A stretch of DNA of 64,000 bases from Methylophaga nitratireducenticrescens (lineage in GTDB: Bacteria; Pseudomonadota; Gammaproteobacteria; Nitrosococcales; Methylophagaceae). Position numbers and translations under genes: made by a program. The DNA lies in NCBI RefSeq assembly GCF_000260985.4, contig NC_017857.3:2905001-2969000 (forward strand). Direction: 5' to 3'. Below the pieces are notes generated by a model, which was given only the letters and a program-made list of their open reading frames with translations, was not told where the DNA came from and did no database searches. Of the stretch, positions 1 to 64,000 are shown piece by piece; position 1 is the first letter of the stretch, and every line of letters starts with the position of its first letter.

Positions 1-852
1 TTCAGTACGTTGAATCAAATCACCTACGTAATAAATATTTTCGGCTTTCAAACAATTTGCCGAACGAACTGTCAGATCCAAATCATCAATTGCCTGCAAT
101 AAAGCTGGATCAATCGGCGGCTGTTTTGGTTCTGATGCTGCTTCTTCAATGACAGTAAAATCTACAAAAGATGTTAGCTGATCACTCAAGATAGTTGCTG
201 CGTATTTAATCGCGTCTTCAGCATCTAACGTTCCATTGGTTTCAACATCAAGGATCAGTTTATCCAAGTCAGTACGGTTTTCGACACGGGCACTTTCTAC
301 CGCATAAGTAACCAAACGTACAGGACTGAAAGATGCATCAAGATGTAACTGTCCAATTGCACGGTCTTCATCTTCACCTAAAGCTCTGGTATTGGCAGCA
401 GAATAACCACGGCCTTTAACAACCTTAAATGTTACAGAAAGACTGCCACCAGTCAGATTAGCAATGACATGTTCCGGGTTGGTTACCACAACATTGTGCG
501 GCAACTGAATATCAGCAGCAGTTACAGGGCCAACACCTTCTTTATTCAAGCTTAAAACAGCTTCAGTAGCATCATGCAGCTGAACTGCAATACCTTTCAT
601 ATTTAAAAGGATGTCTAAAACATCTTCCTGAACGCCAGTAATTGCTGAGTATTCATGCACAACACCGTCGATTTGTGCTTCAACAACAGCAGCGCCTTCC
701 ATTGAGGAAAGCAGGATTCTGCGCAATGCATTACCTAGCGTATGTCCAAAACCACGTTCAAGCGGCTCCAGAACCAGACGTGTACGTGTGTCACTAAACT
801 TCTGGATATCGACGATCCTTGGTTTAAGAAATTGACTCGTATAAGTCGTCAT
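1..852 (-). CDS. rpoA: RNA polymerase subunit alpha, 3' end cut by window
   Basis: This is the alpha subunit, which nucleates core RNA polymerase assembly and contacts UP elements and activators. The frame is open for 284 codons from an ATG whose protein begins [19 protein letters not shown], and runs off the window edge. The amino-terminal dimerisation domain is complete ([20 protein letters not shown] near residue 35). The last residues seen ([20 protein letters not shown]) are the start of the DNA-binding carboxy-terminal domain, so roughly 45 residues are missing. A GAGGAA ribosome site precedes the start. It is the promoter-distal gene of the rpsM-rpsK-rpsD-rpoA cluster, as in other proteobacteria. 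Confidence 0.97.
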
Positions 853-892
853 GCAAATTCCTCTAATAAATCCTTAACGGATTTAGTTATGT

Positions 893-1513
893 CTATTTCG
901 AGTAAAGCTCTACAACCAGGTTTTCTGAAAGTTCGGCCGGCAATTCATCACGTTCAGGAGCGCGTTTGAACACACCTGACAGCGCTTGCGTATTTACTTC
1001 AATCCATTCAGGAAAACCTAACTGCTCTGCTACTGACATAGCATTAACAATGCGTTCTTGTTTTTTAGCTTTCTCACGGATTTCAACTACATCACCTTCT
1101 TGAACTTGATAAGAAGCGATGTTGGTGACACGTCCATTAACCATGATTGCTTTGTGAGAAACCAATTGTCTGGATTCAGCACGTGTTGATCCAAAGCCCA
1201 TTCTATAAACAACATTATCAAGTCTTTGCTCAAGAAAGTTCAGCAGGTTTACACCAGTTGCACCTTTCTTCTGATCAGCAAGTTTGTAGTAGTTACGAAA
1301 TTGCTTTTCAAGTACGCCATACATACGACGAATACGTTGTTTCGCACGCAACTGGACAGCATAGTCTGATTCCCGACCACGTCTTGCACCATGTTGACCT
1401 GGCTTTTGTTCAACCTTGCACTTGCTTTCAAGAGGGTTACCTCTGCTTTTCAGAAAAAGGTCTGTACCTTCTCTGCGGCTTAATTTGCAAGTTGGGCCAC
1501 GATATTTTCCCAT
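893..1513 (-). CDS. rpsD: 30S ribosomal protein S4
   Basis: S4 is a primary 16S rRNA binder that nucleates the 30S body and in E. coli represses the alpha operon. The protein is 206 residues, the normal length, and can be followed along the E. coli sequence ([32 protein letters not shown]). It contains the S4 RNA-binding domain ([20 protein letters not shown]) and ends VELYSK. It lacks a paired-cysteine zinc motif at the amino end, so it is the zinc-free form. It lies between rpsK and rpoA with short gaps. Confidence 0.98.
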
Positions 1514-1534
1514 TTGTGATACTCCAAAAACCTG

Positions 1535-1924
1535 TTAAACGCGACGACGCTTAGGAGGACGGCAACCATTATGTGGAATGGGCGTCACGTCTGTAATATT
1601 AGTAATTTTGAACCCTAAGTTATTAAGGGCACGGACTGCAGATTCGCGTCCTGGACCTGGACCTTTAATTTCTACATCCAGATTCTTCATACCGAACTCT
1701 TTCACAACTTCGCCAGCCTTTTCAGCAGCGACCTGTGCAGCAAACGGGGTACTTTTACGAGAACCACGGAAACCACAACCGCCGGCAGTTGCCCAAGAGA
1801 GCGCATTACCCTGGCGATCTGAAATCGTTATGATCGTATTATTGAATGATGCGTGAACGTGTGCGACACCGTCGACCACATTCTTCTTAACGCGTTTGCG
1901 TTGTCGTGCTGATGTATTTGCCAT
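1535..1924 (-). CDS. rpsK: 30S ribosomal protein S11
   Basis: S11 lies on the 30S platform and contacts mRNA near the E site. The 129-residue product has the family hallmarks: a basic amino end ([10 protein letters not shown]), [33 protein letters not shown], and the conserved end [12 protein letters not shown]. It starts 14 bp after the rpsM stop and is followed 21 bp later by rpsD, consistent with one alpha-operon transcript. Confidence 0.98.
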
Positions 1925-1938
1925 CGAAGCCTCTTACC

Positions 1939-2292
1939 TTACTTAATCATACGGCGAGGACCTTTACGAGTCCTTGCGTTAGTTTTAGTTCTCTGCCCAC
2001 GAACTGGCAGACCTCTGCGGTGGCGAACACCACGGTAGCAACCTAAGTCTTTAAGACGTTTAATATCCATTGAGACTTCACGACGCAAATCACCTTCAAC
2101 AACAAATTTAGCCACTTCAGTACGAAGTGCCTCAACTTCCTGTTCGTTTAAATCACGAATTTTTGCGTCAGGCGCAACACCTGCAGCCTCACATATTTTC
2201 TCAGAGCGAGTCCGACCAATGCCGTAAATCGAAGTGAGTGCGATTACTGTGTGCTTTTGCACAGGAACATTTATACCAGCTATACGAGCCAT
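1939..2292 (-). CDS. rpsM: 30S ribosomal protein S13
   Basis: S13 sits on the 30S head, contacts P-site tRNA and forms bridges to the 50S. The 117-residue product starts [10 protein letters not shown] and carries the helix-hairpin-helix segment ([20 protein letters not shown]), then [20 protein letters not shown] and a basic tail. It is the first gene of the rpsM-rpsK-rpsD-rpoA group, with an 84-bp gap from rpmJ that contains a possible promoter. Confidence 0.98.
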
Positions 2293-2327
2293 TCAATTAC
2301 CCTAAATTTCTCAGGAGTGAACAGTGA

Positions 2328-2357
2328 ATTGTAACATACAAAACTACAGTTCAACAA
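2328..2357 (-). promoter_or_regulatory. candidate sigma-70 promoter before rpsM
   Basis: In the 84-bp gap between rpmJ and rpsM the minus strand carries TTGTTG, an 18-bp spacer and TACAAT. The rpsM ATG lies about 36 bp beyond the -10 hexamer. It would give the alpha-operon genes a transcript of their own besides read-through from the spc cluster. This rests on hexamer matching alone in AT-rich DNA. Confidence 0.35.
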
Positions 2358-2376
2358 CAATCACAAAACAGCCAAG

Positions 2377-2490
2377 TTATCCTTGACGTTGCTTATGTCG
2401 AGCTTCTTTACATATAACGCGAAGAACCCCGTTTCTTTTAACGATCTTGCAATTACGGCAAATCTTTTTTACTGATGCCTGAACTTTCAT
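2377..2490 (-). CDS. rpmJ: 50S ribosomal protein L36
   Basis: This very short gene encodes L36 of the large subunit, 37 residues, starting [20 protein letters not shown] and ending HKQRQG. The zinc ribbon is intact: Cys11, Cys14, Cys27 and His32, so this is the zinc-binding form. It sits between secY and rpsM, the position found in many proteobacteria. The E. coli protein is one residue longer. Confidence 0.96.
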
Positions 2491-2521
2491 TAGATTTTCT
2501 CCAGCAAACTATTTTGTAAAG

Positions 2522-3874
2522 CTAGCGCAAAAACCCGCCAGCTCCATTATTATTCTTGTTTGATTTACGCATCAAACTTTCATACTGCTGCGACATCATG
2601 TGTGATTGGACTTGCGATACAAAATCCATAGTCACTACAACGATGATAAGCAAAGAGGTACCACCGAAATAGAAAGGTACACTCCAGTAAAGTATGAGAA
2701 ACTCCGGCAATAAACAGACTGCCGTAATATAAACAGCACCAGCTAATGTTAATCGACCCATTACGGTATCGATATAACGCGAAGTTTGCTCACCAGGTCT
2801 AATTCCTGGAATAAAAGCACCAGACTTCTGCAAATTTTCTGCTGTTTCTTTAGGGTTGAAAACCAACGCCGTATAAAAGAAGCAGAAAAAGATAATCGCT
2901 AATGCATAAGCCATTACATACATAGGTTGGCCTGGTGACATTAATGTAGAAATATCACTTAACCAGCTCATGCCTTCTGACGAACCAAACCAGCCAGCAA
3001 TTGTTGCAGGAAACAATATAATGCTTGATGCAAAAATCGGTGGTATTACACCCGCCATATTCAATTTCAACGGTAAATGGGTAACTTGACCCGCCATCAT
3101 TTTCCGACCTTGTTGACGCTTCGCATAATGGATGGGAATACGTCTCTGGGCACGCTCAACAAATACAACAAAAGCAGTTACAGCAAGAGCCATCACTAAT
3201 AAAGCTATCACCAGGAATGGTGCAAGCTGACCAGTTCTCGCGAGCTCTAACGTCCCACCAATTGCAGCTGGAAGACCAGCAACAATACCGGCAAAAATGA
3301 TTATAGAAATACCGTTACCAATTCCACGTTCAGTAATCTGCTCGCCTAACCACATCAGGAACATTGTTCCTGTAACCAATGTAATCACAGCAGTGACTCT
3401 AAATAGCATACCCGGATCAATAACAACTCCCATACCACCGGCCTGCTGACTTTCCAATGCAATCGAAATACCGATTGCCTGAAATGTCGCTAATGCCAAG
3501 GTGCCATAACGAGTGTATTGAGTAATCTTGCGTTTACCTGCTGCACCTTCTTTCTTTAGCTGGGCTAACTTGGGGTGAACAACCGTCAAAAGCTGCATAA
3601 TAATTGATGCAGAAATATAAGGCATGATACCTAAAGCAAATACAGACAACCTTTCCAGTGCGCCACCAGAAAACATGTTAAACATATCGAGGATTGTGCC
3701 TCTTTGTTGTTCAAACATGATGGCCAGCGCAGCTGGATCGATACCAGGTACAGGAATAAATGTTCCTAACCGATAAACGAGCAATGCACCCAAAACAAAT
3801 AGAAGACGACTTTTAAGCTCTCCATATCGTCCTCCGCTCATTAATGCAGCAGCTTGTTGTCTGTTTTTTTCCAC
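2522..3874 (-). CDS. secY: SecY, protein-translocation channel
   Basis: SecY is the pore subunit of the SecYEG translocon in the inner membrane. The 450-residue protein has the expected ten hydrophobic segments, the family start [20 protein letters not shown], the [12 protein letters not shown] segment, and the cytoplasmic loop [16 protein letters not shown]. The start is GTG, only 5 bp after the rplO stop; it gives the same amino-terminal length as E. coli SecY, whereas the next ATG would remove 11 residues. SecE is encoded at 29 kb and SecDF-YajC at 43-46 kb. Confidence 0.98.
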
Positions 3875-3879
3875 AAATA

Positions 3880-4314
3880 TTACTCTTCGACCTTACCACC
3901 GGCAGCTTCTACCGCAGCTTTAGCGCCTGCAGTAAGTGCCATACCTTTAATTGTTACTGATTTAGTAAGCTCACCAGAGTTAATTACTTTTACACGTAAC
4001 GTGTTTTCAGGCACTGCACCAACTGATTTTAATGTCAGCAAATCGATCACATCTGCATCAATAGCAGAGAGCGTATCCAGACGAACTTGAGCAGTTGTTC
4101 TGCTCACCCGTGAACTGAAACCAACCTTAGGTAAACGACGCTGTAAAGGCATCTGACCGCCTTCAAAACCACGTTTATGAAAACCACCTGAACGCGCTTT
4201 TTGACCTTTATGACCACGGCCACAAGTTTTACCTAAGCCTGAACCAATGCCACGACCAACACGTTTGGCTGATTGCTTTTCACCTTCAGCTGGAGCAATT
4301 GTATTTAAGTTCAT
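3880..4314 (-). CDS. rplO: 50S ribosomal protein L15
   Basis: L15 is a late-assembly protein of the large subunit. The 144-residue product has the glycine- and arginine-rich amino-terminal extension ([20 protein letters not shown], then a segment around [18 protein letters not shown]) that threads into 23S rRNA, and a globular carboxy domain. It follows rpmD by 2 bp and precedes secY by 5 bp, so translation of the three is probably coupled. Confidence 0.98.
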
Positions 4315-4316
4315 TT

Positions 4317-4505
4317 TTATGCTTCCTCAACCTTCAACAGGTAAGAAACACGATTAATCATGCCTCTATTTTCAGGTGTGTCGATGACGACAGCACTACT
4401 TCCTGTTTTTCTTAAACCTAAACCTGCAACACAGGCTTTATGTTTTTCAAGTCTGCCAATGGTACTTTTAACCAAAGTGACTTTTAATTTTGCTTGTGAA
4501 CTCAT
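4317..4505 (-). CDS. rpmD: 50S ribosomal protein L30
   Basis: L30 is a small protein of the large subunit. The product from the chosen ATG is 62 residues and begins [20 protein letters not shown], matching the family core (a lysine-rich strand, then [19 protein letters not shown]). A longer frame opens 36 bp upstream inside rpsE, but its 12 extra residues are not family-like and the ATG used here lies just after the rpsE stop. It is flanked by rpsE and rplO as usual. Confidence 0.96.
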
Positions 4506-4509
4506 TTGA

Positions 4510-5019
4510 TTATTCCATGATCTCTTTAACCGACTTACCACGTTTGGCAGCGATAGATTCAGGGTTATTCATGTCAGTAAGACCATTAATCGTGGCACGA
4601 ACCACATTTAAAGGATTGGTTGAACCAATCGATTTGGCCAGAACATTATGAACACCTACAGCATCAAATACCGCACGCATTGCACCACCGGCAATTACAC
4701 CCGTACCTTCAGAAGCAGGTTGCATAAATACCTTAGCGGCACCGTGACGTGCAGTCAGAGGGTGGTGCAGGGTATCACCATTAAGCACGACTTTCTTCAT
4801 ATTTTTCCGTGCTTCGTCCATTGCCTTTTGAATTGCAACTGGTACTTCCCGTGCTTTACCTTGTCCGAAGCCAACACGACCATTACCGTCACCAACAATA
4901 GTCAATGCGGAAAAACCAAATACTCGACCACCTTTCACTACTTTAGCGACGCGACGAATACCTACTAACTTTTCTATCAAGCCATCTGATGCGGCTTGGC
5001 GTTGTTCATTCTGTGCCAT
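4510..5019 (-). CDS. rpsE: 30S ribosomal protein S5
   Basis: S5 shapes the mRNA entry channel and affects decoding accuracy. The 169-residue product has the double-stranded RNA-binding amino domain ([34 protein letters not shown]) and the carboxy domain with [18 protein letters not shown]. It lies between rplR and rpmD in standard spc order. Confidence 0.98.
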
Positions 5020-5037
5020 GAGTCTTACCTTATATAA

Positions 5038-5391
5038 CTAAAACTGCAAGCCGTTTTCACGTGCTGCATCAGCCAGGGCCTTAACGCGACCGTGATAACT
5101 AAAACCGGAACGATCAAAGGCAACTTGTGTAATACCTTCTTTAGCTGCACGTTGTGCAACAGTCTTTCCAACCAATTCGGCTGCAGCTACATTTCCAGTA
5201 CCTTCAAGTGCTTTTTTCACTTCAGGGTCCAAAGTTGAAGCAGAAGCCACCACTTTAGAACTGTCGTGAGTAAGGACCTGTGCATAGATATGACGCGGTG
5301 TTCTGTGAATTGTCAGTCTATAAACTTCCAACTCTCTGATTTTGGCACGCGCTCTTGCAGCTCTGCGTAATCTTGACGATTTTTTATCCAT
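5038..5391 (-). CDS. rplR: 50S ribosomal protein L18
   Basis: L18 binds 5S rRNA together with L5 and helps dock it in the large subunit. The 117-residue product shows a basic amino end ([20 protein letters not shown]), the [12 protein letters not shown] strand and the typical ending [20 protein letters not shown]. Spacing to rplF and rpsE is short, as expected for the spc operon. Confidence 0.98.
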
Positions 5392-5403
5392 GATTCAGCC
5401 TAA

Positions 5404-5937
5404 TTATTTTTTCTTAGCTTCTTTACGAGCAACATATTCATCTGAGTAACGAACGCCTTTACCTTTATATGGTTCAGGTGAACGATAAGCACGAATATCT
5501 GCAGCCACTTGTCCGACCGCTTGTTTGTCAGCGCCCGTAACAACAATTTCTGTTTGACTTGGGGTTTCAACTGTAATGCCAGCTGGCACATCATATTGAA
5601 CAGGATGTGAAAAACCCAAAGTCAGGTCGAGTTTGTTACCTTGTGCTTTTGCACGATAACCCACCCCAACCAATGTAAGCTTCTTTTCAAAACCTTTTGA
5701 AACACCATTAACCATATTGTTAATTAATGCTCTAGCAGTTCCGGTAAGGGCAACAGCTTGTTTTGAATTATTTTTTGCGACGGTCTTGAGTGCAGATCCT
5801 TCCTGCGACACTTCTACATCGGAATGAAAAGTACGTGATAATGTTCCTTTCGAACCTTTAATCGTTACTTCACTACCGTTGAGAGCAACCTCAACACCAG
5901 CGGGTATTTCAACTGGCGCATTTGCAATACGTGACAT
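5404..5937 (-). CDS. rplF: 50S ribosomal protein L6
   Basis: L6 lies near the factor-binding stalk base of the large subunit. The 177-residue product contains the two tandem L6 folds, starts [17 protein letters not shown] and ends with the signature segment [20 protein letters not shown]. It is between rpsH and rplR. Confidence 0.98.
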
Positions 5938-5960
5938 GTTCTATCTCCTGGAAATAAGGC

Positions 5961-6356
5961 TTAGCTAACGGCACACAGGACTTCACCGCCCTGACCAAGT
6001 GCACGCGCTTTACGATCAGCCATCACACCTCTAGAGGTAGAAACGATAGCAACACCAAGCCCACCAATTACTTGCGGAATATTTCCCGCAGAACGGTAGA
6101 CTCGAAGGCCTGGACGGCTGATACGGTTGATTTGCTCAATAACCGGTTTGCCTTCAAAATATTTCAGGCTAATACTAAGCAACGGTTTTCCTGCATTTTC
6201 ATTAACACTGAAATCTGCAACATAACCTTCGTCTTTAAGGACCTGAGCAATACTCATTTTAACCTTAGAAGATGGCATGGTTACATCAACTTTGTTTGCC
6301 TGTTGGGCATTGCGAATACGTGTCAACATATCAGCAATAGGGTCAGTCATACTCAT
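5961..6356 (-). CDS. rpsH: 30S ribosomal protein S8
   Basis: S8 binds the central domain of 16S rRNA and in E. coli represses the spc operon by binding near the rplE start. The 131-residue product begins [19 protein letters not shown] and contains the conserved [10 protein letters not shown] and [14 protein letters not shown] segments. It follows rpsN and precedes rplF. Confidence 0.98.
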
Positions 6357-6386
6357 TTAATTTAGCTCCACTAAACAGATTGGCAT

Positions 6387-6692
6387 CTACCAACTAGCCA
6401 TGACTAGGCCAGGGATATCACCATTCATTGCATGTTCGCGCAGTTTGTTTCTTGAAAGACCAAACTTACGGTAATAACCGTGTGGACGACCAGTAATTTC
6501 ACAACGATTTCTCATACGAACTGCACTTGAATTACGTGGTAACGCATGAAATTTCTTTGCAGCAACTTCACGTTCTTCCATGCTTAATGATGAATTGATC
6601 ATTTGTTTTTTCAATTCAGCACGTTTTGCAGCGTATTTTTCAACCATTTTTGCTCTTTTAATCTCGCGATTAATCATGCAACGTTTAGCCAT
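6387..6692 (-). CDS. rpsN: 30S ribosomal protein S14
   Basis: S14 is a late-binding protein of the 30S head. At 101 residues this is the long form of most gammaproteobacteria, without a CxxC pair and therefore zinc-independent. The carboxy half ([20 protein letters not shown]) is diagnostic. It lies between rplE and rpsH. Confidence 0.98.
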
Positions 6693-6715
6693 AACTTATT
6701 CCACCCGGACTTGGT

Positions 6716-7255
6716 TTATTTTCTAAAAGGAAACTTGAATGCAGCCAATAAAGCACGTGACTCTTCTGCTGTAGATGCAGTAGTCGTGATGGTAATATCC
6801 ATACCACGTGTTTTATCGATCTTATCAAACTCAATTTCAGGGAAAATGATTTGCTCTTTAATCCCCATACTGTAGTTTCCTTGACCATCAAATGATTTCG
6901 GGTTTAATCCACGAAAGTCACGAATTCTCGGAATAGAAATGCTAATCAGACGATCAAGAAAGTCATACATACGCTCACTGCGTAATGTAACTTTACAACC
7001 AATCGGCCAGCCTTCACGTACCTTGAAACCTGCTACTGATTTACGGGCTTTCGTAACCACAGCTTTCTGACCGGAAATAGCTTCCATGTCCGAAACTGCA
7101 TTTTCGAGGACCTTTTTATCAGTCAGCGCTTCACCAACACCCATATTCAAGGTGATTTTGGTAATGCGTGGCACTTCCATTACGGATTTGTAGCCGAACT
7201 GCTCTTGCAGTTGCTTGACTACTTCTTCACGATAAAAATCTTTTAATCTGCTCAC
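6716..7255 (-). CDS. rplE: 50S ribosomal protein L5
   Basis: L5 binds 5S rRNA and contacts P-site tRNA in the central protuberance. The 179-residue product contains [31 protein letters not shown] and [20 protein letters not shown]. The start is GTG ([16 protein letters not shown]), which gives the normal length. It follows rplX by 21 bp. Confidence 0.97.
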
Positions 7256-7276
7256 TTTAATATCCCAACTCTAAGC

Positions 7277-7594
7277 TCAAGCGCCAACGGTTTCGCCGTT
7301 CGACTTGAAGACGCGAACTTTGCGGCCATCTTCGAGAAATTTGAAACCCACTTTATCGCCTTTTCCAGAAGCTGGATTGAGCAAAGCAAGATTCGACTCA
7401 TGAATTGGCATTTCTTTTTCAACAATACCACCTGTGCGACCTAACGCCGGGTTTGGCTTAGTGTGCTTTTTGACAAGATTGATGCCTTGAACAACAAACT
7501 TACCACCTTCGACCCGACGTAGGATTTCGCCTTGTTTGCCACGATCTTTACCCACCGTAACAACAACTTGATCGCCTTTAACTAATCTTTCCAT
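7277..7594 (-). CDS. rplX: 50S ribosomal protein L24
   Basis: L24 starts large-subunit assembly by binding the 5' end of 23S rRNA. The 105-residue product contains the KOW motif ([20 protein letters not shown]) and the conserved loop [20 protein letters not shown]. It lies between rplN and rplE. Confidence 0.98.
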
Positions 7595-7610
7595 CTTTCA
7601 GCGCTCCTAC

Positions 7611-7979
7611 TTAAAGTACTTCCGGTGCCAATGAAATGATCTTCATGAATTTCTCACCACGAAGCTCACGTGTGACCGGGCCGAAAATACGTGTACCAAT
7701 TGGCTGATGTGCAGCATTCAATAGAACAGCAGCGTTAGTATCGAAACGGATAACCGAACCATCTGGGCGGCGGACTCCTTTACGAGTTCTAACGATGACA
7801 GCATTGTGCACATCACCTTTTTTTACTTTTCCACGCGGCGCAGCCTCTTTAATGGTGACTTTAATAACATCACCAATACCGGCATAACGACGGTGTGAAC
7901 CACCTAAAACTTTGATGCATTCTACTCGTTTAGCACCGCTATTATCGGCCACATCGAGACTGCTTTGCATTTGAATCAT
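7611..7979 (-). CDS. rplN: 50S ribosomal protein L14
   Basis: L14 forms intersubunit bridges and is the docking site of the silencing factor RsfS. The 122-residue product starts [20 protein letters not shown] and contains [20 protein letters not shown] and the conserved end [14 protein letters not shown]. It heads the spc-type group in many genomes; here it follows rpsQ by 27 bp with no terminator visible. Confidence 0.98.
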
Positions 7980-8006
7980 GGTCTAAACTCCAAACTGAAT
8001 AGTTGC

Positions 8007-8267
8007 TTACTTCGCACGATCAATAATGTCGGCCAGCTTCCAGCACTTCGTCTTAGACAGTGGGCGCGATGAGGCAACACTTACTACGTCACCAATATTG
8101 CATTCATTTTTTTCATCATGTACATGCAATTTGGTTGAACGTTTAACATATTTTTTGTAGATAGGATGGGCAACACTACGTTCTACTAAAACAGTAATTG
8201 TTTTATCCATCTTGTCACTGACAACACGACCAATTAAAGAACGTGTAGTATTTTCTTGTTCACTCAT
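8007..8267 (-). CDS. rpsQ: 30S ribosomal protein S17
   Basis: S17 is an early-binding protein of the 30S body. The 86-residue OB-fold protein has the family segments [20 protein letters not shown] and [20 protein letters not shown]. It starts 9 bp after rpmC. Confidence 0.98.
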
Positions 8268-8276
8268 TTCAGTGCC

Positions 8277-8462
8277 CTATTTATTCTCAGTCAGTACAGT
8301 CTTGATGCGTGCAATGTCACGGCGCACACGTTTAAGTTCAGAATTACGTGTCAATTGGCCGGTAGCGTTTTGCATACGCAAATTAAACTGTTCCTTGTGA
8401 AGTTCACCCAGCTCTTTAGCCAGGTCCTCAGCAGATTTTTGTCTAATTTCACTCGCTTTCAT
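8277..8462 (-). CDS. rpmC: 50S ribosomal protein L29
   Basis: L29 lies at the polypeptide exit, where trigger factor and SRP dock. The 61-residue two-helix protein starts [20 protein letters not shown] and contains [20 protein letters not shown]. Its start overlaps the rplP stop codon by one base, indicating translational coupling. Confidence 0.98.
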
Positions 8463-8875
8463 TACAGTATCGCCCGAGTTACAAATGTTGTTTTAACAGG
8501 AAGTTTAGCTGCAGCAAGACGAAATGCTTCACGAGCAATCTCTTCAGTCACACCTTCCATTTCATAAAGCATGCGGCCTGGTTGTACATTCGCTACCCAG
8601 TACTCGACATTACCTTTACCTTTACCTTGGCGAACTTCCAATGGTTTACTTGAAATTGGCTTATCTGGAAATACACGGATCCAGATCTTTCCACCACGCT
8701 TGATGTAGCGAGTCATAGCACGACGAGCTGCCTCAATCTGGCGAGCAGTAATACGTCCGCGATCTAATGACTTCAAACCGAACTCACCAAAACTTACTTT
8801 GGCGCCACGGTGGGCCAGGCCACGGTTGCGCAGCTTCTGCTGCTTTCTAAATTTCGTTCTTTTTGGCTGTAACAT
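8462..8875 (-). CDS. rplP: 50S ribosomal protein L16
   Basis: L16 contacts the A-site tRNA and organises the peptidyl-transferase region. The 137-residue product starts [20 protein letters not shown] and carries the conserved region [32 protein letters not shown] and LYEMEGV. It lies between rpsC and rpmC. Confidence 0.98.
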
Positions 8876-8886
8876 TGGTTATAACC

Positions 8887-9546
8887 TTATTTTTCTGCAG
8901 GTGCGTTTTGTGCCGGAGCATCAAAAACTTCACCTTTAAAAATCCAAACCTTAACACCGATAATACCGTAGGTTGTTTTTGCTTCTGCAGTACCATAATC
9001 GATATCAGCACGCAGAGTGTGCAAAGGTACGCGGCCTTCACGGTACCATTCGGTACGGGCAATCTCTGCGCCGTTGAGGCGACCAGCAACATTAATACGA
9101 ATACCTTCAGCACCAACACGCATAGTGTTAGTAACTGCACGCTTCATAGCACGACGGAACATAATGCGACGTTCAAGCTGTTGCGCAACACTTTCTGCAA
9201 CCAAGGTTGCATCAAGCTCTGGCTTGCGAATCTCTTCAACGCCAACATTGACAGGAATACCCATGATTTCTGATGCTTCCCGGCGAAGTTTGTCGATATC
9301 TTCACCTTTCTTACCAATTACAATCCCTGGACGGGCTGTATGAATGGTAATTTTTGCATTCTTAGCTGGTCTGTCGATTTGAATCTTGCTCACAGAAGCA
9401 TGTGCAAGTTTCTGCTTAAGATAGTTACGTACCTTCAGATCATTATTCAGCATTTCCGAAAAATTGGCTGAATCTGCATACCAAATTGAATTCCAATTTT
9501 TAATTATACCAAGTCTGAAACCAGTTGGGTGAACCTTTTGTCCCAT
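8887..9546 (-). CDS. rpsC: 30S ribosomal protein S3
   Basis: S3 forms part of the mRNA entry tunnel and helicase. The 219-residue product has a KH RNA-binding domain with the GKKG loop ([18 protein letters not shown]) and the carboxy-terminal domain ([40 protein letters not shown]). It is a little shorter than E. coli S3 at the carboxy end. Confidence 0.98.
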
Positions 9547-9558
9547 AAGTATTCTCTC

Positions 9559-9891
9559 TTACTTTTCGTCTACAACCACAGTGATGTGGCTTGTACGTTT
9601 AAGAATGCGATTACCACGGCCTTTAGCACGAGGTGACATACGCTTCATAGTCGGACCGTCATCAACCATTACGGCCGAGACGTATAATTCATCGATGTCA
9701 GCACCATCGTTGTGTTCAGCATTTGCAATCGCTGAATCCAAAACGCCTTTCATTAAATCAGCAGCTTTTTTAGGGCTGAAGGCTAGAATGTTGATAGCAC
9801 GTTCAACGGGTAAACCTCTGATTTGATCCGCTACCAAACGCACTTTTTGTGCTGAAATGCGTGCATAGCTGAGTTTAGCTTTTGTAGCCAT
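9559..9891 (-). CDS. rplV: 50S ribosomal protein L22
   Basis: L22 lines the nascent-peptide exit tunnel with a long beta-hairpin. The 110-residue product contains [20 protein letters not shown] and the hairpin region around [20 protein letters not shown], a site of macrolide contact in the family. It is placed between rpsS and rpsC. Confidence 0.98.
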
Positions 9892-9900
9892 ATCTTAACC

Positions 9901-10176
9901 TTATCGCTTAGATTTCTTATCAGCGGCATGACCTTTAAAGGTGCGCGTTGGTGAAAACTCACCCAACTTATGCCCTACCATATCTTCTGTGACAAACACA
10001 GGTACATGCTGTTTACCATTGTGAACAGCCAGTGTGAGACCAATCATATCCGGGGAGATCATAGAACGACGTGACCAAGTTTTGATCGGACGTTTGTTAC
10101 TTGCATCTCTCGCTTCCAAGACCTTCTTTTCAAGGTGATGGTCAATAAATGGACCTTTTTTAATTGAACGCGGCAT
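9901..10176 (-). CDS. rpsS: 30S ribosomal protein S19
   Basis: S19 pairs with S13 on the 30S head. The 91-residue product begins [19 protein letters not shown] and contains [16 protein letters not shown] and the end [20 protein letters not shown], all standard. It lies between rplB and rplV. Confidence 0.98.
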
Positions 10177-10193
10177 GTGAAATTCCTAGCCTT

Positions 10194-11021
10194 TTATTTA
10201 CGATTACGACGACGTACGATCATATTATCCGTACGTTTATTCTTACGAGTCTTGTAGCCTTTAGTCGGCACACCCCATGGTGTAACAGGATGACGACCAC
10301 CTGATGTGCGGCCTTCACCACCACCATGAGGATGGTCTACCGGGTTCATAACCACACCGCGAACGGTTGGTCGAACACCACGCCAGCGTTTAGCACCCGC
10401 TTTACCCAATGAACGTAATGAATGTTCGCCGTTACCGACTTCACCCATTGTTGCTTTACAATCAAGAGGTACCTTGCGTGTTTCTCCGCTACGCAGACGA
10501 ATAGTCGCGTAACCATTTTCACGTGCGACATATTGAACACTGCTACCAGCACTACGAGCTATCTGAGCGCCTTTGCCAGGTTTCAATTCAACACAATGAA
10601 CAGTACTACCTAATGGAATAGCTGAAAACTTTAACGTATTACCAGCACGTATTGCTGCGTTATCACCTGATTCCAGACGATCACCTGCAGTAATACCTTT
10701 AGGAGCAATAATGTAACGCTTTTCACCATCCGCATAATTCAACAGAGCAATATGCGCTGTACGGTTTGGATCGTATTCAACACGCTCAACAACAGCTGGA
10801 ATTCCATCTTTGTTGCGTTTGAAATCAACTACACGGTAGCGTTGTTTATGACCACCACCTTGATGGCGGACAGTAATACGACCGGCGTTGTTACGTCCAC
10901 CATTTTTAGTCTTTTTCTCTACCAAAGGTGCATAAGGTGCACCTTTGTACAGATCTGGAGTACTGACCTGCACCACAAATCTGCGACCTGCTGATGTAGG
11001 TTTAGCCTTTTTTAATGCCAT
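10194..11021 (-). CDS. rplB: 50S ribosomal protein L2
   Basis: L2 is the largest of the conserved 50S proteins, needed for subunit joining and peptidyl-transferase assembly. The 275-residue product has the OB-fold and SH3-like domains, [20 protein letters not shown], and the catalytic-centre loop [20 protein letters not shown] with the conserved histidine. Confidence 0.99.
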
Positions 11022-11047
11022 TCCTGTTTCCTCACCCGTATTCTGTA

Positions 11048-11341
11048 TTATTCGCCAAGGAAGTTGAGATCAGCACCATCAGCTAATGTCACATAGGCTT
11101 TTTTCCAGTCACTGCGTTTACCGAAACTACGGCCTACACGTTTGACTTTGCCTTTAACATTGGCTGTTGATACAGCAGCAACTTTCACATCAAAAAGACT
11201 TTCTACAGCTTTTTTGATTTCAGCTTTGTTGGCGTTAGGTAATACTTTCAGTACTACCTGATTATGATCTTCGGCAACACGTGATGCTTTTTCAGCAACC
11301 ACTGGGCCAAGAATGATTTTGCTTAAGCGCTCTGTATTCAT
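11048..11341 (-). CDS. rplW: 50S ribosomal protein L23
   Basis: L23 is at the tunnel exit and is the main docking site for trigger factor and SRP. The 97-residue product contains [20 protein letters not shown] and the RNA-binding loop VNVKGKV-like segment [20 protein letters not shown]. Its ATG overlaps the rplD stop in an ATGA arrangement. Confidence 0.97.
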
Positions 11342-11955
11342 ACAAATGACTCCTCAAGCTTGCGAATTGAGTCTTCACTCATTACGACTTTTTCAAAACG
11401 CAATAATGCAACTGGATTAACGTGAGCAGCATCTGTCGCGGCAATGTTATACAGATTACGAGATGCAAGCGCCAGATTACCGGCAGCATTTTCGGTTACG
11501 ATTAAAGCATTGTCGACACCCAGTGATTTAGTCATTGCTAACAAATCTTTTGTTTTAGGTGAATCGAGTTCAACTTTATCTACCACGACTAATGCATCTT
11601 TACGGCGCAACTCTGACAAAATGACAGATATCGCATTCCGATACATTTTACGATTGACCTTCTGGCTGTAATCGCGATTTTTTGATGCGAATGTAACACC
11701 ACCGCTACGCCATAATGGACTGCGGATGGTACCAGCACGTGCACGACCACTACCTTTTTGTGCAAAAGGTTTTCTACCGCCACCGCTCACTTCCGAGCGT
11801 GTTTTCTGTGCGTGCGTACCAGCACGTCCACCCGCTAAATAAGCGGTGACAACTTGGTGCACAAGTGACTCATTAAACTCACGATCAAGAAAGGTATCAG
11901 AAACAGTGATGTTTCCGGCTTTCTTACCGTTGAATGTTTGTAACTGAAGATCCAC
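11338..11955 (-). CDS. rplD: 50S ribosomal protein L4
   Basis: L4 lines the exit tunnel and in E. coli represses the S10 operon through a leader RNA. The 205-residue product has the long extended loop (AHKT-type: [40 protein letters not shown]). The start is GTG with a GGGGAA ribosome site. No separate S10 leader is available upstream of rpsJ for the E. coli style of L4 control. Confidence 0.97.
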
Positions 11956-11978
11956 GTTAATTCCCCTCAGAATCTTTC

Positions 11979-12611
11979 TTAGGCTTTCACAGCTGGGCAG
12001 ACAACGACATTACTGCCGGTCGCACCTGGCACTGAGCCTTTGACCAAAATCAGGTTCCGTTCCGCATCCACTCTGACAACAGAAAGATTTTGCAACGTGC
12101 GTTTTTTATCACCCATATGGCCAGCCATTTTTTTACCCTTGAACACACGTCCAGGAGTTTGACATTGACCAATTGAACCCGGCGCTCTATGTGACAAAGA
12201 GTTACCGTGTGTTGCATCACCGCCACGGAAACCGTAACGCTTAACAACACCAGCAAAACCTTTACCTTTTGTCAGACCTGAAACATCAATCTTCTGACCA
12301 GCTTCAAAAATATCTACTTTAATTTCAGCACCAACGGCAAGATCGTCATGCGAATCCACACGGAACTCACAAACTTTACGGCCTGCTGCTGCCTGAGCCT
12401 TGGCAAAATGTCCTGCCTGCGGCTTGGTCACACGTGAAGCTTTACGCTCTCCCACTGTGACTTGAATCGCGTTGTAGCCATCTGTATCGACAGATTTCAT
12501 CTGACTGATACGGTTTGGTTCTACCTCAATAACAGTAACCGGAGTTGAAACACCATCTTCAGAAAAGATGCGTGTCATACCACGTTTACGTCCGATGAGT
12601 CCGATAGTCAT
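11979..12611 (-). CDS. rplC: 50S ribosomal protein L3
   Basis: L3 helps start 50S assembly and reaches toward the peptidyl-transferase centre. The 210-residue product starts [20 protein letters not shown] and carries the conserved loop [20 protein letters not shown], containing the glutamine that PrmB methylates in E. coli. Confidence 0.98.
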
Positions 12612-12624
12612 GACCCAACCCCTC

Positions 12625-12939
12625 TTAGTTCAACTTAATCTGGACATCAACGCCAGCGGCGAGATCCAGCTTCATCAGAGCATCAACTGTTTTATCAGTT
12701 GGCTCAACAATATCCATAAGACGCTTGTGCGTACGGATTTCGTACTGTTCACGTGCATCTTTGTTTACATGTGGTGAAATCAGCACAGTGAAACGTTCTT
12801 TTTTGGTCGGCAATGGAATTGGTCCATTGATACGAGCCCCAGTACGTTTTGCTGTTTCAACGATTTCCTTAGCTGATTGATCAATCAAACGATGATCAAA
12901 TGATTTCAGCCTAATTCTAATAGTTTGGGTTGCTGCCAT
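12625..12939 (-). CDS. rpsJ: 30S ribosomal protein S10 (NusE)
   Basis: S10 is a 30S head protein that also acts as NusE in transcription antitermination, pairing with NusB and NusG. The 104-residue product contains [40 protein letters not shown] and the end VDVQIKLN. It begins only 5 bp after the tufA stop, so it shares a transcript with the str genes. Confidence 0.98.
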
Positions 12940-12944
12940 TTCTA

Positions 12945-14135
12945 TTACTCAACGATTTTACTGACGACGCCAGCACCAACGGTGCGGCCGCCTTCACGAA
13001 TAGCAAAACGTAAACCTTCTTCCATCGCAATCGGATTGATTAAAGTTACGTCCATCTTGACGTTATCACCAGGCATAACCATTTCTACACCAGAGGGTAA
13101 TTCACAGGCACCTGTGACGTCGGTTGTACGGAAATAAAACTGTGGACGGTAACCATTGAAAAATGGTGTGTGACGGCCACCTTCGTCTTTCGACAAAATG
13201 TACACTTCCGCTTCAAATTTTGTATGGGGCTTGATAGTGCCCGGGTGCGCCAGTACCTGTCCACGGTCAACGTCTTCACGTTTGGTACCGCGTAACAACA
13301 CACCAACGTTGTCCCCTGCCTGACCTTGGTCCAGCAGTTTGCGGAACATTTCAACACCTGTACAGGTAGTTTTCTGCGTGTCTTTGATACCAACGATTTC
13401 GAGTTCGTCGCCAACTTTGACAATACCACGCTCTACACGACCGGTTACAACCGTACCACGACCAGAGATAGAGAAAACGTCTTCGATAGGCATTAAGAAT
13501 GCACCATCAATCGCTCGTTTCGGCTCTGGGAAGTATTCGTCCATCGCTTCAGCCAGACGCATAATTGAAGGAGCACCAATTTCGCTGGTATCGCCTTCCA
13601 ATGCTTTCAGTGCTGAACCAACAATAATTGGGGTGTCATCACCTGGGAAGTCATATGAATCCAATAATTCACGTACTTCCATTTCTACCAGTTCAATCAG
13701 CTCAGCATCATCAACCATGTCTGCTTTGTTCAGGTAAACAATGATGTATGGAACGCCAACCTGACGTGACAACAGAATGTGTTCACGTGTTTGTGGCATC
13801 GGGCCGTCTGCTGCGTTAACCACCAGAATCGCACCATCCATCTGTGCTGCACCCGTGATCATGTTTTTGACATAGTCAGCATGGCCTGGGCAGTCTACGT
13901 GGGCGTAATGACGATTCGCTGTTTCGTATTCTACGTGCGCTGTCGCAATCGTGATGCCGCGCTCTCTTTCTTCCGGTGCGTTATCAATATCCGCGTAATT
14001 TTTGAATTCGCCACCTGATGCTTCTGCCATTACTTTGGTAATCGCAGCTGTCAGTGTCGTTTTACCATGGTCAACGTGACCTATGGTGCCCACGTTTACG
14101 TGGGGTTTTGTACGTTCAAATTTTGCCTTGGACAT
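12945..14135 (-). CDS. tufA: elongation factor Tu (copy A)
   Basis: EF-Tu delivers aminoacyl-tRNA to the ribosome. The 396-residue product shows the GTP-binding motifs [14 protein letters not shown] and NKAD, followed by the two beta-barrel domains. It follows fusA by 24 bp and precedes rpsJ by 5 bp. The protein is identical to that of tufB at 29.3-30.5 kb; the DNA differs only at codon 2 and in the last few codons. Stop codon is TAA. Confidence 0.99.
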
Positions 14136-14159
14136 CTGTCTACCTCGTTCAACTATGTT

Positions 14160-16259
14160 TTATTTCGTTTTGTTAATGATTGCTTCAGCCACATTTCCAG
14201 GAATTTCACTGTACTTCGCAAACACCATCGAATACGTTGCGCGTCCCTGTGTTGCTGAGCGTAAATCTGTTGCGTAACCGAACATTTCTGCTAATGGCAC
14301 TTCTGCCTTAATTATTTTTCCGCTTGGCGCATCATCCATACCGTTGACCAAGCCGCGACGGCGATTTAAATCACCCATCACATCTCCCATATAATCTTCG
14401 GGAGTAACCACTTCAATATTCATTATCGGTTCAAGTAATGCAGGCGACGCATCAAATGCACCGTTTCTAAAGGCCATCGAGCCAGCAACTTTAAAAGCCA
14501 TCTCATTTGAATCGACATCATGGTAAGAACCGTCAAACAAAGTTACTTTGACATCTTCCACAGGGTAGCCGGCTATTACACCATTTTTCATCTGCTCTTG
14601 TATACCCTTATCTACAGATGAAATGTATTCTTTTGGAACTGTCCCGCCGATCGTGGCATTTTCAAAGGCATATCCACTGCCTGAAGGCATTGGTTCCAAA
14701 CGTAACCAGACATGACCATATTGGCCACGGCCACCACTTTGGCGCACGAATTTGCCTTCAGCTTCTACTGTTTTACGGATAGTTTCTCTATAAGCAACTT
14801 GAGGCGCGCCGACATTCGCATCAACACCAAATTCGCGTTTCATACGATCGATAATAATGTCGAGATGCAGCTCGCCCATTCCGGCAATAATTGTTTGTGC
14901 GGATTCTTCATCCGTACGAACACGGAAAGATGGGTCTTCTTTGGCCAACTTACCTAATGCGATAGACATTTTTTCCTGATCAGCCTGTGTTCTAGGTTCG
15001 ATTGCCACCGAGATAACGGGCTCAGGAAATTCCATTCGCTCAAGTGTAATAATATGATCAGGATGGCAAAGCGTTTCACCAGTTGTTGTATCTTTCAGTC
15101 CGATCGCTGCAGCTATATCACCGGCATAGACTTCGGTAATCTCTTCTCGACTGTTGGCATGCATTTGAACCAAACGACCAATACGTTCTTTTTTTCCCTT
15201 AACAGGATTAAAAACGGCATCGCCTGATTTCAAAACACCGGAGTAAACACGGAAAAAAGTTAAAGTACCAACAAACGTATCAGTAGCAATTTTAAATGCT
15301 AAAGCAGCAAAGGGTTCTTTGTCATCCGCCTGTCTTGTTGCGTATTCTTCTCTTTCAACATCGACCAGTCCTTTAATGGCTGGTACTTCGGTAGGTGAAG
15401 GTAAATATTCAACAACCGCATCCAATACAGCTTGAACGCCTTTGTTTTTGAAGGCAGATCCACAAAAAGCCGGAACGATTTCGTTTGCTAGGGCCAGGGA
15501 TCGAATACCTTGCTTAATCTGTTCGTTAGTAAGCACGCCGGTATCAAGATACTGATTCATTAATTCTTCGTTTGCATCAGCAGCGGCTTCAACCAGCTGT
15601 TCACGATATGTCTCGCACTCGGAAAGCATATCGCTTGGAATTTCGCGAGCGTCATAGGTCACACCCATGTCGTCCTGATTCCAATAAATTGCCTGCATAC
15701 GCACCAAGTCGACAACACCTTCAAAGCGTTCTTCTGCACCAATAGGTAATTGCATAACAACAGGTCGCGAGCCTAAACGTTTCTTAATTTGGTCAACGAC
15801 ACGAAGAAAGTCCGCTCCCTGACGATCCATCTTATTAACAAAAGCCAGACGAGGGACATGATATTTATTTGCTTGACGCCAGACAGTTTCTGACTGAGGC
15901 TCTACGCCACCCACTGCACAGAAAACTGCAACGGCACCATCAAGCACACGCAGCGAACGTTCGACTTCGATAGTGAAGTCAACGTGACCTGGTGTATCAA
16001 TAATATTTATTCGATGTTGGGGAAATTGTTGATCCATACCGGCCCAGAAGCAGGTAGTAGCAGCAGAGGTAATAGTAATACCCCGCTCTTGCTCCTGTTC
16101 CATCCAGTCCATAGTAGCAGCACCGTCGTGAACCTCACCAATTTTATGTGAAATACCCGTGTAAAACAGCACGCGCTCTGTCGTTGTGGTTTTACCCGCG
16201 TCGATATGCGCCATGATGCCTATATTCCGGTATCTATTAATAGGTGTACTACGTGCCAC
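14160..16259 (-). CDS. fusA: elongation factor G
   Basis: EF-G drives ribosomal translocation and, with RRF, recycling. The 699-residue protein has the G1 motif [13 protein letters not shown]3 DTPGHVDF and NKMD, then domains II to V ending in the typical [20 protein letters not shown] segment. The start is GTG. A 9-bp hairpin lies in the gap after rpsG. Only one EF-G gene is in the window. Confidence 0.99.
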
Positions 16260-16300
16260 TATAGCTACTCTTTACGATCAACAATGTTAAAGAACGAAAT

Positions 16301-16324
16301 CTTGCCTGAATCTGGTCAGGCAAG
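16301..16324 (-). promoter_or_regulatory. hairpin in the rpsG-fusA gap
   Basis: A perfect 9-bp inverted repeat (CTTGCCTGA / TCAGGCAAG) with a 6-nt loop sits between rpsG and fusA. No T-run follows it on the minus strand, so it is not a standard intrinsic terminator. It could be a processing site, a stability element or a protein-binding RNA. The structure is seen; the role is not known. Confidence 0.5.
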
Positions 16325-16333
16325 GGGTATTAC

Positions 16334-16813
<480 letters not shown>

Positions 16814-16850
16814 CTAAAACTTTAATTTACGCTCAGTGCTTCCCGGGGTT

Positions 16851-17225
16851 TTAACCTTTAGGACGTTTTGCACCATATTTAGAGCGGCCTTGACGACGTG
16901 CAGAAACACCAGAGGTATCCAAAGCACCACGCACAGTGTGATAACGCACACCAGGCAAATCTTTTACACGACCACCACGAATTAATACAACGCTATGCTC
17001 TTGCAGATTGTGACCTTCACCACCAATGTATGAAGTCACCTCAAAACCATTAGTTAAACGCACACGAGCGACTTTACGCATCGCTGAGTTTGGTTTCTTA
17101 GGTGTTGTTGTGTAAACACGAGTGCAAACACCACGACGTTGAGGACAAGCCTGCAAAGCCGGAACATTATTCTTTTTCTTTTGCTTCAATCTCGGTTTAC
17201 GAACCAACTGATTAATTGTTGCCAT
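16851..17225 (-). CDS. rpsL: 30S ribosomal protein S12
   Basis: S12 sits at the decoding centre. The 124-residue product has the conserved [20 protein letters not shown] and [20 protein letters not shown] loops. The two lysines where streptomycin-resistance changes usually occur are unchanged. It is the first gene of the str cluster, downstream of a terminator that separates it from rpoC. Confidence 0.98.
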
Positions 17226-17295
17226 TAATACAACCTTAACAAATATCTATTGATGGTAGCCTGCGATACTAAATCTTCTCGCATTACCATTCCAG

Positions 17296-17327
17296 TAAAA
17301 AGCGGGCATCCAAATTAAGGATGCCCG
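17296..17327 (-). terminator. intrinsic terminator after rpoC
   Basis: On the minus strand a perfect 9-bp stem (CGGGCATCC / GGATGCCCG) with a 7-nt loop is followed by C and five T. It lies 51 bp past the rpoC stop and about 80 bp before rpsL, so it ends the rpoBC transcript and separates it from the str operon. Confidence 0.9.
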
Positions 17328-17378
17328 ACAAAGAAGAGGAATTTTACAATGCACTAATGCATTGCGTCAAGGCTTCTT

Positions 17379-20300
17379 TTAAGAAGCTTCGTTGATTTCT
17401 TCCTCACTATTTTCAATCACTTCCGTTACAGGTTCAGTTTTTGGAACCGATCCACCGTGACGGCGACGTTGACGCTCTTTATGATACGCCAGACCGGTAC
17501 CGGCAGGTATCAATCGACCCACAATTACATTTTCTTTCAACCCACGTAAACTATCACTCTTACCGGTTACTGCGGCATCAGTCAGTACACGTGTTGTTTC
17601 CTGGAACGAAGCTGCTGAAATGAAGGAGTCTGTAGCCAATGATGCTTTGGTAATGCCCAACAGCATTGGTGTAAACAGAACACCCAGTTTATCCTGTCCA
17701 GCTAATTCATCATTAGCATCAAGTACTCGATCAAATTCAACCTGCTCGCCTTTGAGGAATTTGCTGTCACCGGCAGCATCAATTTCAACTTTACGCAACA
17801 TCTGTCTAACAATAACCTCAATGTGCTTATCGTTAATCTTAACGCCCTGTAAACGGTAAACTTCCTGTACTTCACTGACCATGTAGTTTGCCAATGCCAG
17901 AATTCCTTTCAGTCGCAAGATATCATGCGGATCTTCTGGACCATCAACTATCATTTCACCTTTTTCAATGTGTTCACCTTCAAACACTGAAACATGGCGC
18001 CATTTTGGTATCAGCTCTTCGTGTGGATCGCCTTCTTTAGGCGTAATAATCAAACGCTGTTTACCTTTGGTTTCTTTACCAAAACTAATGGTACCGCTGA
18101 TTTCTGCCATCAATGCAGGATCTTTCGGTTTACGTGCTTCGAACAAGTCAGCAACACGTGGCAGCCCCCCGGTAATATCACGGGTCTTACTGCTTTCCTG
18201 AGGAATACGCGCCAGGATATCACCAATCTCAACTTCCATTCCGTCAGTAACACGAACAATTGCACCACCTGGCAGGAAGTATTGAGCCGGAATATCCGTT
18301 CCTACAATATTGACGTCATTACCATGGTCATCAACCAACTTAACCATAGGACGCATATCTTTCGCTGCACTACTACGCTGTTTTGGCTCACGAATAATCA
18401 AACTGGTCAGGCCAGTGACCTCATCCACTTGCTTATCAACGGTAACACCTTCAACCAGATCGCTTAAACGAACATGACCTTTTACTTCCGTTACAACCGG
18501 ATGAGTATGTGGATCCCAGGTTGCTACGATTTGTCCTGCATCAACTGCATCATCATCTGCTACAGCAATTTCAGCACCATATGGAATCTTGTAACGTTCA
18601 CGCTCACGGCCATTTTCATCAATCAGATGCAATTCACCAGAACGGGAAACAGCGATAAATTTACCGGCCGAGTTTTCTACAGCCTTGATGTTGAAGTAAC
18701 GGATATGACCTTTAAACTTCAGCACAACTGAATTATCTGCAGCGGTACGAGATGCGGCACCACCGATGTGGAAGGTACGCATGGTTAACTGTGTACCTGG
18801 TTCACCGATAGATTGTGCAGCAATAACCCCAACAGCTTCACCAACATTAATCTTATGTCCACGACCAAGATCACGACCATAACATGAAGCACATACACCG
18901 TAGCGTGATTCACAGGTAATAGCACTGCGAACCATAACTTCGTCAATACCTTCTCGTTCCAGTTTTGTAACAGAGCCTTCATCAATCATATGGCCTGTTT
19001 GCAGTACGACTTCGCCTTCACTGTTTAATACGTCTTCAGAAACAACACGACCCAAAACACGTTCACCCAAGGCTTCAACGACATCACCACCTTCGATTAT
19101 TGGTGTCATGCTAATACCGTTAGAGGTACCACAATCATCTTCGATAACAACCAAGTCCTGCGATACGTCAACCAGACGACGGGTCAGATAACCCGAGTTA
19201 GCTGTTTTCAATGCAGTATCGGCAAGACCTTTACGAGCACCATGCGTTGAGATGAAGTACTGTAATACATCGAGGCCTTCACGGAAGTTAGCCGTAATAG
19301 GTGTTTCGATGATTGAGCCGTCCGGCTTAGCCATCAGGCCACGCATACCCGCCAACTGACGAATCTGTGCAGCACTACCACGAGCACCTGAATCAGCCAT
19401 CATGTAGATGGAGTTCATTGATTGTTGCTGAACCTGATTACCTTCGGCATCAAGTACGGTATCGGTACCCAGACCATCCATCATTGCTTTAGCAATTTGA
19501 TCGTTGGTACGAGACCAGATATCGATGATCTTGTTGTAACGTTCACCATCAGTAACCAAACCAGAAGCATATTGCGTGGCAATTTCTTCCACTTCAGCTT
19601 CAGCTTTAGCCAGAATGTTGCCTTTGGCTTCTGGTATCACCATGTCATCTGCACAAACAGACGCACCTGACATAGTGGCCTGGTTAAAGCCCAGATACAT
19701 CAGTTGATCAGCAAAAATAACGGTATCTTTTAAACCTAAACGACGGTAGCAAGTGTTGATCAGGTCACCAATCGCTTTCTTAGTCATGGTGCGATCAACA
19801 ACGGCAAAAGGCAGACCTTTTGGCACAATACTAAACAACATTGCACGACCTACAGTTGTTTCAATGCGAATTGTACGGTTCTGTTCGGGTTCTGGCAGCG
19901 TGACATCAGTTTCTTCAATACGGACCATCACTTTTGCATGTAATGAGACCGCTTTATTATCATATGCACGTCTCAGTTCGGAGATATCTGCAAAACGACT
20001 GCCTTCACCCTTTTCATTCACTAAAGAACGGGTCATGTAATACAGACCCAAAACAACGTCCTGTGATGGGATAATGATTGGTTCGCCATTGGCTGGTGAC
20101 AAAATATTATTTGTCGCCATCATCAACGAACGTGCTTCCAGTTGTGCCTCTAAAGACAATGGTACGTGAACAGCCATTTGGTCACCGTCAAAGTCGGCGT
20201 TATATGCCGCACAGACCAACGGATGCAACTGGATTGCCTTACCTTCAATCAATAATGGTTCGAAAGCCTGGATACCTAAACGATGCAGTGTTGGTGCACG

Positions 20301-21572
20301 GTTAAGTAACACTGGATGTTCGCGAATAACTTCTTCAAGAATATCCCAAACTTCCGGCCCTTCCCGTTCTACCATTTTTTTGGCAGCTTTAATTGTAGTG
20401 GCTTGACCACTACGTTCCAGTTTGCCGTAAATAAATGGTTTAAACAGTTCCAACGCCATTTTTTTCGGCAAGCCACATTGGTGTAGTTTCAGATATGGGC
20501 CTACCACGATAACTGAACGACCTGAATAGTCGACACGTTTACCGAGCAAGTTTTGGCGGAAACGGCCCTGCTTACCTTTGATCATATCAGCCAAAGATTT
20601 TAATGGCATACGGTTGGTGCCGGTAATCGCACGGCCACGACGACCGTTATCTAGCAATGCATCCACTGATTCCTGCAACATGCGTTTTTCATTACGCACA
20701 ATGATATCTGGAGCATTCAAATCCAACAGACGCTTCAGACGATTGTTACGGTTTATCACGCGTCGGTACAGATCATTCAGATCTGAAGTCGCAAAACGAC
20801 CACCATCCAATGGAACCAAAGGACGTAAATCTGGAGGCAATACCGGTAACACTTCCATGACCATCCATTCCGGTTTATTACCTGAATCCAGGAAGGCTTC
20901 CATTAATTTCAAACGTTTGGTCAGCTTCTTAATCTTGGTTTCGGAATTGGTGCCTTCGATTTGATCTCGAATGACATCGACCTCTTTAGTCAAATCAATA
21001 TTTCTTAACAATTCCTGAACCGCTTCGGCCCCCATACGAGCATCAAATTCATCGCCGTATTCTTCGACTGCTTGCATGAACATTTCATCAGAAAGTAATT
21101 GGCCTCTTTCCAAAGGAGTCATGCCCGGATCAACAACAATAAACGCTTCAAAATATAAAACACGTTCAATGTCACGTAAGGTCATATCCAAGAACAGTGA
21201 AATACGTGATGGTAGAGATTTCAAAAACCAGATATGTGCAACCGGACTGGCAAGTTCAATATGGCCCATGCGTTCACGGCGTACTTTAGCCACAGTGACT
21301 TCAACACCACACTTTTCACAAATTACGCCACGATGTTTCAGGCGTTTGTACTTACCACACAAGCATTCGTAGTCTTTAACCGGACCAAAAATCTTGCAAC
21401 AGAACAAACCTTCACGTTCTGGCTTAAAGGTACGGTAGTTAATAGTTTCCGGCTTTTTAACTTCACCAAACGACCAGGAACGCACCATTTTTGGTGATGC
21501 CAGACCGATACGAATCGCATCAAATTCTTCTGGCTGGGTTTGTTGCTTTAACATGTTAAGCAAATCTTTCAT
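17379..21572 (-). CDS. rpoC: RNA polymerase subunit beta'
   Basis: This is the catalytic beta' subunit. The 1397-residue protein includes the amino-terminal zinc ribbon ([20 protein letters not shown]), the active-site loop NADFDGDQM with three aspartates that bind magnesium, the trigger-loop region and the second zinc site ([20 protein letters not shown]). It follows rpoB by 55 bp. Length and order are typical for the class. Confidence 0.99.
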
Positions 21573-21627
21573 ATTTTTTCTCCGCTGTCGTTAAACGACA
21601 TATGTCCTGATTATCGGTTTGCGTTCT

Positions 21628-24600
21628 TTACTCTTCAACCAGGTCGACATCAATACCCAGTGAGCGAATCTCACGTGTTAATACTTTGAAGGATTCAGGC
21701 ATACCTGCATCCATCCGATAATCACCATCAACGATGTTTTTATAAATCTTGGTCCGGCCGTTAACATCATCCGATTTGACTGTCAGCATTTCTTGGAGTG
21801 TATAGGCAGCACCATATGCTTGCAGTGCCCAAACCTCCATCTCACCAAATCGCTGACCACCAAACTGAGCTTTACCACCCAACGGCTGTTGCGTGACAAG
21901 GCTGTAAGGGCCAGTCGAACGAGCATGCATTTTGTCATCCACCAAGTGATTCAGTTTCAGGATGTGCATATAACCAATAGTAACCGGTCGATGGAATATT
22001 TCCCCCGTACGACCATCTATAAGTTTTGCCTGGCCTGTTGTAGGTAAGCCAGCAAGATCTAACATCGCCTTAATTTCGCCTTCGTCAGCACCGTCAAATA
22101 CTGGTGTTGCCATCGGCACACCAGCTTGCAGATTGCCAGCTAGTTCAATGATTTCTTCATCATTTAATGAATCCAAATCTTCTTTCTTACCGCTGGTGTT
22201 ATAGATCTTGCCCAAGAACTCTCTCAGTTCTGCAATATCTCGTTGTTGCTGCAGCATTTCTTCGATCTTATAGCCCAGACCTTTTGCAGCCCAACCAAGA
22301 TGAACTTCCAAGATCTGACCGATATTCATACGTGATGGAACACCAAGCGGATTCAGAACGATGTCAACCGGACGACCGTCCTGGGTATAAGGCATATCTT
22401 CAACCGGGACGATATTTGAAATAACACCTTTATTACCATGACGACCAGCCAATTTATCACCAGGCTGGATACGACGTTTAACCGCCAGAAAAACTTTAAC
22501 CATACGTTGAACGCCTGGCGCCAGATCATGACCAGAGGTCAGCTTATCTTTCTTGATTTGGAAAGCTTCATCCATATCAGTACGATACTGCTTGATTTGG
22601 TTGGCAGTAGATTCAAGCATTGCGTTCAGTTCATCTGAAGCCATCTGAATGTCATACCACTGAGATTTCTCCAGGGTTTTCAGATATGCCTTGGTGATTT
22701 TGTCACCTTTCTTCAGACCAGGCGCTTTATCTGCGACTTTTCCTGACAGGTTACGTTCCAGCCGAGCAAAAACGTCATCGACCATAATACGATGTTGATC
22801 TTTTAAATCTGCCCAGACTTTTTCCAGTTCTGCTTTTTCAATCTGGCGAGTACGTTCGTCTTTTTCAACACCATCACGAGTGAAAACTTGAACATCAACG
22901 ACTGTACCGTAAGTACCTGAAGGTACTCGTAAAGAAGAGTCCTTAACGTCAGCAGCCTTTTCACCAAAGATCGCTCTTAGCAGCTTTTCTTCAGGTGTTA
23001 ATTGCGTTTCACCTTTAGGAGTGACTTTACCGACAAGAAAATCGCCAGGCTTAACTTCAGCACCAACATATACAATGCCTGATTCATCCAGTTTAGCCAG
23101 AGCACTTTCACTAACGTTGGGAATATCACCCGTTACTTCTTCAGTACCTAACTTGGTATCACGCGCCAGACAATTCAGTTCCTGAATATGAATGGTGGTG
23201 AAACGATCTTCTTCAACAACACGTTCTGATAACAAAATCGAATCTTCGAAGTTGTAACCATTCCACGGCATAAAGGCAACCAGCATATTTTGTCCCAGCG
23301 CCAACTCACCTTTGTCAGTTGAAGGACCATCTGCCAGGACGTCACCTTTGGCAACAATATCACCAGGCTTGACGATCGGACGTTGGTTTATCGTTGTGCT
23401 TTGATTGGAACGGGCATATTTGATCAGGTTATAAATATCAACACCAGATTCGTTATCTTCCGTTTCGTCATCATTTACTCGAATAACGATACGACTCGCA
23501 TCAACGGAATCCACCTCTCCGCCACGTTTTGCAGTGACCATGACACCTGAATCCTGAGCAACAACACGCTCCATACCAGTACCGACTAATGGCTTATCAG
23601 CACGTAATGTTGGTACCGCCTGACGTTGCATGTTCGACCCCATCAATGCCCGGTTAGCATCATCATGTTCCAGGAACGGTATTAATGATGCAGCTACCGA
23701 CACAACCTGACGTGGAGAAACGTCCATCAACTGCACTTGTTCTGAAGGCATTAAGGAAAATTCATTTTTATGACGACATGGAACCATGTTGTCAGCAATT
23801 GAAAAATCTTCATTCAGATTGATAGTTGCCTGCGCAATACGGTATTCACCTTCATCAATTGCAGACAAATAAACGATTTCATCAGTTGCTTTACCATCAA
23901 TTACTTTACGGTACGGTGTTTCAATAAAACCATATTGATTAGTTCTTGCATAACATGCCAAAGAGTTAATCAACCCGATGTTCGGGCCTTCCGGCGTTTC
24001 AATGGGGCAAACACGACCATAATGTGTTGGATGAACGTCACGAACCTCAAAGCCCGCTCGCTCGCGCGTCAAACCACCAGGCCCTAAAGCTGACACACGT
24101 CTTTTGTGAGTTACTTCAGATAGTGGGTTATTTTGATCCATGAATTGTGATAATTGACTTGAACCAAAGAATTCTTTAATCGCGGCAGCAACCGGCTTGG
24201 CATTGATGAGTTGCTGTGGCATCAAACCTTCAGATTCTGCAATGCTCAGACGTTCACGAACGGCACGTTCAACACGGACCAAACCGACACGGAACTGGTT
24301 TTCTGCCATTTCGCCAACACTTCGTACCCGGCGGTTACCAAGGTGGTCAATATCATCGACAACACCAAATCCGTTACGAATAGTGATCAATTCTTTCAAA
24401 ACAGCTACGATATCTTCTTTAGATAAGATTCCCTCACCATCAAGTTCTTCACGACCCAAACGGCGGTTAAACTTCATCCGGCCAACATTAGACAGGTCAT
24501 AACGATCCTGGCTGAAAAACAGACTGGTAAATAAATTCTGTGCAGCATCTTCAGTTGGTGGCTCGCCAGGACGCATCATGCGATAGATTTCAACTTTGGC

Positions 24601-25704
24601 CTCTAACGCGCTACGTGTTTCATCAAGGCGCAAGGTATCAGAGATAAATGGACCATGATCCAGATCATTTGCGTAAATAGTATCTATTACATTGATACCA
24701 AAACGTTCAAAAGCATCAAGCAAGTCACTGGTAATTTCATCATTAGCATTAGCTAATAATTCACCTGTAGCAGGATCAACAACATCCTTTGCGATGACCT
24801 TACCAATCAAATACGTCGTTGGCACAGCCAAGGTTGTCATTGCAGACTTTTCCATCTGGCGGATATGACGGCCAGTAATCTGGCGCTCAGCCTCAACAAT
24901 AACTTCACCCGCAGCATTGGTAATTTCAAATGGAACGGACTGTCCACGTAAACGCTGAGGCTCCAATGCTAATTCAAAACCATCGTCTTTTCGGGTGAAA
25001 GTATCGTTTTCAAAGAAAATCTCCAAGATTTCCTGATTACTATATTCCAAAGCACGTAACAAGATAGATGCTGGTAATTTACGGCGTCTGTCGATACGTA
25101 CAAAAACAGCATCTTTTGGATCAAATTCAAAGTCGAGCCATGAACCACGGTAAGGAATAACACGAGCGTTATAAAGAATCTTGCCTGAGGAGTGTGTTTT
25201 GCCTTTGTCACTATCAAAGAACACACCTGGGGAGCGATGTAATTGCGAAACGATTACACGCTCTGTTCCATTAATAACGAAGTTACCTTTTTCCGTCATT
25301 AATGGGATTTCACCCATATAAACTTCCTGCTCTTTAATGTCTTTAACGACTTTTTGTTTTGCAGGGGCGTCTTTATCGTAGATAACCAGACGCATTTTTA
25401 CTCTTAGAGGTGCCGCATAGGTCACACCACGAAGTTGACATTCCTTAACGTCAAAAGCAGGTGTTCCGAGACGATAGCTGACATATTGCAGTTCAGCCAT
25501 TCCAGTGTGACTCTTAATCGGAAACACTGATTGAAATGCCGCATGCAAACCCATTGCATTGCGCTCATCAGCAGGGACGACCATTTGCAGGAAATCCTGA
25601 TAGGAATTGACCTGAGTTGCCAGTAAGTTTGGAACGGTCAAGACACTTGGACGCTTGCCAAAATCTTTACGAATCCGTTTTTTCTCGGTAAACGTATAAG
25701 CCAT
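21628..25704 (-). CDS. rpoB: RNA polymerase subunit beta
   Basis: This is the beta subunit, 1358 residues. The rifampicin pocket ([20 protein letters not shown]) has the usual sensitive-type residues. The fork region [20 protein letters not shown] and the carboxy-terminal beta'-interacting segment are present. It is preceded by a hairpin-rich gap after rplL that looks like the classical attenuator, which would set the ratio of polymerase to ribosomal stalk protein. Confidence 0.99.
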
Positions 25705-25772
25705 GTATTACACCTCGAAGAAACACCTGCTTTCTTTTAACAGAAATGCAGGTAGGGTCATATATTGTAGGT

Positions 25773-25791
25773 GGCCGAATGTCGATCGGCC
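25773..25791 (-). promoter_or_regulatory. third hairpin of the rplL-rpoB gap
   Basis: A 6-bp inverted repeat (GGCCGA / TCGGCC) with a 7-nt loop lies between the rplL-rpoB attenuator and the rpoB start. It may be a processing or pausing element, but only the inverted repeat is seen. Confidence 0.35.
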
Positions 25792-25797
25792 TGCAAC

Positions 25798-25829
25798 GGA
25801 AAAAGGCCGGTGACTAAAGTCACCAGCCA
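25798..25829 (-). terminator. rplL-rpoB attenuator (terminator-like hairpin)
   Basis: On the minus strand an 11-bp stem (GGCTGGTGACT / AGTCACCGGCC, one G-U pair) is followed by five T. It sits between rplL and rpoB, where E. coli has a partial terminator that lets only part of the transcripts reach rpoBC. A second imperfect hairpin (CGTGG...CCACG, 25840-25860) lies just before it in the transcript. Confidence 0.8.
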
Positions 25830-25873
25830 TTTTCTTTTTCGTGGCAGTAAACTGACCACGATTGTAGGTGTGC

Positions 25874-26248
25874 TTACTTAAGTTCAGCAGTCGCACCAGC
25901 TTCTTTCAATTGGTTCAGAACGTCTTCAGCTTCTGCTTTTTCAACGCCTTCTTTAACAGTTGCTGGAACGCCTTCTACCATGTCTTTAGCTTCTTTCAAG
26001 CCCAGACCGGTCAATGCACGAACAACTTTGATAACGCCAACTTTGTTTTCGCCAAAGCTAGTCATAACAACGTTGAACTCTGATTGTTCTTCAGCAGCAG
26101 CGGCAGCTGGAGCAGCGGCAGCAGCGGCGGCAACAGGAGCAGCGGCAGTTACGCCAAATTTTTCTTCCATTGCTTCGATCAGATCTACGATCTCAACAAC
26201 AGTCATATTGGAAATCGCTTCCAAGATATCGTCTTTAGATACAGCCAT
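25874..26248 (-). CDS. rplL: 50S ribosomal protein L7/L12
   Basis: L7/L12 forms the flexible stalk that recruits translation factors. The 124-residue product has the amino-terminal dimerisation helix region ([20 protein letters not shown]), an alanine-rich hinge (residues about 35-52) and the carboxy factor-binding domain ([20 protein letters not shown]). The alanine hinge gives a run of GC-rich repeats in the DNA. Confidence 0.98.
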
Positions 26249-26306
26249 GATATTTTCCTATTTCAAGCTTACAGAATTAAATAATAAGTTACTTATCCAA
26301 AATGGA

Positions 26307-26834
26307 TTAAGCAGCTTGTTTTGCGTCGCGAACGGCCGCAAATGTGCGAACCATTTTGCTGGTAGGCGCTTGCAAAGTACGAACAAATTTTTCGATTGGT
26401 GCTTTAAGCGTACCCATGAACATGCTGATAGCTTGATCTTTGGTAGGCATTTTCGCCAAACGGTCTAAATCGGAAGCAGGTAAAAGCTTGCCACCTAATG
26501 AAACCATTTTGACTTCGAGTTTTTTGTTGTCTTTAGCAAAATCAGCCATGACACGTGCAACGGCACCTGGATCTTCCATAGAAAATCCGAATACCAAAGG
26601 TCCAGTCATTCCTTCCTGCATGCAGGCGAAATCAGTACCTTCAACAGCACGGCGAGCTAATGTATTACGTACTACACGTAAATAAACATTTTGCTCACGC
26701 GCTGCGAGTCGCAACGCTGTCATTTCTGAAACAGTCAAACCACGATATTCTGCTGCAACAGCAGAAAATGCGGATGATGCAATTTCAGCGACCTCAGCAA
26801 CGACGGCCTTTTTACCTTCGAGATTTAAAGCCAC
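26307..26834 (-). CDS. rplJ: 50S ribosomal protein L10
   Basis: L10 anchors the L7/L12 dimers and represses its own mRNA in E. coli. The 175-residue product starts MALNLEGKKAVVAEVAEIA. The start codon is GTG, preceded by a perfect AAGGAGG ribosome site, so initiation is probably strong unless the leader RNA is bound. A leader of about 210 bp separates it from rplA. Confidence 0.97.
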   Translation of the reverse strand: MALNLEGKKAVVAEVAEIASSAFSAVAAEYRGLTVSEMTALRLAAREQNVYLRVVRNTLARRAVEGTDFACMQEGMTGPLVFGFSMEDPGAVARVMADFAKDNKKLEVKMVSLGGKLLPASDLDRLAKMPTKDQAISMFMGTLKAPIEKFVRTLQAPTSKMVRTFAAVRDAKQAA

Positions 26835-26942
26835 CTAAGACCTCCTTAGGTTCACTACTCACAATGAAGTAGCGTGTGTTGCTAACAAAAGAAGTGTTGC
26901 CACTTCCACCTTCACGGCATTCAACCTCAGAAACTTCTGTAG

Positions 26943-27030
26943 CTGAACCCGTCTGCGCAGGCAGACTGACGTCTATTAAATTTTCATGCCTGCGGTCTTA
27001 GACGACCCAGTGACAAGCACTGGGCGGTCC
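26943..27030 (-). promoter_or_regulatory. L10 leader RNA, autoregulatory
   Basis: The minus-strand leader before rplJ carries segments close to the E. coli L10 leader: AAGACCGCAGG and, about 35 bases later, CCTGCGCAGACGGG, which pair with each other, plus a CCCAGTG / CACTGGG hairpin at its 5' end. In E. coli the L10-(L7/L12) complex binds here to repress rplJL translation. The match is by eye from memory of the E. coli sequence. Confidence 0.75.
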
Positions 27031-27045
27031 AATTCTTTTCCCTGA

Positions 27046-27738
27046 CTAAGCCAGGAATGATTTATCTACTGGAACACCTGCACCCATGGTGCTTGAAACA
27101 CTGATACGTTTTATATAAACGCCTTTAGCAGAACTTGGTTTCAATTTGTTCAAATCTTCCAGTAAGGCAAGCAAGTTTTGACGTAAAGCTTCAACTTCAA
27201 ATCCTGCGTTACCGATTGCACAATGGATGATGCCGGCTTTATCAGTACGGTAACGAACCTGTCCAGATTTAGCATTCTTAACGGCTTCAGCAACATTTGG
27301 CGTAACAGTACCGACTTTAGGGTTAGGCATCAGTCCACGTGGGCCCAGTACTTGACCTAAAGTACCAACAATACGCATTGCATCTGGTGAAGCGATAACA
27401 ACATCAAAATCCATGTTACCGGCTTTAATTGATTCAGCTAAATCTTCGAAACCAACAATATCAGCACCGGCTTCTTTCGCTGCATCAGCATTAGCACCTT
27501 GCGCAAAAACAGCAACACGTACTGTTTTACCGGTACCATTTGGCAATACAGTTGAACTACGTACAACTTGATCCGATTTACGCGGATCAACGCCCAGATT
27601 GATTGAAACATCAATAGACTCAACAAATTTGGCTGATGCATTTTCTTTTACAAAACTTAACGCTTCATCAAGTTCAAACAATTTACCGGCAATCAGTTTT
27701 TCGCGAATAGCGCGACTTCTTTTTCCAAGAGCAGCCAT
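27046..27738 (-). CDS. rplA: 50S ribosomal protein L1
   Basis: L1 forms the mobile stalk at the E site and represses the rplKA mRNA. The 230-residue product has the conserved [20 protein letters not shown] and [18 protein letters not shown] segments. Its ATG directly abuts the rplK stop codon, indicating translational coupling. Confidence 0.98.
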
Positions 27739-28173
27739 TTATTCAACCCCTTCTGTATTCAAACCCATACTGCGCGCAGTACCGGCAATTGTTCTAACAG
27801 CGGCATCTAAATCGGCAGCAGAAAGATCTGGCATTTTAGTATTGGCAATTTCTTCCAATTGAGCGCGGGTTACAGTTCCGACTTTATCTGTGTTTGGGCG
27901 AGCACTACCACTTTTCAGGTTTGCTGCTTTTTTCAGCAGGACAGAAGCCGGTGGAGTTTTGGTAATAAACGTAAAACTTTTATCATTAAACACAGTAATT
28001 ACTACTGGTGTGGGCAAGCCTGGTTCCAGATTTTGTGTCTTTGCGTTAAACGCTTTACAGAATTCCATAATGTTCACACCATGCTGACCCAATGCAGGAC
28101 CAACAGGAGGACTTGGGTTTGCCTGACCAGCTGCAACCTGCAACTTGATATAGGCTGTTATCTTTTTAGCCAT
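27739..28173 (-). CDS. rplK: 50S ribosomal protein L11
   Basis: L11 forms the GTPase-associated centre with 23S rRNA and is needed for RelA activation. The 144-residue product contains the proline-rich amino segment ([20 protein letters not shown]) and the RNA-binding carboxy domain ([20 protein letters not shown]). It is followed directly by rplA. Confidence 0.98.
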
Positions 28174-28193
28174 TATTAACTCCTATACGGGTA

Positions 28194-28248
28194 CTAACGC
28201 CTTACGGCTCCCCAATAACGTTCCAGTAGAAACTGGGCTTTTTCTAAC
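28194..28248 (-). promoter_or_regulatory. probable L1-binding leader before rplK
   Basis: The gap after nusG contains on the minus strand a hairpin CCAGT / ACTGG followed by TTGGGGAGCCGTAAGGC. The GGGGAGCC element resembles the L1 operator of the rplK leader in E. coli, by which L1 represses rplKA. It rests on motif similarity and position. Confidence 0.45.
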
Positions 28249-28782
28249 CTAGCCTTTAGCGACTTGGCTGAATTCAAGTTCGACAGGTGTTGAACGTCCA
28301 AAAATAACTACCTCAACACGCAATCTGCTTTTCTCATAGTTAACTTCTTCGACAACACCGGTGAAGTCATTAAACGGTCCATCAGTGACACGTACTACTT
28401 CGCCAGGTTCAAACAGAACTTTCGGACGAGGACTTTCGACACCTTCCTGAACACGTTGCAGAATTTGTTCTGCTTCTTTATCAGAAATGGGGGCTGGGCG
28501 ATCACCTGTGCCACCAATGAAACGTAAGACCCGTGGCAGATCATTCACCACATGCCACGTTTCGTCATCCATTTCCATATTAACAAGCACATAGCCTGGA
28601 AAGAACTTACGTTCACTACGGCGTTTTTGACCTTCACGCATTTCCACAACTTCTTCAGTTGGAACGAGAATGTCACCGAATTTTTCTTCCAGCCCCATAC
28701 GGGCAATACGTTCTTCTAAAGAACGTTTGACTTGTGCTTCATAGCCGGAATAGGCTTGTATTACGTACCAGCGTTTACTCAT
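28249..28782 (-). CDS. nusG: transcription factor NusG
   Basis: NusG binds RNA polymerase and links it to Rho or to the ribosome through S10. The 177-residue product has the NGN domain ([32 protein letters not shown]) and a carboxy-terminal KOW domain ([20 protein letters not shown]). It follows secE by 13 bp. Confidence 0.98.
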
Positions 28783-28795
28783 TTCACATCCAGCT

Positions 28796-29134
28796 TTATA
28801 AAGTCAGCGCGCGAACGGCCCAACCTAATAGTGAGTCATATCCCCACAACATGATGGCAACAACAATAACCATTACGATAACTACCAGGGTCGTTTGTAA
28901 AGTTTCCTGCCGGGTTGGCCAGACAACTTTCCTCACTTCTACCTGAGTATCACCTATATATGATAACACCGTTGCACCCACAGCTGCGCGAGATACAATA
29001 AACAAGGAAAGTGCAGCCACCGCAAGGAGGCCAAGCACACGCAGCAATGTTGAATACTCAGAGTAGGTATAAAACAAAGCAATCGCAGCGACCATTAAGG
29101 CGGCTGCGACTATTAATTTGAGTTTATCTGCCAT
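28796..29134 (-). CDS. secE: SecE, translocase subunit
   Basis: SecE stabilises SecY in the translocon. The 112-residue protein has three hydrophobic segments (about residues 8-26, 32-52 and 83-108), as in the enterobacterial form, and the conserved motif [20 protein letters not shown] before the last one. It lies between tRNA-Trp and nusG. Confidence 0.97.
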
Positions 29135-29171
29135 TGTTTTTGTTATTTATCCATCTTGATGAAAACAAAAA

Positions 29172-29247
29172 TGGCAGGCCAGGAGGGAATCGAACCCCCA
29201 ACCTACGGTTTTGGAGACCGTCGCTCTGCCAATTGAGCTACTGGCCT
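29172..29247 (-). tRNA. tRNA-Trp (CCA)
   Basis: A 76-nt cloverleaf is readable on the minus strand. The acceptor stem AGGCCAG / CTGGCCT is fully paired, the anticodon loop is CTCCAAA (anticodon CCA), the T-loop is GTTCGAT, and an encoded CCA follows. It sits between tufB and secE, as in many gammaproteobacteria. Confidence 0.97.
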
Positions 29248-29264
29248 AACATATGCTCCCATTC

Positions 29265-29288
29265 GGCTGAGCACCCATGTGCTCAGCC
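29265..29288 (-). repeat. 10-bp hairpin between tufB and tRNA-Trp
   Basis: A perfect 10-bp inverted repeat (GGCTGAGCAC / GTGCTCAGCC) with a 4-nt loop lies 14 bp past the tufB stop. No T-run follows on the minus strand, so a processing or stability role is more likely than termination. It could protect the tufB 3' end after tRNA-Trp is excised. Confidence 0.6.
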
Positions 29289-29302
29289 ATAAGCATTATA
29301 TA

Positions 29303-30493
29303 CTATTCGACGATCTTACTGACGACGCCAGCACCAACGGTGCGGCCGCCTTCACGAATAGCAAAACGTAAACCTTCTTCCATCGCAATCGGATTGATTA
29401 AAGTTACGTCCATCTTGACGTTATCACCAGGCATAACCATTTCTACACCAGAGGGTAATTCACAGGCACCTGTGACGTCGGTTGTACGGAAATAAAACTG
29501 TGGACGGTAACCATTGAAAAATGGTGTGTGACGGCCACCTTCGTCTTTCGACAAAATGTACACTTCCGCTTCAAATTTTGTATGGGGCTTGATAGTGCCC
29601 GGGTGCGCCAGTACCTGTCCACGGTCAACGTCTTCACGTTTGGTACCGCGTAACAACACACCAACGTTGTCCCCTGCCTGACCTTGGTCCAGCAGTTTGC
29701 GGAACATTTCAACACCTGTACAGGTAGTTTTCTGCGTGTCTTTGATACCAACGATTTCGAGTTCGTCGCCAACTTTGACAATACCACGCTCTACACGACC
29801 GGTTACAACCGTACCACGACCAGAGATAGAGAAAACGTCTTCGATAGGCATTAAGAATGCACCATCAATCGCTCGTTTCGGCTCTGGGAAGTATTCGTCC
29901 ATCGCTTCAGCCAGACGCATAATTGAAGGAGCACCAATTTCGCTGGTATCGCCTTCCAATGCTTTCAGTGCTGAACCAACAATAATTGGGGTGTCATCAC
30001 CTGGGAAGTCATATGAATCCAATAATTCACGTACTTCCATTTCTACCAGTTCAATCAGCTCAGCATCATCAACCATGTCTGCTTTGTTCAGGTAAACAAT
30101 GATGTATGGAACGCCAACCTGACGTGACAACAGAATGTGTTCACGTGTTTGTGGCATCGGGCCGTCTGCTGCGTTAACCACCAGAATCGCACCATCCATC
30201 TGTGCTGCACCCGTGATCATGTTTTTGACATAGTCAGCATGGCCTGGGCAGTCTACGTGGGCGTAATGACGATTCGCTGTTTCGTATTCTACGTGCGCTG
30301 TCGCAATCGTGATGCCGCGCTCTCTTTCTTCCGGTGCGTTATCAATATCCGCGTAATTTTTGAATTCGCCACCTGATGCTTCTGCCATTACTTTGGTAAT
30401 CGCAGCTGTCAGTGTCGTTTTACCATGGTCAACGTGACCTATGGTGCCCACGTTTACGTGGGGTTTTGTACGTTCAAATTTTGCCTTAGACAT
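29303..30493 (-). CDS. tufB: elongation factor Tu (copy B)
   Basis: This is the second EF-Tu gene, 396 residues, with a protein identical to that of tufA. The start is the ATG giving [10 protein letters not shown], preceded by GGGGAGA; a longer upstream frame of 23 residues is not family-like. Stop codon is TAG, unlike TAA in tufA. It lies between tRNA-Thr and tRNA-Trp, the classical tufB position. Confidence 0.99.
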
Positions 30494-30572
30494 GCCAGTC
30501 TCCCCGCCAAACTTTTTAATTGTTAAAATCAAAAACAGGCAAGGAACTCCCTGCCCAATCAAATCGAAATAA

Positions 30573-30648
30573 TGGAGCCCGCAATCAGAATCGAACTGAT
30601 GACCTCATCCTTACCATGGATGCGCTCTACCGACTGAGCTATGCGGGC
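30573..30648 (-). tRNA. tRNA-Thr (GGT)
   Basis: A 76-nt cloverleaf on the minus strand: acceptor GCCCGCA / TGCGGGC, anticodon stem CATCC / GGATG, loop ATGGTAA (anticodon GGT), T-loop GTTCGAT and encoded CCA. It is the third tRNA of the cluster that leads into tufB. Confidence 0.97.
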
Positions 30649-30667
30649 CATATTTTCCAAACTAAAA

Positions 30668-30741
30668 TGGAGCGGGTGATGGGAATCGAACCCACATAGT
30701 CAGCTTGGAAGGCTGGAGTTCTACCATTGAACTACACCCGC
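30668..30741 (-). tRNA. tRNA-Gly (TCC)
   Basis: A 74-nt cloverleaf on the minus strand: acceptor GCGGGTG / CACCCGC, anticodon loop CTTCCAA (anticodon TCC), T-loop GTTCGAT and encoded CCA. It lies between tRNA-Tyr and tRNA-Thr. Confidence 0.97.
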
Positions 30742-30765
30742 AAAATAGTAAACTCTTCATAAAAA

Positions 30766-30850
30766 TGGTGGAGGGGGGAGGATTCGAACCTCCGAAGGTA
30801 GAACCGTCAGATTTACAGTCTGATCCCTTTGGCCGCTCGGGAACCCCTCC
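30766..30850 (-). tRNA. tRNA-Tyr (GTA)
   Basis: An 85-nt class II tRNA with a long variable arm on the minus strand. The acceptor is GGAGGGG, the anticodon loop CTGTAAA (anticodon GTA), the T-loop GTTCGAA, and CCA is encoded. It is the first gene of the Tyr-Gly-Thr-tufB unit. Confidence 0.97.
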
Positions 30851-30864
30851 ACTAAAGAGGTCGC

Positions 30865-30893
30865 ATTTTCCGGAAATACCTGCTTGCTGTCAA
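30865..30893 (-). promoter_or_regulatory. promoter of the tRNA-Tyr/tufB operon
   Basis: The minus strand has a perfect -35 TTGACA, a 17-bp spacer and a GAAAAT -10 hexamer, followed by the GC-rich stretch GCGACC typical of stringently controlled stable-RNA promoters. The tRNA-Tyr 5' end lies about 15 bp beyond the -10. The -10 has two mismatches to consensus. Confidence 0.55.
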
Positions 30894-30971
30894 CCACTAT
30901 CTTACTTTTAAATCAAAATGACAGAAAAGACTGTTTAAAACTAATTTCGAATCATCAATAGCTGATACAGC

Positions 30972-30982
30972 TATAGTATACT
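30972..30982 (+). promoter_or_regulatory. possible -10 region for hslV
   Basis: Overlapping TATAGT and TATACT hexamers lie about 40 bp before the hslV start. No convincing -35 hexamer or heat-shock (sigma-32) pattern was found at the right distance, although hslVU is heat-shock controlled in E. coli. Confidence 0.3.
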
Positions 30983-31019
30983 GGGCGGCTATTTTTCTAA
31001 ATAATTACTGGAGTTTTTT

Positions 31020-31565
31020 ATGGAGCAATACCGTGGCACCACGATCCTCTCATATCGTCGTGACGGCCAGGTAGTGATTGGTGGGGACGGACAGGTCAGC
31101 CTTGGCAATACTATTATGAAAGGCAATGCCCGAAAAGTAAGACGTCTTTATCATAACAAAGTGATTGCTGGTTTTGCTGGTGGCACCGCAGATGCCTTTA
31201 CGCTGTTTGAACGTTTTGAAGCTAAACTGGAAAAACATCAAGGCAACCTTACTCGCAGTGCTCTTGAGCTGGCTAAAGACTGGCGTACGGATAGAATGAT
31301 GCGCCGTCTCGAAGCTCTGCTGGCAGTTGCAGATGCCGAAGCGTCTTTAATTATCTCGGGTAATGGCGACGTCATTGAGCCTGAACACGGCTTAATTGCA
31401 ATCGGCTCAGGTGGTCCGTTCGCCCAGGCTGCTGCAACAGCTTTACTGCAAAACACTGATTTATCTGCCAGTGAGATTGTTGAGAAAGGCTTGAATATCG
31501 CTGCTGATATCTGCATCTATACCAATCACAACCTCACTATAGAAACTTTGGATTACAACAAATAA
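31020..31565 (+). CDS. hslV: HslV, peptidase of the HslUV protease
   Basis: HslV is the proteasome-beta-like peptidase of the HslUV complex. The 181-residue precursor starts [20 protein letters not shown]; self-processing before Thr7 would expose the catalytic threonine (TTILS). GGDGQVSLG and the GNARKVRRL segment are typical. Its stop overlaps the hslU start by one base. Confidence 0.98.
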
Positions 31566-32893
31566 TGATGAATCAATCACTTACGCCAAAACAAATTGTT
31601 CACGAATTAGATAAACACATTATCGGACAGCACGAAGCCAAAAAAGCCGTTGCGATAGCCTTGCGTAATCGTTGGCGTCGACAACAGCTTGATGCGACCT
31701 TGCAACAGGAAGTGACGCCCAAAAATATCTTGATGATTGGTCCGACCGGTGTGGGGAAAACTGAAATCGCCAGACGACTGGCTTCCCTGGTAAATGCTCC
31801 TTTTATTAAAGTTGAGGCGACTAAATTTACCGAGGTCGGTTATGTCGGTCGTGATGTTGAATCAATTATTCGTGATCTCGCTGAAAGTGCGATGAAAATG
31901 TTGCGTGAAACTGCCATTAATGATGCCAAACCGCTTGCCATTGATGCGGCAGAAGAACGAATTCTTGATTCATTGCTTACACCTGCCCGCGGCACATTAA
32001 CCGAAGAAGAATCTAATACCCGACAAAAATTCCGCAAAATGTTGCGTGAAGGCAAACTCGATGATCGGGAAATTGAACTGGAGCTGGCACAACATCAGAT
32101 GGGCGTTGAGATCATGACACCACCGGGAATGGAGGAACTCACCAGCCAGTTACAGGATATGTTCCAAAGTATGGGTAACCAACGCAAGTCAACCCGAAAA
32201 CTGACCGTGGCGAAAGCTATGCGTTTAATCAGTGAAGAAGAAGCAGCCAAGTTGATTAACGAAGAAGATTTAAAGGCTGAGGTTATTAACCGTGTCGAAC
32301 AAAATGGCATTGTGTTTCTGGATGAAATAGACAAGATTACTCACCGTGGCGAAGGTGCTGGAAGTGGTGCGGACGTCTCACGTGCCGGTGTGCAACGTGA
32401 TTTATTACCTTTAGTCGAAGGTAGCACTGTTTCAACCAAATACGGTATGTTGAAAACGGATCACATTCTATTTATTGCATCTGGCGCTTTTCATCTCAGC
32501 AAACCTTCAGACCTGATTCCGGAATTGCAAGGACGATTACCCATCAGAGTTGAGCTCAATGCTCTGACAACGGAAGATTTTGTCAGAATTCTGACCGAAC
32601 CGGATGCATCGCTTACTGAACAATACTCTGCATTAATGGCAACTGAATCTGTTGATTTGAGTTTTACAACTGATGGCATCAAACGTATTGCCGAGCTTGC
32701 CTGGCAAGTAAATGAAAAGACCGAGAATATCGGTGCCCGTCGTCTGCATACCCTGCTGGAAAGATTGTTGGAAGACATTTCATACGAAGCAGGTGAAGAT
32801 ACTGAACAAAAATTTATCATCGATGAAAATTATGTCAGTCAGCAGCTGTCAGAGCTGGTGCAGGATGAAGACTTGTCACGATATATCCTTTGA
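31565..32893 (+). CDS. hslU: HslU, ATPase of the HslUV protease
   Basis: HslU is the AAA+ unfoldase that feeds HslV. The 442-residue protein has Walker [16 protein letters not shown], the pore-loop region [10 protein letters not shown], the inserted I-domain (about residues 110-235), Walker [10 protein letters not shown], and the carboxy end LSRYIL that docks into HslV. Two successive ATGs are possible starts. Confidence 0.99.
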
Positions 32894-32901
32894 GGAAAAT
32901 T

Positions 32902-33267
32902 ATGAGTCAGGCACCATTGCCAAGCGAAATACAGTTACACAAGCAATCCCGTAAACTGGAACTGGTCTACGATGATAAGCATTATTTTCTATCTGCTGAA
33001 TTCCTGCGAGTCCATTCTCCTTCGGCTGAAGTTAAAGGTCATGGTTCGGGACAGGAAGTATTACAAATACAAAAAGAAAACGTGGGTATCAACAATATTG
33101 AACCAGTTGGTCATTACGCCATCAAAATTTATTTTGATGATGGTCATGACAGCGGTCTATTCAGTTGGGATTATTTATACAACCTCTGCATTAACCGGGA
33201 TAATTATTGGCAAAAATACCTCGGTAAGTTGATGGCTGAGGGATATGAACGTCAACGCGACGCCTGA
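32902..33267 (+). CDS. DUF971 family protein
   Basis: This 121-residue protein belongs to the DUF971 family, related to the amino-terminal domain of gamma-butyrobetaine hydroxylase. Recognisable segments are [20 protein letters not shown] and [20 protein letters not shown] followed by FSWDYLY. The start chosen ([10 protein letters not shown]) has a GAGGAA site just upstream; an ATG four codons earlier overlaps hslU. It lies between hslU and ubiE, a placement common in gammaproteobacteria. Its exact role is unknown to me; iron-sulfur or metal handling has been suggested for relatives. Confidence 0.9.
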
Positions 33268-33274
33268 GGAAATT

Positions 33275-34021
33275 ATGGAAGACAATAACACTACTCATTT
33301 TGGGTTTAAGCAGGTACCCACTAGCGAAAAAGCTAAACATGTTGCCGAGGTATTTCACTCTGTTGCGAGTCGCTATGACTTGATGAATGATTTGATGTCC
33401 ATGGGAATTCATCGTTTTTGGAAGCGCTTTACATTGCATAACAGCAATGTAAGACGGGGAGCAAAAGTGCTTGATATTGCCGGAGGTACCGGTGATTTGA
33501 CTGCCAAGTTTGCTGATATGGTTGGTTCAAAAGGCAAAGTTGTTTTGGCTGATATCAATGCTTCTATGCTGAATGTTGGTCGTGATCGTCTTACCGATCT
33601 GGGTAAATCCGGCAATATTGAATATGTTCAAGCCAATGCTGAAACCTTGCCATTTCCTGATAATACATTTGACTGCATAACAATTGCCTTTGGTTTACGC
33701 AATGTTACTGATAAAGATAAAGCCCTTCGTTCGATGTTGCGGGTGCTCAAACCTGGTGGAAAATTAATGGTGCTGGAGTTTTCCCAACCTGTCAGCTGGT
33801 TAACACCGATCTACGACACATACTCATTCAAAGTATTACCGGCATTAGGTAAATTGTTTACCAATGATGCTGAAAGTTATCGCTATTTGGCTGAATCAAT
33901 TCGAATGCACCCGGATCAGACTAGTTTGAAAAAAATGATGGAAGATGCTGGATTCGAACGTGTTGATTTCATGAATATGTCTGCAGGCATTGTGGCATTA
34001 CATAGTGGTTATAAATTTTAA
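33275..34021 (+). CDS. ubiE: ubiquinone/menaquinone C-methyltransferase UbiE
   Basis: UbiE methylates the 2-position of the polyprenyl-benzoquinol ring, using S-adenosylmethionine. The 248-residue product starts [15 protein letters not shown], has [20 protein letters not shown], the cofactor motif [16 protein letters not shown] and [10 protein letters not shown]. The start has a GAGGAAA site just after the DUF971 stop; a start 30 bp upstream inside DUF971 is less likely. Confidence 0.98.
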
Positions 34022-34024
34022 ATC

Positions 34025-34627
34025 ATGAGTTTATTTTTAAAGCCATTTGAAATGGCCTTGAATCATGCATTGCGCTTTGACATGGAAAGCCATGAACAGC
34101 TCAAACATTTTGCAAATCGTAGCATCCGCATTGATATCACCAACCTGAATCTTGCCGTTTTGGCTAAATTCACTGATAACAGAATTGTGCTGGATAATGC
34201 TGGCGATGAAATTGCTGACTTGATGATTAAGGCTGATAGCTTTGCCTTGTTAAAACTGTTAAAGCAGCCGGAGAGCCTGTTTTCCAATCAAATCCAGATC
34301 CTCGGTGATGTCCAGTTCGCCAAACAGTTACAGGACTGGCAGCAACACTTTGATTTCGACTGGGAACAGCAGCTCGCCAGAGTTACAGGGGATACATTAG
34401 CCTATCCGCTGGCCCAGAGTTTACGTCGTGGTTTTGACTGGTTGAATTACAATCGCTCAGAATTCGAACAAAGTGTGGCCGAATACCTCAGAGAAGAAAG
34501 TCATTATTTGCCGGATAAATCGCAAACTCAGCGGTTTATGCAAAATGTGGATCTGCTTCGTGCCGATACTGAAAGATTAGAAGCCCGAATAAAAAGACTG
34601 CAAAACATTACTGAGAAAAAAACATGA
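34025..34627 (+). CDS. ubiJ: UbiJ, ubiquinone biosynthesis accessory factor
   Basis: UbiJ carries an SCP2 lipid-binding domain and helps hold the soluble Ubi complex and its lipid intermediates. The 200-residue product has the SCP2-like fold in its first half (IRIDITNLNLAVLAKFTDNR, ADLMIKADSFALLKLLK) and a helical, charged carboxy end. It sits between ubiE and ubiB and overlaps ubiB by 4 bp, as in E. coli. Confidence 0.93.
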   Translation: MSLFLKPFEMALNHALRFDMESHEQLKHFANRSIRIDITNLNLAVLAKFTDNRIVLDNAGDEIADLMIKADSFALLKLLKQPESLFSNQIQILGDVQFAKQLQDWQQHFDFDWEQQLARVTGDTLAYPLAQSLRRGFDWLNYNRSEFEQSVAEYLREESHYLPDKSQTQRFMQNVDLLRADTERLEARIKRLQNITEKKT

Positions 34628-36291
34628 AATTCAGTCAGTTCGGACGTTTATTACAAATAAATCATGTGCTGGGCCGTCATCGCCTCGACGAACTGATTCT
34701 GACCATACATTTTTTCCGACCCTATCGATTTCTCAGCTGGTTTTCACCTTATCGCTGGCGCCATAAAGCCCACGTGCCTAGAGGAGAGCGAATTCGCTTG
34801 GCATTGCAGGATTTAGGACCGATTTTTGTCAAATTTGGTCAAATCCTCTCTACCCGTCGCGATTTATTACCGGAAGATATCGCTGATTCATTGGCAAAAC
34901 TGCAGGATCAAGTTGCTCCCTTCCCCAATGATGTTGCGTTAGCATTAATCCATGCCGCTTATGAAGAAGGCGAACCGGTACGCATTTTCAGTCATATTGA
35001 TGCTGAACCATTAGCCTCTGCATCAATCGCTCAGGTGCATGCTGCGACTTTGACTGATGGTAAACAAGTCATTCTTAAATTAGTACGTCCGGGCATTGAG
35101 AAAGTGATTCGCCGTGATGTCGACCTGCTTTATACCCTCGCCGGTTTAGCCGAACGCTACTGGTCTGAAGGCAAACGACTGCGTCCCCGTGAGGTGGTTG
35201 CAGAGCTTGAAAAAAATCTGTTTGATGAGTTGGATATGTTGCGTGAAGCAGCGTCAGCTTCGCAACTGAAACGACATTTTGCTGATGAGCGATTACTTTA
35301 TGTTCCAGAAGTTTACTGGTCACTGACCAAACCAAACCTGCTGGTTCAGGAACGGGTATTTGGCGCTCCGATCAGCAATATAGCTTTACTGAAGCAGCAT
35401 AATATCGATTTGGAACTGCTCGCCACTATCGGGGTGGAAATCTTCTTTACCCAGGTATTCAGACATAGTTTTTTTCATGCTGATATGCACCCGGGCAATA
35501 TTCTGGTCGACGTCAATAATCCACTATTGCCGCGTTATATTGCCATTGATTTCGGCATTATGGGTACTCTTTCACCTGACGATCAACGTTATCTGGCTGA
35601 AAACTTTCTGGCTTTCTTTAATCATGATTATCGTCGTGTTGCCGAACTGCATATCCAATCCGGCTGGGTGCCGGCAGAAACCCGAATGGATGAATTTGAA
35701 TCAGCCATTCGCAGTGTTTGTGAACCTATTTTTGCCCGCCCACTGAAAGAAATTTCCTTTGGACAGTTGTTGTTAAGACTGTTTCAAACTGCACGTCGCT
35801 TTGATATGCAAATCCAGCCCCAATTGGTTCTATTACAAAAAACTCTGCTTAATATTGAAGGGCTGGGGCGCGACTTGTATCCCGATCTAGACTTATGGCA
35901 AACTGCCAAACCGATTCTGGAGCAATGGATGAAGGAAAAGCTGGGATGGCAGGCAGCCGTTAAATCGCTGCAGAAAGAAGTACCAACCTGGGCAGAGACT
36001 TTACCGACCTTGCCAAGAATGCTGCATGATCTGACCAAGCAAGCTCAAGCCGGTCAGTTACATATGCAGCTATCGTCGAAGGATTTGGACAAGATCCGTC
36101 AGGAAGTTCGCTATTCAAGTTATCGAACAGCCACAGCCGTAAGCGGTGCTGCCTTTATTGTGGGTGCAGCAATAATTAAAGGCCTGGATGGATATTCGTC
36201 AAATATGTTGGCCGGAATGCCTGTTCTTAGCTGGGTGTTGGGACTTTGGGGCGGATTAATGCTTTATTTCAGTCTGCGTCGATCTGATTAA
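34624..36291 (+). CDS. ubiB: UbiB, atypical kinase/ATPase for ubiquinone synthesis
   Basis: UbiB is a membrane-anchored member of the ADCK/ABC1 atypical kinase family needed for ubiquinone synthesis. The 555-residue protein has the KxGQ motif (FVKFGQILSTRRDLLP), the alanine-rich loop SASIAQVHAATL, the ADMHPGNILVD catalytic segment, DFGIMG, and two carboxy-terminal hydrophobic helices. Its TAA directly abuts the fhs stop codon on the other strand. Confidence 0.97.
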   Translation: MKFSQFGRLLQINHVLGRHRLDELILTIHFFRPYRFLSWFSPYRWRHKAHVPRGERIRLALQDLGPIFVKFGQILSTRRDLLPEDIADSLAKLQDQVAPFPNDVALALIHAAYEEGEPVRIFSHIDAEPLASASIAQVHAATLTDGKQVILKLVRPGIEKVIRRDVDLLYTLAGLAERYWSEGKRLRPREVVAELEKNLFDELDMLREAASASQLKRHFADERLLYVPEVYWSLTKPNLLVQERVFGAPISNIALLKQHNIDLELLATIGVEIFFTQVFRHSFFHADMHPGNILVDVNNPLLPRYIAIDFGIMGTLSPDDQRYLAENFLAFFNHDYRRVAELHIQSGWVPAETRMDEFESAIRSVCEPIFARPLKEISFGQLLLRLFQTARRFDMQIQPQLVLLQKTLLNIEGLGRDLYPDLDLWQTAKPILEQWMKEKLGWQAAVKSLQKEVPTWAETLPTLPRMLHDLTKQAQAGQLHMQLSSKDLDKIRQEVRYSSYRTATAVSGAAFIVGAAIIKGLDGYSSNMLAGMPVLSWVLGLWGGLMLYFSLRRSD

Positions 36292-36296
36292 TCAGA
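36283..36296. repeat. 14-bp palindrome spanning the ubiB and fhs stop codons
   Basis: The sequence TCTGATTAATCAGA is a perfect palindrome containing the ubiB TAA and, immediately after it, the fhs TGA on the other strand. There is no intergenic base between the two convergent genes and no room for a standard terminator. Confidence 0.7.
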
Positions 36297-37959
36297 ACAA
36301 TCCACTAATTACACCTTTATCATCAATATCGATTCGCTCCGCCGCAGGAATTTTTGGCAACCCGGGCATCGTCATCACATCACCGCAGAGCACGACAATA
36401 AACCCTGCCCCTCGTGATAAACGCACATCGCGAATGGTCAAAGTATGTTGATCCGGAGCCCCACGCAAACTCGGATCGCTACTAAAAGAATAAGGTGTTT
36501 TAGCCATGCATACCGGCAAATCACCATGCAGAGATTGAAACTCACCAAGTTTTTTCAGTACTTTTTTATCAGCGATAACATCATTAGCCCCATACAATCT
36601 CGTGGCTACAGCATTGATTTTTTCCCACAACGTCGCACTATCGCTATACAACAACTCGCATTTACTTGGTTGCTGTAATTTTTCTACTACTATCTGCGCG
36701 AGTAACTCAGCACCTGCTCCACCTTCAGCCCAATGTCTGGCCACAACGGCTGTCGCTCCCATAGCCTCTACCGAGTTTTTAATTAACGCAATTTCAGCAT
36801 CACTGTCCTGAATGAAGTGGTTTATCGCCACAACGCATTCCAGACCGAATTCGTTTTGTAGATTATGTAAATGCTTTTGCAGATTAGTCAGTCCCGACTC
36901 AAGCGCGGAAAGATTTTCAGCCGCCAGATCCGGAACATTGATACCACCATGGTATTTCAACGCTTTTAACGTGGCGACCACCACCGCCAAGTCAGGACGA
37001 ATACCGGCTTTTCGGCATTTAATATTAATAAACTTTTCTGCACCCAAGTCAGCACCAAAGCCAGCTTCAGTAACTACATAATCGCTCAGTTTTAACGCCA
37101 TTTTGGTAGCGATAACCGAATTGCAGCCATGCGCAATATTGGCAAAAGGTCCACCATGAACAAACGCCGGATTATTTTCCAAAGTCTGCACCAAATTCGG
37201 TTTAATGGCTTCTTTAAGCAGCGCCGTCATCGCACCATGGGCATTCAGATCACTTGCGTAGCGCGGAGACCCATCGATTGAATAGCCAATCAGAATATTG
37301 CCTAGCCGTTGTTTCAATTCAGTTAATGTGCCAGCCAGACAAAATATCGCCATGACTTCTGAGGCAACGACAATATCAAAGCGATCTTCACGGACAAAAC
37401 CATTCGCTGGCCCGCCCATACCTATCGTGATCTGACGTAAAGCCCGGTCATTCATATCCACTACCCGCTGCCAGGTAATCTTGCGAGTATCCAGTTGCAA
37501 AGTATTGCCATGATGAATATGGTTATCAATCATTGCTGCCAACAGGTTATGTGCCGCTGCAATAGCATGAAAATCACCGGTAAAATGTAGATTGATATCT
37601 TCCATGGGGACGACCTGCGAATAACCGCCCCCGGCAGCGCCACCTTTCAAACCAAAGCATGGGCCCATAGAGGGTTCACGAACACAAACCGTAGATTGTT
37701 TACCAATCCGGTTTAAAGCGTCACTCAGACCAATAGTGGTAGTCGTTTTACCTTCACCAGCGGGGGTTGGGCTAATGGCTGTAACCAGAATCAATTTACC
37801 ATCAGGCTTGGTTGCTAATTCGTCCATTACCTGCAGAGAAACCTTGGCTTTATAACGGCCGTAACTATCCAGATCCTCGACACGCAAACCTAATTTTTGC
37901 GTGGCGACCTCTGTAATATTCTGCATTTTTGCGTGTTGGGCGATTTCAATATCTGACAT
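36292..37959 (-). CDS. fhs: formate-tetrahydrofolate ligase
   Basis: This enzyme makes 10-formyl-tetrahydrofolate from formate, tetrahydrofolate and ATP. The 555-residue product has the P-loop [38 protein letters not shown] and the carboxy segment around [20 protein letters not shown]. In a methylotroph it would link formate to one-carbon assimilation; that role is inferred. It is transcribed from its own promoter after ubiX and collides with ubiB. Confidence 0.98.
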
Positions 37960-37988
37960 GCTATTTTCCGAATTTTGGCTCTGTGGGC

Positions 37989-37994
37989 ATTATA
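37989..37994 (-). promoter_or_regulatory. candidate -10 of the fhs promoter
   Basis: A perfect TATAAT lies on the minus strand 30 bp before the fhs ATG, in the 72-bp gap after ubiX. No good -35 hexamer is visible at 16-18 bp, so this may be an activator-dependent promoter. Confidence 0.45.
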
Positions 37995-38031
37995 CGCGAG
38001 TTCATTCATCACCCGGTTTGAGAGCCAGTAG

Positions 38032-38640
38032 TTATTCGCCCCAGCGTGGCATCAATTGATGGCTTATAGAGGCTTGATCGAGAATTCTTGCCACTACAAA
38101 ATCGACAATGTCTTCGAGTGTCTGCGGTCGAAAATAAAAACCGGGATTTGGCGGCATAATGCATACGCCCAGTCGGGACAGTTTCAGCATATTTTCCAAA
38201 TGGATTTGCGAAAAAGGTGCTTCTCTCGGCACAACAATTAATTTACGTTGCTCTTTAATCATGACATCAGCGGCACGATTAATCAGATTATCGCTACCGC
38301 CGCAGGCAATGGCTGACAGTGTTCCCATGGTGCACGGACAGACAATCATCGTAGGTACTGAATGTGATCCACTGGCAAGTGGTGAAGACCATTGCTGCTC
38401 GCCATAAAGCTTTATCTGTCCGGCCTGGCAATTGAACTGTTTTTCCAACACCTTGGTGGCATCTGCTGCGCGAGCAGGTAATTTCCAGTCCAGTTCATCA
38501 GCCAATACGATACGACCGGCAGCAGAAATCATCAGATGTACTGTTATTCCCTGATGCAACAATTGTTCTAGTAAACGTTTTGCATAGGGAGCACCCGAAG
38601 CCCCCGTAATGGCAAGTGCAATTTGTAAAGGATCAGACAT
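38032..38640 (-). CDS. ubiX: UbiX, flavin prenyltransferase
   Basis: UbiX makes prenylated FMN, the cofactor of the decarboxylase UbiD. The 202-residue product has the family start IALAITGASGAPYAKRLLEQ, the cofactor loop VPTMIVCPCTMGTLSAIACG, and APFSQIHLENML. Its start overlaps the end of mpl by 8 bp. ubiD is not in the window. Confidence 0.97.
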   Translation of the reverse strand: MSDPLQIALAITGASGAPYAKRLLEQLLHQGITVHLMISAAGRIVLADELDWKLPARAADATKVLEKQFNCQAGQIKLYGEQQWSSPLASGSHSVPTMIVCPCTMGTLSAIACGGSDNLINRAADVMIKEQRKLIVVPREAPFSQIHLENMLKLSRLGVCIMPPNPGFYFRPQTLEDIVDFVVARILDQASISHQLMPRWGE

Positions 38641-39988
38641 TGGTCAACGCATCCAGAATTTTTTGATGAATACCACCAAAGCCACCGTTACTCATCACGA
38701 CAATATGATCACCAGCTTCACTGTGTTGGGCCAATTGCAAAACAATATCGTCAACTTGATGATGTATTTCGGCTTTATGTCCGAGTTGCTGCTTGATTGC
38801 ATCCAAAGACCAGGAGAATTGCGGATCCTGAAATAAAATCACGTTATCGGCTTGTTGCAATGACTCAGCCAAAGTTTGTGCATGTACTCCCATTTTCATG
38901 GTATTGGATCGTGGCTCTAATACTGCTATCAGCCGTTGCTGACCGATATTGGCTCGCAGACCTTGCAAAGTGGTAGCAATCGCTGTCGGATGATGAGCAA
39001 AGTCATCATAGACTTTTACGCCACGGCATTCTCCTCGCAGTTCGAGCCGGCGCTTCACCCCTTTAAACTGGTTTAATGCTTCACAGGCATGTTCGACAGT
39101 AACGCCTACATGATGTGCGGCGGCAATAGCGGCAAGGGCATTATTGACATTATGTCGACCGAGTAATGACCAGCTCACTTTTGCAGCCTGCTGTTTGTGT
39201 TTAACAGAAAAACAATGACCATCTTCGGCAATCTCTGCCAATTGCCAATCGGCCCTTTCACCATCGATGGATTGTCGATGAGTCCAACAACCTCGTTCGA
39301 GAGTCTGTTCAATCGCCGGAACAGCATAGGGGGTAATTAACAGACCTTCTGACGGGACTGTACGGATAAGGTGATGAAATTGGGTTTGGATAGCTGCCAG
39401 ATCGGCAAAGATATCTGCATGGTCAAATTCGAGGTTATTAATCACCAGAGTGCGAGGATGGTAATGGATAAATTTGCTGCGTTTATCAAAAAATGCGGTG
39501 TCATATTCATCGGCCTCAATCACAAAAAAAGGCGTATTTCCTATAGCGGCAGATTGACCGAAATTACCTGGCACCCCCCCAATCAGAAAGCCGGGTCGCA
39601 TTCCCGCATATTCAAGAATCCATGCCAGCATACTGCTGGTTGTGGTTTTACCGTGAGTACCAGATACCGCCAACACCCATCGATTTACCAAAATATTTTC
39701 TGCCAGCCACTGGGGACCTGAAATATACGGCAGCCCCTGGTTGAGCACATATTCAACAGCCGCATTTCCACGCGACATCGCATTGCCCATGATGACCATG
39801 TCGGGAGAGGGTTGCAGATGTTCTGGTAAATAGCCTTGCATCACATCAATGCCAGCATCAGCTAACTGATCACTCATCGGTGGATAAACGTTAGCGTCAG
39901 AACCAGAAACGTTAAAACCACGTTCACGTGCCAGTAAAGCCAGCCCACCCATGAAGGTGCCGCAGATTCCTAAAATATGGATATGCAT
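38633..39988 (-). CDS. mpl: Mpl, murein peptide ligase
   Basis: Mpl re-uses murein tripeptide by ligating it to UDP-N-acetylmuramic acid. The 451-residue product is Mur-ligase-like: amino Rossmann segment HIHILGICGTFMGGLALLAR, the ATP loop AVSGTHGKTTTSSML, IEADEYDTAFFDKRSKF and HHPTAIATTLQGLR. The HILGICGTFMG start distinguishes Mpl from MurC. It abuts the membrane-protein gene upstream (TGAATG). Confidence 0.97.
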   Translation of the reverse strand: MHIHILGICGTFMGGLALLARERGFNVSGSDANVYPPMSDQLADAGIDVMQGYLPEHLQPSPDMVIMGNAMSRGNAAVEYVLNQGLPYISGPQWLAENILVNRWVLAVSGTHGKTTTSSMLAWILEYAGMRPGFLIGGVPGNFGQSAAIGNTPFFVIEADEYDTAFFDKRSKFIHYHPRTLVINNLEFDHADIFADLAAIQTQFHHLIRTVPSEGLLITPYAVPAIEQTLERGCWTHRQSIDGERADWQLAEIAEDGHCFSVKHKQQAAKVSWSLLGRHNVNNALAAIAAAHHVGVTVEHACEALNQFKGVKRRLELRGECRGVKVYDDFAHHPTAIATTLQGLRANIGQQRLIAVLEPRSNTMKMGVHAQTLAESLQQADNVILFQDPQFSWSLDAIKQQLGHKAEIHHQVDDIVLQLAQHSEAGDHIVVMSNGGFGGIHQKILDALTNV

Positions 39989-40501
39989 TCAGGCAACTCC
40001 AGACATAACAAGGCCATTCGTAATAATGGCCAGAAATACATATAAGATCGTCAGTGCCACTGCTTTAGGTGCCGATGTCTCGATGCTATACCGAAATATA
40101 TGTGCGGTGACCATCAAGCTCCATAGCATCACCAACATGAGTGCCAGTAATATAAAATTAGCCGTATCTGACTGTTCTGCAAATTGATGAAAGGCCCATA
40201 ACAATGGCATGGCTAATATCCCCAACAGGCTTCCAGCACCAGCCAATGCCATTAATGTCTGTTGATAACGGGGCAGAAAATTATTCATTCGAAGTAACAC
40301 ATAGAGAAAAGTCATCAGCACAATAAGATCGGTTAAACCTATCCATAGGCTGATACGTAAAGACATATCAATTTGATTCACAACGACACTGATGACGAAG
40401 TACGTCGATAAAACCAGTTGCATCAGTTGGTTATTAGCGGGAAGACTTTCTGGTCCCGAGCGAAACAGACAAATATCGATGAGTCGTTGTATAACTTTCA
40501 T
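39989..40501 (-). CDS. small polytopic membrane protein
   Basis: This 170-residue protein is not assigned to a named family. It has about five hydrophobic segments (near residues 26-43, 49-70, 80-101, 112-133, 143-165 from the chosen start) and a conserved-looking amino end (MKVIQRLIDICLFRSGPESL). The start was chosen because two upstream ATGs lie in a TATGAT sequence that could be a promoter -10; these would add 3 or 4 residues. It abuts mpl, suggesting co-transcription with mpl and ubiX. A Yip1-like fold is possible but not shown. Confidence 0.75.
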   Translation of the reverse strand: MKVIQRLIDICLFRSGPESLPANNQLMQLVLSTYFVISVVVNQIDMSLRISLWIGLTDLIVLMTFLYVLLRMNNFLPRYQQTLMALAGAGSLLGILAMPLLWAFHQFAEQSDTANFILLALMLVMLWSLMVTAHIFRYSIETSAPKAVALTILYVFLAIITNGLVMSGVA

Positions 40502-40623
40502 GTGCGGCATCATAGCGCGTCAGTAAGCGTTCACAAAATATTTCTCGCTACAAATGTTATTTGATTTATAAAATCCAGCGACGCCAACATAACCTGACGA
40601 AATTTATAACGCCTCTATCAAAT

Positions 40624-41580
40624 TCAATCGTCTAACGCAACGCCCCATGGGAAAGCACCAACCTGAATCGATTTAATGCGCTCCTGCTTCGCAGTATCAA
40701 CAACGGATACAGTGCCATCAACACCATCCGCAGTATAAAGTTTCGTTCCATCTTTAGAGACTTCTATTCCCCAAACCCTTTTTCCAACAGGTACATTAGC
40801 TTTTAACACCAATGTTTCAGCATCCAGGAAAGCCACGGAATTACCACGTCCAGTGGTGATGTATAGCATTTTATCATCGGGACTGACCTTGATATCCATT
40901 GGTTTGGAGTTTTCGACATCAATTCCGGATTTCTTGATTACTTTGAATGTTTCCATATCAATAATCGCAACTTCGTTACCAATTTCACTCGTTGCATAGG
41001 CCAAACTGCCATTGCTGTTAAATGCCAAGCCTCTTGGGCGTGCTCCAACAACCAAATGTGCCACGGGTTGGTAATTAGCCGTCTCGATAATATGAACCAT
41101 GTTACTTGATTCACTGGTGACCAATGCATATTTACCAGTTGGCGATACGGCGACGCCTTCCGGTTCAATGCCAACCTTAACGGCTGAAAGCTTTACAGCG
41201 GATTTTGGGTCCAGGAATATAGCCTCACCATCATCCTCATTAGAAACCACTAAATGCCCATTTATCGGGTTCACATCAAAGGTTTCTGGATCATCACCAG
41301 CATCCAGTGTTTTGATCACTTTCAAAGTATTTACATCTACTACAGCAATTGCATTATCTTCACTAATCGCCACATAAAGCACCGTTTGATCAGGTGATAA
41401 ACCAATACCACGTGGACGTTGCCCAATTTTTATTGTTGTTTCAATTGTATTGGTCCGTGAATTTATAACGCTTAACGTATCATCCTTTTCATTTGTCACA
41501 AACAAGCGGTATGTCGGTTCAGCTAATACTGTCGTGCTCGTCAGAAGCAATGAAGTCAGTAATAATATTTTATTTTTCAT
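40624..41580 (-). CDS. exported YVTN-type beta-propeller, PQQ-associated
   Basis: The 318-residue protein has a signal peptide (about residues 1-20, cleavage after VLA) and about seven propeller blades with the repeated pattern GxxPRGIGLSPD, LYVAISEDNAIAVVDVNT, LVVSNEDDGEAIF. It matches the class of periplasmic propellers encoded near PQQ-dependent alcohol oxidation genes. That link is by family resemblance; no PQQ gene is in the window. A GGAGAA site precedes the start, 22 bp after a 92-codon ORF of unknown function. Confidence 0.85.
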   Translation of the reverse strand: MKNKILLLTSLLLTSTTVLAEPTYRLFVTNEKDDTLSVINSRTNTIETTIKIGQRPRGIGLSPDQTVLYVAISEDNAIAVVDVNTLKVIKTLDAGDDPETFDVNPINGHLVVSNEDDGEAIFLDPKSAVKLSAVKVGIEPEGVAVSPTGKYALVTSESSNMVHIIETANYQPVAHLVVGARPRGLAFNSNGSLAYATSEIGNEVAIIDMETFKVIKKSGIDVENSKPMDIKVSPDDKMLYITTGRGNSVAFLDAETLVLKANVPVGKRVWGIEVSKDGTKLYTADGVDGTVSVVDTAKQERIKSIQVGAFPWGVALDD

Positions 41581-41602
41581 TCAGCGTTCTCCATGTCATA
41601 TC

Positions 41603-41881
41603 TCAAGATTTGCAATTAACGCTCTCAAGGCTATTCAACCTTTCTTCAAATCCGCTTAACGGCGCATCTTCAAGAATTGTATTCTCATTATCAATTATTA
41701 GAAGAATCTGGCGAAAATTATCATTCTCACAAAAATCAGCGTTATCACTATTTTGACCATCAAAAACCCAAACTGTTTTGAGATGCTTCAACATAAATTC
41801 GGCATCATATTGCATGGTTTGCCTCACAGAACCCGCAATCATTTTGGTTCCAGCGCAGTCGGTCCAAGCTTGCTTGGTCAT
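41603..41881 (-). CDS. hypothetical protein, 92 residues
   Basis: I do not recognise this product. It has a coding-like composition (segments such as QILLIIDNENTILEDAPLSG and a run of acidic residues), no signal peptide and no membrane segment. No clear ribosome site precedes its ATG (the upstream bases are an A-run). It lies 22 bp before the beta-propeller gene on the same strand, so the two may be co-transcribed. Confidence 0.5.
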   Translation of the reverse strand: MTKQAWTDCAGTKMIAGSVRQTMQYDAEFMLKHLKTVWVFDGQNSDNADFCENDNFRQILLIIDNENTILEDAPLSGFEERLNSLESVNCKS

Positions 41882-42314
41882 TGTTTTTTTTAAACCGGTT
41901 AGTTAACCGACTTCCAGAAACTTAGTACTTTAACAGGTATAGTGGGATTCTTTTGTTGCCATTGAGTTAATGTATTTGTTTGCTTGGTTTGATATTGAAC
42001 AAATTTGGTAATACAGCCTCCTCGCAACCTATCAGCAGTTGAAATAAGCTTAATAACCGGTGTCACAGCAAATGGTTCTGATTATGTACTTATTATCAGT
42101 TGCTAACAGCAAGAGCTTCGCAAACTTTGTCACCTGAAGCATGCCGAGTTCAACAACATTTACTTGATATGCCTGTCTCAGAAAATCTCCCTTAGAATTC
42201 AACCGCTCAAGTTATTGTTGTATCCCAAGCCAAAGATATTTTTTCAGAAGTAATTTTTCTCAAGATTTTCACGCCAAGGCCGCTACGTGTTCTAATAGAA
42301 ACAGGGCGAAATAG
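41882..42314. other. gap with broken reading frames, possible gene remnant
   Basis: No intact gene is visible in about 430 bp. On the minus strand three consecutive open stretches in different frames have protein-like composition: one ends at 41899 (ending PVKVLSFWKSVN, open back to 42082 without ATG), one just upstream contains VVELGMLQVTKFAKLLLLAT, and another lies near 42200-42315. They could be pieces of one frameshifted gene. I cannot name the ancestral protein, and chance open frames are possible. Confidence 0.35.
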
Positions 42315-42566
42315 ATGAAAAACAAATCACTGGAATTAGATCTGCGACAAATCATGCAAGGTCTTGAGGAATTTGCCACATTTATGAGTTATCAAAGTAA
42401 CTATGAGGGCTTGCGTATACTTAAAGTTGAAACTCAGCATGACCAAGCTTCTCATGGCAACAATCAATTTTCAGACAATGTTATATCCATGGAAAAAGCC
42501 CGCATTAATCGGAACGATTCTATAGATATTATTCCTGCTAAAAATTATCAATCACCCAGACGGTGA
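42315..42566 (+). CDS. hypothetical protein, 83 residues
   Basis: A short plus-strand ORF starting MKNKSLELDLRQIMQGLEEF. The product is hydrophilic, with no membrane segment or known motif. The ribosome site is weak. It is alone on its strand between two poorly coding stretches, so it may be a real small gene or a chance frame in a decayed region. Confidence 0.35.
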   Translation: MKNKSLELDLRQIMQGLEEFATFMSYQSNYEGLRILKVETQHDQASHGNNQFSDNVISMEKARINRNDSIDIIPAKNYQSPRR

Positions 42567-42996
42567 GTCTTCATATTATCCTCTCAAAATACCAGGCATA
42601 CGACTAAACCACTTCAGTTTATAAGTTTACTCTAAGCGGATGTTAACTGCCCAGCAATAATATAAGCTCCAATTCGTCAATAACTTCTTGGGTTTGTCTG
42701 CTTCTCTACGATGCCTGAGCTCCACCATGCAATAACTTCCATAATGCACTCAGTAAGGCCAAACATACCAGCATCGGCGTTTGTATCTGATTTTATCCTT
42801 GCCGTTATTGCTGACGAGGAGTTTCGTCAATGACAAGCGACGCCTTTATACAATTTCTGTTCGCCAGACCAGTAGTTGCTTCAGATTGCTATTCGCCCCC
42901 CTACTGTTTAGCTATCATATTCTTTGGTCGATTCAGTATAAGAGCTTTCATCTATCAATGAGTGTCTCCTACAAGGAGACTTACCGGTCGCATGAT
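42567..42996. other. about 430 bp without a supported gene
   Basis: No convincing gene is present. On the minus strand at 42643-42774 a 43-codon frame starting MLVCLALLSALWKLLHGGAQ is broken by an in-frame TAG at 42706, after which RQTQEVIDELELILLLGS continues; this could be a small decayed gene. A perfect hairpin GTCTCCT / AGGAGAC (42963-42979) is also present, without a T-run. Confidence 0.3.
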
Positions 42997-43020
42997 AAAA
43001 AAAGACCCGCATCATGCGGG
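42997..43020 (-). terminator. intrinsic terminator after secF
   Basis: On the minus strand a 6-bp GC-rich stem CCCGCA / TGCGGG with a 3-nt loop is followed by TCTTTTTTT, 14 bp beyond the secF stop. It ends the tgt-yajC-secD-secF transcript. Confidence 0.9.
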
Positions 43021-43034
43021 CCTTACTGTTTTAT

Positions 43035-43985
43035 TCAGACTTGGCTACCATCAGGGTTGACTTCACCATCTTCATCTTTTTCCGGAGGCATCAAGTCAGT
43101 CTTTGTCACCCCCATCAACAGTACAGCGGTGCCCGCAACATAAATTGATGAATAAGTCCCCACCAGAATCCCGATAAGCAGCGCCGTTGCAAAAGCGTGA
43201 ATCACTTCACCGCCAAATACAAATAATGCCACGACAACCAGTAATGTTGTCATCGATGTCATAATGGTTCGTCCCAAGGTGGCATTAATAGAGGTGTTAA
43301 TCACTTCAAGCGGTTCTGCTTTACGCATCTTCAGAAAGCTTTCACGGATCCTGTCAAATACTACAATGGTATCGTTCAGCGAATAGCCTATTACGGCGAG
43401 AATAGCGGCTAATACCGTCAGATCAAAATCCAGACGGAATAACGAGAAAAACCCGACAGTAATAACAACGTCATGGACCAACGCAAGCACCGATGCAATT
43501 GCAAAACGATATTCAAACCGTAATGCTACATAAATAAGAATACCAATCAGCGCATAAACCATCGCCAGACCGCCATCTTCGGCAAGTTCTTCCCCCACCT
43601 GAGGACCAACAAACTCGACTCTTCTGACCTCAACAGCATCGGTTTGTTCTGCTTGCAATAAAGCTACAACCTGATTACTTATTTCAGCCATATTTTCACT
43701 TTCAATAACGGGCAAACGTATCAGTACATCCGTTAAAGAACCAAAATTCTGAACTAAGGCATCCTCGTAACCGCCTTGTTCAAGTATTGTGCGGACTTCC
43801 TCCAGATCGACTGCCTGAGGATATCCCACTTCAATCATCGTGCCGCCGGTAAAATCAATTCCAAAATTCAAACTATTGGTCACAATTGAATACGCGGAAA
43901 TCAATAATAATAATGCCGAAAATGCTAATGCAATTTTTCGGATCCCAACAAAATTAATGTTTGTTTCTTTGCTTAATAAATGCAT
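43035..43985 (-). CDS. secF: SecF, protein-export membrane protein
   Basis: SecF works with SecD to use proton motive force to pull proteins across the inner membrane. The 316-residue protein has a single amino-terminal membrane segment, a periplasmic part with FGIDFTGGTMIEVGYPQ, and five more helices containing GYSLNDTIVVFDRIRE. It lies 16 bp after secD and is followed by a terminator. Confidence 0.98.
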   Translation of the reverse strand: MHLLSKETNINFVGIRKIALAFSALLLLISAYSIVTNSLNFGIDFTGGTMIEVGYPQAVDLEEVRTILEQGGYEDALVQNFGSLTDVLIRLPVIESENMAEISNQVVALLQAEQTDAVEVRRVEFVGPQVGEELAEDGGLAMVYALIGILIYVALRFEYRFAIASVLALVHDVVITVGFFSLFRLDFDLTVLAAILAVIGYSLNDTIVVFDRIRESFLKMRKAEPLEVINTSINATLGRTIMTSMTTLLVVVALFVFGGEVIHAFATALLIGILVGTYSSIYVAGTAVLLMGVTKTDLMPPEKDEDGEVNPDGSQV

Positions 43986-44001
43986 GTGATACGAGCCTTA
44001 A

Positions 44002-45858
44002 TTAGATGGACAATTTTGGTCGTTGCTTACGACCATAAACAAGGTTAATCACCATACGAGTGCCCACAATCGCAGTAAACATTGAGGTTAATATGCCTAA
44101 CGTCAGCGTGATAGCAAACCCCTTAATCGTTCCGGTACCAAAGCCAAACAACACTATCGCCGCGATCAATGTTGTAATGTTTGCGTCAGCAATGGTTGAA
44201 AATGCTTTTGCATAACCGGCATCAATGCTGGCGCGTGGACTGTTGCCCAGTTTTAACTCTTCCCGAATGCGTTCAAAAATAAGCACATTGGCATCAACTG
44301 CCATACCAACAGTCAACACAATACCGGCAATACCCGGCATGGTGAGTGTGGCCTGTAACATTGATAACAACGCCACAATTAACACCAGATTGGCTGCTAA
44401 AGCCAGATTAGCCACCGCGCCAAATAAGCGATACCAGATAATCATGAACACCAGAACCAGAGCAAAGCCAATCATTACGGAGGCAAAACCCTGATCAATA
44501 TTTTCCTGTCCTAAACTCGGCCCGACAGTACGCTCTTCAACAATATCGATTGGCGCCGCCAATGCACCAGCTCGAAGTAATAAAGCCAGATCGCGTGCTT
44601 CCGTAGTACTATCCAAACCAGTTATCTGGAATTTTTTACCGAGTTGATCACGGATTGTCGCGACACTGATAATTTCCGGCAGCTGACGGCGAACAGTAAC
44701 TTCTTCACCATCAATTGTCTGTGTTTCTGTTTTAGACTCAATGAACACCACTGACATCGGGTTACCGATATTGTCACGGGTAATATTGCTGAAAATACGG
44801 GCACCTTTGCCATCCAACGTCACCGATACGGCTGGCGAACCAGTCTGACCATCTATCGTTGAGGCTGCGTTGATAACATGCTCACCGGTCAACATCACCC
44901 GCTTATTCAATAGATAAGGTCTGCCATCACGGTGATAATATAATTCAGAATTAGCAGGGACTCGTCCGTTGACCGCATCCTGAACATCACTTTCAAAATC
45001 GACTAAGCGAAATTCCAACGTAGCTGTGGTACCAAGGATTTTTTTGGCTTGAGCGGTATCCTGAACACCCGGCAATTGAACCACAATGCGATCTTGCCCC
45101 TGCTGCTGAACGGTAGGTTCAGCAACTCCAAGTTCATTAATACGGTTTCGCAATGTCGTGATGTTTTGCTGTAAAGCCAGATTCTGCGTTTCACGAACAG
45201 TAGCTTCGTTCAAATTAATAGCTATTGATGGACGTTCTGCGTTTTCATCAATTACCACTTCAAGCTCATTGTATTCGCGACCGATTTCTATAATTGCCGC
45301 GTCCCGATCTGCTGTTTCTCGAAAACCAAAGGCCAAAACACCATTTTCTACATTGACCTGGGTATAGCGAATCGTTTTATCCCGCAATAAAATACGAATA
45401 TCGCTGGCATAACTTTCGAGTGTTTGCTTCAACACCGCATTCATGTCCACTTCCATCAGGAAATGCACACCACCACGTAGATCCAGACCAAGATTCATTG
45501 GTTCTGCCCCAAGAGACCGTAACCAAGCCGGAGTATTAGGCGCGAGATTCAACGCAACGATATAATCTTCAGAGCTCAGATTTTGCTGAATAAGTTCACG
45601 TGCCTCGAGCTGTTCATCGGCTTCACTGAAGCGAATCAATAAACGGTTTTCTTCAAGCACTACCCCTTTGTAGGGAATTTCAGCCTGTTTCAGTGTTGAT
45701 TCAATTTCATTAACCAACTGTAAATCAACGCTGTTCAGTCTTCCGGCAGAAACCTGTACGGCAGGATCATCACCAAACAGGTTTGGCATGGCATAGATAA
45801 TGGCCGTGACAATTACAGCGACAACCAGTAGATTTTTCCAGAGGGGGTATCGGTTCAT
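44002..45858 (-). CDS. secD: SecD, protein-export membrane protein
   Basis: SecD is the larger partner of SecF. From the chosen ATG (MNRYPLWKNLLVVAVIVTAI) the protein has 618 residues, with a signal-anchor helix, the large periplasmic P1 domain, LGLDLRGGVHFLMEVDMNAV, and a six-helix RND-type module containing GMAVDANVLIFERIREELK. An upstream in-frame start (10 more residues) overlaps the yajC gap and is less likely. It follows yajC. Confidence 0.97.
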   Translation of the reverse strand: MNRYPLWKNLLVVAVIVTAIIYAMPNLFGDDPAVQVSAGRLNSVDLQLVNEIESTLKQAEIPYKGVVLEENRLLIRFSEADEQLEARELIQQNLSSEDYIVALNLAPNTPAWLRSLGAEPMNLGLDLRGGVHFLMEVDMNAVLKQTLESYASDIRILLRDKTIRYTQVNVENGVLAFGFRETADRDAAIIEIGREYNELEVVIDENAERPSIAINLNEATVRETQNLALQQNITTLRNRINELGVAEPTVQQQGQDRIVVQLPGVQDTAQAKKILGTTATLEFRLVDFESDVQDAVNGRVPANSELYYHRDGRPYLLNKRVMLTGEHVINAASTIDGQTGSPAVSVTLDGKGARIFSNITRDNIGNPMSVVFIESKTETQTIDGEEVTVRRQLPEIISVATIRDQLGKKFQITGLDSTTEARDLALLLRAGALAAPIDIVEERTVGPSLGQENIDQGFASVMIGFALVLVFMIIWYRLFGAVANLALAANLVLIVALLSMLQATLTMPGIAGIVLTVGMAVDANVLIFERIREELKLGNSPRASIDAGYAKAFSTIADANITTLIAAIVLFGFGTGTIKGFAITLTLGILTSMFTAIVGTRMVINLVYGRKQRPKLSI

Positions 45859-45907
45859 CTTGAAGTCCAGATAGCAAAAAGGCTGCACACCGGCAGCCTT
45901 TTCATAT

Positions 45908-46240
45908 TTACAATTTTTTCAATGTGCCTTTAGGGAGCACTGAATTGATTGATTCACGACGTACTTTAACTTCGACAGTTTCGGCAATCTGCAGGTTAAT
46001 CGCATTGTCGTTAATATCATTAATTTTGCCCATCAGGCCGCCATCCGTTACAACTTCATCACCCTTAGCCAGTGATTGTTGCATGGTACGGTGTGCTTTA
46101 GCGCGTTTTTGCTGTGGACGAATCAACATTACATAAAAAAGCACTAATAAGATGATTGGAAAGGCAAAATCAAGCAAACCCGGCGAACCCGTTGATGCTG
46201 CCGTTTCAGCAAAAGCAGGTGAAATCAGAAAATCCATCAT
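45908..46240 (-). CDS. yajC: YajC, preprotein translocase subunit
   Basis: YajC associates with SecDF. The 110-residue protein has one amino-terminal membrane helix (about residues 22-42) followed by LIRPQQKRAKAHRTMQQSLA and VVTDGGLMGKINDINDNAI. A second ATG directly follows the first. It is between tgt and secD as in E. coli. Confidence 0.97.
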   Translation of the reverse strand: MMDFLISPAFAETAASTGSPGLLDFAFPIILLVLFYVMLIRPQQKRAKAHRTMQQSLAKGDEVVTDGGLMGKINDINDNAINLQIAETVEVKVRRESINSVLPKGTLKKL

Positions 46241-46311
46241 ATTTCCTCTAAACTGGCAAATAAAAGACAGTGATTATGCCACAGCCAACGGCCGGCTGAT
46301 AGCCAATTAAC

Positions 46312-47427
<1,116 letters not shown>

Positions 47428-47540
47428 TCATCAAAAATTGGCGCACAGGATAGCATTATCGATAAGGTTTCAGTGAATTCAAACGCAATCCCCTGCCAGT
47501 TAAGGTAGGATCTTCATACAATTTTTAGTGGAAAGCAGTT

Positions 47541-48233
47541 ATGAGTCAATCAAAAATTATTGTGGCGTTGGATTACCCCGATGCGAATGCCGCGCTTAAC
47601 ATGGCCGATCAATTAGATCCCTCACGTTGCCGCCTCAAAATCGGTAAGGAGTTATTTACTCGCAGCGGACCGGAAATCGTCAAAATGCTACAGCAAAAAG
47701 ACTTTGATATATTTCTGGATTTAAAATATCACGATATCCCTAATACGGTTGCTAAAGCTTGTGCGGCCGCTGCTGATTTAGGCGTCTGGATGATGAACGT
47801 TCACACTTTGGGTGGACCGGCAATGATATCTGCAGCACGTGAAGCTATCGGCAGCCATCATGATGCTCCTTTACTGATTGGTGTGACACTGCTCACCAGT
47901 ATGGATCAGCAAACATTTGACGCTATTGGTTTACAGGGCACGATTCCCGAAACGGTTCTTCGGCTTGCTGTGATGGCAGCAGATAACGGCTTGGATGGTG
48001 TGGTTTGCTCGGCACATGAAACGGCTATGTTAAAAGCAGAACTGGGCAACCAGTTTCAATTAGTAACCCCAGGCATTCGTCCGGCAGGCAGTGCAAAAGG
48101 TGATCAACATCGTATTATGACGCCAGCACAGGCTATTCAGGCTGGCAGCCATTATCTGGTAATAGGCCGACCGATTACCGCTGCAGCCGACCCCATGCAA
48201 AAACTGATTGAGATTGAAAATGATCTAGGCTAA
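47541..48233 (+). CDS. pyrF: orotidine 5'-phosphate decarboxylase
   Basis: PyrF makes UMP in the last step of pyrimidine synthesis. The 230-residue TIM-barrel enzyme has the phosphate- and catalysis-related segments IIVALDYPDAN, LDLKYHDIPNTVAKA (catalytic Asp-Lys pair) and VTPGIRPAG. The start has a GGAAAG site. It is convergent with the chemotaxis gene, and a hairpin terminator separates them. Confidence 0.98.
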   Translation: MSQSKIIVALDYPDANAALNMADQLDPSRCRLKIGKELFTRSGPEIVKMLQQKDFDIFLDLKYHDIPNTVAKACAAAADLGVWMMNVHTLGGPAMISAAREAIGSHHDAPLLIGVTLLTSMDQQTFDAIGLQGTIPETVLRLAVMAADNGLDGVVCSAHETAMLKAELGNQFQLVTPGIRPAGSAKGDQHRIMTPAQAIQAGSHYLVIGRPITAAADPMQKLIEIENDLG

Positions 48234-48256
48234 TGCCAGTAATTCTGTTTTATTTT

Positions 48257-48287
48257 GCAAAAAACCCACAAAAAGTGGTTTTTTTGC
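48257..48287. terminator. bidirectional terminator between pyrF and the MCP gene
   Basis: The inverted repeat GCAAAAAACCCAC / GTGGTTTTTTTGC (one mismatch, 5-nt loop) has A/T runs on both flanks, so it could end both the pyrF transcript and the opposing chemotaxis transcript. Confidence 0.8.
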
Positions 48288-48305
48288 AAAAGCCAATATT
48301 TAAAA

Positions 48306-49499
48306 CTAAACTTTAAATTTGGCTGACGCGTCCTGCAATTGAGATGACAGGCTACTAAGTGTATCCACTGCTTCCGAAGTGGCACGTGCACCATCTGCAG
48401 TATGATCAGCAATCTGACTGATATTAACAATACCACGATTGATATCTTCAGCAACTGAACTTTGTTCATTGGCCGCATTTGAAATCTGCGTACTCATCTC
48501 ATCCATGGTCGAAATCATTGCCGTAATCGTATCGAGCGCGGAACCTGCACTTGCAGCTTTTTCGACACTGGTCTTGGCACTTTCCCGGCTTTCATTCATG
48601 ACTTTCACGGCAGCACGGGCACCTTGCTGCAAACGCTCTACCATTTCTTCAATTTCGTGAGTGGATGACTGTGTTCTGGCAGCAAGCGTGCGAACTTCAT
48701 CGGCAACAACCGCAAAACCACGTCCATGCTCACCTGCACGAGCGGCTTCAATAGCAGCATTCAATGCCAAAAGATTGGTTTGCTCAGTAATGCCGCGTAT
48801 GACATCAACGATTGCACCGATATTGCCGATATCCGCTTCGAGTTCACTTAAGGTCTCAGCCGCTTTTTCAACTTCGCTGGCCAGAGTATCAATAGACTGC
48901 ATTGTCTCCAGTACTACCTGTTTGCCGGCTTTCGCTTCATTATCGGCATTTCGTGCCGCCTCAGCAGCATTGGTTGCAGTTCGGGCTACTTCCTGAACAG
49001 AAGCGGTCATTTCATTCATCGCTGTCGCGACTTGATCAGTCTCTTCCTGCTGTTTTAATACTCCCGTCACCGTTTCTTTACTGATGACAGTCATGTTTTG
49101 GGTCGCGGTATTCAGCTGGCTGACACCACCAATCAAAGTGTGCACCAGATTGGCAACATTTTTGCGAGCACTGTCGAGTTCAAAAGCCATCCAGCTGAAA
49201 TCGCTTCTACCGGAAATGGCAATTTTTTGCGTGAGGTCGCCTTTCTTAATATTCTGAATGCCATTGACCAATGTGGTTGCGCGCTTGTCACCAAAACGTC
49301 CAATGACATGTGCCATGAACATGATCAGTGCACTACCGATAACAACAAATCCTCCCACCACTTTAAGCTGTTGCTTCGAGGTAACCGCGTTCAGTTCCAT
49401 GTAGAACATTAACCCGGCCAGCAGCAGCAAACCGATAATGCCAAAACCGGCAACAATGTACATGCGTTTTCTCAGCGAATAATTCTCTAACTTAAACAC
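48306..49499 (-). CDS. methyl-accepting chemotaxis protein without sensor domain
   Basis: The 397-residue protein has two membrane helices (about residues 13-35 and 46-66) separated by only about ten residues, so it lacks a periplasmic ligand domain. A HAMP-like linker and the full chemoreceptor signalling domain follow, with the tip [20 protein letters not shown] and [15 protein letters not shown]. The start is GTG after AAGGGAGA. It lies 40 bp after fliK, at the end of the flagellar cluster. Its stimulus is unknown; it could sense a membrane or energy state or a partner protein. Confidence 0.93.
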
Positions 49500-49538
49500 G
49501 CCGCATTCTCCCTTCTATGTTTATAATTATTGTAATTA

Positions 49539-50810
49539 TCATGCAAACACACTCACACCGACACTATTATCTGGTGAATCAACTGATAACTGTGTTGCTT
49601 CATTGTCAATATCGTCCGTTTCAATAATAACTTGAGCTATATTATTGCCATCATGTAACTGCTCATCCTGTTCAGAACCCTGTGAAGGCTGATCCTGATG
49701 GCTTACTTCAGCATTATTTAATGCCAATCCGCTTTCGTTGAAACTCTCACGTAATCTCGGCAGAGCCTGCTCCAAAGCATCCCGGGCTGCTGCATTTGAA
49801 GCAATAAAAGTAACATTGGTCTGATCATTTTGCATGCTCAATCTGACCTCTACAGGACCGAGATTAGCAGGATTCAGCCTTAACTCTGCTTGTTGAACCC
49901 CCTCACGCGCCATCCAAACCACTCGGCTACTCATCACTTTGCCCCAAGCTGAACTGTTAAGCTGAGGTTGTATATCCAGCGATAAAGCGGGATTAGCAAC
50001 ACTCGGCGTACCAGCCACTGATGTGGTCATACCCGGTATGGTGGAAAATGCCAAAGGACTACTGAGTTTGCTGGCTGAACTTCTCTCCGCCTGAGGATCG
50101 AGTTGCCGCATCGCGGAAATTGTTTCGGCACTGGCTGTCATCAACTGTTCCGGCGTTTTTCCTGCCGTTTGCATCATTAACTTAACCTTTTCCGTGGTAA
50201 CCGCATCACCTTCCACATTTTGCTTCTGAATTGCCTGAAGTATATCTGCACGGATTGAAGTTGCTGAAAAATCTGCATTATTCGATTTGCTCTGCATCTC
50301 AAGCACAGATTTTTTCATATCTTTATCACCGGACTGTGGAGTATTTATGAATGGCGTTGTGTCGAGTCGCTGCTTTTCCGTTTTCTTATCCGTTACGGGT
50401 GCAACAGCCACAATCATTAAAGGATCACTTTTATTCTCACTTTCACTCTTATCAGTTTTGCCGTCAGTATCGACAATGATTTCTTTAGTCGGTGCTTTTT
50501 CGGATTCCTGTTCTGAACTGTCAGCTGTTGTTTCCGCCTTTTCTACCTTTTCTTCTTTTTCAGGCGGCAATTCTTTGCCGTCTTTTGTATCCGGTTTTTC
50601 CGCTTTAGTAGTTGTTTCAGTCTGTTTATTATCTGTTTTAAGGTCATTCCTGGCCGGTTTATCTTTATCTGATCGTTGAGGTTCATTTAGCCGACGATCC
50701 AGTTCCGACGCAAAGGCCTCATTATCTTTACTGTTGGCAGCAGAAGTTATGGCTTTGTCTGTTTTGTTCGGGGCAACATTCAGCGAGGAGAGGGTCAGCT
50801 GTTGCGTCAT
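49539..50810 (-). CDS. fliK: flagellar hook-length control protein FliK
   Basis: FliK measures hook length and switches export specificity. The 423-residue product has a long low-complexity region rich in Lys, Glu and Thr (about residues 20-180) and the conserved carboxy domain (AELRLNPANLGPVEVRLSMQ, AARDALEQALPRLRESFNES). It is separated from fliJ by the chemosensory block and has its own sigma-54-type promoter 55 bp upstream. Confidence 0.95.
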   Translation of the reverse strand: MTQQLTLSSLNVAPNKTDKAITSAANSKDNEAFASELDRRLNEPQRSDKDKPARNDLKTDNKQTETTTKAEKPDTKDGKELPPEKEEKVEKAETTADSSEQESEKAPTKEIIVDTDGKTDKSESENKSDPLMIVAVAPVTDKKTEKQRLDTTPFINTPQSGDKDMKKSVLEMQSKSNNADFSATSIRADILQAIQKQNVEGDAVTTEKVKLMMQTAGKTPEQLMTASAETISAMRQLDPQAERSSASKLSSPLAFSTIPGMTTSVAGTPSVANPALSLDIQPQLNSSAWGKVMSSRVVWMAREGVQQAELRLNPANLGPVEVRLSMQNDQTNVTFIASNAAARDALEQALPRLRESFNESGLALNNAEVSHQDQPSQGSEQDEQLHDGNNIAQVIIETDDIDNEATQLSVDSPDNSVGVSVFA

Positions 50811-50865
50811 TTCATTTCCTTAAACTCTGGTTAGTAGCCGTATAGCACTGTTATAAGTAATGAAT

Positions 50866-50882
50866 AGCAATGGCTGTGCCAG
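50866..50882 (-). promoter_or_regulatory. sigma-54 promoter of fliK
   Basis: The minus strand reads CTGGCACAGCCATTGCT, an exact match to the TGGCAC-N5-TTGCW consensus with 10 bp between the GG and GC pairs. The fliK ATG lies about 57 bp beyond the -12 element. It sits just after the stop of the globin-type gene. Confidence 0.75.
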
Positions 50883-50892
50883 ATTCTATATT

Positions 50893-52239
50893 TCATAGTT
50901 CGGTATTTTTAGTGATTACTTTAATCAACTGCGTTAATGCATTGGTTTGCTCAGACAACTGCTGGTTGATTTGCTCTATGGAATGGCGGCTGCGATTTTC
51001 CCAACCGATATGATTATGCGTAAGATCTTTTTCCAGTTGCTGTGAAAGCTCAATGCTTTTATTCAGCTGTTGCTGCTGCTGACCAGACTGAATTTTCAAA
51101 GGTTGAAGCAATTGACTCAATTGTTGGTTCAGCACTCTAATTTCCATTGAAAAGTCACGAAGCTGACGCGCATCATCACCCAGCTTTGCCGCTTCAACAG
51201 TACAATTTAACGCCAGCAGGCTGGTTTCAAACACAGCGTCATCTATTTCCTGCAACATGGCAGTTAAATGACTGTTTTGCAGTTGAACTTGGTAAAGCGT
51301 TTTTTCCAGTGCCGGTAGAATATTTTGTGCTAACGAAGCGGTATCGTTCGGCGTTGAAGAGAGCGATAGACCTGAATCAGTCGCACTATGAGGATAACAT
51401 TCGAGCAGAAACCCCTCGGGCTTATCATTTTTGTAAAGAACCGAAATCGTTAATCGCACATCCAAAAAGTCATTGCGTAAATCAATACTTTTAGGCAGCT
51501 GATCGAAATCACTTAGCCACTCAATTGGGAAGGGAACTGCTTCAGCGAAATGTTGTAACGAAACACCTTTAAGCCTCTCAACATTAAGATCTGGAAACAT
51601 TTTTTTGAGACTGTCTTGATATTGTTTTAGCAGGGTTTCTGCCGCTACATTGAGGTAACTTACCACCAGATTTAAATCGATAATAATCATTGGCGTGGCA
51701 GTTTGCTCGACGGCTAACGAGGTAAGCACATATTCTGCTAACGGAGCTTGGGCTGTTTGATAAACCGTGACCGGCTCGGCTACCTGACTGGCAGGAGTCT
51801 GCATCAGCTCAGCCACATACTCCAGAACGTTTCTCCAGGCTTGCTGTAACGTGTCATCCCATTCTTGCTCAGAAAATTCGGCAACCACGGATAACCAGTT
51901 TTCGATGAACATCTCATAGTGGGATTGTTTGACACCATATTGCTGATGTCGCACCCCCAACCCCTGAAGATAATCTTCGATCATTTCCGTGTCACGTAAA
52001 TGCTGGATCAACAAAACCATCGATGCGAGTAATTTCTTATGTTGCCCTTCAATCGTGACTGATTTGAACAACGGCATTATCGCCGGGTATTCAGCAAATA
52101 ATCGCTGATAAAAGCGCTCCGCTAATGCATCACTAAAACTCATTAACGCAGCAAAATTATGCTCGACCAGGGTTATATCTTGCTCATCCAGCCCTGCCAG
52201 TCCACTAATAGGATGATGTTGTAGAGCATTCTCAGCCAT
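50893..52239 (-). CDS. globin-PAS-chemoreceptor-tip fusion protein
   Basis: A soluble 448-residue protein with three parts. Residues about 14-146 are a flavohaemoglobin-like globin with candidate haem residues Tyr44, Phe58, Gln66 and proximal His98 (GLGVRHQQYGVKQSHYEMF). Residues about 167-282 look like a PAS domain. Residues about 305-375 resemble a chemoreceptor tip (FETSLLALNCTVEAAKLGDD) but are degenerate and lack the usual glycine pattern; a glutamine-rich coiled coil follows. There is no membrane helix. Its start overlaps the stop of the ParA-like gene by one base. I infer a haem-based oxygen, NO or redox sensor feeding the adjacent CheA and CheW. Confidence 0.85.
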   Translation of the reverse strand: MAENALQHHPISGLAGLDEQDITLVEHNFAALMSFSDALAERFYQRLFAEYPAIMPLFKSVTIEGQHKKLLASMVLLIQHLRDTEMIEDYLQGLGVRHQQYGVKQSHYEMFIENWLSVVAEFSEQEWDDTLQQAWRNVLEYVAELMQTPASQVAEPVTVYQTAQAPLAEYVLTSLAVEQTATPMIIIDLNLVVSYLNVAAETLLKQYQDSLKKMFPDLNVERLKGVSLQHFAEAVPFPIEWLSDFDQLPKSIDLRNDFLDVRLTISVLYKNDKPEGFLLECYPHSATDSGLSLSSTPNDTASLAQNILPALEKTLYQVQLQNSHLTAMLQEIDDAVFETSLLALNCTVEAAKLGDDARQLRDFSMEIRVLNQQLSQLLQPLKIQSGQQQQQLNKSIELSQQLEKDLTHNHIGWENRSRHSIEQINQQLSEQTNALTQLIKVITKNTEL

Positions 52240-52955
52240 CAGTCTGCTCTTCCCAATAGCAAATCGTTTGCCAGAGACTGATAATCAGCTGGATTCGCAG
52301 ACGCGTTATCGTATATCACCGTTTTTAGCACTCGTTTCGGAAAATACTGTGTCAATAAATCACCAAACTGGTAGGCAAAATCAGTACCGTCCGGCAATCT
52401 ATTTAAACATAACCATAACCTTATTGAATCAGATCTCAATTTTGACACCCGTTGCAATACTGGTAGCATTTTTATCATACCGCGCAATGCACCATGCTCC
52501 GCAGATACTGGAATCAGCATATCACTCGCAGCCAAAACAGCATTGGTGCCTAATAATCCTGAGATTGCTGCACAATCAATCAGAATGATATCCGCATCTG
52601 ATTGTATTGTCGAAGTAAGTAGTTGCTTCAGTTTAACACCAAGTTTTATTGATGGTGTTTGCTGTTCGAACAAATGCAGCTCAGGACCCGACGCGATTAA
52701 AGACAGTTGTTCGCTTAGTGGTAGTATTAAATCACGGGCATCGTCTTTAAAAGAGAGTAAAGCATCCATCCCGATTTGCGTTTCAGATACCCCAAATTGT
52801 CGGGTTAGATCAGACTGTGGATCCAAATCCAGCATCAGTACCCGATAACCCATTTCTGCCAAAATCACACCCATATTTGCGGTGATGGTAGTTTTACCGA
52901 CATCATGGGTCTGATTCATAACAGCAATAATTCGTTTTGTCCCTAGCCCAACCAT
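52239..52955 (-). CDS. ParA/MinD-type ATPase with altered Walker A motif
   Basis: The 238-residue protein is a ParA-family ATPase: an amino-terminal P-loop (MNQTHDVGKTTITANMGVIL), the conserved VLMLDLDPQSDLT, and the Walker-B-like IILIDCAA. In the usual motif KGGVGKTT the first lysine binds the partner's ATP; here it is Thr16, with His17 and Asp18 in place of the two glycines. Lys21 is kept. In chemosensory clusters ParA-like proteins (ParC) place arrays at the cell pole; that role is suggested by position only. Confidence 0.85.
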   Translation of the reverse strand: MVGLGTKRIIAVMNQTHDVGKTTITANMGVILAEMGYRVLMLDLDPQSDLTRQFGVSETQIGMDALLSFKDDARDLILPLSEQLSLIASGPELHLFEQQTPSIKLGVKLKQLLTSTIQSDADIILIDCAAISGLLGTNAVLAASDMLIPVSAEHGALRGMIKMLPVLQRVSKLRSDSIRLWLCLNRLPDGTDFAYQFGDLLTQYFPKRVLKTVIYDNASANPADYQSLANDLLLGRAD

Positions 52956-52958
52956 GGT

Positions 52959-53423
52959 TTAATTCTGTCCCTGTAGCAATTGCTCAAATAGATTAGCTAT
53001 ATCAAGTAAATGAATCTGTTGTGAATCATCCTTCACACTATTTATCAGGCACTGATGTGTGGATGAGCTTGAAGCCATTTCAGCAAGCTCTGATGGGTAC
53101 ATAAGAATCGTCAGGTCGGTAACACTAAGTCCGAGTAATCGTTGAGAGTCCAGAGGGTGGTGTAACAAAACCAGTAATGGACAGTTTGACTGATGCGCAG
53201 GATCGTCAACTTCAATCAACTTATTTATATTAATGACCGGCACAATCGCATTGCGAACATGTACAACGCCAGATAACCATGAGGCCGTGCCAGGCAGTCG
53301 TAATATATTTTCCAACGCCAGGACAGTCGTAATGCAGTGGACTGGAAGCGCATATTGCTGGTCATTGATAACGATCAGCTGATAAAGATCATTTTCCAAT
53401 GTCAGGTTAGCAGCCGATTTCAT
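52959..53423 (-). CDS. CheW-type coupling protein
   Basis: A 154-residue single CheW domain (YQLIVINDQQYALPVHCITT, WLSGVVHVRNAIVPVININK) that would link a receptor to CheA. It overlaps the cheA-like stop by 4 bp. It is not obviously related to a second CheW in the window. Confidence 0.9.
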   Translation of the reverse strand: MKSAANLTLENDLYQLIVINDQQYALPVHCITTVLALENILRLPGTASWLSGVVHVRNAIVPVININKLIEVDDPAHQSNCPLLVLLHHPLDSQRLLGLSVTDLTILMYPSELAEMASSSSTHQCLINSVKDDSQQIHLLDIANLFEQLLQGQN

Positions 53424-55312
53424 TGCTCACCGGAAATAGTAAGTGACATCAGCAGTTTGCCAGGATCGATCAGTAAAGCAATATTTCCCTCATTCAGTAT
53501 TGCCACCCCCTTGACCCCGTTTACATGTCGATAATGAGGAAGTAAGGACTTAACCAGCAGTTGGGCCTGTTCAGCCAAACTGTCTACCGCCATTGCAAAA
53601 ACACTGTTTTCAGTATTGACTAAAACGATAAAACCGGACTGCTCGTCTGTTTCTCGCACAGGCAACTGCAGGAATTGGCGAATATCAATCAATGGTACTT
53701 GCCGGTTATCATCTGTGATAAACCACTTTTTGCCTCGATGCCAGACTAACCTGCTGCTATCAGCAGCATAACTATCCAGCACATTTATTAATGGCAATGC
53801 CAGCGTTTGTTGATCAACATCAATGAGTTGTACATCCATTAAAGCCTGATGTACAGGTATATAAAGGGTAAAACAGCATCCCCTGCTGTTGCTCGAAATC
53901 AACTCAATCCGCCCTCCCATATCGGTAATATGTTGCTTCACAACATCCAATCCGATACCTCTTCCGGAGATAGCATCTGCTGTTACTGCGGTGGAAAAGC
54001 CTGGTCGAAATACCCAGTCACTGAGTCGTTGTTGATCGAGCTTACTCCCCTGCAAATTGACCCCTAGCTGTTTTGCTTTGGCCAGAATTTTTTCTTCAGA
54101 TAAACCAGATCCGTCGTCACTGAATCGAATGATCAATTGCTCATCAACTTGTTCAGCAATAATGTGGATCTGGCCTTTTACAGGTTTGCCGGACTGTTGG
54201 CGAAGCTCGATGGGTTCGATTCCATGGGCGAGGGTATTTCGCAAAAGATGGGTTAATGGATCCATCAACGAATTGACAATCATACTATCCACTTCAATAG
54301 GCGCGATATCCATATTCAACTGGATCGGTTTATCGGTTTTATTCGCCAGATCAAACGCCATGCGGGGTAATCTTGCAAAAGCATCGGCCAATGGACGCAT
54401 CGAAATATGTAACAGTTGCTGTTGCAATAATTGTTGTTGATGTTTCATCGCCTGATTACGGCGGGTCAATCGAATTTTATCCGTTTGATTTAACTGGTTG
54501 GTCAGTGCAAACGTCTGCTTTAGCTGGGTCTGTAATGTATGTGAAACGGTTAATAATGCTTGCAGATTGGCCTCGCTCATTTTGTAGCGATTTGGCTCAT
54601 TAACTCTTTTGGACTGCGGTAAAGCCAATACTTCTACCGTGACATCACAAACATGTTTTACCCAGTCAAACAGCGAGATAATTTTTTGGTAGCTTACTTC
54701 CGCAGTAAGTGTTATCTGCCAGCGCAGGTAACATTTATACAGGTCAAAATCTGCAAAATCGGGTAATTTATCAGTGAAGACGGAAACTTTTACCGGACCA
54801 AACTGGCGTAATGATTTGATAATTCGTAATGGATCATGGCCGTTTTCAAAAAACTGCGGATACGGTACAAAATCAATTTGCCAGACAGAACCATTCATTT
54901 CCGACACAATCGGTGGTTTACGATTATTCTGATTTTGCTTATCCCGACGATTCATCCCAGCAAGGCAATTTGCCAGTTTTTCATCTTGTAATGCTGGATC
55001 TGATTCAGATCCACTTAAGCATTGCCGGCAAAAATCAATTGCCACCAGTAGGCCGTCCCTGTCATGGCTGCTAAGTTGGCGGTTTTCCGTCAGAATATTT
55101 TCTATTGCATGACAAACCTTTGCTATAGCTTCATTTTCGAAACTGGCGGCAGTCCCCTTGAGGGAGTGCAACAGCCTGAGAGTATCTTGCCTATGAGCAT
55201 CTCCCTTACTGGAACTATCCAATGATGTTAATAGCCAATCCTCTATTTGATTTAAAGTTTCCAGAGCTTCCTCATGAAAAGCAGCTGTTGCAGAGGATAA
55301 AAGCGGATGCAT
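53420..55312 (-). CDS. CheA-type histidine kinase
   Basis: The 630-residue hybrid starts with an Hpt domain (phospho-acceptor His49 in LLHSLKGTAASFE), then a region around residues 143-235 like the middle part of ChpA-type kinases (VWQIDFVPYP...GHDPLRII), a dimerisation segment, a catalytic domain with N box (NTLAHGIEP), DDGSGL and GRGIGLDVV, and a carboxy CheW domain (residues about 490-628). It has no receiver domain. Twelve bases separate it from the CheY-like gene. The ribosome site is weak. Confidence 0.93.
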   Translation of the reverse strand: MHPLLSSATAAFHEEALETLNQIEDWLLTSLDSSSKGDAHRQDTLRLLHSLKGTAASFENEAIAKVCHAIENILTENRQLSSHDRDGLLVAIDFCRQCLSGSESDPALQDEKLANCLAGMNRRDKQNQNNRKPPIVSEMNGSVWQIDFVPYPQFFENGHDPLRIIKSLRQFGPVKVSVFTDKLPDFADFDLYKCYLRWQITLTAEVSYQKIISLFDWVKHVCDVTVEVLALPQSKRVNEPNRYKMSEANLQALLTVSHTLQTQLKQTFALTNQLNQTDKIRLTRRNQAMKHQQQLLQQQLLHISMRPLADAFARLPRMAFDLANKTDKPIQLNMDIAPIEVDSMIVNSLMDPLTHLLRNTLAHGIEPIELRQQSGKPVKGQIHIIAEQVDEQLIIRFSDDGSGLSEEKILAKAKQLGVNLQGSKLDQQRLSDWVFRPGFSTAVTADAISGRGIGLDVVKQHITDMGGRIELISSNSRGCCFTLYIPVHQALMDVQLIDVDQQTLALPLINVLDSYAADSSRLVWHRGKKWFITDDNRQVPLIDIRQFLQLPVRETDEQSGFIVLVNTENSVFAMAVDSLAEQAQLLVKSLLPHYRHVNGVKGVAILNEGNIALLIDPGKLLMSLTISGEQ

Positions 55313-55324
55313 GGCAATCGAAAA

Positions 55325-55687
55325 TTAATTAAGCAGTGAGTTGACAGTATCAATCAACTGTTCAGGATCAAACGGTTTTGTTAACCATCCACTGGCACCT
55401 GAAACACGGCCAAGATTTTTTTTGTCTTCATCTGTTTCCGTTGTTAACAACAGTACTGGGGTAAAGCGGTATTGCGGTAACAAGCGAAGCATCGTTATGA
55501 ATTCAGGCCCAGTCAGTTGAGGCATATTAAAGTCACTTAATACCATTTCAAATTGTTGCTCAGTCGCCATGTCAATGCCCTGTTTACCATCTTCTGCGCA
55601 CATCACATCATGGCCTGAATTCTGCAAAATAATCTGTAACATCTGTCTGAGCGAAGGTGAATCATCGACGACTAGAATCCGGGCCAT
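55325..55687 (-). CDS. CheY-like response regulator, receiver only
   Basis: A 120-residue single receiver domain. Asp8, Asp9 and the phospho-acceptor Asp52 (VLSDFNMP), Thr near 82 and Lys near 103 (WLTKPF) are all present. The start was set at MARILVVDD, one base after the STAS stop, with GGAGAA upstream; a longer frame begins in the STAS gene. No output domain, so it probably acts on the motor or on another partner. Confidence 0.94.
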   Translation of the reverse strand: MARILVVDDSPSLRQMLQIILQNSGHDVMCAEDGKQGIDMATEQQFEMVLSDFNMPQLTGPEFITMLRLLPQYRFTPVLLLTTETDEDKKNLGRVSGASGWLTKPFDPEQLIDTVNSLLN

Positions 55688-55688
55688 G

Positions 55689-56006
55689 TTAGTTATTCTC
55701 CATTGAATCATTATCGGCAACTGATGGCTGATCGGTCATTTTAAAAGATAGACCGGAAAGACTTACGGCATCCTGAAAGCTATCACTCATCACAGACCAG
55801 TGCACCTGAATATCATATTTCTCTGCCTGTTGTTGAAATTGATAGAGTAATTGTAACGCCGCGGTATCAATACGTTGCAAACGGCTAACATCAATAAATA
55901 CATTATTTCCTGCCAGCAGAATTTTTAAACATTGCACATACCATGACTCCAGTTGAGTGATGGTTAACTGTTCTCCACAATCAAGGTTTTCTGTTGTATT
56001 CGTCAT
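55689..56006 (-). CDS. STAS-domain protein
   Basis: A 105-residue STAS protein (anti-sigma-antagonist fold), with FIDVSRLQRIDTAALQLLYQ. The residue at the usual phosphoserine position is Thr48. A longer frame beginning with TTG would add 18 residues and is less likely. It is the first gene of the block, 137 bp after fliJ, with a sigma-54-like promoter in the gap. No RsbW-like kinase is in the window, so its partner is not known. Confidence 0.85.
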   Translation of the reverse strand: MTNTTENLDCGEQLTITQLESWYVQCLKILLAGNNVFIDVSRLQRIDTAALQLLYQFQQQAEKYDIQVHWSVMSDSFQDAVSLSGLSFKMTDQPSVADNDSMENN

Positions 56007-56121
56007 ATTTATAGCTTTTTTAATTACATTTTTTGCCGCAATACAATAAGGATCAGACAAAAATGTCCGCTTGTGAGTTTATACAACCAATGTCGTATGC
56101 AAATTACCATATAACAAATCT

Positions 56122-56139
56122 AAGCAGAGACTATGCCAG
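56122..56139 (-). promoter_or_regulatory. sigma-54-type promoter before the STAS gene
   Basis: The minus strand reads CTGGCATAGTCTCTGCTT: TGGCAT at -24, CTGCT at -12, 10 bp between GG and GC. It differs from consensus at two positions. It lies just after fliJ and would drive the STAS-to-globin genes. Confidence 0.5.
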
Positions 56140-56142
56140 GGT

Positions 56143-56586
56143 TTATTTATGTTTGCGTGCCCAGAGCATAGCGGTATGTTCATCTGCCAGTCGCTGCTCC
56201 AGTTTAAGCTGACGTTGCTCGTCTTCTTTTTGATAGCGTTCTTTGAGGGATTCAATAGATCGTTGTTTATTTTTGGCTTCCAGCCATAGCTGTCGTTGTT
56301 TTTGTGTCTGCATAAAACACTGTTCGACGTGGCGTTGTTGCATTCGAATAGCATTATCTAATTGTGCAAGAAACGATCTTAAATCAATTGCTTTGCGAGC
56401 ACTCATCTGTAAAGCGTCGCCTTGTCGGAATTGTTGCAGGTACTCTTCGCGATAACGCAGTAAATCATTAAGCTGATGTTTTTCCTGCTCAAGCACGTTG
56501 TTGGCCTGAACCAGGCTTTGCATAGCTTTATCGGTCTCGCGACCGGCCATTTCAATCACTGGTATCAGTTTGCTTGCCCGCGTCAT
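56143..56586 (-). CDS. fliJ: flagellar protein FliJ
   Basis: FliJ is the soluble coiled-coil part of the flagellar export ATPase complex and chaperone recycler. The 147-residue product is almost wholly helical and charged (VEMAGRE-like start, EEYLQQFRQGDALQMSARKA). It lies 37 bp after fliI, the standard position. Confidence 0.93.
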   Translation of the reverse strand: MTRASKLIPVIEMAGRETDKAMQSLVQANNVLEQEKHQLNDLLRYREEYLQQFRQGDALQMSARKAIDLRSFLAQLDNAIRMQQRHVEQCFMQTQKQRQLWLEAKNKQRSIESLKERYQKEDEQRQLKLEQRLADEHTAMLWARKHK

Positions 56587-56623
56587 ACTGCTTTAACACC
56601 CGAATCCATCGTGTTATCCAAAA

Positions 56624-58042
56624 TTAGAATTTACGTTGCTCCGCTGTCATCAATTGTCCATTTAATTGCTGTGAATTGCTCATCTGGCCAAAAGCCAGTT
56701 TTTGTAATGACTGCAGGCTACTATTCCAATCATGCGCCACATGCATGTCCTGTTTCAACATTGCCGACAGTGCCGGAAAACGATTAATGGCTTCATCAAT
56801 TTGCTGATCGCTTCCTGCCTGATAGGCACCAATAGTAATTAAATCCTGATTCTGCCGGTAAGTGGAATAGATTCGCTTGAATTGCTGGGCCAGCTGCAGT
56901 TGTTTGGCATCGACAACCTGCGGCATGACACGACTGATCGACGCTTCAACATCAATCGCCGGATAATGCCCGGCTTCAGCTAATTGTCTGGATAAAACGA
57001 TGTGTCCATCAAGTATGGCACGAGCTGCATCAGCCACTGGATCCTGCTGATCATCACCTTCTGTAAGCACTGTATAAATTGCGGTTATTGCTCCACCACC
57101 GACTTCACCACTGCCAGCACGTTCAACAAGTTGCGGCAATAACGAAAAAACTGACGGAGGATAACCCTTAGTGGCTGGCGGTTCACCAACTGCCAGAGCA
57201 ATTTCACGTTGCGCCTGGGCAAACCGTGTCAGTGAATCCATTAATAACAATACCTGCTTGCCCTGATCGCGAAAATATTCTGCAATACTGGTTGCCAGCA
57301 TGGCGCCATGCAACCGCATCAAGGGTGAGTGATCGGCTGGAGATGCAACAACCACGGCACGCTTTAAGCCTTCTTCACCCAGAATATCTTCAATAAATTC
57401 TTTAACTTCACGGCCCCGTTCACCGATCAATCCCACCACGATGACATCAGCTTCAGTAAAACGCGTCATCATACCCAGCAATACACTTTTGCCGACGCCA
57501 CTCCCGGCAAACAACCCCATTCTCTGACCACGTCCAACCGTCATTAACGTATTTATTGCTCGGACGCCTACATCCAGATGTTGTCTGACCGGTGCACGGG
57601 AGAGTGGATTAACGGTTTTACCATGTAGAGGGACTTTATCGTTTACGTTCAGCGGCCCACGTCCATCAAGCGGTTTTCCCGCACCGTCGACAATTCTGCC
57701 GAGTAAAGCGTTACCAACGGGTACCTGAGAATCACTACGGATCGGTCTGACCCGGGCATTCGGAACCAAACCACGGATATTGCCGGTAGGCATTAAATAC
57801 AGTGTTTCATCATGAAACCCCACCACTTCCGCTTCGACAGGCTCTCTGCCTGGAGCATGAATTTCACAACGACTGCCAATAGAAGCCTGAAATCCAACGG
57901 CCTCCAGCGTCAGACCGACCATTCGGGTCAATCGTCCCTCCACGGTAATCGGTGTTTCATGATCGGCTGTGAGTCGCTCTAGCTGATGCTGCAACCTATC
58001 ATGCAAAGATGTTGATTGGTTTGGCAATTCAGCTGGGTTCAT
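56624..58042 (-). CDS. fliI: flagellum-specific ATPase FliI
   Basis: FliI powers unfolding and export of flagellar proteins. The 472-residue protein has the ATP-synthase-like fold with Walker [30 protein letters not shown] and Walker [17 protein letters not shown]. Its start overlaps fliH by 14 bp. Confidence 0.98.
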
Positions 58043-58715
58043 GATGGTTTTCTTGACTTAATAACCGTGAAATCAAATTATTGAGTCGGGTTTCAACGGT
58101 GGCATCTATGGTGGTGTCTGCTGTCACCAACTTGGCTCCACCACGGCTTACCAGAGGATCCTCGTACCATTGCCAGCCGGTATCTTCATCCAGTTTCAAG
58201 CCGTTTTTCACCAGCTCCATATCTTCAGGGTTAAGATAAACTTTTAGCTGGCGATCACTGACGGGTAATACGGCAAGTGCTTCGCGAACAGCGGTCAAAA
58301 CCATTTCAGGTTTTTGCTGAAGTTCGTGATAAACCATTTGCCGCACCAGCAGACTGATCATCGACAGTAAATCCTGTTCAACAATTGAATCAACGCTCTT
58401 AAGCGGATTATTCAGACTGTCAATTAAGGCTTTCCATTGTTGAGCCTGTTGCAGAATATCGGTTTCTCCGGCTTTCAATCCTGCTTCATGACCTTGCTGG
58501 AAACCTTCATCATAACCTAGCTTAAACCCCTCTTCCTGAGCTGCCTGCTGAACAGCTTCTAACGCTTCAACGGTTAATGGATTGGTATTTTCGGCTTCAA
58601 CATCCGACACTGATACCACCCGAGGAACTTCCCATCGCTCATAGGCATTGGCGAGTTCTTCGGCGGATAAAACGTTGGCATGTTGGGTGGTATAAAGATC
58701 ATCAGATGAAGTCAT
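58029..58715 (-). CDS. fliH: flagellar assembly protein FliH
   Basis: FliH binds and restrains FliI and links it to the C ring. From the ATG the protein is 228 residues, with the repetitive central helix ([20 protein letters not shown]) of glycine-spaced residues and a carboxy-terminal FliI-binding domain. A GTG 9 bp upstream is possible. It overlaps fliG by 14 bp and fliI by 14 bp. Confidence 0.94.
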
Positions 58716-59712
58716 CACCACCACCGCTACCTAATGCAATATCACCTTTATCGGACAACATCCGTGCGGTAGACAAAATGGATTTTTGCGCGGCTTCAAC
58801 ATCACTGATACGCACCGGTCCCATCGCTTCAAGATCATCACGCAGCATTTCTGCTGCACGTTGGGACATATTTTTAAGAAACTTCTCTTTGAGATTATCA
58901 TCAGCGCCTTTGAGTGCAAGCTGAAGCTGATCGGTTTGAATTTCACGCATCAATGTTTGCATGCCACGATCGTCTACATCAATCAGATTATCAAACACAA
59001 ACATCAAATCCTCGATGTTCTGACCGAGATCTGGTTCAGATTCTTTGATTTTTTCCATAATGGCTGCTTCACGACTACCCTCAACAAAGTTAAGAATATC
59101 AGCAGCTGTTTTCGGCCCGCCAACGGTGGCAGTTTGTCCGCCAGCGTTACCACTGAATTGTTTTTCCAGGATTTCATTCAGCTCATTCAACGCTGCTGGC
59201 TGCACCCCATCCAATGTAGCCACCCGTAGTAAAATCGCGGCCTGATCACGTTCCGGAAACATTCCAAGTACCTGAGCAGCCTGATCGGGATCGAGAAATG
59301 AACAGACTATCGCTACTATTTGGGGATGTTCCAGACGAATCACTTCATAGATGGCACGCGCATCCATCCATTTTAGCTGTTCCAGACCATTGGTATTACC
59401 CCCGGAAAGAATCCGGTCTAGCAAACCTCCGGCACGTTCTTCACCCAGGGCACCGACCAGCATTTTTCGCACATAGTCATGTGAACCTATGCCCAGACCG
59501 GTTTCTTGTTCTACCGTAGTGACAAAACTGCCTAAAACAGTCTCCACCTCGCCACGCGTTACATTATTCAAAGTAGCCATGGCTTGACCGATTTTCTGAA
59601 CTTCTTTCGGTCCCATATGCTTAAGCACCTGCGCAGCATCCTCCTCGCCTATAGAGCGAAGAAAAACTGCAGCTTTTTCGGTACCGGTTAATTTACGGGG
59701 TTGTTCGGCCAT
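58702..59712 (-). CDS. fliG: flagellar motor switch protein FliG
   Basis: FliG is the torque-generating ring protein. The 336-residue product has the amino domain (KLTGTEKAAVFLRSIGEEDA), the EHPQ segment (VIRLEHPQIVAIV) and the carboxy-terminal charged region contacting MotA (around MLRDDLEAMGPVRISDVEAA). It overlaps fliF by one base. Confidence 0.97.
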   Translation of the reverse strand: MAEQPRKLTGTEKAAVFLRSIGEEDAAQVLKHMGPKEVQKIGQAMATLNNVTRGEVETVLGSFVTTVEQETGLGIGSHDYVRKMLVGALGEERAGGLLDRILSGGNTNGLEQLKWMDARAIYEVIRLEHPQIVAIVCSFLDPDQAAQVLGMFPERDQAAILLRVATLDGVQPAALNELNEILEKQFSGNAGGQTATVGGPKTAADILNFVEGSREAAIMEKIKESEPDLGQNIEDLMFVFDNLIDVDDRGMQTLMREIQTDQLQLALKGADDNLKEKFLKNMSQRAAEMLRDDLEAMGPVRISDVEAAQKSILSTARMLSDKGDIALGSGGGDDFI

Positions 59713-61403
59713 TATGCATCACTCGCTGCCCAGTTTTTTACGACCTGCGCGACCAGCGCAGGGTCCTGCTGTACTAAACTGCGAATATTAGTTAAATGCT
59801 GTTCAACACGCTCAGAACCAGTCGTCAGTTTAGCAATATCCTCACCATTTTTACTACTTGCTGCCAATGCTTGCTCTGCTGACATTTCATCGGTATTTTC
59901 ACCATTCTGGTTGGCTAACTGTTTACTAGGAGATTTATTCAAATCTCTGAAAGCTGGACGTATCAGACCAAATATCAAGAATAACACGACCAATGCACCC
60001 AAGACTTGTTTACCCACGTCCCAAACCCATGGTTGTTCCCACAGTGGGATACCTGGAAGTGGCTCGGCCTCAATCGGAGTTACAAATGGTGCGCTGACAA
60101 CATTTAAGCTGTCGCCTCGGGCCATATTGAAACCAATTGCGTCCATGACAAGCGTGTTAATACGCGCCATTTGTGCGTCGCTCATTGGTGTGGTGACAAC
60201 ATTACCTTCAGCGTCGGTGGTGGTCGGTTCATCGACCAATACAGCAACGCTCAGCTTACGAATGTCGCCAGGCGCCAGACGGCTATGACTGATGGTGCGA
60301 TCCAATTCAAAATTACGGGTGGTGCGACGTGAACTTGAGCCAGGTGTAACCGTCTCAGTAGTCGTTTCTCCATCTTCTCCAGCGTTTTCCTGAGCAGCTT
60401 GTTCCGGTGCGACACCACCACCAGGAGGTTGATTAGCCAATGCCCCCGGCACTCCCATAGGTCCAAATCCCCCAACGCGCTCTTCTTCAGCAAGTTGCTC
60501 GCTACGTAATGCGGCCAGATCCGGATTATAGCTTTCCTGAGTTTGTTCTGTGACAGTAAAGTCAACATCTGCCACCACTTGGGCACGCACGCCATTCATA
60601 CCTACAATGGGTGTCAGAATATCTTCAATACGGCTGATATATAACTGTTCAAGTTTTTGGGTAAATTCCAGCTGCGTATCACTTAACGCCATACTGCTGT
60701 CACGTTCTGGCTGACTCAATAAATTACCACGCTGATCAACAACGGTGACATCCGAGCTTTTCATATTCGGGATACTGGCTGCCACCATGTGTGTCACAGC
60801 GGATATATGACCACGTTCCAATGTTCTGCCAGCATACAGATTGACCACAACTGAAGCAGTAGGTGGCTTACGTTCACGTACAAATACAGATTGCTTGGGA
60901 ATGGCCAGATGCACACGGGCACTGCGAACATTCTGCAATTCACTCACTGAACGGGCAAGTTCCTGCTCCATTGCACGCTGATAACGTGCCTGTTCGATAA
61001 ACTGGCTGGTGCCAAACCCCTGTTCCTGACTGAGGATTTCCATGCCTTGTGCACTACTGCGCGGTAAACCTTCAGCTGCCAGGCGTAAGCGTAATCCCTG
61101 AACTTCTGAAGCCGGAACCAACAATGCCCCTGTAGTAGGGTCTAACTTATAATCAATTTGCATCTGTTGCAGCACATTGGCTACTTCAGAGGATTCCTGA
61201 GCTTCCATGCCGGAAAACAACACCTGATAAGAAGGTGTTTGTGACCACATAAACACGTAACCGCCAACAGCAATACTGGCCGCGATCGCCAATAAAAACA
61301 TGATCTGCTTGGTTATGGGTTGGCGGGAAATATTATTTTGCATAACCGCCAACGGAGTGTTGGCAGCAAATGTGTTAGTTTTTGTAGCAGGTGCATTTTC
61401 CAT
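59712..61403 (-). CDS. fliF: flagellar M-ring protein FliF
   Basis: FliF forms the MS ring in the inner membrane. The 563-residue protein has two membrane helices (near residues 32-50 and about 455-475), a YscJ-like domain (SSEVANVLQQMQIDYKLD, ASVVVNLYAGRTLERG) and a carboxy tail that binds FliG. A proline- and glycine-rich stretch lies in the middle, around residue 320. Confidence 0.97.
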   Translation of the reverse strand: MENAPATKTNTFAANTPLAVMQNNISRQPITKQIMFLLAIAASIAVGGYVFMWSQTPSYQVLFSGMEAQESSEVANVLQQMQIDYKLDPTTGALLVPASEVQGLRLRLAAEGLPRSSAQGMEILSQEQGFGTSQFIEQARYQRAMEQELARSVSELQNVRSARVHLAIPKQSVFVRERKPPTASVVVNLYAGRTLERGHISAVTHMVAASIPNMKSSDVTVVDQRGNLLSQPERDSSMALSDTQLEFTQKLEQLYISRIEDILTPIVGMNGVRAQVVADVDFTVTEQTQESYNPDLAALRSEQLAEEERVGGFGPMGVPGALANQPPGGGVAPEQAAQENAGEDGETTTETVTPGSSSRRTTRNFELDRTISHSRLAPGDIRKLSVAVLVDEPTTTDAEGNVVTTPMSDAQMARINTLVMDAIGFNMARGDSLNVVSAPFVTPIEAEPLPGIPLWEQPWVWDVGKQVLGALVVLFLIFGLIRPAFRDLNKSPSKQLANQNGENTDEMSAEQALAASSKNGEDIAKLTTGSERVEQHLTNIRSLVQQDPALVAQVVKNWAASDA

Positions 61404-61432
61404 ATTCAGGCTCTTCAGTTAAACCAACGCCA

Positions 61433-61765
61433 TTAAATCGACATTCTCATGACTTCCTGATAAGCCTCAATCAGCTTATTGCGGACCTGGATCGTGGCTT
61501 CAAACGCCACACTGGATTTTTGGGAGGCAATCATGACATCGGTTAAATTGACATTGGGATCACCCAATTCAAAAGCTGTTCGTAACTGACCTGCTGTTTG
61601 TTGAGTTTCATTTACTTTATCCACAGCATTTTTCATCAGATCACCAAAATCAACCCTGCCACTGGATAAATTCTGCTCAGCTGGCATTGGCATGGTCTGA
61701 TTAGCCTGAGTTTGCATGGCCCGCATCTGCGTCAGTAACTGGTTAGGATCAATAGCTTTTATCAT
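61433..61765 (-). CDS. fliE: flagellar hook-basal body protein FliE
   Basis: FliE joins the MS ring to the rod. The 110-residue product has the conserved carboxy part (NVNLTDVMIASQKSSVAFEA, NKLIEAYQEVMRMSI). It is the first of the fliE-J genes, 42 bp after fleR, with a sigma-54-like promoter at the end of fleR. Confidence 0.95.
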   Translation of the reverse strand: MIKAIDPNQLLTQMRAMQTQANQTMPMPAEQNLSSGRVDFGDLMKNAVDKVNETQQTAGQLRTAFELGDPNVNLTDVMIASQKSSVAFEATIQVRNKLIEAYQEVMRMSI

Positions 61766-61807
61766 GATTATATTCTCGCTTTGTATTGCTTGTTGGGCTG
61801 AGTTTGT

Positions 61808-63193
61808 TTATGCAGACTTCTTGCCAAATTTTCCAGGAATGGCAATGCCCTGTTCACGAAAACGTGAGATTTTGTAGCGTAAGGTGCGTTCACTGATGCC
61901 TAATTCTTTTGCTGTCTCCCGGCGGCTACCGCGATGTTTTGCCAGTATGTCGAGAATATGACGCTGTTCGTGACTACGTAAATCATCTGCATTATCGACG
62001 GGAATAACAGTCTCACTCTGCTCTGTAACAGGTGTCGCGTTTAGTTCATTTGTGGTTTGCTGAGCTCCCGACATAGCTTCATATGCCAAATCATCGGCGT
62101 TAATGATTGAGCCGGTTTGTAAAATTAACGCCCGTTGCAGAACATTATCGAGTTCCCGAACATTTCCCGGCCAGTTGTGTTGCGACAGTTTTCTTTTTGC
62201 TTCACTGTCGAAATGCGGAGCGACCCGTCCACCTTGCTTACAATGACGTTCGAGTAACTGCTCGGCAAGCGGTACGATATCCTGAGGTCTTTCTCTCAAA
62301 GGCAATAACTGCAAAGGAAAAACATTCAATCGGTAAAATAGATCCTCGCGGAAACGGCCGGCTTTGACTTCATCACGTAAAGTGCGGTTGGTGGTCGCCA
62401 GTACACGAACATCAAGTGAAAGCGTTTTTCTGCCACCCAGACGTTCCACTTCGCGCTCCTGCAATACCCGCAGTAATTTGGCCTGCAATGAAATATCCAT
62501 CTCGGTAATTTCATCCAGCAGAATTGTGCCTTGATTTGCCTGTTCAAATTTACCAGCATAGGCTTGAGCTGCACCGGTAAACGCGCCTTTTTCGTAACCA
62601 AACAGAGTGGCTTCAAGCATGGACTCCGGAATAGCGGCACAGTTAATCGCGATAAAAGGACCATCCTTGCGGGGTGAATGCCGATGAATAAAGCGTGCCA
62701 GCACCTCTTTACCTGTGCCACTTTCACCATTTATCAAAACCGTGGCGTCAGTATCAGCAACACGTCTGGCGAGTGCCTGTAAATCAACTGACGATTTGGC
62801 AGCTGCGACCATATCATCACTGGCAGGCAGTATTCGTACATAACGTTGTACCCGCTGCAACAAATCATCAGCTTCAAACGGTTTCATTAAATAGTCACAA
62901 GCCCCTTCATGCATGGCTTCTACTGCACTTTGTACAGAACCATAAGCCGTCATCAGAACAACAGGTAATGAAGGCAACATTGCCCGGGCTTTTTTCAATA
63001 ATGTATGACCATCCATCGGTTGCATCTGCAAATCGCTGAGCAATAAGCCAATCGGTTCATTAGCCAGTTTGTCCAACGCCTTCTGCCCATGATCGGTCGA
63101 CGTCACTTTATACCCGGCAAGTTCCAGCGTGTCGCATAAAGCGGTACGTAAATTGGCATCATCTTCCACTACCATAATCATCGACTGGTTCAT
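61808..63193 (-). CDS. fleR: sigma-54-dependent response regulator FleR/FlrC-type
   Basis: The 461-residue regulator has a receiver domain (Asp54 in LLSDLQ), a AAA+ domain with Walker A GESGTGKEV and the sigma-54-contact loop GAFTGA, and a Fis-type helix-turn-helix (SRRETAKELGISERTLRYKI). It overlaps the kinase gene by 4 bp. In Pseudomonas and Vibrio this factor activates fliE and related promoters. The symbol is assigned by family and context. Confidence 0.94.
   Translation of the reverse strand: MNQSMIMVVEDDANLRTALCDTLELAGYKVTSTDHGQKALDKLANEPIGLLLSDLQMQPMDGHTLLKKARAMLPSLPVVLMTAYGSVQSAVEAMHEGACDYLMKPFEADDLLQRVQRYVRILPASDDMVAAAKSSVDLQALARRVADTDATVLINGESGTGKEVLARFIHRHSPRKDGPFIAINCAAIPESMLEATLFGYEKGAFTGAAQAYAGKFEQANQGTILLDEITEMDISLQAKLLRVLQEREVERLGGRKTLSLDVRVLATTNRTLRDEVKAGRFREDLFYRLNVFPLQLLPLRERPQDIVPLAEQLLERHCKQGGRVAPHFDSEAKRKLSQHNWPGNVRELDNVLQRALILQTGSIINADDLAYEAMSGAQQTTNELNATPVTEQSETVIPVDNADDLRSHEQRHILDILAKHRGSRRETAKELGISERTLRYKISRFREQGIAIPGKFGKKSA
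61811..61826 (-). promoter_or_regulatory. sigma-54-type promoter before fliE
   Basis: The minus strand reads TTGGCAAGAAGTCTGCAT inside the last codons of fleR: GG and GC are 10 bp apart, with a C-to-A change in the -24 element and CTGC at -12. It lies about 46 bp before the fliE ATG, a natural target of the adjacent regulator. Confidence 0.5.
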
Positions 63194-64000
63194 GATTTCA
63201 CTCCTGCTTGCATTTGTTCCTGAGAGGTATTAGATGGACGGTAAACTGGCAAACGCAGACAGAACGTGCTGCCTACTCCCTGCTCGCTATCGAGCCAGAG
63301 CATGCCTTTGTGGGCTCTGGCAACAGACTGCACCACGGCGAGTCCTAACCCGGTTCCAGAAGAACGAGTGGTATAGAAAGGCTGCAATATCTTGTCGTAA
63401 TCAGCTTCGGCGATGCCCGCACCATTATCTTCAATACTGATTTCAATAAACTGTTGTTGACCTTCTTCAGCATAATCAGCATGAATGGTTATTTTTCCTG
63501 TTTGCCCACAGGCCTGACGAGCATTATTCAATAAATTATTCAGAGCACTGACCAAGGCTGGCTGACAGCCATAAATATAACCATCGTTCACCAGATTAAT
63601 GACCTGAACATTGAGCGATTCACTTTCTGGTTGTGCCACAAATTGCTGTACCAGTTCATCAATTAATGCATTTACACTTACCGGCGCAGTGCTATTCATA
63701 TCGCCCCGTGAAAATGCCAGCATGTTGCGAACCAGCTGTTCCATATGGCTCAGACTGTCATGTAAACGACGGGCAAATTTTAGCTGGGTAGTTTGTTCAG
63801 TCTCAGGCTTGAGAAGAGGAGCCAGATATAAAGTGGCTGATGATAAAGGTGTACGAATTTGATGCGCCAGACGTGCCGCCATTTCACCCATAGCTGATAA
63901 TCGTTGCAGATGCGCAACCTTACGTTGTAACTGACGTGTTTCGGTAACTTCCTGCAAAAGAATAATCTGGCCAGGCTCTTTATCAAGCGGGCTGGTTGAA
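63190..64000 (-). CDS. fleS: sensor histidine kinase FleS/FlrB-type, 5' end cut by window
   Basis: The frame is open to the window edge, so the amino end is missing. Visible parts are the end of a likely PAS domain, the dimerisation/phospho-acceptor helix (LAHQIRTPLSSATL, His), and the kinase domain with NNLLNNARQAC, EDNGAGI and GTGLGLAVVQSV. It overlaps fleR by 4 bp. No membrane segment is seen in the visible part, as in FlrB. Confidence 0.93.
   Translation of the reverse strand, partial: STSPLDKEPGQIILLQEVTETRQLQRKVAHLQRLSAMGEMAARLAHQIRTPLSSATLYLAPLLKPETEQTTQLKFARRLHDSLSHMEQLVRNMLAFSRGDMNSTAPVSVNALIDELVQQFVAQPESESLNVQVINLVNDGYIYGCQPALVSALNNLLNNARQACGQTGKITIHADYAEEGQQQFIEISIEDNGAGIAEADYDKILQPFYTTRSSGTGLGLAVVQSVARAHKGMLWLDSEQGVGSTFCLRLPVYRPSNTSQEQMQAGVKS

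Follow-up and report, generated by a model that had tools for sequence, protein, structure and literature searches.

The interval between the flagellar genes fliJ and fliK of Methylophaga nitratireducenticrescens carries a block of six closely spaced genes, all encoded on the minus strand, within the 64,000-nucleotide stretch of DNA analysed here (the window, whose numbering is used throughout). The block, its flanking genes and the candidate promoter elements are as follows.

61826-61810, minus strand: sigma54-type match before fliE
56143-56586, minus strand: FliJ, followed by a gap of 136 bp to the STAS gene
56122..56138, minus strand: sigma54 (-24/-12)-type element TGGCATAGTCTCTGCTT, directly downstream of fliJ
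55689..56006, minus strand: STAS-domain protein (Pfam STAS_2, 1.4e-11), gene 1 as in F7 stage-1 operons; gap of 1 bp to the receiver gene
55325..55687, minus strand: single-domain receiver, an F7 CheY (Pfam Response_reg, 1e-24); gap of 12 bp to cheA
53420..55312, minus strand: CheA of a derived F7 class (Pfam, alignment and tree); 4 bp overlap with cheW
52959..53423, minus strand: CheW (Pfam CheW, 4e-15); gap of 3 bp to the ParA-like gene
52239..52955, minus strand: ParA-derived ATPase (Pfam AAA_31, 1e-27); 1 bp overlap with the receptor gene
50893..52239, minus strand: mini Aer2-like soluble receptor (Pfam Globin, 7e-15); gap of 82 bp to fliK
50865..50881, minus strand: sigma54-type element TGGCACAGCCATTGCTA upstream of fliK, identified by consensus match alone (11/12)
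49539-50810, minus strand: FliK, the last gene, after the receptor

ORF coordinates and Pfam matches bear out the original prediction as regards the six genes, their order, domains and spacing; CheR, CheB, CheZ and CheD are, as it had stated, absent from the block, as is an mcpA-like gene. CheD is missing from the whole genome (a single contig of 3.135 Mb), and the only CheR sits elsewhere, outside the block. The same genome also encodes a canonical CheA cluster (L054), a Pil-Chp type cluster (L053) and twelve MCP-signal matches. The gene order in relatives, which had been proposed as a check, supports the block: five more genomes of the genus have it with unchanged order and spacing, at the fliJ-fliK site in every case and with CheA identities of 65-97%. 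No description of such a composition was found in the literature searched.

The premise that fliJ and fliK are usually adjacent, on the other hand, fails for this family, whose members normally have a full chemosensory operon between the two genes. Most flagellated Methylophagaceae-like relatives have here a complete F7 'stage 1' (Aer2-type) operon in the order STAS-CheY-CheA-CheW-ParA-[globin-PAS soluble receptor]-CheR-CheD-CheB-McpA, with a CheA of ~700 aa and a globin/PAS receptor of 670-1040 aa; the CheR, CheD, CheB, MCP and receptor domains of one such operon (G049) were verified by Pfam. This is the published stage-1 order (STAS, cheY, cheA, two cheW-like genes, aer2, cheR, cheD, cheB, mcpA; PMC7184735), except that ParA replaces the second cheW-like gene. 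Since full F7 operons also lie between fliI/fliJ and fliK in Oceanospirillaceae, Oleispira and Cellvibrionaceae (L071, L100 and L081), the location is old. Insertion of a foreign block is ruled out by the unchanged GC content and by the relatives, which have the full operon at the corresponding position, and what had looked like an unexplained insertion is shown to be a reduced derivative that descended in place from a full F7 stage-1 operon. The block retains the STAS-cheY-cheA-cheW start and the aer2-like soluble receptor of the stage-1 type, with the STAS gene in the position that it occupies in the relatives' full operons, and lacks cheR, cheD, cheB and the mcpA-like gene.

In a CheA tree calculated with a mixture model and closer outgroups, F7 membership received 100/100 (split from the F6 CheAs), and the window CheA was nested among the family's fli-locus CheAs (92/100), beside that of G044, matching the flagellar tree. 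Its stem branch is very long (5.4 changes per column). A simple model with a distant ChpA outgroup had put the window CheAs near the root, as if they belonged to another class or had a separate origin; because the closer outgroups and the mixture model return F7, inside the family, we read this placement as long-branch attraction. CheY is 49-56% identical to the relatives' F7 CheYs.

The reduction is not confined to the window. Mapping on a FliF-FliG-FliI-FliJ tree gave at least five or six separate losses of the adaptation genes (CheR/CheD/CheB) within the family:

one loss: the window clade of eight genomes (G000, G039, G041, G038, G045, G040, G051 and G034)
other losses: G050; G016 with G024; G012; and G028 with G017, G029 and G018
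a further, probable loss: G032, whose contig stops ~700 bp past the receptor

G044 has likewise lost the adaptation genes at the fli locus, where it has ParA with a full-size receptor and neither CheA nor CheW, and keeps a second F7 operon elsewhere. Dismantling has taken different routes. G034 lacks the whole receptor at the locus and keeps CheA and CheY; in G051 the locus is down to ParA and the mini-receptor, with CheA, CheW and CheY absent; in G024 ParA alone remains. ParA is the most persistent gene at the site, and its loss is seen in G028, which keeps CheA, CheW and the receptor. In G050 CheA is reduced to its P5 (CheW-like) domain and the receptor to a globin-plus-tip protein of 361 residues, and the CheAs of G012, G017, G018, G028 and G029 have no recognisable Hpt histidine motif. 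Interface motifs follow the genes: the CheR-docking tether of the receptor ([HFYW]xx[HFYW]) is present in 18/18 receptors that are accompanied by CheR and absent in 15 of the 16 that are not, the exception being G044, and the minimum numbers of changes on the tree are 7 for CheR presence and 6 for the tether. Five of six phylogenetically independent pairs agree (p about 0.06), too few for significance, and the co-loss claims, here as for the ParA lysine and receptor tag below, rest on the raw pattern and its direction.

The window receptor is a strongly shortened member of its type. Its top NCBIfam model is Vibrio Aer2; the MCP domain scores 32.6 bits, slightly below the Pfam cut-off of 34.6, and the PAS match is weak and also below threshold. 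The predicted structure (mean pLDDT 71, pTM 0.35, the low pTM probably reflecting domains that are not fixed relative to one another) comprises a globin (residues 19-147), a PAS fold (168-283) and a helix with a shortened MCP hairpin (299-447). The globin is flavohaemoglobin/Vitreoscilla-like (closest solved structures 3wfw, 3s1i and 1vhb). In Foldseek it matched Hell's Gate globin I, and the PAS fold matched the haem-binding PAS of Aer2 from Pseudomonas (4hi4, TM 0.81 on target). Y44, F58, Q66 and H98, which on alignment to flavohaemoglobin we take to be B10 Tyr, CD1 Phe, E7 Gln and F8 His, are invariant across the aligned mini-receptors, and by sequence the globin keeps the residues expected of a flavohaemoglobin-type domain for haem and O2. 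The PAS ligands are gone in the window clade: the equivalent of H234, a PAS haem ligand in Aer2 (PMC13401364), is A232, and in the LEW motif C281 replaces Trp. Full receptors such as that of G049 have both the PAS His and the LEW Trp. Receptors of the 36H class have ~250 helical residues. The window receptor has ~149 in all, with a stalk of roughly 55-90 residues per arm, and has lost most of the MCP signalling and methylation stalk. It ends in ITKNTEL, without the CheR-docking pentapeptide tether. At the tip the CheW/CheA-contact face is strongly altered (GRGFAVV to RQLRDFS), and the trimer-contact residues are retained in part.

The ParA-like protein has diverged as well. In ParA/MinD proteins the first, signature lysine of the deviant Walker A motif (KGGxGKT) touches the partner's nucleotide and is required for ordinary ATP hydrolysis. 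The relatives' full operons mostly encode the standard KGGVGKT; the window clade reads QTHDVGKT (the six whole-block genomes and G034) or QTKDVGKT (G051) and has also deleted the 18-residue C-terminal segment RENVALAECPSFGKTIFD of the relatives' ParA. As the signature lysine is lost, a classical positioning cycle is improbable for the window protein, and canonical nucleoid-based ParA positioning appears unlikely in the window clade. Receptors encoded beside this ParA open with an N-terminal tag, G-x-DPLAW[LM], which we read as a ParA-binding or ParA-activating peptide. At class level, among 30 loci picked by ParA alone, the tag lies downstream of ParA in 26 (one of them with the variant DPFDWI), compared with none of 68 receptors from loci without ParA; no mention of a DPLAW peptide in the context of ParA or receptors was found in the literature searched. 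Window-clade receptors lack the tag. Over the receptor-bearing members of the family tree set it is missing in 13/13 with a changed lysine and present in 23/25 with the lysine; with only three independent lysine changes on the tree (three pairs), the correlation is suggestive and not significant. The original prediction that the ParA-like protein positions the system in the usual way is not supported, given the loss of signature lysine, C-terminal segment and tag; the protein probably partners the receptor in an accessory or nucleotide-binding role.

The phosphotransfer residues of the kinase and its receiver are intact. CheA consists of an Hpt domain (H49), a P2-like region, a divergent P3, HATPase and P5 (Pfam Hpt, HATPase_c and CheW); H49, N359, H363, DDG399-401 and G450-G452 (G2 box) are invariant in the alignment, and judged by its Hpt histidine, N box and G boxes the protein qualifies as a phosphotransfer kinase. 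On reading of its sequence, CheY has the receiver motifs DD, D, T and K. Given the altered receptor tip, the divergent P3 and the long CheA stem, control of the kinase may be weak or different.

Selection and a conserved promoter-like element both speak to maintenance. With dN/dS (Nei-Gojobori, two close pairs) at 0.06-0.35 for all six genes, the block is maintained by purifying selection, albeit under looser constraint than the flagellar structural genes; the ParA value ranks lowest or near the lowest, and STAS and CheW are weakly constrained in some pairs. The sigma54-type element after fliJ, including its spacer (consensus TGGCAYGGTCTCTGCAT), is found in ~30 of 40 family genomes, 4 to 177 bp after fliJ, and is kept even in G051 and in the ParA-only G024. 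As the window holds 37 matches of like quality on both strands, the case for a promoter rests on this conservation and not on the match; the element fits a sigma54 promoter. The element upstream of fliK suggests that fliK is separately transcribed, and the block probably forms a separate unit within the flagellar regulon. Predicted sigma70 promoters and terminators within the block showed no excess over shuffled sequences.

Taken together, we favour, with some reservation, the reading that the block is a reduced, adaptation-free F7 stage-1 derivative that would work as a non-adapting, globin-gated CheA-to-CheY switch. The flavohaemoglobin-type globin of the soluble receptor would bind O2 (or NO/CO), the haem-less PAS and short helical hairpin would relay its state to CheA-CheW, and CheA would phosphorylate the neighbouring CheY. 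Since the missing CheR and CheB mean that there is no methylation memory, the output would report an absolute gas or redox level, as in a two-component-like switch, and not a gradient; its probable target would be the flagellar regulon or flagellar function, with the STAS protein as a possible intermediary. Of the interpretation originally offered, one part stands: the flagellar locus encodes a soluble sensor with a haem globin, tied to CheA/CheW and conserved in relatives; the free-standing new assembly gives way to a reduced F7 stage-1 system. The altered receptor tip, the receptor-less locus of G034, with CheA and CheY kept, and the locus of G051, with the mini-receptor and no CheA, count against the switch.

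Could the block be a decaying relic, its genes on the way to being lost and the remaining constraint residual? The independent paring of many relatives, down to ParA plus receptor (G051) or ParA alone (G024), points this way, as do the very long CheA stem and the weak STAS and CheW constraint in some pairs. All six genes are nevertheless intact in six genomes with dN/dS well below 1, catalytic and haem residues are invariant and the promoter element is retained, and we regard decay as unlikely. Somewhat less plausible still is a functional array of cytoplasmic chemoreceptors that a ParA ratchet positions and that is linked to the flagellar motor, similar to TlpT-PpfA of Rhodobacter sphaeroides. 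A soluble receptor, CheA, CheW and a ParA homologue are indeed encoded by one operon among flagellar genes, cytoplasmic receptors accompany the PpfA homologues of che operons (PMC2829493), and the trimer contacts of the tip are partly retained; the window clade, however, lacks the signature lysine, C-terminal segment and tag, the stalk is shortened and the adaptation enzymes are missing. We would give equally little credence to a new module, independent of CheA, in which the globin receptor pairs with the ParA-derived protein, for instance as a gas-controlled NTP-binding switch that acts on the flagellum, with CheA and CheY optional. The persistence of ParA (alone in G024, with the mini-receptor in G051, with a full-size receptor in G044) and its low dN/dS favour such a pair, and since G051 keeps both proteins without CheA, CheW or CheY at the locus, the receptor may act independently of CheA; yet G028 dropped ParA and retained CheA-CheW-receptor, the CheA and CheY residues of the window clade are intact, and such a pair has no known output. 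An HsbA-type partner switch was dismissed as the main reading, as no PP2C/anti-sigma partner was found near the block and the SpoIIE-type matches in the genome are weak.

Beyond the non-adapting switch we venture, quite tentatively, a wider proposal: a chemosensory machine would have turned stepwise into a non-adapting gas switch; ParA, its positioning chemistry lost, would be a receptor-associated signalling partner that persists without CheA; and the DPLAW[LM] tag of gammaproteobacterial soluble receptors would recruit or activate ParA, being missing where the ParA lysine is lost. Stepwise evolutionary disassembly of large multi-protein sensing machines is seldom observed. Here a single locus offers a graded series that begins with the complete F7 operon and ends with ParA as the only gene left, and losses at interfaces are paired (CheR with the tether, the ParA lysine with the receptor tag). 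With this series one can test which components of a chemoreceptor array serve which function; it also supplies a CheA system that naturally lacks adaptation, and it leads to the prediction that cytoplasmic receptors carry a short peptide that recruits ParA.

Among known systems, the closest are the F7 stage-1 operons with Aer2-like receptors of Vibrio cholerae and Methylomicrobium alcaliphilum (PMC7184735), with which the block shares the order from STAS, CheY, CheA and CheW to the soluble Aer2-like receptor, a CheA inside F7 and a PAS of Aer2 type. It differs from them in lacking CheR, CheD, CheB, McpA and the second CheW, in the added ParA, in a globin that precedes a PAS without haem ligands, in the lost stalk and CheR tether and in its placement between fliJ and fliK. 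The Rhodobacter sphaeroides cluster (TlpT, CheA3/A4, CheW4, PpfA) likewise co-encodes a soluble receptor and a ParA homologue with CheA and CheW, but its PpfA segregates the cluster and CheR/CheB are present, whereas the window ParA has no signature lysine and the adaptation module is missing. HemAT-type aerotaxis receptors are likewise soluble and combine a haem globin with an MCP signalling domain; their globin is of the globin-coupled-sensor type, unlike the flavohaemoglobin/Vitreoscilla-like globin of the window, which is separated from the MCP part by a PAS. In the HptB-HsbR-HsbA partner switch of Pseudomonas, too, an Hpt domain and a receiver form a signalling module with a STAS protein, but the window block has no adjoining PP2C/anti-sigma kinase, its receiver is a bare CheY and its kinase a full CheA. 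The parent system of the block, the F7 stage-1 operon, is known, and the block is a real, conserved and reduced descendant of it; what is new is a six-gene form free of adaptation enzymes, dismantling that recurred at a single locus, and the prediction of a ParA tag.

Soluble receptors encoded downstream of a ParA with the standard KGGVGKT signature carry a short, conserved tag, G-x-DPL[AS]W[LM], near their N-terminus in 26 of 30 loci, and the tag occurs in none of the 68 receptors from loci without ParA. It is a candidate ParA-recruiting peptide; we found no description of it in the literature searched. Examples of tagged receptors adjoining ParA are:

L049, 11014-13407
L199-L227

In the family member G044 (loci L178 on contig G044:C1 and L050 on contig G044:C11), the fliJ-fliK site has lost CheA and CheW but retains ParA together with a globin receptor that is of full size and has its CheR-docking tail intact. 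G044 also carries a second F7 operon elsewhere in its genome, and this orphan receptor may work as part of that system.

Two further features flank the block in the window:

48306-49499, membrane MCP of 397 aa, directly after fliK
56122-56138, sigma54-type element, which has homologues downstream of fliJ in about 30 genomes

The membrane MCP is present in nearly all family genomes and, at a dN/dS of 0.01-0.08, is far more conserved than the six-gene block; it is retained even in genomes where ParA is all that is left of the F7 block. Across the roughly 30 genomes, the sigma54-type element keeps its spacer (TGGCAYGGTCTCTGCAT) while its distance from fliJ varies. It is missing downstream of fliJ in L047, L048, L049, L051, L055, L150 and L188, several of which share a GCCGATA-like sequence there. 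The likeness of this sequence to a sigma28 (FliA) -10 box hints at a switch of promoter class.

In three other Gammaproteobacteria (L071, L100 and L081), a full F7 operon precedes fliK, with a receiver protein of about 570 aa encoded between CheB and fliK; in L071 there is also a protein of 125 aa that matches the window CheA in its Hpt part. The receiver protein, together with the Hpt-like protein of L071, recalls the Pseudomonas HptB-HsbR-HsbA module.
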